Source: Actinomycetota bacterium
GTDB taxonomy: Bacteria; Actinomycetota; Acidimicrobiia; Acidimicrobiales; Acidimicrobilacustridaceae
DNA: 32,626 bases
Assembly: GCA_005787345.1 (NCBI GenBank)
Contig: SYBH01000019.1
Location: 1 to 32,626 of the forward strand
Direction: 5' to 3'
The notes under the pieces: model-generated
Database searches by the model: none
What the model saw: the letters and a program-made list of their open reading frames with translations, nothing else
Told to the model about the DNA's origin: nothing
Shown here: piece by piece, positions 1 to 32,626 of the stretch
Layout: each line of letters opens with the position of its first letter
How positions within the stretch are numbered: position 1 is the stretch's first letter
Position numbers and translations under genes: made by a program

Positions 1-57
1 GAGAGCACCTGCTTTGCACGCTGGGGGTCGTGGGTTCGATTCCCATCAGCTCCACCA
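1..57 (+). tRNA. tRNA-Ala (anticodon UGC), 5' end cut by window edge
   Basis: This is the 3' 57 nt of an alanine tRNA. It runs from the 3' strand of the D-stem (GAGC at 3-6), through the anticodon arm (8-24, loop TTTGCAC with anticodon TGC at 15-17) and the T-arm (30-46, loop TTCGATT), to the acceptor 3' strand, discriminator A54 and an encoded CCA at 55-57. The anticodon stem is CCTGC/GCTGG, which leaves a U-U mismatch at the middle pair (T10 against T22); the usual base there is A. The acceptor 5' strand and D-loop lie outside the window. Confidence 0.93.
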
Positions 58-69
58 TTTCGTTTCAAT

Positions 70-93
70 CGCCGCCCCAGCCGGGCGGCGTTT
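70..93 (+). terminator. Rho-independent-like terminator of tRNA-Ala
   Basis: A perfect 8-bp GC stem, CGCCGCCC (70-77) with GGGCGGCG (83-90), encloses a 5-nt loop and is followed by TTT. It starts 13 nt after the tRNA CCA end, the expected place for tRNA termination. The T-run is short. Confidence 0.7.
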
Positions 94-175
94 GGCGTTC
101 TGAGCCCCCGTACCCGCAATGCCCGTGGATCAAGGGCCCTCTGCTCATAGAGCACCACCGCTAGCGTTTCGCTTC

Positions 176-2563
176 ATGAAACTGCATCGCCGCCCAAAGG
201 TCGCCGTTGATCCCAATCGTCCGGTCCCTACCCCTCCAACCGGTGCGCAACTGGGCGGACTCGGTCGGATCGGAAGATTCGTTGCGAAGCGTCACCGCTG
301 GGTGGCGTTGTTGTGGCTCGTGATCATCGTGGCCGCCGGTTATCTCAACGTTGCATTTGCGGGAAAGACCTCCGACAGTTTCAGCGTGCCTGGCACAAAC
401 TCACAAGCCGCCTACGACCTCCTGAATGAAAAGTTCCCGTCGCAGAATGCCGCAACCGCCAATCTCGTCTTCTGGGTTCCCCAAGGACAGGTGCTCACTT
501 CGCCACAAAATGCAGCGGCGGTCGCGAGCATCGTTGCCGCAGTGCAAAAGGTTGACGGTGTTGCGCCCAACGGTGTTGTTGATCCAATACTTGCCAGCGC
601 GCAGGCCGTGAACCTCGGACTTGGAAATATTCCTACCTTCCTTTCACCAAATAGTCAGATTGCGTATACGAGCGTCACGTTCTCCGACACTGTTCTTGCA
701 TTGATGAGTGAGTTCCCACCCAACGGTGAGAAAGCCGCGACGGCGTATCCCAACCCGTACAACGAATTGCAGAGCGCAATCAGCAGCGTCAACGCAGGCC
801 CTGTTGAGGCAAAAATCGGCGGCGCCATCGCTGACACATGGAATCAACCGGTTTCTTGGTGGGGTTCGCACGCCGACGAAGTTGGTCTTGGGCTTGGAGC
901 AATTCTTCTCCTTGTTGCTTTCGGTTCCATCTTCGGAATGGCCATTCCGATTTCGACCGCACTCTTCGGCGCAATCACCGCTGGTGGACTCGTCCTCCTG
1001 CTCGCCGATTTCATCACCGTGTCATCGGCAGCGCCCAAGGTGACATTGATGATCGCCATCGGCGTTGGGCTCGATTATTCGCTCCTGATCGTCACTCGAT
1101 ATCGCCAGTTCCTAAAGGACGGTTACCAGGTCAACGACGCCGTAGGCATGGCGCTCGCTACGGCGGGCAAAGCGGCGATGTTTGCGGGCATCACCGTGGC
1201 GATTGCACTTCTGGGCTTGCTTCTTGTACCCATTCCGCTTGTGCGCACACTTGGTGTTGCTGCCGCAATCGGCGTTGGCGTGATGATTCTCGCTGCGCTC
1301 ACGTTGCTGCCGGCCCTCTTCGGTTTGGCTGGTCACAAAATCGACAGTTTCCGATTCCCCTTCGCCTTCAAAGACACAAGCGCCGATCCTGAATCAAGTT
1401 TCTGGGGAAGGTTTGCGAGACGTATGTCGAAACGACCGTGGACCACGCTCGTCGTCGGAACCGTTGTATTGCTGATCTGCGCGATTCCATTCCTGTCGAT
1501 CGACTTCGGCATGCCCGACGATTCTTCGATGCCCACGAACCTTTCACAGCAGCAGGCCTTCGTTCTAATGAACGAGGGCTTCGGCCAAGGAGTCAACGCT
1601 CCCCTCATCGTTGTCGCATCGGTTCCTGGCGCAACCGCAGCAACGCTTCCGGGAACGCTGCAGCCGCTCACCACCGAACTCGGTGTTGGCAAACCTTCGG
1701 GAACCGTTCCCGGCGTGCAATACGCAGTTGGACCAATTCCGAACGCTGCAGGCGACGCTGCGATCTATCAGGTCATACCGTCGAGCGGTCCAAACTCAAA
1801 CGAAACCCAAACTCTGGTTTCGAACCTCCGAGAAGGGATCAAGGCGGAAACCGCCGGGACGAATATTGAGGCATACGTCGGTGGCACTACTGCGACACTT
1901 ATCGACCTCACCGCACTTGTCGTGAAGTACCTGCCCTACGTGGTCGGCGCGGTTGTGCTCGGCGCCTTCATCTTGTTGGTGATGGTCTTCCGTTCGATCC
2001 TTGTGCCGCTCAAGGCCGCTTTTATGAATCTCATTTCCATCGCTGCCGCCTACGGCATTGTCGTTGCGGTCTTCCAATGGGGATGGGCGAAGGAATTGGT
2101 TGGCCTGCATACGACCATTCCGATTGTTTCGTTTGTGCCGCTCATCATGTTCGTGATCCTGTTCGGCCTCTCGATGGATTACGAGGTCTTCCTGATGTCT
2201 CGCATCCGCGAGGAATGGGATACCTATCACGATCCCCGTAAGTCAGTTGTGCTTGGCGTAGCCAACACCGCGCGAGTCATCACAACCGCAGCACTCATCA
2301 TGATCGCGGTGTTCTTCTCATTCGTCACGATCCAGAACCCCACCGTTCAAGTGCTCGGGTTCGGCATGGCCATCGCCGTTTTGCTCGATTCCACCATTGT
2401 CCGCATGGTGCTTGTTCCCGCCATCATGGAATTGTTCGGCAAAGCCGCCTGGTGGTTCCCGAAGTGGCTTGAATGGCTTCCGAAGCTCAACATCGAAGGT
2501 TCGCCCGAACTCCTCAACGCTGAGAAAGCAAACGAAAAAGCGATGGCTACAGCGAATGATTAG
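176..2563 (+). CDS. MMPL/RND-family transporter (MmpL-like)
   Basis: This is a large inner-membrane RND transporter of about 795 aa. In actinobacteria such proteins export lipids or other hydrophobic molecules using the proton gradient. Two copies of the MMPL unit are visible, each with a large extracytoplasmic loop after the first TM helix and a block of TM helices. The paired Asp-Tyr proton-relay motifs are present: GLDYSLLIVTRYR (D300-Y301) in the first half and GLSMDYEVFLMSRIRE (D668-Y669) in the second, as in MmpL3-type proteins. An ATG at 119 would add 19 residues. I prefer 176 because neither start has a Shine-Dalgarno and TAGCGT at 162-167 stands 8 nt upstream of 176, fitting a leaderless start. 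Its TAG stop overlaps the stop of the convergent dehydrogenase gene (TTAG, 2560-2563). The substrate cannot be told. Confidence 0.9.
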   Translation: MKLHRRPKVAVDPNRPVPTPPTGAQLGGLGRIGRFVAKRHRWVALLWLVIIVAAGYLNVAFAGKTSDSFSVPGTNSQAAYDLLNEKFPSQNAATANLVFWVPQGQVLTSPQNAAAVASIVAAVQKVDGVAPNGVVDPILASAQAVNLGLGNIPTFLSPNSQIAYTSVTFSDTVLALMSEFPPNGEKAATAYPNPYNELQSAISSVNAGPVEAKIGGAIADTWNQPVSWWGSHADEVGLGLGAILLLVAFGSIFGMAIPISTALFGAITAGGLVLLLADFITVSSAAPKVTLMIAIGVGLDYSLLIVTRYRQFLKDGYQVNDAVGMALATAGKAAMFAGITVAIALLGLLLVPIPLVRTLGVAAAIGVGVMILAALTLLPALFGLAGHKIDSFRFPFAFKDTSADPESSFWGRFARRMSKRPWTTLVVGTVVLLICAIPFLSIDFGMPDDSSMPTNLSQQQAFVLMNEGFGQGVNAPLIVVASVPGATAATLPGTLQPLTTELGVGKPSGTVPGVQYAVGPIPNAAGDAAIYQVIPSSGPNSNETQTLVSNLREGIKAETAGTNIEAYVGGTTATLIDLTALVVKYLPYVVGAVVLGAFILLVMVFRSILVPLKAAFMNLISIAAAYGIVVAVFQWGWAKELVGLHTTIPIVSFVPLIMFVILFGLSMDYEVFLMSRIREEWDTYHDPRKSVVLGVANTARVITTAALIMIAVFFSFVTIQNPTVQVLGFGMAIAVLLDSTIVRMVLVPAIMELFGKAAWWFPKWLEWLPKLNIEGSPELLNAEKANEKAMATAND

Positions 2564-3672
2564 TGAACGATCACGCCACGGATGTTCTTGCCATCACGCA
2601 TGTCCTGATAGCCCTCGTTGATCTGATCAAGGGTGTAGGTGCGAGTGATCATGCCGTCGAGGTCAAGCTGTCCCTTGCGGTAGAGCTCGGCAAGACGAGG
2701 AATGTCGGAACGAGGATTGGCAGAGCCGAACAAGGAACCAACGACCTGCTTCTCGCTCAAGGTGAGATCAATCATCGGGATGTTGTTGCTGGCTTCCATC
2801 CAAGGATGGATGTTCGTAACAACAACGCGACCGCGCTTTGAGGTGAGCGCCATGATCGACGCCATCATGTCGCCACTACCAACACCCATCGTGCAGATCA
2901 CCTTGTTGCAACCGCGGCCCCAGGTCTCGGCCATGATCAGCTCAAGTGCTTCTTCCACCGAAGCAGACGTATGAGTCGCACCAAACTTCTGGGCCGACTC
3001 ACGCTTGAATTCAACGGGGTCAATAGCGAAAATTCTCTCAGCGCCAGCGAGCTTTGCGCCCATCACTGCGGCAGAACCAAGTCCACCGACACCAATAACG
3101 GCAACGTTGTCTCCGGGCTTTACCTCGGCCGCATAGACCGAAGAACCCCAACCGGTGGTGGCTCCGCAACCGAGAAGCACCACTTTGTCGAGAGGAAGAT
3201 CAGGAAGAACCTTTACCGCTGACCACTCATGAACAACCGAGTGCGTAGCGAAGGTTCCGAGCCCGGCCATGATGAGCGCGTCCTGACCTTTCACGTGAAT
3301 ACGCGAAGTGCCATCGAGCATTCGGCCGCCCATGACCATGGACCCATTGTCACAAAGGTTGGAATGGCCGTCGGCGCACGAGGGGCACTGCCCGCACACT
3401 GCGACAAATGAGAACACGACGTGATCGCCCGGAGCGAAGCCACGCACGTCGGGACCGACAGCTTCAACGATGCCCGCACCTTCGTGACCAGCGATCCACG
3501 GGTAACCACCGTGAGGCATGTCACCAGTGATGAAGTGCTCGTCCGAATGGCAAAGGCCAGACGCGACATTGCGCACCAGCAATTCCGCGCCCTTCGGCTC
3601 GTCAATTTCAACATCTTCAACTGACCATGCAGTGTCCTCAGGACCCCACAACATTGCTGCGCGTGCTTTCAT
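2560..3672 (-). CDS. NDMA-dependent alcohol dehydrogenase (zinc-type MDR)
   Basis: A 370-aa zinc-dependent medium-chain dehydrogenase resembling the actinobacterial NDMA-dependent alcohol dehydrogenases, which hold their nicotinamide cofactor tightly and oxidise primary alcohols with the help of another electron acceptor (in many genomes mycofactocin; none is visible here). Catalytic zinc ligands are C41 in GLCHSDEH and H63 in AGHEGAG. The structural zinc lobe has C93, C96, C99 and C107. The Rossmann glycine motif is GVGGLG. The start is well placed: TAGGAGTAG lies just upstream of the ATG. It follows the amidohydrolase gene by 38 bp on the same strand, so the two are probably co-transcribed and may act on one oxidised substrate. 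The substrate is unknown. Confidence 0.9.
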   Translation of the reverse strand: MKARAAMLWGPEDTAWSVEDVEIDEPKGAELLVRNVASGLCHSDEHFITGDMPHGGYPWIAGHEGAGIVEAVGPDVRGFAPGDHVVFSFVAVCGQCPSCADGHSNLCDNGSMVMGGRMLDGTSRIHVKGQDALIMAGLGTFATHSVVHEWSAVKVLPDLPLDKVVLLGCGATTGWGSSVYAAEVKPGDNVAVIGVGGLGSAAVMGAKLAGAERIFAIDPVEFKRESAQKFGATHTSASVEEALELIMAETWGRGCNKVICTMGVGSGDMMASIMALTSKRGRVVVTNIHPWMEASNNIPMIDLTLSEKQVVGSLFGSANPRSDIPRLAELYRKGQLDLDGMITRTYTLDQINEGYQDMRDGKNIRGVIVH

Positions 3673-3710
3673 GCCTACTCCTAGATGTGAACGTGAGATA
3701 TGAGGTTGTC

Positions 3711-4895
3711 TCAGGCCGGTCGGCGGACTGTGAGCGACTTGCAGTTGTCGTACATGATGAGTTGCTGTTCGTCAGCGCTGAAGCCAGCTTCAGTGAGATC
3801 GGTAATGAACGTGAACGGATCGGCCATGCCTTCGGTGTGCGGCCAGTCAGAACCCAACATCAGTCGGTCAGCACCAAGCGTGTCGCGCAGAAGATCGAGA
3901 TCGTCCTCGTAGAACGGCGATACCCATACGTTCTGCTTGAACTGTTCCACCGGATTGTTCTTGAACATCGAAGGGGTCTGTCCGTAGATCTTGCTGAAAC
4001 GCTTCAGCAGCGGACGAACCCAGTTCGCTCCGGTTTCAACAGTGGCAAAGCGAATATTTGGGAATCGGTCCATAAGCCCATGGAGGATGAGCGCTGCAAA
4101 TGTGTCGGCAACTGCGTCATGCGAAAGCGCCTGGCGCAGCGGCTCGAACTTATGTGCTTCCATTTCTGACTTCTCACCCCACATCGTGATGAGGTCGTAG
4201 TAGGGGTTTGCGCCGCCGTGATAGGCGATCGTGACGCCAGATTCCTCTACTCGCGCCCAGAAAGGATCAAAGCGAGGGTCACCAGGCGATTTCAAACCTT
4301 CATCGGTGCGAACTGGTCCGGTTCCGACCAACACAACGCGCGCATCGCGGTCAAGTACCCACTCGAGTTCGGCAACCGCGTTGTCGACATCAGAGAGCAC
4401 GATGTACGGCGTTGCGAAGATGCGATCTTCATACGCGAAGCCCCAGTCTTCGTCCATCCATCGGTTGAACGCACGGAATGCAGCCTGAGCGGCGGGTAGA
4501 TCATCGCTCAGCGCCTGTTCCATACCCACTGCGAGCGTGGGGAAGAACAGCGCACCTTCAGTGTTGAGGCTGTCCATCGTCTTCAAACGAATTTCTCGAT
4601 CGCGGTAGGCCGGATCGCATGGCAACAGTTCTCCGAAAAGGTCCTTGACGCTGTCGCCCTTTGGGTTACGGCCACGGAAATACTGTTCAAGACTTCCCGG
4701 CGCCGAAAGCATGTCGAACGTGGGATTCGGAATGAAGCGGTTGATCTTTCCGCCCACGAGAAGCATCTGCCTGCCATTGACTTCAGCCCACTGCATACAG
4801 CGGTGCTTGAACTCCGGTTCGATGTAGCGAGTGAACGCGTCAATCGGCTCGTAATAGTGATTGTCAGCGTCGAACACCGTGGTGATCTCGGTCAT
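3711..4895 (-). CDS. Amidohydrolase family (Amidohydro_2) protein
   Basis: A 394-aa TIM-barrel metal hydrolase or decarboxylase of the Amidohydro_2 (ACMSD-like) family. Visible metal-site features are D11-x-H13 near the N-terminus (DADNHYYEP), a mid-protein AYHGG histidine, and the C-terminal GSDWPH aspartate. Full length for the family. The ATG is preceded by AAGGGGGAA, a good ribosome site. It is the first gene of a probable two-gene operon with the NDMA-dependent alcohol dehydrogenase and is divergent from the APH-like gene across a 90-bp gap. A second protein of the same superfamily is encoded at 7710-8963, but the two differ in sequence and length. The reaction cannot be assigned. Confidence 0.85.
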   Translation of the reverse strand: MTEITTVFDADNHYYEPIDAFTRYIEPEFKHRCMQWAEVNGRQMLLVGGKINRFIPNPTFDMLSAPGSLEQYFRGRNPKGDSVKDLFGELLPCDPAYRDREIRLKTMDSLNTEGALFFPTLAVGMEQALSDDLPAAQAAFRAFNRWMDEDWGFAYEDRIFATPYIVLSDVDNAVAELEWVLDRDARVVLVGTGPVRTDEGLKSPGDPRFDPFWARVEESGVTIAYHGGANPYYDLITMWGEKSEMEAHKFEPLRQALSHDAVADTFAALILHGLMDRFPNIRFATVETGANWVRPLLKRFSKIYGQTPSMFKNNPVEQFKQNVWVSPFYEDDLDLLRDTLGADRLMLGSDWPHTEGMADPFTFITDLTEAGFSADEQQLIMYDNCKSLTVRRPA

Positions 4896-4985
4896 TGTTC
4901 CCCCTTAGTCAACCTGCCCCGATTCCCCCGGAGCGATTCGCCTACGGTAGCCAATCTCCACCCGCTCTCACACCTGAGGTGAGCC

Positions 4986-6056
4986 GTGTCTTTACCCACG
5001 AATCTTCCCGCTGCACCCCCCACCGACGAGATCGCTGATGTCGACCCCGCTTGGTTGAGCGCAGCGCTCGGATCAGAGGTCTCGGCGGTACGCGCCCTTC
5101 GGGTCGGGACTGGCCAGATGGGCCAATCCTGGCGTCTCACCATTGACTGGGCTGACCCGGCGAACGGGCTTCCCAAATCGTTCGTAGCGAAGATGGCAGG
5201 CGGCGATCCAGAAACTCGCACCCTGATCGCCGACGGCTACCGCAGCGAATACCTCTGGTACACCGAGCTCGGCTCCACGGTCGACATCCGCATTCCAAAA
5301 TGTTGGTACGCAACGATTACCGATGACGCGGTCTCGTTCGTTCTTCTGCTCGACGATCTCGCTCCGTCCGAACCCGGTGCCCAAGTCCCCGGTGCCACCG
5401 TTCCTGAAGCGCATGTTGCATTGCGCGAATTGGCTGGCCTCCATGGACCTCGTTGGGGCGATCCATCACTCCTTGACATTCCTACGCTGCGGCCACCATC
5501 AGAAGAGGGTGCAGGATTTCACGCACAGATTTTCGCCGGAGCGGTTCCACAGTTCGTCGCACAGTTTGGTGAATGGATGTCGGCTGACGACATCGCAACG
5601 CTTGATGATCTTTCGACATGGATGGGCGACTGGCTGCTGTCCCGCCTTACAAATCTCACGCTCATCCACGGAGATTTCCGTCCCGACAATCTCATGATCG
5701 CTCCAAGTGGCTCGCCAATCACCACGCTTGATTGGCAGACCGTCGGACTCGGGTTTGCCGGTCGTGATCTCGGCTACTTCCTCGGGCTTGGCGTTGACAC
5801 CGAACTTCGACGCGCAAACGAACGTGATCTCGTGGCGACGTACCACGAGGCAATTACCAAACACGGCGTCGATATAACTATCGAACAATGCTTTGACGAT
5901 TACAGACTCGGTACCCCGCAAGGTCCGCTTGTCACTGTTCTAGGTGCGGTCTACGCAACGGCCACACCTTCCGATGCATCAAACGCGATGTTTTCATCAA
6001 TGATTACGCGTTCGTGTGCAGCAATTCGCAATCTTGACCCGCGCTCGTTGATCTAA
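4986..6056 (+). CDS. Phosphotransferase family protein (APH / ecdysteroid-kinase-like)
   Basis: A 356-aa protein with the aminoglycoside-phosphotransferase-like kinase fold. The catalytic loop is HGDFRPDN (H228, D230, N235) and the metal-binding Asp is D249 in LDWQTVG. The N-terminal lobe is less conserved. In actinobacteria such proteins often sit among acyl-CoA or steroid catabolic genes and phosphorylate small alcohols; nothing here points to drug resistance. The GTG start at 4986 is chosen because GAGGTGAG (4976-4983) lies directly upstream. It is divergent from the first amidohydrolase gene and ends before a strong bidirectional hairpin. Confidence 0.85.
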   Translation: MSLPTNLPAAPPTDEIADVDPAWLSAALGSEVSAVRALRVGTGQMGQSWRLTIDWADPANGLPKSFVAKMAGGDPETRTLIADGYRSEYLWYTELGSTVDIRIPKCWYATITDDAVSFVLLLDDLAPSEPGAQVPGATVPEAHVALRELAGLHGPRWGDPSLLDIPTLRPPSEEGAGFHAQIFAGAVPQFVAQFGEWMSADDIATLDDLSTWMGDWLLSRLTNLTLIHGDFRPDNLMIAPSGSPITTLDWQTVGLGFAGRDLGYFLGLGVDTELRRANERDLVATYHEAITKHGVDITIEQCFDDYRLGTPQGPLVTVLGAVYATATPSDASNAMFSSMITRSCAAIRNLDPRSLI

Positions 6057-6130
6057 CGAACTACCAGCCAAGTTCCTTCGAAGTCTTTGCTGCAAGCCGC
6101 AGTTCAGAAAGCGGAACGCCCCGAACGCGA

Positions 6131-6158
6131 TGAAGGGCGGCCTATTGGCCGCCCTTCA
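6131..6158. terminator. Bidirectional intrinsic terminator hairpin
   Basis: A perfect 12-bp inverted repeat, TGAAGGGCGGCC (6131-6142) and GGCCGCCCTTCA (6147-6158), with a TATT loop. It stands between the convergent APH-like and SDR genes and can serve both. There is no strong T-run on either side. Confidence 0.75.
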
Positions 6159-6181
6159 GTCAGGTTCGTGCGGCTGATTGA

Positions 6182-7102
6182 TCAGGCCTGCAAGAAGTTG
6201 ATACCAGTCGGAGCAACCTGGAATACCTCGGAAGCGAAGCGGCCACCGAGTTTCGTGGCGTCCCACTTCTTGTTGTTGTTGTCGATGGTGATGCGCTCGC
6301 GCCATCCCTGCATCCAGATGATCTTGTCGTAAAGGGCGCGGATGACCTGACCGTTGACATAGGCAGCCTGATCGCTCGCGAGCCATGCGACCAGAGGAGA
6401 CGAGTTGCCCGGATCCATCGGGTGGAAGTCGTCATCGGCAATGGCATCAGGCTCGAACGCTTCGCCTGCGCCAGGCATGGTGGCGGTGATGCGGGTTAGA
6501 CCCGCTGGGCCAATGCAGTTCACAGTGGTACCAATCGCAGCGAGTTCCTGCGCAAGAGTGAGAGTGAGACCAGCAATTGCAGCCTTGGCCGTGGCGTAGT
6601 TGGTCTGACCAAAGTTGCCACCAAGACCGGCACCTGAGGTGGTGTTGATGATTCGACCAGCGCGCGGGGTGCCCGCCTTCGACTGATCGCGGAAGTACTT
6701 CGCTGCGAAGTGACTAAGAGACCACGTTCCGCGAACGTGGACGGCCATGACGGCGTCCCAGTCTTCAACCGGCATGTTCCAGATGGCTGCGTCGCGCACG
6801 ATGCCTGCATTGTTCACGACGATGTCGAGACCGCCGAAGGTGTCGATGGCCTGCTTGACCATGTCGCCACATGCTTCGTGATCGGTGACGTTGCCGTAGT
6901 TTGGCACCGCGACTCCGCCGCGAGCTTCAATCAGGGCCACGGTTTCGTCGGCGGCGCGGCCTGCGCCTTCACCAGTGACACTGCCGCCAAGGTCGTTCAC
7001 AACAACCTTCGCGCCGTGCTTCGCGAGTTCCATGGCGTGACCCCGGCCAATGCCGTGTCCCGAGCCAGTGACGATGGCGATCTTGCCGTCGAGCATGCCC
7101 AT
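6182..7102 (-). CDS. SDR family oxidoreductase (3-hydroxyacyl-CoA dehydrogenase-like)
   Basis: A 306-aa classical short-chain dehydrogenase. The cofactor loop is TGSGHGIG (T12-G19), NNAG is at 97-100, and the catalytic triad is S156, Y169 and K173 (YATAK). An acidic D37 after strand 2 suggests NAD(H). The opening sequence, the GGSVTGEG insertion (39-46) and the total length resemble the (3R)-hydroxyacyl-CoA dehydrogenase unit of peroxisomal multifunctional enzyme type 2 and its actinobacterial single-domain relatives, so fatty-acid or sterol side-chain beta-oxidation is a reasonable guess. The ATG has AAGGA about 8 nt upstream. It lies 143 bp downstream of the marR gene on the same strand and may belong to that regulon. 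Confidence 0.87.
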   Translation of the reverse strand: MGMLDGKIAIVTGSGHGIGRGHAMELAKHGAKVVVNDLGGSVTGEGAGRAADETVALIEARGGVAVPNYGNVTDHEACGDMVKQAIDTFGGLDIVVNNAGIVRDAAIWNMPVEDWDAVMAVHVRGTWSLSHFAAKYFRDQSKAGTPRAGRIINTTSGAGLGGNFGQTNYATAKAAIAGLTLTLAQELAAIGTTVNCIGPAGLTRITATMPGAGEAFEPDAIADDDFHPMDPGNSSPLVAWLASDQAAYVNGQVIRALYDKIIWMQGWRERITIDNNNKKWDATKLGGRFASEVFQVAPTGINFLQA

Positions 7103-7188
7103 TGAAAGCGTTCCTTCGTGTTCGATCGAATCACCACCCGACTAGGTGATGAAGCCCCACCCGCAATGGACCCTGTCCAGAGGCGGGA

Positions 7189-7209
7189 GCCCTGTTTTTC
7201 TAGCAGGGC
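7189..7209. promoter_or_regulatory. Inverted repeat between marR and the SDR gene
   Basis: GCCCTG (7189-7194) and CAGGGC (7204-7209) form a 6-bp inverted repeat with a 9-nt spacer. It could terminate the amidohydrolase-marR transcript or be an operator for the SDR promoter. It lacks a following T-run, so termination is not convincing. Confidence 0.3.
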
Positions 7210-7245
7210 AAGCCCTCATGACCCGAATGCCCGCAGAATCAACCC

Positions 7246-7710
7246 CTAAGCAACAGGCGATGGCATGCGATTAGGAGCACCATCGATGGCCTCAGTCAGG
7301 TGTCCGATTGCCCCAGCCAGATTGGACCTCTCAGCCCCAGAGAGACCAAGGGAGTCTTCCCACCCGTGAAGGTCCGCGTTCACCCGCTTGGCGAGATCGA
7401 TACCGGTCGGTGTTGCTTCGACCACCACTCGCCGGCGATCGCCAGGATCGGGCAAGCGCCGGATGAGGCCGGCGCCCTCAAGACGATCGAGAGTCAGCGA
7501 CATGCCACCGGTAGTGCGACCGAGCACGTCACAAATCGCGGTTGGGGCGCTGCGATGATTGGGGGATCGGCGAACAACACCGAGCACGAGATAGTCAGCG
7601 ACAGAAATTCCCGAGGACCCGACGATCTCGTTCAGCACGCGATCAACCGCAACATTGAGACGAACAACGTGGCCGAGAAGTCCGTCGGTACCGGGAAGTT
7701 GCTCCGCCAC
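7246..7710 (-). CDS. MarR-family transcriptional regulator
   Basis: A 154-aa winged-helix regulator of the MarR family, which bind DNA as dimers and are usually released by small phenolic or acyl-type ligands. The recognition helix region (TTGGMSLTLDRLEGAGLI) is followed by the characteristic wing DPGDRRRVVVEATPTG. Flanking helices form the dimer interface. The GTG start overlaps the TAG stop of the upstream amidohydrolase by one base (TAGTG at 7708-7712), so translation is coupled and the regulator probably controls this operon. A candidate operator sits in the operon promoter at 9023-9033. Confidence 0.9.
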   Translation of the reverse strand: MAEQLPGTDGLLGHVVRLNVAVDRVLNEIVGSSGISVADYLVLGVVRRSPNHRSAPTAICDVLGRTTGGMSLTLDRLEGAGLIRRLPDPGDRRRVVVEATPTGIDLAKRVNADLHGWEDSLGLSGAERSNLAGAIGHLTEAIDGAPNRMPSPVA

Positions 7711-8963
7711 TAGGGCGTCACACCAAAGCGGTCAAGGCCATAGGCCTTCACCGCATTCGAACGCAACACCATGCGGCACTCTTGCGCGTTCATGCCGGCA
7801 GCGGTGAACAACTCGTGTGCGATCTTCCGTGAATGAGGAAACGTGCCGTCGGAGTGCGGGTAGTCCGTCTCCCACAAGATGTGATCTGTTCCAACAGCAT
7901 CGCGATTGATTAATCCGTGGAGATCGTCGAACACGCATCCGTAGACCCGACCCTTGACCTGTTCGCTGGGCAGAGTCTTTACGTTGTCGACATCGCCACG
8001 CCCGTCGCGCCACACTGCATCCATGCGTTCTAATTGAAAAGGCATCCAGCCCACTTGGCTTTCTGCGTAAGCAATTGTGATGTCGGGGAACCGTTCAAGA
8101 GAACCCGAAAACACCCAATCACATAATGAACCTTGCGCGTTTTGCGCGTACATCGACATTGACGTCGCCAGCGGCGCATCGTCAGATGTCGTGGGCATCG
8201 AAGATGATGACCCGATGTGCATTGACACACTGGTCTCGGTCTCTTGGCATGCCTCCCACAAGACATCCCATGCTCCGGTGTAGAGCGAAGGCTGTCCGAG
8301 TTTCGCAACGTTCTCACTGAATGCAATTGCGTAGCTGCCCTTTGCCGCACAGCGTCGAACTTCTTCTGCTGCAAGCGCTGGGTCCCAAAGCGGAACAAGC
8401 GTGAGCGGAATGAGTCGACCCTTTCCGGCACCGGCGCACCAGTCGTCAATCATCCAGTCGTTGTAAATGCGCAGACAGGCAAGAGCGAGTTCCTTATCGG
8501 AGCGCTCGAGAAAACCTTGACCGGCAAAGCGCGGGAAAATGTTCGGGTAGTTGATGGCGGCATCGACATGATTGAGATCCATGTCCGAGAGGCGCGCGGT
8601 TTGATCCCAGGTTCCATCGCGAAAATCTTCATAGACCGCAGGAATGTTGCGCTGTTCATCACGTGGCACGCCGGCGGGAGCATGCAACAGACCAGTGGGT
8701 GTGACGAGATCGTCGAACAACCAAACGTCGCACCATTGGCCGTCTTCGGCATTGCGTTCGAAGCCGTAGTGGCCGCCCTTGAATGAAAGCTTGACCTTCT
8801 CGCGCACGGTGCGCGGGCCGCGTTCACGCAGCGAGGCCGGCAGCTGCTCTTGCCAAAGTTCCTTGGGCTCCATGACGTGGTCATCGACCGAAATCATGTT
8901 CGGAAGATCTTCTTCGGCCGGCGTCACATCGACATTGGTGACGGCCTTCTGTATCGGTGTCAT
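7710..8963 (-). CDS. Amidohydrolase family (Amidohydro_2) protein
   Basis: A 417-aa TIM-barrel metal-dependent hydrolase of the Amidohydro_2 superfamily. Metal-site motifs are SVDDHVMEP (D27 and H29) near the N-terminus, MHIGSSS in the middle and the C-terminal ETDYPHSD. Close relatives are common in multiple copies in actinobacteria that degrade steroids or aromatic compounds, but the reaction is not predictable from sequence. The frame stays open to 8987, yet I place the start at the ATG at 8963 because AGGAGG (8970-8975) is 6 nt upstream. It is the first gene of an operon with marR (one-base stop/start overlap). Confidence 0.87.
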   Translation of the reverse strand: MTPIQKAVTNVDVTPAEEDLPNMISVDDHVMEPKELWQEQLPASLRERGPRTVREKVKLSFKGGHYGFERNAEDGQWCDVWLFDDLVTPTGLLHAPAGVPRDEQRNIPAVYEDFRDGTWDQTARLSDMDLNHVDAAINYPNIFPRFAGQGFLERSDKELALACLRIYNDWMIDDWCAGAGKGRLIPLTLVPLWDPALAAEEVRRCAAKGSYAIAFSENVAKLGQPSLYTGAWDVLWEACQETETSVSMHIGSSSSMPTTSDDAPLATSMSMYAQNAQGSLCDWVFSGSLERFPDITIAYAESQVGWMPFQLERMDAVWRDGRGDVDNVKTLPSEQVKGRVYGCVFDDLHGLINRDAVGTDHILWETDYPHSDGTFPHSRKIAHELFTAAGMNAQECRMVLRSNAVKAYGLDRFGVTP

Positions 8964-9008
8964 GGGGTTCCTCCTGCGGTGCCTCACGGGCGTTTTGCGA
9001 ACCCTGAC

Positions 9009-9038
9009 ATATTGCTTTGCTGAAAGTTACTTTGTCAA
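9009..9038 (-). promoter_or_regulatory. Promoter of the amidohydrolase-marR operon with embedded operator-like palindrome
   Basis: On the minus strand a perfect -35 TTGACA (9038-9033) is followed at 18 bp by CAATAT (9014-9009), which keeps the two most conserved -10 bases. The 11-bp palindrome AAAGTAACTTT (9033-9023) fills the start of the spacer, and a related half-site, AAAAGTACC, lies just upstream (9049-9041). This is the classic place for repression by the co-transcribed MarR protein (inference). The -35 overlaps the stop codon of the upstream DUF2071-DCC gene. Confidence 0.55.
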
Positions 9039-10168
9039 GAGGTACTTTTGGGGAGTTGGCAACCGGCGGCTAGCCCCAAGCGGGCCGATAGCCGAGCCCG
9101 GTTCGCTGCTACCCATCGATAGACCAGCCCCGCCAGGCCGTGAATGCCTGGCAATCGCAGACCAAAGGCCCCCACACGACCCAACCAGCCCGATCGATCG
9201 AGAATCGTGGCCACCGCCTCAATCGCCGTCCACGACTGACCGTCGGCAGTGACAACGAGGGCATCAGCCGATGCGCTTCGAAGAGCGTCGTCGTCGAGTT
9301 CTCGGTTAGGTCGGAATGTGACCGAGGAATCAGTTCGATTCATCAGCCACCGAACTGAGGCTGAACACACGCCGCAGTCATCGTCAAACCACACCGTGAC
9401 AGGACCTCGGGCTCGGCGTCGAGGAAGCAGTTTTGGCAGACCAACACGAACGTGAACTGCAGAGGCGTGATGCACAATCGGATCGCCTTGCACCTCCAAA
9501 CCTGCAACCGATGCAAGCCCCGTGTCGGCTCCAATAAAACGAGCAGATGAGAGTGACCATGGTTCATGTTCAACCGGTGCGGTGACCAAACGTCCACCAC
9601 GTGTTTTGGCATACAAACGCCAACGAGAAGTGAGGAACGTTGCCAGCGGATCGTCGACAACAGGCCCAACATCTTCAGCATCGACCGAGACAGCAAGACT
9701 CCCCTGCGCGCGCTCAGGCCACGTTCGATCGACTGTCCAAACAATACGCGAACGGTCATGACTCACATCGACTGCGCCTTTGTCATACGGAAGCGCGAAT
9801 CCAATTCGCGCAACTAACGCGGGTAGCCACTGCGCGACATCAAGTGAGCAGAACCACACACCCGGCCCTTCGGGACCAACCACATAGGTGCGAACATTGA
9901 ATTCAAGAAAACGATGCGTCGTGGGAATCGCAGGAAACCCGCGCAACCTCAACCCGTCCATCTCAAAACCGACCAGCGATACCCACGCCTGACCTTGATA
10001 CGTGTCGACCTCGAGGCCAGAAGGCAAGAGTGCCTCAACCGACGCAACCGGTACTGGCCAATGCGCAAACGTGACATCGCGCCAAACCTGCGTCATCACC
10101 GGCCTCTTGATGACATGCGGAGAGATCGGGCTCCGAGGCGTCGCAGAGTGGTTGTCATCCGCATCCAT
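9035..10168 (-). CDS. DUF2071 (YqjF-like) - DUF393 (DCC) fusion protein
   Basis: A two-domain protein of about 377 aa. The N-terminal part matches the DUF2071/YqjF family, related in fold to acetoacetate decarboxylase (RPVMTQVWRDVTFAHWPV opening, later PGVWFCSLD). The C-terminal 123 residues are a DUF393/DCC thiol-oxidoreductase-like domain with DDDCGVC (Cys about 265 and 268) and the typical YRWVAANR end. The frame is open to a TTG at 10264. I prefer the ATG at 10168 because it begins just before the conserved domain and TACCGT (10181-10176) lies 7 nt upstream, as for other leaderless starts here. It is divergent from the cyclopropane-synthase-like gene, which suggests a lipid-related role. 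The function is unknown. Confidence 0.82.
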   Translation of the reverse strand: MDADDNHSATPRSPISPHVIKRPVMTQVWRDVTFAHWPVPVASVEALLPSGLEVDTYQGQAWVSLVGFEMDGLRLRGFPAIPTTHRFLEFNVRTYVVGPEGPGVWFCSLDVAQWLPALVARIGFALPYDKGAVDVSHDRSRIVWTVDRTWPERAQGSLAVSVDAEDVGPVVDDPLATFLTSRWRLYAKTRGGRLVTAPVEHEPWSLSSARFIGADTGLASVAGLEVQGDPIVHHASAVHVRVGLPKLLPRRRARGPVTVWFDDDCGVCSASVRWLMNRTDSSVTFRPNRELDDDALRSASADALVVTADGQSWTAIEAVATILDRSGWLGRVGAFGLRLPGIHGLAGLVYRWVAANRARLSARLGLAAGCQLPKSTS

Positions 10169-10296
10169 GCAGATGACGGTATCGGGCTCGTTGCGAAACC
10201 CTTCGATCAGGACACTAGCGGCAGGCCCAAGTCCGAAATCGGTTGCAAAGTATGCCAGTTTCAAGCGATATTTGAGTACTAGTCAGAGGAGGAACG

Positions 10297-11601
10297 ATGG
10301 CACTTGCACCCCTTCTGTACGACGCACTCGGCGGGGGCCTTCCATTGCGATTGGAGATGTACGACGGCTCGACGGCCGGCCCCTCCGACGCGTTCGCCAC
10401 GATACGCATCAGATCCGAGCGCGGTTTGGCCCGGTTCCTATCGCGTCCGGGCGAACTCGGCATCGTGCGCGGTTACGTGTCAGGTGATGTCGACATCGAA
10501 GGCGACCTCTTCACGATGCTCGAAGTTGGCGCGTCGATTGATCTCAGTCTCCGCTCGGTTCGACTTTCGCCGGCACTCGAGCTCATCAAACAAACCGGTC
10601 TCGGTGTCTTCCGATCACCGCCTCCGCCACCGGAGGAAGCGCATCTTCGCGGAGGGCTCCACACACGAGCCCGAGACAAAGATGCAATTTCACATCACTA
10701 CAACGTGTCGAACGACTTCTACCGTCTCGTACTTGGACCAACGATGGTGTATTCATGTGCAGTATGGACATCAACCCACGACACACTTGAACAAGCGCAG
10801 TTTGCGAAACTTGATCTTGTGTGCAGGAAGCTCAACCTCTCCGCCGGCATGCGGCTTCTTGATGTCGGTTGCGGTTGGGGTTCGATGGTGATGCATGCGG
10901 CGCAGCACTACGGTGTCGACGCTGTTGGCATCACTCTTTCAGAAGAACAAGCCGACCTTGCCCGCCGGCGCGTTGCAGACGCTGGTCTTGCCGATCGAGT
11001 CGACATTCGTGTGCAGGACTACCGCGATGTGAACGATGGGCCCTTTGATGCCATCAGTTCGATCGGCATGTTTGAACATGTGGGCCGCAAGCGTATGGAG
11101 GAATACATCCGTGACCTCTATGCGTTGCTCCCCGACCAAGGCCGGCTGCTCAATCACGCCATCAGTCGCCCTGGATACCCGCAGGGTGACCACCTCCTCG
11201 GGCGAGCAAAAGCGTTGACCCGACGACTGGCAACTGCGGTGGGCTCTGATGTCACTTCGAGAGTCGAGAGTGATCTCATTCAGCGCTACGTCTTTCCCGA
11301 TGGCGAACTCCACGAAGTGGGAGTTCTCGTTTCGATGCTGCAAGAGAACGGCTTTGAAGTTCGCCATCTCGAATCGCTTCGCGAGCACTACGACCTCACA
11401 CTTCGTTGCTGGGTTGCCAACCTTGAAGCGAACTGGGAGAGCGCTGTTTCCCTCGTTGGTGAGGGTCGAGCCCGAGTGTGGCGGCTCTACATGGCTGCCT
11501 CGGCGGTGAACTTCGCACTCGGTGGCGTTCAGATCCAACAGGTACTCGCCGTAAAGAGCACCGGAGGTCGAAGCGGTATGCCACTGCGCACCGACTTTTA
11601 A
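10297..11601 (+). CDS. Cyclopropane-fatty-acyl-phospholipid synthase family methyltransferase
   Basis: A 434-aa SAM-dependent methyltransferase of the CFA/CMAS family. Members add a methylene or methyl group from SAM across the double bond of unsaturated acyl chains, usually on membrane phospholipids. The N-terminal CFA-type domain (about 1-120) is followed by the substrate and SAM region HHYNVSNDFYRLVLG, SAM motif I LLDVGCGWGS and the catalytic-region motif GMFEHVG. Length is as in bacterial CFA synthases. The start is clear: AGAGGAGG (10285-10292) lies 4 nt before the ATG. It is divergent from the DUF2071-DCC gene and followed at 53 bp by the MDMPI-type gene. Tuberculostearate-type methylation or furan-fatty-acid synthesis by related enzymes remain alternatives. 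Confidence 0.9.
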   Translation: MALAPLLYDALGGGLPLRLEMYDGSTAGPSDAFATIRIRSERGLARFLSRPGELGIVRGYVSGDVDIEGDLFTMLEVGASIDLSLRSVRLSPALELIKQTGLGVFRSPPPPPEEAHLRGGLHTRARDKDAISHHYNVSNDFYRLVLGPTMVYSCAVWTSTHDTLEQAQFAKLDLVCRKLNLSAGMRLLDVGCGWGSMVMHAAQHYGVDAVGITLSEEQADLARRRVADAGLADRVDIRVQDYRDVNDGPFDAISSIGMFEHVGRKRMEEYIRDLYALLPDQGRLLNHAISRPGYPQGDHLLGRAKALTRRLATAVGSDVTSRVESDLIQRYVFPDGELHEVGVLVSMLQENGFEVRHLESLREHYDLTLRCWVANLEANWESAVSLVGEGRARVWRLYMAASAVNFALGGVQIQQVLAVKSTGGRSGMPLRTDF

Positions 11602-11654
11602 CTGCTCGCAACTTCTTCCCCCCTTCGTCGCCGCCCTACGACTAGAACAACGAC

Positions 11655-12383
11655 ATGAATCATGTTGCTGTTCTACAGAAGGAAGGCAAACGGCTCTCGG
11701 TTGCTGCCCGCGCGGCCGGGCTCGATGCTCCGGTACAACACTGCCCAGGCTGGACTGTTGGCCGACTGCTCGGTCACACCGGCAAAGTGCTGCAGCGCTC
11801 AAACCTTTGCGTAGCCGAAGGGCTGCTTCTGCCGCCTGATGCCGAACGCTTCACCAGTCTTCCCCGAGACGAAGCTCTCTTCGACGCCTTCGACGACATC
11901 CTCGATCAGATTTGTGAAACGTTGGCCACGTGTGACCCCGAAGGTCCTTCATGGAATTTCACAGGCGAGAATCGGTCCAACACCTTTTGGCAACGACGCA
12001 TGTCCCACGAGATCGAAATTCATCGCTGGGACGCGCAGAATGCTGCAGGAGTTTCGATCGACGCTTTCGCCGCCGAATCTGCGGTCGACGGCATCGATGA
12101 GTTACTGACTGTGCTCATGCCAATGCGTTCGTCGGAGTTGAACCCCGGTCTCTCGGCCAGTTTCCACCTTCATTGCACCGACGCTTCCGGCGAATGGCTT
12201 ACGACCTTTGTGAATGGCCATCCCACCACAATTCGTGAACATGCAAAGGGCGACATTGCCGTTCGCGGTCCCGCTTCTCCGCTCTATGCGTGGGCATGGA
12301 ACCGAGCACCAATCACCACCGATGGACTCGACACGGCAGGAGACGCTTCACTTCTTGTTGCGTGGGCCAGCGTCGTCCCATAA
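11655..12383 (+). CDS. Maleylpyruvate isomerase (MDMPI)-type mycothiol-dependent family protein
   Basis: A 242-aa protein of the actinobacterial MDMPI/DinB-like superfamily, whose members use mycothiol and a divalent metal. The N-terminal four-helix metal-binding domain has CPGWTVGRLLGHTGKV (first His ligand) and MSHEIEIHRWDAQ (HxxxxH with a glutamate). The C-terminal domain, from about residue 150, is the usual small MDMPI_C-like region. The family is large and most members are not true maleylpyruvate isomerases, so only a thiol- or metal-dependent transferase or isomerase can be proposed. No ribosome site is seen. It ends 11 bp from the convergent PGPGW gene. Presence of this family supports mycothiol use by the host. 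Confidence 0.82.
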   Translation: MNHVAVLQKEGKRLSVAARAAGLDAPVQHCPGWTVGRLLGHTGKVLQRSNLCVAEGLLLPPDAERFTSLPRDEALFDAFDDILDQICETLATCDPEGPSWNFTGENRSNTFWQRRMSHEIEIHRWDAQNAAGVSIDAFAAESAVDGIDELLTVLMPMRSSELNPGLSASFHLHCTDASGEWLTTFVNGHPTTIREHAKGDIAVRGPASPLYAWAWNRAPITTDGLDTAGDASLLVAWASVVP

Positions 12384-12394
12384 CGCCACCGGCA

Positions 12395-12790
12395 TCAGCG
12401 GAAGAACGTCCACCAAAGGCTAAGGCCGACCGTAATGGCGCTAACGATGAGGCCACCGATTACAACGGGCTTCGAAATTTTGCCATCGGCATCTGCGGGC
12501 AGACGCTTGCGGACATTCTCAAGAAGCTTTCGAGCGAATGGAACATCAGACGCGAGCAACGCAAGGCCGGCAGCGATGGTAATCATGCCTGGACCTGGAA
12601 GTGCCAGCATCAACAAGCCCGCAATGACCACAATCGTCCCAAGAAATACGCGCCCAATACGAATGAGGATGTGCCGTTTCGCTTCGGCGACCGACTCCTC
12701 TCGACGACCCGTTTCGAATTCCGCCTCGATTGCCGCCTTTTCGAATTCCTCAAATCGTTTGCGGCGACCCTGCTGTGAAGAATCATTCAT
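12395..12790 (-). CDS. PGPGW-type small membrane protein
   Basis: A 131-aa protein with a charged N-terminus and two hydrophobic regions: a long one (about 50-80) carrying the signature LPGPGMITIAAGLALLA, and a C-terminal one (about 108-128). This matches the actinobacterial PGPGW transmembrane family, whose function is unknown. The frame is open further upstream, but the ATG at 12790 is chosen: it overlaps the end of the P-type ATPase gene by 8 nt (ATGAATGA), so the two are translationally coupled. It may therefore share the leader control of the ATPase and have a role in cation transport or envelope maintenance (inference). Confidence 0.8.
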   Translation of the reverse strand: MNDSSQQGRRKRFEEFEKAAIEAEFETGRREESVAEAKRHILIRIGRVFLGTIVVIAGLLMLALPGPGMITIAAGLALLASDVPFARKLLENVRKRLPADADGKISKPVVIGGLIVSAITVGLSLWWTFFR

Positions 12791-15569
12791 CGCTTGAATC
12801 CGGTACCGTCGAGCCAGCAACGCGACTGCGGGCAACCATCTTCCAGAGTTCCACCGCCAAGAGCAGCAACAGCGGCGGTACGAAACAGAGTGCCCATTGA
12901 GTGGCTGTAAGCGACGAAGTATCGAAAAGGTTCTTCATCGGCTCGAACACGGTCAGCAAGATTTGCAAAAAGAACACGATCACTACCGACGCGCCGAGTT
13001 TCCAGTTCGTGAATGTATATCTTGAAAAGAGTGACGCAGTTTCAGAACGAGCGTTATACACGTTCACTAACTGTGCGTAGACAAACGCAGTAAAAGCCAT
13101 CGTTGTTGCGACGATGGGCAACTCGCCCGTTGCTAAATCTGGTTCGTATTCGCTGATTGCGTAAAGGTAAACAGCCAAAACCCCAATAGCCGTAACCGAA
13201 CCCTGAAATGCAACCTGACTCAGGCGGCGTCGACTGAGAATTTTTGCATCAGAAGGAACCGGTTTGCGATTCATAAGACCCGGGGCAGGGGCGTCGACAC
13301 CAAGCGAAACCGCTGTCGGTCCATCAGCAATCAAGTTGACCCAAAGCACCTGAATCGGCGAGAAGGGGACATGCTGGCCGAACGCTGAGGCTCCCAGGAT
13401 TGTGGCAATTGCGCCGAATGCGGTCGCTACCTGGAATCGAACAAACTTGAGGATGTTGTCGTAGACGGCTCGACCGCCACGCACTGCCTCAACAATCGTG
13501 GCGAAATTGTCATCGGCGAGAACCATGTCACTGGCTTCTTTGGTGACTTCCGTTCCGGTGATGCCCATTGCCACGCCGATGTCGGCACGTCGCAACGCAG
13601 CGGCGTCGTTCACGCCGTCTCCAGTCATTGCGACGATCTCGCCATTGCTCCGAAGTGCTTCGACGACTCTCACTTTGTGCTCAGGGGACACGCGAGCGCA
13701 TACCGCAATAGCGCCAATCCGAGCAGATAATTCCTCGTCAGACATCGCGTCGAGATCGTCGCCGGTGACAACCTCGCCCTGAATACCCAACTGGTCCGCG
13801 ATAGCACCAGCCGTCAGCGCGTGATCGCCGGTGATCATCTTGACGTCAATTCCCGCGCGATGGCACAGCGCAATCGCATCTCGGGCTTCGGTTCGAGCCG
13901 GGTCAACAATGCCAACAAGTAGTTCAAGACGGAGGTCGCTGATCCAACTTTCTGGATTGGTCACAGTGCCGTTGGCGTCGATGATCTGTGAAGCGGGAAC
14001 CCGGCGTGTGGCGACAGCAAGAACTCGCATGCCTTGGGAAGCGAGTGCATCGTTCTCTGAACGACGGAACCCCCGCGCTGCAGTATCGAGTATCTGTTCC
14101 GAGCTATCAGGTGCAGAGAAGGTGGTTGACATGCCAAGGACAACATCAGGTGCGCCCTTTACGCAGATCAGGACATCGCCGTTCGGTGAGTTTGGATCGG
14201 CTAGGTGGAAGGTGGCCATGAACTTGGCGCCCGAATCGAAGGGCACCTCGGCAAGACGCGGGCGAAGCGCGCGTTCCGTTGGCGCATCGAGCCCAGCCTT
14301 TGCTGCCATGACAACAAGTGCTGCTTCGGTCGGATCACCGATAATTCCCGGCCCATCGGTCGCAGTAGATACAAGAACAGCGTCGGAACACAACGCTGCC
14401 GGTAAAAGTGCATCGGTAGAAAATTGCGGGGTAACAACGTGACCACCCGAAGAGGTGATGGTTCCTTCGGTGCCGTATCCCCCACCACTTACTAACCAAG
14501 CCTCGCCGCCACGAAATGCTTCGCCGGCGGTCATCTGATTCAGCGTGAGTGTGCCAGTTTTGTCTGAGCAAATAACCGAGGTTGATCCAAGCGTCTCGAC
14601 TGAGTGCAAACGCTTCACGATGGCATTTTGCTTTGCCATCTTTGAAATGCCGATTGCCAGTGTGACCGTGACGACGGCAGGAAGACCTTCAGGGATCGCT
14701 GCAACCGCTAGGGCTACGGCTCCTAACAGCGCGTCTTTGAAGTTCTGTCCAATGATCCACTGAATGACGAACACGATGAACGCCGCTGTTCCGGCAATCA
14801 CCGCCAGAGTTTTACTGAGCGAATCGAGTTGACGTTCAAGCGGGGTCTTTGATGGCTTCGCGGAAACAAGCATCTCGGCGACCTTGCCCATTTCGGTGCC
14901 CATGCCTGTGCTGGTGACAACAACTTCGGCTCGGCCACGACTCACAGTGGTGTTCATAAACACCATGCCGAGGCGATCGCCAATCGGCGAACCGACTGAT
15001 GTCAGCGCATCGGCTCGCTTTTCAACCGGAACAGACTCACCCGTCAGACTCGATTCATCTACAGACAAGTTCACTGCGAGCAGCAATCGCCCGTCGGCCG
15101 CTACTCGATCGCCAGCGTCAAGCAAGACGATGTCGCCAGGAACAAGCTCGTCAATCGCCACTTCGTCAGTGACACCATTGCGGCGGACCCGAACCTGAGT
15201 GACCAGCATGCGTTCAAGGGCTGCGAGTGCATTCGATGCCTTCGACTCTTGGGCAAAGCCCATGATGGCATTGACTATGAGGACGATGAAGATGATGACG
15301 AGATCTTTGATATCGCCTAACAAGCCGGCGACAAGACCCGCTGCGGCCAACACATAAACAATTCCGGCGCGGAACTGATCGATGAACACCAGCAACTTTG
15401 AGCGACGAGGTGGCTCAGTGAGCCGGTTAGATCCATGAAGAGCGCGCCGATCAGCAACTTCTGCATGAGAGAGCCCCGTGCTGGCATCGATCCCCAGACG
15501 CTCGACAACTTCATCGCTGGAGAGCGCGCACCAGTCATCGTGTTGCTGTGGGGTCGTATCGAGGGTCAT
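12783..15569 (-). CDS. Cation-transporting P-type ATPase, PMR1/SPCA-like (Ca2+/Mn2+)
   Basis: A 928-aa P2-type ATPase that exports a divalent cation at the expense of ATP. Order: N-terminal cation ATPase domain; actuator with SLTGES; TM4 with PEGLP; phosphorylation motif CSDKTGTLT; ATP-domain MITGDH; hinge TGDGVNDAAALRRAD; C-terminal TM domain. TM6 reads NLIADGPTAVSLGVDAP, like yeast PMR1 and unlike SERCA. TM5 has Ala where SERCA has Asn768 and Glu771. This predicts a single ion site and Ca2+/Mn2+ specificity (inference). The ATG at 15569 is chosen over a TTG one codon upstream because GGAG (15580-15577) lies 7 nt before it. It follows a yybP-ykoY-like leader and is coupled to the PGPGW gene. 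Confidence 0.93.
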   Translation of the reverse strand: MTLDTTPQQHDDWCALSSDEVVERLGIDASTGLSHAEVADRRALHGSNRLTEPPRRSKLLVFIDQFRAGIVYVLAAAGLVAGLLGDIKDLVIIFIVLIVNAIMGFAQESKASNALAALERMLVTQVRVRRNGVTDEVAIDELVPGDIVLLDAGDRVAADGRLLLAVNLSVDESSLTGESVPVEKRADALTSVGSPIGDRLGMVFMNTTVSRGRAEVVVTSTGMGTEMGKVAEMLVSAKPSKTPLERQLDSLSKTLAVIAGTAAFIVFVIQWIIGQNFKDALLGAVALAVAAIPEGLPAVVTVTLAIGISKMAKQNAIVKRLHSVETLGSTSVICSDKTGTLTLNQMTAGEAFRGGEAWLVSGGGYGTEGTITSSGGHVVTPQFSTDALLPAALCSDAVLVSTATDGPGIIGDPTEAALVVMAAKAGLDAPTERALRPRLAEVPFDSGAKFMATFHLADPNSPNGDVLICVKGAPDVVLGMSTTFSAPDSSEQILDTAARGFRRSENDALASQGMRVLAVATRRVPASQIIDANGTVTNPESWISDLRLELLVGIVDPARTEARDAIALCHRAGIDVKMITGDHALTAGAIADQLGIQGEVVTGDDLDAMSDEELSARIGAIAVCARVSPEHKVRVVEALRSNGEIVAMTGDGVNDAAALRRADIGVAMGITGTEVTKEASDMVLADDNFATIVEAVRGGRAVYDNILKFVRFQVATAFGAIATILGASAFGQHVPFSPIQVLWVNLIADGPTAVSLGVDAPAPGLMNRKPVPSDAKILSRRRLSQVAFQGSVTAIGVLAVYLYAISEYEPDLATGELPIVATTMAFTAFVYAQLVNVYNARSETASLFSRYTFTNWKLGASVVIVFFLQILLTVFEPMKNLFDTSSLTATQWALCFVPPLLLLLAVELWKMVARSRVAGSTVPDSSDE

Positions 15570-15770
15570 CAAGAGTCTCCGGTCATGTCAGATTGACGAT
15601 GGGGGAACCGTTGATGGTTCACCGACCGGAGGTCTCTCCCGCTCATCCGCTTTCGAAGATCCGAGGACCAACGAGTTTGTTGCGAATGAACCAGCGGCAC
15701 CGGGAGCTAGGGCTCGAAAGCCGTTGCGCCGTGATGACGACACCGCTGCGATGGGATACTCCCCTCACTG
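15570..15770 (-). promoter_or_regulatory. Candidate yybP-ykoY (Mn2+) riboswitch and translational expression platform
   Basis: Read on the minus strand. The leader has GAGG-GGAGTA (GGGGAGTA at 15764-15757); helix CAGCGGTG (15748-15741) with TGCCGCTG (15699-15692); TCGTCATCAC (15740-15731) facing CGG (15702-15700) across that helix; a further stem TCATTCGC (15689-15682) with GCGGATGA (15650-15643); and AGACCTC (15635-15629), whose CCTC pairs with GAGG (15766-15763) to close P1. These are the hallmark elements of yybP-ykoY aptamers, in order. CTCCGGTC (15631-15624) overlaps P1 and is perfectly complementary to GACCGGAG (15584-15577), which holds the ATPase Shine-Dalgarno. Mn2+-stabilised P1 should free the ribosome site (ON switch). 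Confidence 0.82.
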
Positions 15771-15837
15771 GGCAACAGTATGGCCGCAAATCGCGACGAG
15801 TCATAGTCAGGACGGCCCGACCACGGCGGAGAGGGAA

Positions 15838-16506
15838 TTAGCCGACGAGGACCTTACGGACTGCGTCCTCGCATTCGGCCACGGCCAGAACGAGGACCTC
15901 GTCACCAGCGCCGAGCTTGACATCGCCTCGGGGGAAGATGACCTTGCTGTCGCGCACCACCGCAACGATCGTGGACTCTCGAGGAAGGCCCAGCTTGGCG
16001 ATAGAGACGCCATTGGCAGGCGATGACTCGGCGAGACGAATTTCGGAAAGTCGCGCTGCATCGTTCTCAAAGGTCATGATGCGAACAAGTGAGCCAACCG
16101 TGACCGCTTCTTCAACGAGTGCGGTAAGCAAGTGCGGAGTCGACACCGAAACGTCGACACCCCAGCTTGCATTAAACATCCATTCATTCGAAGGGTTATT
16201 CACTCGAGCAACAACACGCGGCACGCTGAATTCTTGCTTGGCAAGAAGCGAGATGACCAGGTTGTCTTCGTCATCACCGGTTACGGCAACAACAACGTCT
16301 GCTCGATCGGGTTCAGCCTTTGCGAATTCGGAAACTTCACAACCATCGACTGCGAGCCACTTCACGCCTGCGGGTTCACCGTCGGCCTGCGCCTGAGCAA
16401 CGCGAGCGGGATCAACTTCGACAATTAGAACTTCATGACCTGCTTGCTGGAGTTCGGTGGCGATGTAGGTGCCAACGTTTCCGCCGCCTGCAATGACAAC
16501 GCGCAT
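15838..16506 (-). CDS. TrkA/RCK-family K+ regulatory protein (second of pair)
   Basis: A 222-aa cytoplasmic RCK protein, which gates or regulates a K+ transporter of the Trk/Ktr type on nucleotide binding. The N-terminal RCK_N Rossmann domain has AGGGNVG (G7, G9, G12) and E30 at the end of strand 2, which favours NAD(H). The C-terminal RCK_C domain runs from about residue 135. The start at 16506 is set by the start of the Rossmann strand and GGAGG upstream; the frame is open further. It overlaps the stop of the preceding RCK gene by one base (TGATG). The pair resembles ceoB-ceoC of Mycobacterium. No channel gene is in the window. Confidence 0.88.
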   Translation of the reverse strand: MRVVIAGGGNVGTYIATELQQAGHEVLIVEVDPARVAQAQADGEPAGVKWLAVDGCEVSEFAKAEPDRADVVVAVTGDDEDNLVISLLAKQEFSVPRVVARVNNPSNEWMFNASWGVDVSVSTPHLLTALVEEAVTVGSLVRIMTFENDAARLSEIRLAESSPANGVSIAKLGLPRESTIVAVVRDSKVIFPRGDVKLGAGDEVLVLAVAECEDAVRKVLVG

Positions 16507-17177
16507 CAGTGATGACCTCCTTGAGTCGGTGCCGACGCAAGATGGCGATCGAAATCTCCGATGTGATCTCCGTCGATAGCGACCCAAACAACATCGCCCT
16601 CCTGAGCAAGTAAGGCCGCGCTTACCAGCTGCGCAACACCGAGGCGCGTGAGCGCAACGACCCTTGATCGCCCTTCGGACTCGAGTTCAACGAGCGGACG
16701 CCCGGCCCAGGAAACGGGGACTACTCGTTCCACGAGACAAACCCGTGCGCTCGGATCGACCCACTCGACGCCATCGGTATCAGGTTGGATTCGACGAAGG
16801 ACACGCTCGATCGCCCACTGAACCGTAGCGACCGTTGAAATACCAAGTCGTTCGTAGATCGCGGCGCGACGCTGATCGTAAATACGTGCGACGACTCGAT
16901 CGACATGAAAAAACTCTCGGGCGGTACGCGCAATGAGGATGTTGGAATTATCGCCATTGGTAACAGCGGCAAGCGCATCGGCTCGTTCAATGCCAGCAGC
17001 ACGAAGACGTGTTCGATCGAAGCCGACACCAACGATCGTGTCTCCGCTGAAATTTTCTGGCAGTCGACGGAATGCCGTTGTCTTTCGGTCGATCACCGAA
17101 ACGGTGTGACCTTGTTCGACCAATGTGGCGGCAAGGCCAGAACCAACTCGGCCGCATCCAACAACGACGACGTGCAC
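16506..17177 (-). CDS. TrkA/RCK-family K+ regulatory protein (first of pair)
   Basis: A 223-aa RCK protein with the Rossmann motif GCGRVG (G7, G9, G12) and D30 as the nucleotide-ribose ligand, followed by an RCK_C region from about residue 140. The start is a GTG at 17177: GGAGGTGG is placed upstream at a normal distance, and the protein then opens directly with strand 1 (HVVVVGCG). The longer frame upstream has no homologous look. It is coupled to the next RCK gene (TGATG), so the two subunits are probably made together and may form a hetero-oligomeric ring on a Trk-type K+ system encoded elsewhere. It is divergent from zwf. Confidence 0.87.
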   Translation of the reverse strand: MHVVVVGCGRVGSGLAATLVEQGHTVSVIDRKTTAFRRLPENFSGDTIVGVGFDRTRLRAAGIERADALAAVTNGDNSNILIARTAREFFHVDRVVARIYDQRRAAIYERLGISTVATVQWAIERVLRRIQPDTDGVEWVDPSARVCLVERVVPVSWAGRPLVELESEGRSRVVALTRLGVAQLVSAALLAQEGDVVWVAIDGDHIGDFDRHLASAPTQGGHH

Positions 17178-17222
17178 TTCGCACCACCTCCAGATGTCCC
17201 GGCGGACACCGCTCCCGATCCT

Positions 17223-17363
17223 ATGACCGCACAACAGCAACCGAAAGACGAACCCACTCCATTCTCATTCGATTCAGAGTGCGAAAACGCAAAAATTCGC
17301 AGACTCGGTTTGACCCCGGGCTCATCGATAGAAGTTTGGGGCGTCCGCGCGCCGCAGTCCTGA
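17223..17363 (+). CDS. Possible 46-aa ORF with a FeoA-like half motif
   Basis: A short frame in the gap between the RCK pair and zwf. Residues 23-43 (AKIRRLGLTPGSS followed by IEVWGVRAP) look like the RLxxLGLxPGxxVxVxxxAP stretch of FeoA-type SH3-like domains, but the frame stops before the following GDP and second half. There is no Shine-Dalgarno. It could be a remnant, a tiny real protein or chance; I favour caution. Confidence 0.2.
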   Translation: MTAQQQPKDEPTPFSFDSECENAKIRRLGLTPGSSIEVWGVRAPQS

Positions 17364-17403
17364 GTAGTTTGAGCAGCGACCACGGCTTCTCGAGGGAGAC
17401 CCC

Positions 17404-18822
17404 ATGCCGCTGAAGTCCCCAACCGACGCTCCTCGATCTGATCTGCTCGTGATGTTCGGCGCCTCAGGCGATCTGGCTAAAAAGAAGCTCTTCCCGGCGA
17501 TCTATCGCCTCGAATGCCGAGGCCACCTCGACATTCCCGTGATCGGCGTCGCCCGGGAAAAGTGGACTGACGACGATCTTCGGAGCCACTGCCGAGAGTC
17601 CATCGCTGATTGCGGCGAGGACTGGGATCAGGCCGCGTTCGACCGCCTTGCCTCGAAGATGAGTTACGTCAGTGGCGACTACGCCGACTCAGCCACCTTC
17701 ACCGAACTCGCCCAGAAGGCCGGGGGTGCATCGCATCCGATTTTCCACTTGGCCATTCCACCCTCGCTGTTCGCCACCGTTGCTAACGGAATCGCCCATG
17801 CGGGAATGGCCACGGGTGCTCGACTCATCATCGAAAAGCCCTTTGGTCGGGATTACGACTCTGCCGTTGCTCTCAACGCAACACTTCATGAGCACTTCTC
17901 CGAGTCCGCCATTTTCCGCATCGACCATTTTGTCGGAAAAGAGGCGTTACGCAGTTTGTTGGTGACTCGATTCGCGAACGCAATTGTTGAACCGCTGTGG
18001 AATCGCAATGTGGTGTCGTCTGTGAAGATCACAATGGCAGAATCGTTCGGAGTTGAAGATCGCGGTTCGTTCTACGACTCGGTTGGAGCAATGCGCGACG
18101 TCATGCAGAACCATCTTCTTCAGATGGTTGCTTTGCTTGCCATGGAACAACCCGTCAACGAACATTCCAAAGCATTGCGCGACGAGAAGGGCAAAGTCCT
18201 TGAAGCCTGCCGCGTTGTCGAGCCGAAACATTTCGTGCGCGGCCAGTACAACGGGTACCTCGATGTGGCGGGCGTAAAGCCCAATTCTGATACCGAGACC
18301 TACGCGGCATTCCGTCTCGATATCGATTCTCCACGCTGGAGTGGCGTTCCATTCTTCTTGCGCGCCGGCAAGGCACTCGCCGAAACCGTCACCGAAATGA
18401 CAATTGAATTCAAGAGTCCGCCGCGACCACTCTGGATCGATCATCACGATCACGTTCCCAACAATTCAATTCGCATCGAAGCAAAACCGGAAAACTTTGC
18501 AGCCATAACCTGGCTGCATAAAGAGCCGGGCGAAACGATGATGCCGGAAGCAATCACTCTTGCTCCGCCCCCCGACCAGCGTCGCGACACCGGCCCCGAG
18601 CCCTACGAACTTCTCATCGAAGAAGCCATGAAGGGCGACCCAACGTTGTTCGCTCGTGAAGACTCAGTACTCGAGTCCTGGCGTATTGTTGAACAAATCC
18701 TCACCGACTACCCACCTGTTGAACGTTACGAACAGGGATCGTGGGGGCCAAGCGGTGCTTCCTCGCTCATGCGAAGTCACGGTGGATGGCCAAGCGAACC
18801 TCCGATTTCTCTCAACTCGTGA
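17404..18822 (+). CDS. zwf: Glucose-6-phosphate 1-dehydrogenase
   Basis: A 472-aa enzyme that oxidises glucose 6-phosphate to 6-phosphogluconolactone with NAD(P)+, the entry to the oxidative pentose-phosphate and Entner-Doudoroff routes. The nucleotide-binding motif is GASGDLAKKKLFPA, the substrate-site signature is RIDHFVGKE (172-180, Phe-Val where most have Tyr-Leu), and the catalytic His lies in MQNHLLQ. Length is normal. GAGGGAGA stands just before the ATG. The TGA stop overlaps the GTG start of the following histidine phosphatase gene (GTGA), so the two are coupled. Confidence 0.96.
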   Translation: MPLKSPTDAPRSDLLVMFGASGDLAKKKLFPAIYRLECRGHLDIPVIGVAREKWTDDDLRSHCRESIADCGEDWDQAAFDRLASKMSYVSGDYADSATFTELAQKAGGASHPIFHLAIPPSLFATVANGIAHAGMATGARLIIEKPFGRDYDSAVALNATLHEHFSESAIFRIDHFVGKEALRSLLVTRFANAIVEPLWNRNVVSSVKITMAESFGVEDRGSFYDSVGAMRDVMQNHLLQMVALLAMEQPVNEHSKALRDEKGKVLEACRVVEPKHFVRGQYNGYLDVAGVKPNSDTETYAAFRLDIDSPRWSGVPFFLRAGKALAETVTEMTIEFKSPPRPLWIDHHDHVPNNSIRIEAKPENFAAITWLHKEPGETMMPEAITLAPPPDQRRDTGPEPYELLIEEAMKGDPTLFAREDSVLESWRIVEQILTDYPPVERYEQGSWGPSGASSLMRSHGGWPSEPPISLNS

Positions 18823-19400
18823 GCGTGTCTGCGACTCATCCACTGCTGTATGTCGTTCGCCATGGGGCGACCGAATGGAGCAGAAGTGGTCAGCACACAG
18901 GACGAACCGACATCCCACTCCTCGCCGAAGGAGAGGAGCAAGCGCGAGCAACAGGCTTGCTCTTGGCGAACATCGACTTCTCGCTTGTTTTGTGTAGCCC
19001 CCTGCAACGCGCACAACGAACCTGCGAACTTGCCGGCCTTCTTGATCGAGCAGTAATTGATACTGACCTTCAAGAATGGGACTACGGCGATTATGAAGGC
19101 GTAACCACTGCGACAATTCGCGAAACGGTTCCCGGTTGGACGGTCTGGAGTGGCATCTGCCCCAACGGAGAAACCATTGAGCAGGTCTCGACACGCGCCG
19201 ACCGGGTCATCGAACGAGTTCGCAACGAATCTGGCAATGTCATCGTGTTCTCCCATGGACATTTCCTTCGTGTACTGACTGCTCGTTGGTGTGAACTCGA
19301 CCCGGTCGAGGGCCAACGTTTCATCCTCGATCCGGCCACTCTGAGCATTCTCGGTTGGGAACGAGAGACACCTTCCATTCGTCAGTGGAATAGTCGCTAG
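18819..19400 (+). CDS. Histidine phosphatase family protein, SHB17-like
   Basis: A 193-aa member of the histidine phosphatase (phosphoglycerate mutase-like) superfamily. Motifs: VVRHGATEW (catalytic H15), SGQHTGRTDIPL, LQEWDYGDYEG with the acid residue, CPNGET, and the second His in FSHGHFLRVL. The pattern SGQxTGxTDxPL with EWxYGDYEG and NGET is that of yeast SHB17, a sedoheptulose 1,7-bisphosphatase, rather than of phosphoglycerate mutase. The GTG at 18819 overlaps the zwf stop by 4 nt (GTGA); a second GTG two codons on is an alternative. Coupling to zwf supports a sugar-phosphate role in the pentose-phosphate pathway (inference). Confidence 0.88.
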   Translation: MSVSATHPLLYVVRHGATEWSRSGQHTGRTDIPLLAEGEEQARATGLLLANIDFSLVLCSPLQRAQRTCELAGLLDRAVIDTDLQEWDYGDYEGVTTATIRETVPGWTVWSGICPNGETIEQVSTRADRVIERVRNESGNVIVFSHGHFLRVLTARWCELDPVEGQRFILDPATLSILGWERETPSIRQWNSR

Positions 19401-19403
19401 TCC

Positions 19404-19421
19404 CGTCATCGCTTGGTGACG
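19404..19421 (+). terminator. Possible intrinsic terminator after the zwf operon
   Basis: CGTCATC (19404-19410) pairs with GGTGACG (19415-19421) through 7 bp including one G-U, with a GCTT loop, 4 bp after the phosphatase stop codon. There is no T-run, so support is moderate. Confidence 0.45.
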
Positions 19422-19492
19422 ACAACCTGCAATCAGTCCGACATCGGCCAACAAACTGCGCCTAGCGTTACCCCACTGATCGAAGGGGAACC

Positions 19493-20953
19493 ATGGGCGA
19501 CGATGTGACCACACCAACCTCAACCGCGACGAATAAGAAGCCGAAGATGGGCATCTGGCTGTTGCTGGTTGGCGCCGTCATCATGCTTTCGGGTCTGTTG
19601 TTTGGCTATGACCAAGGCGTCATCGCAGGCGCTCTCGGAGGAATCCAGAAGTCGTTCGGCGCAAGCACAACGATGATTCAGATCATCACGTCGTGGGTCA
19701 CCCTCGGCGCCTTAGTCGGAGCACTTGTCGCCGGCGTGCTCGCCGACAAAGTTGGCCGGCGCGTCACCATTCTGCTCGCCGCCGCTCTCTTCACAGTTGG
19801 GGCGCTCTTCGAAGCGCTCGCCCCCAACACGACCGTTCTCATCATCGGACGACTCATCGTGGGCTTCGGTGTTGGTGTTGCTTCTGTTGCTGCACCCCTT
19901 TATGCGGCCGAACAGGCTCCCACTCGGCTTCGTGGTCGATTCGTTTCCACCTATCAGCTCGCCATCACTATCGGCATCTTCATCGCCTATCTGGTTGATC
20001 AAGCGCTCATCAACAACGACATGTGGCGCGTCATGCTCGGCGTTTCTGCTGTTCCTGCGGTTCTCCTGTTCATTGTCATGTTCCCGATGCCCGATTCACC
20101 TCGCTGGTTTGTGAAGGTCGGTCGACGCGACGATGCAATCAAGGCCCTCAGCAAAGTTCGTCCCGACGTCGATGCCGCAGCAGAGGTCGCAGAAATCGAA
20201 AAAGCTGCGCAGGAAGACGACGCTGACAAAGCAACTTGGGCCGAGGTCTTCTCCAAGAAGCTTCGCAAGCCACTCATGATCGGTGTTGGCCTCGCTGTCT
20301 TCCAGCAAATCACGGGCATCAACGCCATCATCTATTACGCCAACAAGATTTTTGCACAGGCAGGTTTCTCGACACCCGAGGATCAGGCAGCAGCAACAAC
20401 CTGGGCCATTGGTGCTGTAAACGTTTTGGCCACGCTGATTGCCGTTGTCTACGTCGATAGGTTTGGCCGACGCCCTCTTCTTTTGGCCGGCCTCGTCGGA
20501 ATGGCGTCTGCACTTTTGACAGTCGGCGTTTCGTTCCACTTCATGGCGAACGCCGATACAAGCGGTGCCGGAACCGGCGGACCCACGACCGCAGGCATCA
20601 TCACGCTCGTCGCCCTCGTTGTCTTCATCGCCTCATTCGCGTTCTCACTCGGTCCTGTCGTCTGGACCGTGATCAACGAGATCTTCCCCAACCGTGTCCG
20701 CGGCCGCGCAGTTGCCCTAGCGACAGCTGTTAACTGGGGTTCGGCCTGGCTCGTGAGCCAGTTCTTCCTCACCCTGATTGAAACGATCGGCAACTCGGCA
20801 ACCTTCTATTTGTTCGGTTTCTTCGCCGTCGTGGCCTATGTCTGGATCTGGAAAACCGTTCCCGAAACCAAGGGGCGGTCGCTCGAAGAGATCCAGCAGA
20901 TCTGGGAAGATGACGATCCGGTGCAGGCCCAGCGAGACGCTGGCACGCTGTAG
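19493..20953 (+). CDS. Sugar porter (MFS) transporter
   Basis: A 486-aa inner-membrane sugar:proton symporter of the MFS sugar-porter family with 12 predicted TM helices. Signature motifs in order: GYDQGVIAGAL in TM1; DKVGRR after TM2; GRLIVGFGVGVASVAAPLYA and PTRLRGR around TM4-5; PDSPRWF before the central loop; FQQITGINAIIYYA in TM7; DRFGRRPLLL; and the C-terminal PETKGRSLEEI. The QQITGIN block is usual for glucose, xylose, arabinose or galactose transporters. The substrate is not determinable, but position just after zwf suggests feeding sugars to the pentose-phosphate route. GAAGGGGAACC precedes the ATG. Confidence 0.95.
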   Translation: MGDDVTTPTSTATNKKPKMGIWLLLVGAVIMLSGLLFGYDQGVIAGALGGIQKSFGASTTMIQIITSWVTLGALVGALVAGVLADKVGRRVTILLAAALFTVGALFEALAPNTTVLIIGRLIVGFGVGVASVAAPLYAAEQAPTRLRGRFVSTYQLAITIGIFIAYLVDQALINNDMWRVMLGVSAVPAVLLFIVMFPMPDSPRWFVKVGRRDDAIKALSKVRPDVDAAAEVAEIEKAAQEDDADKATWAEVFSKKLRKPLMIGVGLAVFQQITGINAIIYYANKIFAQAGFSTPEDQAAATTWAIGAVNVLATLIAVVYVDRFGRRPLLLAGLVGMASALLTVGVSFHFMANADTSGAGTGGPTTAGIITLVALVVFIASFAFSLGPVVWTVINEIFPNRVRGRAVALATAVNWGSAWLVSQFFLTLIETIGNSATFYLFGFFAVVAYVWIWKTVPETKGRSLEEIQQIWEDDDPVQAQRDAGTL

Positions 20954-20956
20954 CCG

Positions 20957-20974
20957 TCCGGTCGCTCGACCGGG
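20957..20974 (+). terminator. Hairpin between sugar porter and thiolase genes
   Basis: CCGGTC (20958-20963) and GACCGG (20968-20973) with a GCTC loop, extended by one T-G pair, 4 bp after the transporter stop codon. It may terminate or attenuate read-through into the thiolase gene. No T-run follows. Confidence 0.45.
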
Positions 20975-20998
20975 ACACCACGAAACCGGGAGACCACC

Positions 20999-22189
20999 GT
21001 GCCTGATGCAGTCATCGTCGATGTTGTTCGTACCCCTGGCGGCAAACGAAACGGTTCCCTTTCGGGTTGGCATCCAGCCGACCTCGCCGGTGAAGTGCTG
21101 TCGACACTTGTCGAACGAAATGATCTCGATCCCGCTCTTATCGAAGACGTGCTCATGGGTTGCGTCTCACAGGTTGGCGCTCAGTCGCTAAACATCGGCC
21201 GTAACGCAGCGCTCGCAGCCGGCTTCCCTGAAACCGTTCCCGCGACAACCATCGATCGCCAATGCGGTTCCTCTCAACAAGCTGCAGCATTCGCCGCACA
21301 AGGCGTCATGGCCGGCGTGCACGACATTGTCATTGCCGCCGGCGTTGAGGTCATGAGTTTGGTGCCCATGGGCGCGTCATTTGGTCAAGGCGTCGGTTTC
21401 CCGTTCGGCCCACGAGTTGACGCCCGTTACAAAGACGCAGGTGGCCTTATTCCGCAAGGTTTGTCTGCTGAATTGATCGCTGAACAATGGAACCTTTCGC
21501 GTGAGGAACTCGATGCTTTCTCCGCAGAATCACAACAGCGCGCGGCACGCGCGCGTGACGAGGGGCGCTTCGACCACGAGATTCATCCCGTTCAAGTTCG
21601 TCGACGAGACAAAGACTCAGGCGAGATCATCCCCACCGACGGAATGTTGCGAACCGACGAGGGCATCCGCGACACAACAACCGTTGAGTCGCTTGCTGGA
21701 CTCAAGCCTGCGTTCACTCCCGACGGTGTGATCACTGCGGGCAACTCATCGCAGATCACCGACGGCGCATCGGCAGCACTCATCATGAGCGAAGCCGCCG
21801 CATCAAAATTTGGGCTCACACCGCGTGCACGTTTTCATTCGTTCTCACTTGCTGGTGTCGATCCCCGCATCATGCTCACCGGTCCCATTCCGGCCACACA
21901 GAAGATTCTCGAGAAGTCCGGACTCTCGCTTGACGACATCGACCTCATCGAAATCAACGAAGCGTTCGCACCAGTTGTTCTTGCATGGCAGCGCGAACTC
22001 GGTGCCGATATGAGCAAGGTCAACGTCAACGGAGGGGCGATTGCCCTCGGCCATCCGCTCGGGGCTTCCGGCACACGCCTTCTCGGCACGTTGCTCTGCG
22101 AACTTGAACGCACCGGTGGGCGCTATGGATTGCAGACCATGTGCGAAGGCGGGGGCCTCGCGAACGCCACCATCATCGAACGCCTCTAA
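20999..22189 (+). CDS. Acetyl-CoA acyltransferase (thiolase)
   Basis: A 396-aa thiolase that cleaves or forms 3-ketoacyl-CoA. The acyl-accepting Cys is C89 in DRQCGSSQ; the catalytic His is H352 in ALGHPLGASG and the second Cys is C382 in TMCEGGG. Length is standard. The GTG start at 20999 has GGGAGA upstream. The MGCVSQVGAQSLNIGR region is of the kind found in actinobacterial FadA-type thiolases. Nearby SDR, amidohydrolase and lipid genes fit fatty-acid or sterol side-chain catabolism, but no other beta-oxidation gene is adjacent. Its TAA stop forms part of the likely -10 of the next gene. Confidence 0.94.
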   Translation: MPDAVIVDVVRTPGGKRNGSLSGWHPADLAGEVLSTLVERNDLDPALIEDVLMGCVSQVGAQSLNIGRNAALAAGFPETVPATTIDRQCGSSQQAAAFAAQGVMAGVHDIVIAAGVEVMSLVPMGASFGQGVGFPFGPRVDARYKDAGGLIPQGLSAELIAEQWNLSREELDAFSAESQQRAARARDEGRFDHEIHPVQVRRRDKDSGEIIPTDGMLRTDEGIRDTTTVESLAGLKPAFTPDGVITAGNSSQITDGASAALIMSEAAASKFGLTPRARFHSFSLAGVDPRIMLTGPIPATQKILEKSGLSLDDIDLIEINEAFAPVVLAWQRELGADMSKVNVNGGAIALGHPLGASGTRLLGTLLCELERTGGRYGLQTMCEGGGLANATIIERL

Positions 22190-22198
22190 CCTCTCACT

Positions 22199-22561
22199 AT
22201 GACCAGCGAGGATCAGCCCGAACGCTCTGGCGGTTGGCGTCCCAAACACCCAGTCATTGACGGCCTCATCATCATTGGCCTCGTCGCGTGCCTCATCGCT
22301 GGTTACGAGCCCATCAAGGTCATCGTCGCTGCCGGCGCCGCCTGGCTCATCCTCCGCATCGGAGTCCTGATGTTGGGCGGAATGGCTCGTCCGATCCCCG
22401 AACCGCCCCCTGTGGGTGAACTGCGGAAAGTGAAGATCACCTACCGCTGTGAGATCTGCGGAACCGAAGTTCGAATGACGGTCGCACCCGACCAGGATCC
22501 TGAAGCCCCAAGGCATTGTCAGGATGACATGATCATGATGACACCCATTGACGACCTCTAA
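22199..22561 (+). CDS. Small membrane protein with Cys-pair tail, function unknown
   Basis: A 120-aa protein. Residues about 20-65 form one or two hydrophobic segments (GLIIIGLVACLIAGY, and a second around VIVAAGAAWLILRIG). The C-terminal part, about 75-120, holds YRCEICGTEVRM and RHCQDDM, that is CxxC plus a His-Cys pair, suggesting a small zinc ribbon. I do not recognise a named family; similar small proteins seem to occur in actinobacteria. The start has no Shine-Dalgarno, but TAACCT (22187-22192) stands 6 nt before the ATG, so the message may be leaderless. It follows the thiolase gene by 9 bp. Confidence 0.75.
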   Translation: MTSEDQPERSGGWRPKHPVIDGLIIIGLVACLIAGYEPIKVIVAAGAAWLILRIGVLMLGGMARPIPEPPPVGELRKVKITYRCEICGTEVRMTVAPDQDPEAPRHCQDDMIMMTPIDDL

Positions 22562-22565
22562 TTTG

Positions 22566-22586
22566 TTCTCCACAGATTGTGGAAAA
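22566..22586. promoter_or_regulatory. Paired DnaA-box-like sites / hairpin between convergent genes
   Basis: TTCTCCACA (22566-22574) and TGTGGAAAA (22578-22586) are inverted copies of a DnaA-box-like 9-mer, each one mismatch from TTATCCACA, three bases apart. The same palindrome could act as a weak terminator for the convergent genes around it. In Mycobacterium the crgA region lies close to oriC, which makes the DnaA reading possible. Confidence 0.4.
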
Positions 22587-22653
22587 CACTGGGAGTCGTT
22601 ACCGGCTGTTCACCCGAGGTTTGGGCTCGTGATCAGGGCTTTTGTGCAGAGCG

Positions 22654-22977
22654 TTATCGATACTGAGTGGCGGTAATGATGCCGGCGAGGATGAAGCCAA
22701 GACCGCCCAGAAGCCACCAATTGCTCGCCGCTCCGGGCAAGAACAGATCTACATAGTGCAAGAAAATGACCACAAGGCCGATGATGCAGAGACCGATCAT
22801 CACGATGGGCAGCCACGCCGGGCTTGGCGCATGAACGGTGCCGGCGCGAGGGGTGTAGCGGGTTGAGGCCGCAGGGCCTTCGTGCGTGGTGTCTGTCGAC
22901 TTTTTGGTCGGTCCACCCTTTGGGGTGACGCGGCCGCCGGTTCGACGTGAGGGTGCGGGACGCTTGTCGGTAGCCAT
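22654..22977 (-). CDS. crgA: Cell division protein CrgA
   Basis: A 107-aa small membrane protein of the actinobacterial CrgA family, which helps assemble FtsZ, PBPs and other septal proteins. The N-terminal about 55 residues are basic and disordered (RTGGRVTPKGG, RYTPR). Two TM helices follow: one beginning SPAWLPIVMIGL, and NWWLLGGLGFILAGIITAT, ending in TQYR close to the usual ATRWR. The ATG at 22977 is chosen over an upstream in-frame start because TACGCT (22992-22987) is 9 nt upstream and the CrgA N-terminus begins there. It is divergent from trpG/pabA, as in Mycobacterium. Confidence 0.92.
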   Translation of the reverse strand: MATDKRPAPSRRTGGRVTPKGGPTKKSTDTTHEGPAASTRYTPRAGTVHAPSPAWLPIVMIGLCIIGLVVIFLHYVDLFLPGAASNWWLLGGLGFILAGIITATQYR

Positions 22978-23050
22978 AGTGAGGCGAGCGTAGCGGCGAA
23001 AGAGAAACTCGTCAGGCGCGACCGGTCCCGGCCGATAGGGTCCTCCGGCG

Positions 23051-23632
23051 ATGGCCGCCCGCATCCTTGTCCTCGATAATTACGACTCGTTCGTCTTCAA
23101 CCTTGTCCAGTACTTGGGCGAATTAGGAGCCGACCCCCTCGTGCATCGCAGTGACGCGCTCAGCATCGAACAGATCGAAGAGCTCGCCCCCGACGGCGTA
23201 CTCATCAGCCCCGGCCCTGGCCGACCAGAAGATGCTGGCCTTTCCAACGAGGTCATCACGAACTTCGCTGGTCGCGTGCCGGTGTTTGGTGTGTGCCTCG
23301 GCCATCAGTGCATTGGTCAGATCTATGGCGGCGACGTTGTGCGGGCACCGCAACTGATGCACGGAAAGACCTCGCTCATTTCCCATGAGGGTAAGGGCGT
23401 ATTCGCTGGTCTTCCTGATCCGTTCGAAGCCACGCGCTATCACTCACTGGTTGTGCAACGCGACAGTGTTCCCGAGTGTCTCGAAATCACCGCGCAAACT
23501 CAAGACGGTTTAGTGATGGGCCTTCGCCATCGTGAATTCGATGTTGAAGGTGTGCAGTTCCACCCGGAATCGATTCTCACCGCGGGTGGTCACCAACTCG
23601 TAGGCAACTTCCTCGAACGCTGCGGCCACTAA
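23051..23632 (+). CDS. Glutamine amidotransferase, anthranilate / aminodeoxychorismate synthase component II
   Basis: A 193-aa class I glutamine amidotransferase that supplies ammonia from glutamine to a TrpE or PabB partner. It opens with ILVLDNYDSFVFNLVQYLG; the oxyanion motif is SPGPGRPEDAG; nucleophile C82 lies in GVCLGHQ and the His-Glu pair H171 and E173 in VQFHPES. The gene between crgA and pknB in Mycobacterium is named trpG, though a pabA role is equally likely. It probably serves both tryptophan and folate. No Shine-Dalgarno; TAGGGT (23036-23041) stands 9 nt before the ATG. Confidence 0.93.
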   Translation: MAARILVLDNYDSFVFNLVQYLGELGADPLVHRSDALSIEQIEELAPDGVLISPGPGRPEDAGLSNEVITNFAGRVPVFGVCLGHQCIGQIYGGDVVRAPQLMHGKTSLISHEGKGVFAGLPDPFEATRYHSLVVQRDSVPECLEITAQTQDGLVMGLRHREFDVEGVQFHPESILTAGGHQLVGNFLERCGH

Positions 23633-23653
23633 GCCACACGTCTACCTAACCGG

Positions 23654-23671
23654 CGCGGCCCGAAGGCCGCG
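23654..23671. terminator. Bidirectional terminator hairpin between trpG/pabA and pknB
   Basis: A perfect 7-bp stem, CGCGGCC (23654-23660) with GGCCGCG (23665-23671), capped by a CGAA tetraloop. It sits between the stop codons of two convergent genes and could end both transcripts. No T-run is present. Confidence 0.65.
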
Positions 23672-23677
23672 ACCGAG

Positions 23678-25459
23678 TTAAGCCGTTGTCGGAGGCGTCG
23701 TTGGTGGCGTCGTCGTGGTTGTTGTTGCCGGCGGACCAGACGATACGAGAATCTCAACAGAGGAACCCTTCGCCGCCTTTGTTCCGGCGGTTGGGTTTGT
23801 GCTGATGACATTGCCGGCCGGAACCGTTGCACTGGTCTGCGTCTTCGTTGTTACCGTGAATCCGGCCTGACCAAGTTGGTTCGATGCGCTTGCCGCATTC
23901 AGGCCTACCACGTTCGGGATAGAGACATCGCCGGCGCCTGTCGACACGGTGATGGTCACCACCGAGTTCTTGGTTGCCTTTGCGTTCGCACTCGGCGACT
24001 GAGAAATAACGGTTCCCTTGGCCACAGTGTCGCTTGCAGCTTCCTTCACTTCAGGAATGAAGTTGTTCGTCTTCAACAACGACTCGGCTGCGGCCTGCGT
24101 ACGACCAACGACATCGGGAACGGTTGCATCGCCGATACCTGTGCTCACAGTGATCTCTACCGTTGAGCCCTTGTCGGCATTGGTATTGCCCTTCGGTGTT
24201 TGTTCAAACACTTGATCTGCCGGGATCGTGTCGTTGGCGACGTTCTTCACCGACACTTTGAAACCAGCGGTTTGCAAAGCATTTGTTGCGTCGGTTTGCG
24301 ATTTAGTGGTGACGTCGGGAACGGCAACCTGCTCGGTTGACTTGCCCATGTTCGAGCCCACGAAGAAAAGGACGAGACCGATGAGTATGAGCGCACCAAT
24401 GGTGAGGCCGACATACAAACCTGTTCGGCTCTTTTCTGGTGGTGATGAGTAGTTGCCGCCGGTTGTGGGTGGACCACCATAACCAGCGCCACCGCCAGCA
24501 CCCGAAGCGGCAGGGACCATCGTGGTGGCATCGGCGCTGGCGGCACCAGCAAGATCAGCACCAATCACGACACCGGCCGCCGCGCCACCAACTACACCGG
24601 CAGCAAGAACGGGCTGACCTTCAAGGAACCGACGAAGATCGGAACGAAGATCTTCCGCCGATGCGTAACGCTGCGCGGGATCCTTGGCGAGCAACTTGAG
24701 ATCGATAGCTTCGAGCGCAGGCGGAACATTCGGGTTGATGCGGCTGGGCGCAACGGGCTGTTCCTGCACATGCTTGTACGCGACTGCAACCGGGGAGTCG
24801 CCTGCGAACGGCGGACGAGCGGCGAGCATTTCGTAAAGCACGCAACCGAGTGAATAGAGATCCGAACGCGGATCGACTGCGTGGCCCTGTGCTTGTTCGG
24901 GCGAGAAGTAGGTGGCCGTTCCCATGACCGAACCGGCCTGGGTGAGATTCACTGCTGCGTCGCCAGTAGTAGCGGCCTGCGCAATGCCGAAGTCGGCAAC
25001 CTTCACTTGTCCAGAAGGAGTGATGAGGATGTTGCCGGGCTTCACATCACGATGAACAACGCCATTGCGATGTGCAAAGCCAAGCGCCGCAGCAATGTCA
25101 GCGGTGATTTCGGCGGCACGATTGGGATGAAGCGGACCTTCGGTACGAATGATTTCAGAAAGCGGTCGACCCTCGACATATTCCATAACAATGAAATACG
25201 TGCCGTACTGCTGGCCCCAGTCGTACACCGCAACGATGTTCGGCTGATTGAGGTTGGCAGCAGCCTGCGCCTCGCGACGGAAACGTTCAACGAACGACGC
25301 ATCGCGTGCATGCTCAGTGAAAAGCACCTTCACCGCCACCGGGCGGTCAAGCAGAAGGTCGCGAGCGAGATACACGTCGGCCATCCCGCCCCGCGCCAGC
25401 TTCCGGTGCAATTCGTAGCGATCGTTGAAAACTGTGGGGCCCGCAGGTGTGTCACTCAT
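23678..25459 (-). CDS. pknB: PASTA-domain serine/threonine protein kinase PknB
   Basis: A 593-aa membrane kinase that senses cell-wall precursors or muropeptides and phosphorylates division and wall-synthesis proteins. Kinase domain about 14-278: glycine loop LARGGMADVY, K44, HRD 136-138 (D138), DFG 156-158 and MGTATYFSPEQ in the activation loop, almost residue-for-residue in register with M. tuberculosis PknB. A Gly/Ala-rich linker follows, then a TM helix at about 348-370 and three PASTA repeats, each ending in ITVSTG- or ILVSSG-like strands (M. tuberculosis has four). The tail is Thr/Pro-rich. The ATG at 25459 is chosen because TAGTCT (25473-25468) is 8 nt upstream. Last gene of the fhaA operon, possibly with its own promoter. 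Confidence 0.95.
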   Translation of the reverse strand: MSDTPAGPTVFNDRYELHRKLARGGMADVYLARDLLLDRPVAVKVLFTEHARDASFVERFRREAQAAANLNQPNIVAVYDWGQQYGTYFIVMEYVEGRPLSEIIRTEGPLHPNRAAEITADIAAALGFAHRNGVVHRDVKPGNILITPSGQVKVADFGIAQAATTGDAAVNLTQAGSVMGTATYFSPEQAQGHAVDPRSDLYSLGCVLYEMLAARPPFAGDSPVAVAYKHVQEQPVAPSRINPNVPPALEAIDLKLLAKDPAQRYASAEDLRSDLRRFLEGQPVLAAGVVGGAAAGVVIGADLAGAASADATTMVPAASGAGGGAGYGGPPTTGGNYSSPPEKSRTGLYVGLTIGALILIGLVLFFVGSNMGKSTEQVAVPDVTTKSQTDATNALQTAGFKVSVKNVANDTIPADQVFEQTPKGNTNADKGSTVEITVSTGIGDATVPDVVGRTQAAAESLLKTNNFIPEVKEAASDTVAKGTVISQSPSANAKATKNSVVTITVSTGAGDVSIPNVVGLNAASASNQLGQAGFTVTTKTQTSATVPAGNVISTNPTAGTKAAKGSSVEILVSSGPPATTTTTTPPTTPPTTA

Positions 25460-25522
25460 CGCCGCAAAGACTACGACTGATTCGCTCGGGCCATGTTGCA
25501 CCCGGGCGAACTTTCGGGGTAC

Positions 25523-27004
25523 TTAGCAGCCGCCCTGAGCCGCCAGCGCGGTCTGGAGGACTGCTTTCGCAATCGGGGCAGCGACTCGACCGCCAGTCGA
25601 TTCGCTTCCACCGGACTGATTCAGCACGACCACTGCCACTGCCACCGTTGGTGGCTTCCCGGGAGGGCCAGCGAAACCGATAATCCAGGTATGGCTCCTG
25701 GGGGGTTCGGTGCCGAGCTGAGCTGTGCCGGTCTTTCCGCCAACCTGACAGCCCTGAATGGCCATTCCGGCTGCGGTCCCGCTGCTCACCACTCCGACCA
25801 TGTCATCAAGCAGGGTCGAAGCCGCAAACGGCGACATGGGCGTGAGCCACTTCGATGGCGAGTACGTGGAGATGACCTCGCCCTGAACGTTGCGGACCTC
25901 AGAGAGAACGTGCGGCTTCATGATGATCCCACCATTGGCGACCGCCCCAGCGACCATCGCCATCTGAAGCGGAGTGGCCTGTACGTCGTTCTGCCCGATC
26001 GAGGACATGGCGAGTTTCGGTTGGTTGTTGCCAACGTTGGTGGGGAAGACGGACTTCGCTGGCTCGGGCATGTCGAAGGGAACGGAAGAGTTGAACCCGA
26101 ACGACCCGGCACCGGCCACCATGTCGACGGGCCCGATAGTTTCCGCGCCCATCTCCGCAAACGACGAGTTACACGACACACGAAGAATTTCGGGCAATGT
26201 TCCGCCGCAGGTTGCGCCACCGAAGTTCATGATCGGTTTGTCCGTGCCCTCAGCGGTGTAGCCGTTGGTAAACGGGTACGAGGGTTCAGTGTTGGTGACT
26301 TTGCCGGTTTGCAGACCTACACCGGCGGTCACGATCTTGAACGTTGAACCGGGGAAATAGCGGTCCTGGTAAAAATGGGGACGCATCGGAACACCTGGCG
26401 CGGCATTAAGGGTTCTCCAAGACGTTTCAGCGATCGCCTTGTCTAATGAGCTGACCGTATTCGGGTCATAGGACGGCCAACTCCACGCTCCAAGAACGGC
26501 TCCAGTCCGTGGGTCAAGTGCAACCACTGAACCTTCGCGATCACCGAGTTGCTGCTGAGCAGTTCGCTGAACGTCTTTGCGCAGCGAAACCGAAACGTTG
26601 CCAACGTTCTCTCGATCAACAAATAAATCACCAAACGACTTCACCTGTTGATCAAAGGTGGACCCAGAAAGCTCATCGTTGTACTGCTTTTCGATCCCTG
26701 AAGAGCCATAGCGGAATGAGAAATAACCCGTTGACTGTCCGAATAACTCGCCTTCCGGATACACCCGCATCCGTTTGAATTCGGAGTCGGTGTTGGGGTT
26801 AGCAATGCTTTGAGCAATCACCGCGCCATCTGCGGTGAGAATGGAACCGCGAGGGCGATTGAAATCACGGCGAACCTTCGCAGTATTAATCGGATTGTTG
26901 TCGAGACTTTCTTTGTCGACGACTTGGATCCAGTTCAACTTTGCGAAAAGTGCGACATACAGAACGACAAGTACTATGCCGAGTTTCATGATGTTGCGGT
27001 TCAT
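25523..27004 (-). CDS. pbpA: Penicillin-binding protein 2-type transpeptidase PbpA
   Basis: A 493-aa class B penicillin-binding protein that cross-links peptidoglycan, working with the SEDS polymerase RodA encoded just upstream. An N-terminal TM anchor (about 7-25) is followed by the dimerisation domain (RPRGSILTADG) and the transpeptidase domain with all three motifs: S220-x-x-K223 (GSTFK), S277-C-N279 and K424-T-G426. Length is close to the mycobacterial PbpA. Its ATG overlaps the rodA stop (ATGA, 4 nt), which indicates coupled translation of the polymerase-transpeptidase pair. Confidence 0.95.
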   Translation of the reverse strand: MNRNIMKLGIVLVVLYVALFAKLNWIQVVDKESLDNNPINTAKVRRDFNRPRGSILTADGAVIAQSIANPNTDSEFKRMRVYPEGELFGQSTGYFSFRYGSSGIEKQYNDELSGSTFDQQVKSFGDLFVDRENVGNVSVSLRKDVQRTAQQQLGDREGSVVALDPRTGAVLGAWSWPSYDPNTVSSLDKAIAETSWRTLNAAPGVPMRPHFYQDRYFPGSTFKIVTAGVGLQTGKVTNTEPSYPFTNGYTAEGTDKPIMNFGGATCGGTLPEILRVSCNSSFAEMGAETIGPVDMVAGAGSFGFNSSVPFDMPEPAKSVFPTNVGNNQPKLAMSSIGQNDVQATPLQMAMVAGAVANGGIIMKPHVLSEVRNVQGEVISTYSPSKWLTPMSPFAASTLLDDMVGVVSSGTAAGMAIQGCQVGGKTGTAQLGTEPPRSHTWIIGFAGPPGKPPTVAVAVVVLNQSGGSESTGGRVAAPIAKAVLQTALAAQGGC

Positions 27005-28305
27005 GCGGCTACCTCGGCCACTGCACGATTCATTGATCGCTTCGATGTCTGATCACTAATGCGTAAGAGCAACGCGAGGATCACGTAGTTCATAACAAGC
27101 GAAGAACCGCCGTAAGAGATGAATGGCAGCGCAACACCGGTGAGAGGAAGCAGACGCAGCACACCAGCAACGATGATGAACGCTTGCAAACCGAGCAACA
27201 AGGTGAAGCCTGTTGCCAGCAACTTGTCGAATACCTGATCGGTTGCCGCTGCGATGCGCAAGCCGGAGCCGATGACAAGCAGGTAGGCCATGATGATTAA
27301 CGCGCCGCCAACAAGGCCGAGTTCTTCAGCGATGACAGCGAAGATGAAATCGTTTTCTGCTGCGGGGATACGCGTCTCTCCCCCACGGCCGAGTCCGGTT
27401 CCGGTGAGTCCACCAAAGCCCATGGCGAACATGCCCTGAATGATTTGGTAACCGTCGCCGCTTGGTGTCTTCCAAGGATTGATCCAAATGTCGACGCGCA
27501 CTTTGACGTGGTCAAGGGTGCGCCAAGCGAAGAGTGCACCGGCAGCGAAGAGTCCGCCGCCAATAACGAGGAACGAGGTTCGTTGCGTTGCGACCCAAAT
27601 CATCACCAGGAAAAGCGCAAAGAACAGCAGCGATGAACCAAGGTCCTTTTGGTAGAACATCACAAGCAACGTGACGCCCCACGCGATAAGTACGGGGCCC
27701 AAGTACTTCGGATGTGGGAGTCGAAGGGGGCCGATTTTCCATTGGCTTGTGGCAATGAGTTCTCGCTGATCGGCCAAGTACGCCGCGAAAAAGATGGCGA
27801 GTGCAACCTTCGCGACTTCACCGGGCTGGAAACTGATCGGACCGAACTTCACCCAAATTGTGCTTCCACTACCGGCGTCGTACCCAAGACCAGGAACAAG
27901 CGGAAGCAGAAGAAGCCCAAGACCTACAACTGCGAATGTGTACCGATAGCGCTCGAGATCACGCGGCCTCTTCACCCACCAGAGCGTGAAAACGAACGCC
28001 ACAATGCCAATTGCCGTCCACGTTGCTTGGGCTGCTGCCAACTTTTCGTTAAGTCCGGCAATGACGACATAACCAAGGCCATTCAACAGCGTCACCGTCG
28101 GCAGCAAGATTGGATCAGCACCTGGCGCCAGTTTTCGAACAGCGAAATGGGCCCCCATGAACAATGCGATCACTGCAACGAGAAACGGGATGATGTTGGC
28201 CGGAATACGTGACTCCGATCCAAGACTGGCCAGCACATATGCCGCACATACGATGACAACCGTCATCAGCATGAGGCCTAACTCGGTGTTGCGACGACCC
28301 GTCAC
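27001..28305 (-). CDS. rodA: SEDS-family peptidoglycan glycosyltransferase RodA
   Basis: A 434-aa polytopic membrane protein of the FtsW/RodA/SpoVE family, which polymerises lipid II into glycan strands. Typical SEDS landmarks are visible: FQPGEVAKVALAIFFAAYLA, the periplasmic loop GDGYQIIQGMFAMGFGGLTG with GTGLGRG, and FISYGGSSLVMN near the C-terminus. About ten to twelve TM helices are expected. The start is a GTG at 28305, four bases after the pstP stop. The stop overlaps the pbpA start. The gene order pstP-rodA-pbpA is the mycobacterial one. Confidence 0.95.
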   Translation of the reverse strand: MTGRRNTELGLMLMTVVIVCAAYVLASLGSESRIPANIIPFLVAVIALFMGAHFAVRKLAPGADPILLPTVTLLNGLGYVVIAGLNEKLAAAQATWTAIGIVAFVFTLWWVKRPRDLERYRYTFAVVGLGLLLLPLVPGLGYDAGSGSTIWVKFGPISFQPGEVAKVALAIFFAAYLADQRELIATSQWKIGPLRLPHPKYLGPVLIAWGVTLLVMFYQKDLGSSLLFFALFLVMIWVATQRTSFLVIGGGLFAAGALFAWRTLDHVKVRVDIWINPWKTPSGDGYQIIQGMFAMGFGGLTGTGLGRGGETRIPAAENDFIFAVIAEELGLVGGALIIMAYLLVIGSGLRIAAATDQVFDKLLATGFTLLLGLQAFIIVAGVLRLLPLTGVALPFISYGGSSLVMNYVILALLLRISDQTSKRSMNRAVAEVAA

Positions 28306-28309
28306 GATG

Positions 28310-29533
28310 TCACTGCGCGATCGTTGTAGTGGTGCTCGAACTGGTGGTACTTGAGGTCACTGTCGACGTTGTTGTCGCCGTCTTTGCATTCTGCTCAATG
28401 AGCTTGTCGATATAGCTACGAGCGGATTTCAACGAAGGTTGCTGAACCCCGTTCTCCAAATCGATCAACGCTGCAGCAGGCACATTTGCGAGGAGAAGAT
28501 CGGAATCCTCAGCCAATGAGGGCTGAATCCAAAGGACGCCGCCAGGTTTTCCGTTGAAGATCGCAACGTTGTCGCCATCAACGCCCACATACCAAGTCTT
28601 TGTGCCCGTCCACCAAATGAAAGCCAACCCGACAAGAATCACGAAAACAAATGCGGCGATGAACGCACCGACTCGCCATGTGAATGAGCGACGAATCGCT
28701 CCCGGAGCTTTCGGAGGCTTTGGTTCCGTTGTCGGAACATCAGTCACCGTCAGATCGCCACCAGTATGAGAACTACGAACACGATTCGCAGGATCGGCAT
28801 TGGGATCTCGGCCTGAATCGTCAATGACGTCGACTACGACACAGGTGATGTTGTCGCGACCGCCACCTTCGTTGGCGAGACGAATCAACTCACGGCAGGC
28901 CTCGTTTGGATCTGCGAGGCGTCGCAATGTTGCGGAGATTCGATTCTCATCAACCTCGTTGAACAAGCCATCGCTGCAAATCAGATAGCGATCGCCAATG
29001 ATCGGAAGAATTTCCCATGAGTCAACAAGCACCGTTCCATCGATGCCAAGCGCACGAGTGAGAATGTTTCGCTGCGGATGCACCGCTGCTTCGGCGGCAG
29101 TGAGGCGGCCTTGGCGCTCCATCGTGGCAACAAGACTGTGGTCTTCGGTGATCTGCGCTAGTTCGCCGTCAGACAGCAAATAGAGACGCGAATCTCCAAC
29201 GTTTACAACGCCGATCGCATCGCGCCCTGACGCATCAACAAGCGCCATTGCGACGAGAGTGGTGCCCATACCTGCGAGTTCAGGATCGGCAGTCGAGCGC
29301 GACACCAACGCATCGTTGGCGTTCTCTACTGCCCGTACCAACACATCAGTACCAGCAGCGGTGAATTCGGCGTGAAGTGTCTCAAGCGCAAGACGACTCG
29401 CAACCTCGCCGGCCTGATGACCACCCATGCCGTCGGCCACAGCAAAGAGGCCGTCAACAACGAGGTAGGAATCCTCATTCGCTTGGCGAACGCGTCCAGT
29501 GTCAGAGGCTGCGCCCCACGCGAACCGAGTCAC
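28310..29533 (-). CDS. pstP: PP2C-family Ser/Thr protein phosphatase PstP
   Basis: A 407-aa membrane-anchored PPM/PP2C phosphatase that reverses PknB-type phosphorylation. The catalytic domain, about 1-240, has SDTGRVRQANEDS, the metal-binding DGMGGH (D34-G35), GDSRLYLL, CSDGLFNEV and GGRDNIT. A TM helix at about 289-309 leads to an extracytoplasmic region of about 75 residues and a Thr/Ser-rich tail (about 385-404). The GTG at 29533 is chosen: it overlaps the fhaB stop (GTGA) and has GGAGAT upstream; the frame runs further but into fhaB. Confidence 0.95.
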   Translation of the reverse strand: MTRFAWGAASDTGRVRQANEDSYLVVDGLFAVADGMGGHQAGEVASRLALETLHAEFTAAGTDVLVRAVENANDALVSRSTADPELAGMGTTLVAMALVDASGRDAIGVVNVGDSRLYLLSDGELAQITEDHSLVATMERQGRLTAAEAAVHPQRNILTRALGIDGTVLVDSWEILPIIGDRYLICSDGLFNEVDENRISATLRRLADPNEACRELIRLANEGGGRDNITCVVVDVIDDSGRDPNADPANRVRSSHTGGDLTVTDVPTTEPKPPKAPGAIRRSFTWRVGAFIAAFVFVILVGLAFIWWTGTKTWYVGVDGDNVAIFNGKPGGVLWIQPSLAEDSDLLLANVPAAALIDLENGVQQPSLKSARSYIDKLIEQNAKTATTTSTVTSSTTSSSTTTTIAQ

Positions 29534-30006
29534 TGCATCTCCATGACGGTGTTGCCAATCTGTACAACATCGCCCGGCTTGATCACCATTGGTCCCGCAA
29601 CCTTGTGTCGGTTCAACCACGTGCCATTTGTGGAACCGAGATCTTCAATCTGCCATTGATTGTCACGATTAAAGATGCGCGCGTGAATCTGTGACGCGTA
29701 CGTATCGTCGATGGTGACCTGACAACCAGCGGCACGACCGATCGATACTTCGCCCGCGAGTGCCCATGCTTTGCCTGAGAGTTCAATCGGCTCACGCACA
29801 ACTAGTTGACGAGAACGGGCGGCGTCGCTTGATTCTTTGCGGCGCTTACGAGTTGGCGCAACAACGGGAGGTGTCGCAGTTCCGGCCGGGATTTGGGGAA
29901 CCGGTCGAAGTTCTGCCCACACTGCGCGTACAACGCGAAAGAAGAACAGATAGAGAAGCGCGAGAAGACAAAGCTTCAGTACCAGAAGCAATTGGTCAGA
30001 GACCAT
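29530..30006 (-). CDS. fhaB: FHA-domain protein FhaB (FipA-type)
   Basis: A 158-aa protein with an N-terminal TM helix (about 5-25), a short basic linker (TRKRRKES) and a C-terminal FHA domain that binds phosphothreonine. FHA landmarks are VSIGRAAGCQV, ASQIHARI and DLGSTNGTWLN. In mycobacteria FhaB (FipA) is a PknA/PknB substrate that links FtsZ and FtsQ during division. The gene begins 2 nt after the fhaA stop and its stop overlaps the pstP start, so all three are one transcriptional unit. Confidence 0.93.
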   Translation of the reverse strand: MVSDQLLLVLKLCLLALLYLFFFRVVRAVWAELRPVPQIPAGTATPPVVAPTRKRRKESSDAARSRQLVVREPIELSGKAWALAGEVSIGRAAGCQVTIDDTYASQIHARIFNRDNQWQIEDLGSTNGTWLNRHKVAGPMVIKPGDVVQIGNTVMEMQ

Positions 30007-30008
30007 GG

Positions 30009-30668
30009 TCAGGACGCCTGGAAGGTCAGTCGGATGCTTCCGAAACCGAGTTCGTCGCCATCACGAAGCTCACGCTCGTGTACTGGCACACCGTTGACAG
30101 TGCTGCCGTTGGTCGATCCGAGATCAACGAGTACAAATCCCATGCCGCGCGGGTGAATCTCGGCGTGTCGACGACTCACGTTGGGATCAACCAACGTGAC
30201 CTCGCATTCAGGCAAGCGTCCGATGCTGACAATTTGCTCGCGGAGCACAAAGCGCTCACCGGTGGGGAGCACGAGCGAGCCAGCGCCAGCGCCACCTTGG
30301 CCTTCTCGGAAACGAGACTCAATAGAAAAGGTGCCTGTGCGCTGGTTGTCGTCGATGACGAGTTCCACCTCTACCGGGCCAAGAAAGGTGTAGGCCTCGT
30401 CCCGAGCATGTTCGCGGGCGGCGTCGCAGAGTTCGCGGGCAAGCGAATCGGCGATGTCGACGAAGGCATCGTGATCGTCGGGTGAAATGGCGATGGTGAA
30501 GGAGTTCGGGGCCACGGTTCGGCCACGGACATCGACCGTGCGATGGTCATCCATCTCGCGGGTGAGCTTGCGGCCGATCTCGATGGGGCGGACACCACTT
30601 TTGAAGACTCGTGAGAACACACCTTCTACGGCATGTTCGAGACGGCGTTCGAAACCCTTGAGACCCAC
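30009..30668 (-). CDS. fhaA: FHA-domain protein FhaA with DUF3662 domain
   Basis: A 219-aa protein. The N-terminal DUF3662 domain (about 1-115; GFERRLEHAVEGVFSRVFKSG opening in two parts, RPIEIGRKLTREMD) is followed by a short Gly-rich linker and a C-terminal FHA domain (VSIGRLPECEV, SRRHAEI, DLGSTNGSTVN). Mycobacterial FhaA binds phosphorylated MviN (MurJ) to control wall synthesis; the mycobacterial protein is more than twice as long because of a long linker that is nearly absent here. The GTG at 30668 has no Shine-Dalgarno, but TAACCT (30681-30676) stands 7 nt upstream, so the operon message is probably leaderless. Divergent from tRNA-Leu. Confidence 0.93.
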   Translation of the reverse strand: MGLKGFERRLEHAVEGVFSRVFKSGVRPIEIGRKLTREMDDHRTVDVRGRTVAPNSFTIAISPDDHDAFVDIADSLARELCDAAREHARDEAYTFLGPVEVELVIDDNQRTGTFSIESRFREGQGGAGAGSLVLPTGERFVLREQIVSIGRLPECEVTLVDPNVSRRHAEIHPRGMGFVLVDLGSTNGSTVNGVPVHERELRDGDELGFGSIRLTFQAS

Positions 30669-30675
30669 GTTGGAC

Positions 30676-30681
30676 AGGTTA
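30676..30681 (-). promoter_or_regulatory. -10 element of the fhaA operon (leaderless start)
   Basis: TAACCT on the minus strand ends 7 nt before the GTG of fhaA. This spacing puts the transcription start at, or within a base or two of, the G of the start codon. A -35 element is not obvious, as is common in actinobacteria. Confidence 0.5.
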
Positions 30682-30795
30682 GAGCCGCGGGACTGCTCGC
30701 CGATGCCGGGCGATTCTCTCGTCAGACAAGCAAATTTCGCCTCTACGTCGGATTCGTGAGGCCCAAGGATGGGCAGTAGAGTCTGCAGTCCACTC

Positions 30796-30882
<87 letters not shown>

Positions 30883-30954
30883 TTAGGTGGGATCGCTCCA
30901 AGGGTTCGGCCGCGCCAGTAGCGAACTGGGTGCAAAAGATGGAATGATAACGAG

Positions 30955-31620
30955 GTGAGCGAAAAACTCGATACCGACTCCTCAAAGCCAAACACTTCGT
31001 CCAAGGATCGCCTTGAGTTCGTCATAGCGGTCATGCTCGGTCTGGCGGCCATCATCACCGCTTGGACGGCATTCCAAAGCACCCAGCTCGGCGACAAGGT
31101 TCAAGAATCTTTTAGTGAAGGAATCCGCACCTCAGACCAAGCGTCCCAGGAGTACAACACAGCTCTTGCCACCGACAACCAAAGTCAGGCGATCTTCCTC
31201 GAATACGCCAAAGCCGCCGTAGCCGGAGACGAAGTCACTGCCGCTTACATTAAAGATACGCTGATGACACCTGAGTTGGCGGCTGCTGTTGAGTGGTGGA
31301 TTGAGCAGCCCGAAGAGACTGGTCCCGAATCGCCCTTTGTCGAAGAGAACCCCAATTGGGACGACAGTTCTTGGGTTGCCGCTGAAGAACTTGACGTGAA
31401 GGCCCAAGAGTATTTCGACGCCGCTAAAAAAGCCGACACCGACGGTGACAGGTTTGATCTGCTCCAAGTCATTGTGACCTTGTCGCTCTTCCTGTTTGGT
31501 GTTGCCAGCTTGGCGCGACAGCAGAAAATCCAGATTGGCCTTGCCGCTCTCGGCGGCGTCGTTCTCGTTTACTCAATCGTGATGACCATCGTCCTCGGCG
31601 ACCCTGCAGGATTTTTCTGA
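30955..31620 (+). CDS. Membrane protein of unknown function (DUF4337-like architecture)
   Basis: A 221-aa protein with an N-terminal TM helix (about 22-40, IAVMLGLAAIITAWTAFQS), an acidic, Gln/Ala-rich extracytoplasmic region likely to be helical (about 45-160), and two C-terminal TM helices (about 168-185 and 195-213). The WTAFQS motif after TM1 and the helix-rich middle resemble DUF4337-type proteins, but I cannot assign a function. The start is a GTG at 30955; no clear ribosome site precedes it. It is 72 bp downstream of tRNA-Leu. Confidence 0.8.
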   Translation: MSEKLDTDSSKPNTSSKDRLEFVIAVMLGLAAIITAWTAFQSTQLGDKVQESFSEGIRTSDQASQEYNTALATDNQSQAIFLEYAKAAVAGDEVTAAYIKDTLMTPELAAAVEWWIEQPEETGPESPFVEENPNWDDSSWVAAEELDVKAQEYFDAAKKADTDGDRFDLLQVIVTLSLFLFGVASLARQQKIQIGLAALGGVVLVYSIVMTIVLGDPAGFF

Positions 31621-32034
31621 GCAGATTGCCCCCACAATCAATTTCCCCGTCCGGGTCAACGGGGCCTCATGGCCGTTGAGGCAGGAAACCGTCTGACCTT
31701 TTACCGAAGCGCGTATCGCCATCCAGTTCGGTAAACCCGTAGATCGACGGAAACGGAATTTCAGTCAATCCCCATCCTTCGCCCTTCTGCATCGGCCGGC
31801 CCGGTCATGTGCCCATCGGTAGCCCGGTACCCAAGGGAAAGTCCGTGAAATCGCGGGCGAGGTTATGTGAAACCACCACCTAGCGAGGATTCCGCTCCCA
31901 GACGGGCCGAGCCGAACTGAGTTGCTTCACCACCCCAATTCTGAGCGGGACCGGTCCCACAATCACGGCCAGAGAATCTCCCGGGCTGCGAATCGTCTGA
32001 GGCTCATCGAGTCCGTCGGGCCGTGCGTGGGGAT
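31621..32034. other. Intergenic stretch with inverted repeats and a broken minus-strand frame
   Basis: No intact gene is visible in these 414 bp. The first part has two hairpins: CAAC-type arms at 31657-31678 and a perfect 9-bp repeat TTTACCGAA (31700-31708) with TTCGGTAAA (31727-31735). A 12-bp palindrome GGGACCGGTCCC lies at 31947-31958. On the minus strand one frame runs through most of the stretch (about 32034 to 31665) with only two internal stops, a TAG before 31880 and a TGA near 31808, and reads plausibly as protein (SLAVIVGPVPLRIGVVKQL, then ARDFTDFPLGTGLPMG, then GWGLTEIPFPSIYGFTELDG). It may be a pseudogene, a mobile-element remnant or a structured RNA. Confidence 0.4.
31700..31735. 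repeat. Perfect 9-bp inverted repeat (hairpin)
   Basis: TTTACCGAA at 31700-31708 and TTCGGTAAA at 31727-31735, with an 18-nt loop that can form a further 3-bp GCG/CGC stem. It has no T-run and lies 80 bp after the end of the preceding membrane protein gene. Confidence 0.6.
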
Positions 32035-32463
32035 CTAGGCGAGCACGCGTCGAAGACCGGCTGCGGCACGGTCGCCGATGCGGTTGAAGACCAATCCGAG
32101 CAGCGGATTCAACGGGCTTAGGCAACCATTGAGAAGTAACTCCGCGGCGTACGTGACGATCGATCCCTCGTCTTTTGCAACGACCGTGATCCTGTCGATC
32201 GAGGTGAACTTGGAGTTGCGGGCCTCGACCAAGAGATTGGCGGGCTCGTCGTACTCAACGGTCTCATAGCGCAGCACCGTTCCCCCACCGACACTCTTCA
32301 CTGCGACATCAAAGCTTGATTCCGGGCCAGCCCCATCTCCAGCAACTTGAGTGACGGTGAGGACACCCGGGTCCCAGTTGGCGAAGTTACGCAGATCGGC
32401 CATGTAGGCGAAGGCTTCTTCGACCGACTTCGAACTTTCGACACTCACCGTGTACTTCGCCAT
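32035..32463 (-). CDS. SRPBCC-family protein (polyketide cyclase/dehydrase-like)
   Basis: A 142-aa START-like (SRPBCC) protein with a single hydrophobic cavity. It has the usual opening (MAKYTVSVESSKSVEEAFAY then MADLRNFANWDPGV), central strands and a long C-terminal helix (NRIGDRAAAGLRRVLA). Such proteins bind lipids or aromatic ligands, or act as cyclases; no catalytic residue can be assigned. The ATG has GAGGA about 7 nt upstream. Its upstream region carries a TetR-like palindrome at 32497-32512, and its 3' neighbour is the 414-bp gene-free stretch. Confidence 0.85.
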   Translation of the reverse strand: MAKYTVSVESSKSVEEAFAYMADLRNFANWDPGVLTVTQVAGDGAGPESSFDVAVKSVGGGTVLRYETVEYDEPANLLVEARNSKFTSIDRITVVAKDEGSIVTYAAELLLNGCLSPLNPLLGLVFNRIGDRAAAGLRRVLA

Positions 32464-32496
32464 AGATAGTCCTCGTTCGCTTTGTGGTTTCCGCTT

Positions 32497-32512
32497 TCGT
32501 TAACACTAACGA
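32497..32512. promoter_or_regulatory. Operator-like palindrome upstream of the SRPBCC gene
   Basis: TCGTTA (32497-32502) and TAACGA (32507-32512) form a perfect 6-bp inverted repeat with a 4-nt spacer, centred about 40 bp upstream of the SRPBCC start codon. Size and base content fit a TetR-family operator. No regulator gene is in view. Confidence 0.4.
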
Positions 32513-32564
32513 CAGCGAATTAGGAAACCTCGATCCGGACCCAACGCAACGAGGGCGGGCTGAT

Positions 32565-32626
32565 CTAGCGAATTGCGTAGGCCTCGTAGCCATTGGCCGC
32601 GAGGTCTTGGGCTCGGGCCATGAAGC
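32565..32626 (-). CDS. C-terminal end of a gene cut by the window edge
   Basis: On the minus strand a frame enters from the window edge and reads FMARAQDLAANGYEAYAIR before a TAG stop (32567-32565). Codon choice is like that of the neighbours. Only about 20 residues are present, so the protein cannot be identified. Confidence 0.4.
   Translation of the reverse strand, partial: FMARAQDLAANGYEAYAIR

Follow-up and report, generated by a model that had tools for sequence, protein, structure and literature searches.

The known yybP-ykoY riboswitches that come closest to the RNA analysed here are the yoaB riboswitch of Lactococcus lactis (PDB 4Y1I), the mntP leader of Escherichia coli and the cg2157 (terC) leader of Corynebacterium glutamicum. 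In the solved members, docking is achieved via a four-way junction (PMC6754395). The nucleotides of the Mn2+ site M_B in L. lactis are U39, C40, A41, U44 and C45 (PMC9190785), and the corresponding site in X. oryzae consists of A48 followed by U49, A50, C51 and U52 (PMC6754395). Helix P1.1 is the switch helix of the L. lactis riboswitch and is stabilised by Mn2+ (PMC11087558). The mntP leader is reported to be a translational riboswitch (PMC11647493), and for the cg2157 leader a transcript was observed by RNA-seq, together with a match of 49.1 bits to an older Rfam model (PMC3890552). The genomic context of the class comprises Mn2+ homeostasis genes (PMC6754395) as well as transporters and tellurium-resistance-type genes (PMC3766115).

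The window, i.e. the whole stretch of 32,626 nt of actinobacterial DNA that was analysed, carries on its minus strand a leader ahead of a P-type ATPase gene (Table 1). Like the yoaB riboswitch, this leader combines an L1 of sequence GGGGAGUA, a 7-nt L3 with an invariant CA, a P1.1 switch helix and a P-type ATPase as target; however, yoaB is built around a four-way junction that includes P2, and its expression platform is a transcription terminator, whereas the window RNA has no P2 and an anti-Shine-Dalgarno (anti-SD) platform. With the mntP leader it shares the order L1, P1.2 (GCC/GGC in mntP), P3, P4 and GAGACC, but the P2, the L3 of sequence ACAUACU and the near-threshold Rfam score of mntP have no counterpart in the window RNA. 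The cg2157 leader, likened here by description, is also actinobacterial and stands ahead of a TerC gene.

Table 1. Features of the riboswitch leader and of the genes it is proposed to control, in window coordinates
Feature	Position	Strand	Basis or remark
Whole aptamer, actinobacterial yybP-ykoY type	15625..15770	(-)	R1 match; RF00080 blank
Putative -10 box TACTGT	15775..15780	(-)	would put the transcription start near 15770
P1 (P1.1) switch helix, 5′ strand GAGG	15763..15766	(-)	partner 15632-15629
L1 loop GGGGAGUA	15757..15764	(-)	invariant in 26/26 sequences of A2; nearly invariant in 88
P1.2, 5′ strand UCCC	15753..15756	(-)	partner 15640-15637
P3, 5′ strand, UCG at its end	15738..15746	(-)	partner 15702-15694
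L3 metal-site loop UCAUCAC	15731..15737	(-)	its second and third bases, C and A, are the counterparts of C40 and A41 in L. lactis
P3b hairpin, CGG and P3 3′ strand	15694..15730	(-)	alignment and covariation
P4 hairpin, long variable tip	15641..15691	(-)	10-bp stem, 15691-15682 with 15650-15641
P1.2, 3′ strand GGGA	15637..15640	(-)	conserved GAGA (15636-15633) comes next
P1 switch helix, 3′ strand CCUC	15629..15632	(-)	bases common to the anti-SD; covariation
Anti-SD CUCCGGUC	15624..15631	(-)	perfect 8-bp complement of 15584-15577
GACCGGAG with Shine-Dalgarno GGAG (15580-15577)	15577..15584	(-)	7 nt before ATG 15569
P2A-type (PMR1/SPCA-like) Ca2+/Mn2+ P-type ATPase, controlled gene	12783..15569	(-)	NCBIfam and structure matches
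PGPGW membrane protein	12395..12790	(-)	PF09656; start overlaps the ATPase stop (ATGAATGA)

A sequence-only reading had assigned this leader to the yybP-ykoY class, with a switch acting on the ribosome-binding site of the ATPase. Direct reading of the minus strand located all the motifs at the positions it had claimed, and P1.2 and P4, absent from its description, are additions to the anatomy. P1 comprises 4 bp (GAGG/CCUC) and closes L1 with GACC on its 3′ side; GGGGAGUA occurs once in the window (15764-15757), against a chance expectation of 0.23. The final three pairs of P3, UCG/CGG, close the 7-nt L3. The full complementarity proposed between CUCCGGUC and GACCGGAG is borne out by a perfect 8-bp match, and the first three anti-SD bases (15631-15629) also belong to the 3′ strand of P1, so that full P1 and full anti-SD are, as had been suggested, mutually exclusive. 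ATG 15569, 7 nt after GGAG, is the most likely start of the ATPase. No clear -35 element was seen ahead of the putative -10 box, but the 88 members include 45 cases of a TANNNT motif beginning 16-19 nt ahead of GGGGAGUA, compared with 0-5 cases at other offsets; with this -10-like box the transcript would putatively begin right at the base of P1, and a start downstream of 15700 is not favoured, given its occurrence in about half of the members. Upstream of the leader are two adjacent TrkA-like genes (potassium uptake regulator; 15838-17240, minus strand), which appear ordinary.

The aptamer alone, folded as a single sequence, is no better than its shuffles (z = -0.9), and the comparative evidence was therefore used. 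A loose, ordered motif pattern is found at 18 places in 61 related genomes versus one for the reversed control pattern, and the element lies immediately upstream of the gene in 27/27 ATPase orthologues (at least 54% identity, intact 5′ end), which makes the leader motif more than a chance arrangement; of the three fetched loci that lack it, two have genes cut off by the contig and the third is a paralogue with 42% identity. The initial alignment (A1), in which MAFFT was given 34 members, had seven rows one base out of register in P3b and was dropped in favour of a 26-sequence subset (A2), which was aligned by MAFFT with no structural information and is the basis of the covariance model R1. In A2, both-side changes occur at 15 of the 26 pairs of the five proposed helices, against 8.0 in shuffles and 4-8 in slid controls. 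An alignment of 88 members raises this to 23/26 pairs with 95% of cells paired, although, having been fitted to a covariance model, it is a less clean test of covariation than A2. Its changes include the P1 pair at column 5 (G-C in 46 and A-U in 40 members), the P1.2 pair at column 15 (U-A in 42, G-C in 17 and C-G in 15), seven of the nine P3 pairs and all four modelled pairs of P4. The compensatory changes among relatives, proposed as a check in the sequence-only reading, are thus present.

R1 matches the window aptamer with 87.1 bits (E = 2.4e-21), the window sequence itself being among its 26 building sequences, and, across 296 actinobacterial genomes, recovers members in 63. Scanning GTDB with an exact pattern places the element throughout Actinobacteria and in a few metagenome-assembled genomes (MAGs) labelled Chloroflexi, Acidobacteria and Symbiobacterium. 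In Blastococcus and in a Modestobacter MAG it occurs twice within a few kb on the same strand (L191, 2901-2991 and 4293-4387; L205, 1209-1302 and 3623-3716). The window's own genome (G000) holds a second R1 match on contig C159 (L091), where the riboswitch-ATPase region shares 90% identity with window positions 14002-17000 along 3 kb. Since this identity extends over its whole 3 kb, the upstream gene included, a paralogue was ruled out, and the copy most likely stems from a sister strain co-assembled in the MAG.

With RF00080 ('Manganese', Rfam 15), a 177-position model with a gathering cut-off of 45 bits, the picture is different. The match expected from the class assignment is absent: the window has none at the gathering score, positions 15550-15850 have none even up to E = 10, and there is none in 18 related loci or in 20 phylum-wide members. 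By the criterion of the sequence-only reading, this absence would on its own overturn the assignment. The cut-off is passed by 0/119 actinobacterial genomes, and ten actinobacterial loci are weakly marked. The E. coli mntP leader (L060, 568-658), a verified riboswitch, reaches only 44.9 bits against the cut-off of 45.0 and is itself lost at the gathering threshold; the RF00080 test is therefore insensitive and its blank uninformative, since what it probes is the model and not a feature that defines the RNA. RF00080 describes the same class; it represents P2, P4 and a P3 that bears the proteobacterial L3, with no P1 pairing in its alignment to mntP. Its P2 and the different L3 probably explain the missed matches. 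A second covariance model, R2, was built from the 88 actinobacterial members without the E. coli sequence and without the loci weakly marked by RF00080. It finds the mntP riboswitch with E = 5e-8, with L1, P1.2, P3, L3, P4 and GAGACC in register, and also recovers five of the ten weakly marked loci (L050-L053 and L056). Because R2 finds mntP in register and the CA of L3 is invariant, the window leader can be firmly filed as a member of the yybP-ykoY class, for which Mn2+ would be the ligand. Covariation, the phylum-wide gene context and the covariance-model match to mntP thus uphold both the class and the P-type ATPase, of P2A type, as its target. The same three lines of evidence (with metal exporters as the gene context) make it highly improbable that the conserved leader hairpins are a protein-binding site or a thermosensor rather than a riboswitch, a possibility to which the empty RF00080 search and the unremarkable aptamer-alone fold lend some weight.

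RNAalifold, run without a given structure, recovers P3, P3b and P4, and in place of P1 and P1.2 draws the local hairpins GGGG/UCCC and GGGA/CCUC, which were rejected as replacements on the covariation at columns 5 and 15. In the window these hairpins, GGGG-AGUA-UCCC (15764-15753) and GGGA-GAGA-CCUC (15640-15629), could compete with P1 and P1.2, and they are possibly part of the metal-free fold.

The main departure from the solved structures concerns the junction. The linker between P1.2 and P3 measures 4-7 nt in 77/88 members, too short for a P2, so that the junction joins three helices and not four; linkers exceeding 10 nt are found in three of the 88 members and fold weakly at best. The four-way junction of P1-P4 is consequently missing from the window RNA and from nearly all members. 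What is new here is that the form lacks P2 and that Rfam 15 does not see it, the kind of riboswitch itself being already known. No description of the P2-less form was found in the open-access literature, subscription papers being outside the search, and for an actinobacterial form the open-access papers gave Corynebacterium annotations only.

In 88/88 members the metal-site loop L3 is 7 nt long and has C and A as its second and third bases. It mostly reads UCANNNC; nine members have ACAUACU or ACACACU and so resemble the proteobacterial type. The adenosine above P3 (A41 in L. lactis, A48 in X. oryzae) is invariant in all 88. In the window, L. lactis U39, C40, A41, U44 and C45 correspond to U, C, A, A and C, i.e. 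position 44, a phosphate contact in L. lactis, is A instead of U.

TerC, P2A ATPases, GDT1 and Na/Ca exchangers are established target types of yybP-ykoY RNAs, and known TerC and GDT1 members export Mn2+. Of the genes downstream of the element in 100 member loci, 39 encode TerC, 29 a P2A ATPase, 11 GDT1/UPF0016 and 4 a Na/Ca exchanger, so that 83/100 elements precede such genes. The ATPase count is biased upwards, some of the loci having been collected by way of that gene; among the phylum-wide R1 matches, which are free of that bias, TerC dominates. In the window, the best NCBIfam model for the ATPase is of PMR1 type (656.7 bits, below the cut-off of 798.3), and the nearest solved structures are human SPCA1, a Ca2+/Mn2+ pump (E about 1e-160), and, also near, a Listeria Ca2+-ATPase. 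Being closest to the PMR1-type model and to SPCA1, the ATPase likely exports Mn2+. The same affinities would suit an RNA that descends from the yybP-ykoY class but has switched to a different ligand, for example Ca2+ or another divalent ion, as would the departure of L3 from the canonical ACAUACU and the missing P2. Such a change is nonetheless improbable: the adenosine that confers Mn2+ selectivity through its N7 is invariant, most members stand ahead of TerC and GDT1 genes, and members with the canonical ACAUACU loop are found within the same alignment.

Other genes also follow the element. The ATG of the PGPGW gene overlaps the ATPase stop, and in one relative (L017, 1495-2096) the element stands directly ahead of a PGPGW gene; on these grounds, translational coupling of PGPGW to the ATPase is plausible. 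PGPGW-like genes are also found after TerC (L081) or after an M50 protease gene (L093, a weak match), and, together with the L017 element, this suggests that PGPGW is part of the Mn response. In four species of the window's genus (L002, 1495-1586; L005; L006; L007), a gene for a fatty acid-CoA ligase (AMP-binding) begins about 30-37 nt after the element, which has an anti-SD-like pairing of its own; such a gene is unexpected for a Mn switch. The gene, complete in L135 (5465-7348), is nearest to the FadD11 model, far below its cut-off. Further unusual downstream genes encode an M50 protease (L010, L093 and L116, the last with an ATPase-like match after the M50 gene), a baeRF family protein (L018) and a TFIIB-type zinc ribbon (L003, L004).

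The leader is very probably a Mn-sensing riboswitch that uncovers a ribosome-binding site at high Mn. In the proposed mechanism, CUCCGGUC (15631-15624) would pair with GACCGGAG (15584-15577) when Mn2+ is absent, so that ribosomes could not reach their binding site ahead of the ATPase gene. In the presence of Mn2+, L1 and L3 (UCAUCAC) would dock around the ion and stabilise P1, which would capture the first three anti-SD bases and free the ribosome site; the ATPase, and via its overlapping start the PGPGW protein, would then be made and excess Mn2+ exported. We infer the ligand, the docking, the direction of control and the export function in this scheme, while the analysis establishes the structure with its covariation, the homology to mntP, the conservation of the anti-SD and the gene context.

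The pairing on which translational control would depend is kept in the relatives. When the region of the P1 3′ strand is paired with the leader downstream of it, the duplex is better than at least 95% of those from dinucleotide shuffles in 55/86 members, and changed yet matching pairs are found as CUCCGAUC with GAUCGGAG (L009, L014), CUUCGGCA with UGCCGAAG (L108) and CUUUCGACUGUC with GACAGUCGAAGG (L127). The fourth base of the P1 3′ strand and its P1 partner change in concert (C opposite G in 46/46, U opposite A in 39/40), and the type of Shine-Dalgarno sequence tracks this fourth base: GAAGG or GAAAGG occurs in 20/40 U leaders versus 5/46 C leaders (Fisher p = 1e-4, uncorrected for relatedness). 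Bases common to P1 and the anti-SD, with their pairing kept in relatives, point to P1 as the element that governs the expression platform. The mechanism that best fits this conserved pairing is the one proposed in the sequence-only reading, translational ON control by Mn2+. Control could alternatively be mainly transcriptional, with Rho-dependent or intrinsic termination in the leader taking the place of a blocked ribosome site, since yoaB uses an intrinsic terminator (PMC9190785) and mntP is reported to be subject to Rho control as well as being a translational riboswitch (PMC11647493). This is unlikely, as the anti-SD hairpin has no trailing U-run (GACCGGAGACUCUUGAUG), its 3′ strand is the Shine-Dalgarno sequence itself, 7 nt before the AUG, and relatives show this arrangement again, built from other base pairs.

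Folding with ViennaRNA gives -90.6 kcal/mol for the anti-SD state versus -75.2 kcal/mol for the aptamer state, a preference of about 15 kcal/mol for OFF. With the aptamer enforced, the Shine-Dalgarno region is still 80% paired, partly via CGGUC/GACCG, metal and tertiary contacts being outside the model. A default-OFF state is thus supported by the predicted energies, but a clean release by Mn2+ is not demonstrated in a model that ignores these contacts. Taken together, a yybP-ykoY Mn riboswitch with a three-helix junction, held OFF by the anti-SD and turned ON by Mn2+ for the ATPase and PGPGW genes, is the best explanation, with a probability of about 0.88; the docking geometry of an RNA without P2 is unproven and counts against it.

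A common natural form without P2 offers a direct test of which parts of the riboswitch are required. We lean towards the view that this three-way-junction branch, present across the phylum, would make the four-way 'paperclip' scaffold unneeded for docking of L1 with L3, and that its control of unexpected genes (fatty acid-CoA ligase, M50 protease, PGPGW and the release-factor-like baeRF) may point to a wider actinobacterial Mn response. Annotation with Rfam 15 overlooks these switches, with 0/119 genomes at its cut-off against 63/296 with a lineage-aware model, and it follows that the actinobacterial Mn2+ regulon is probably under-annotated.
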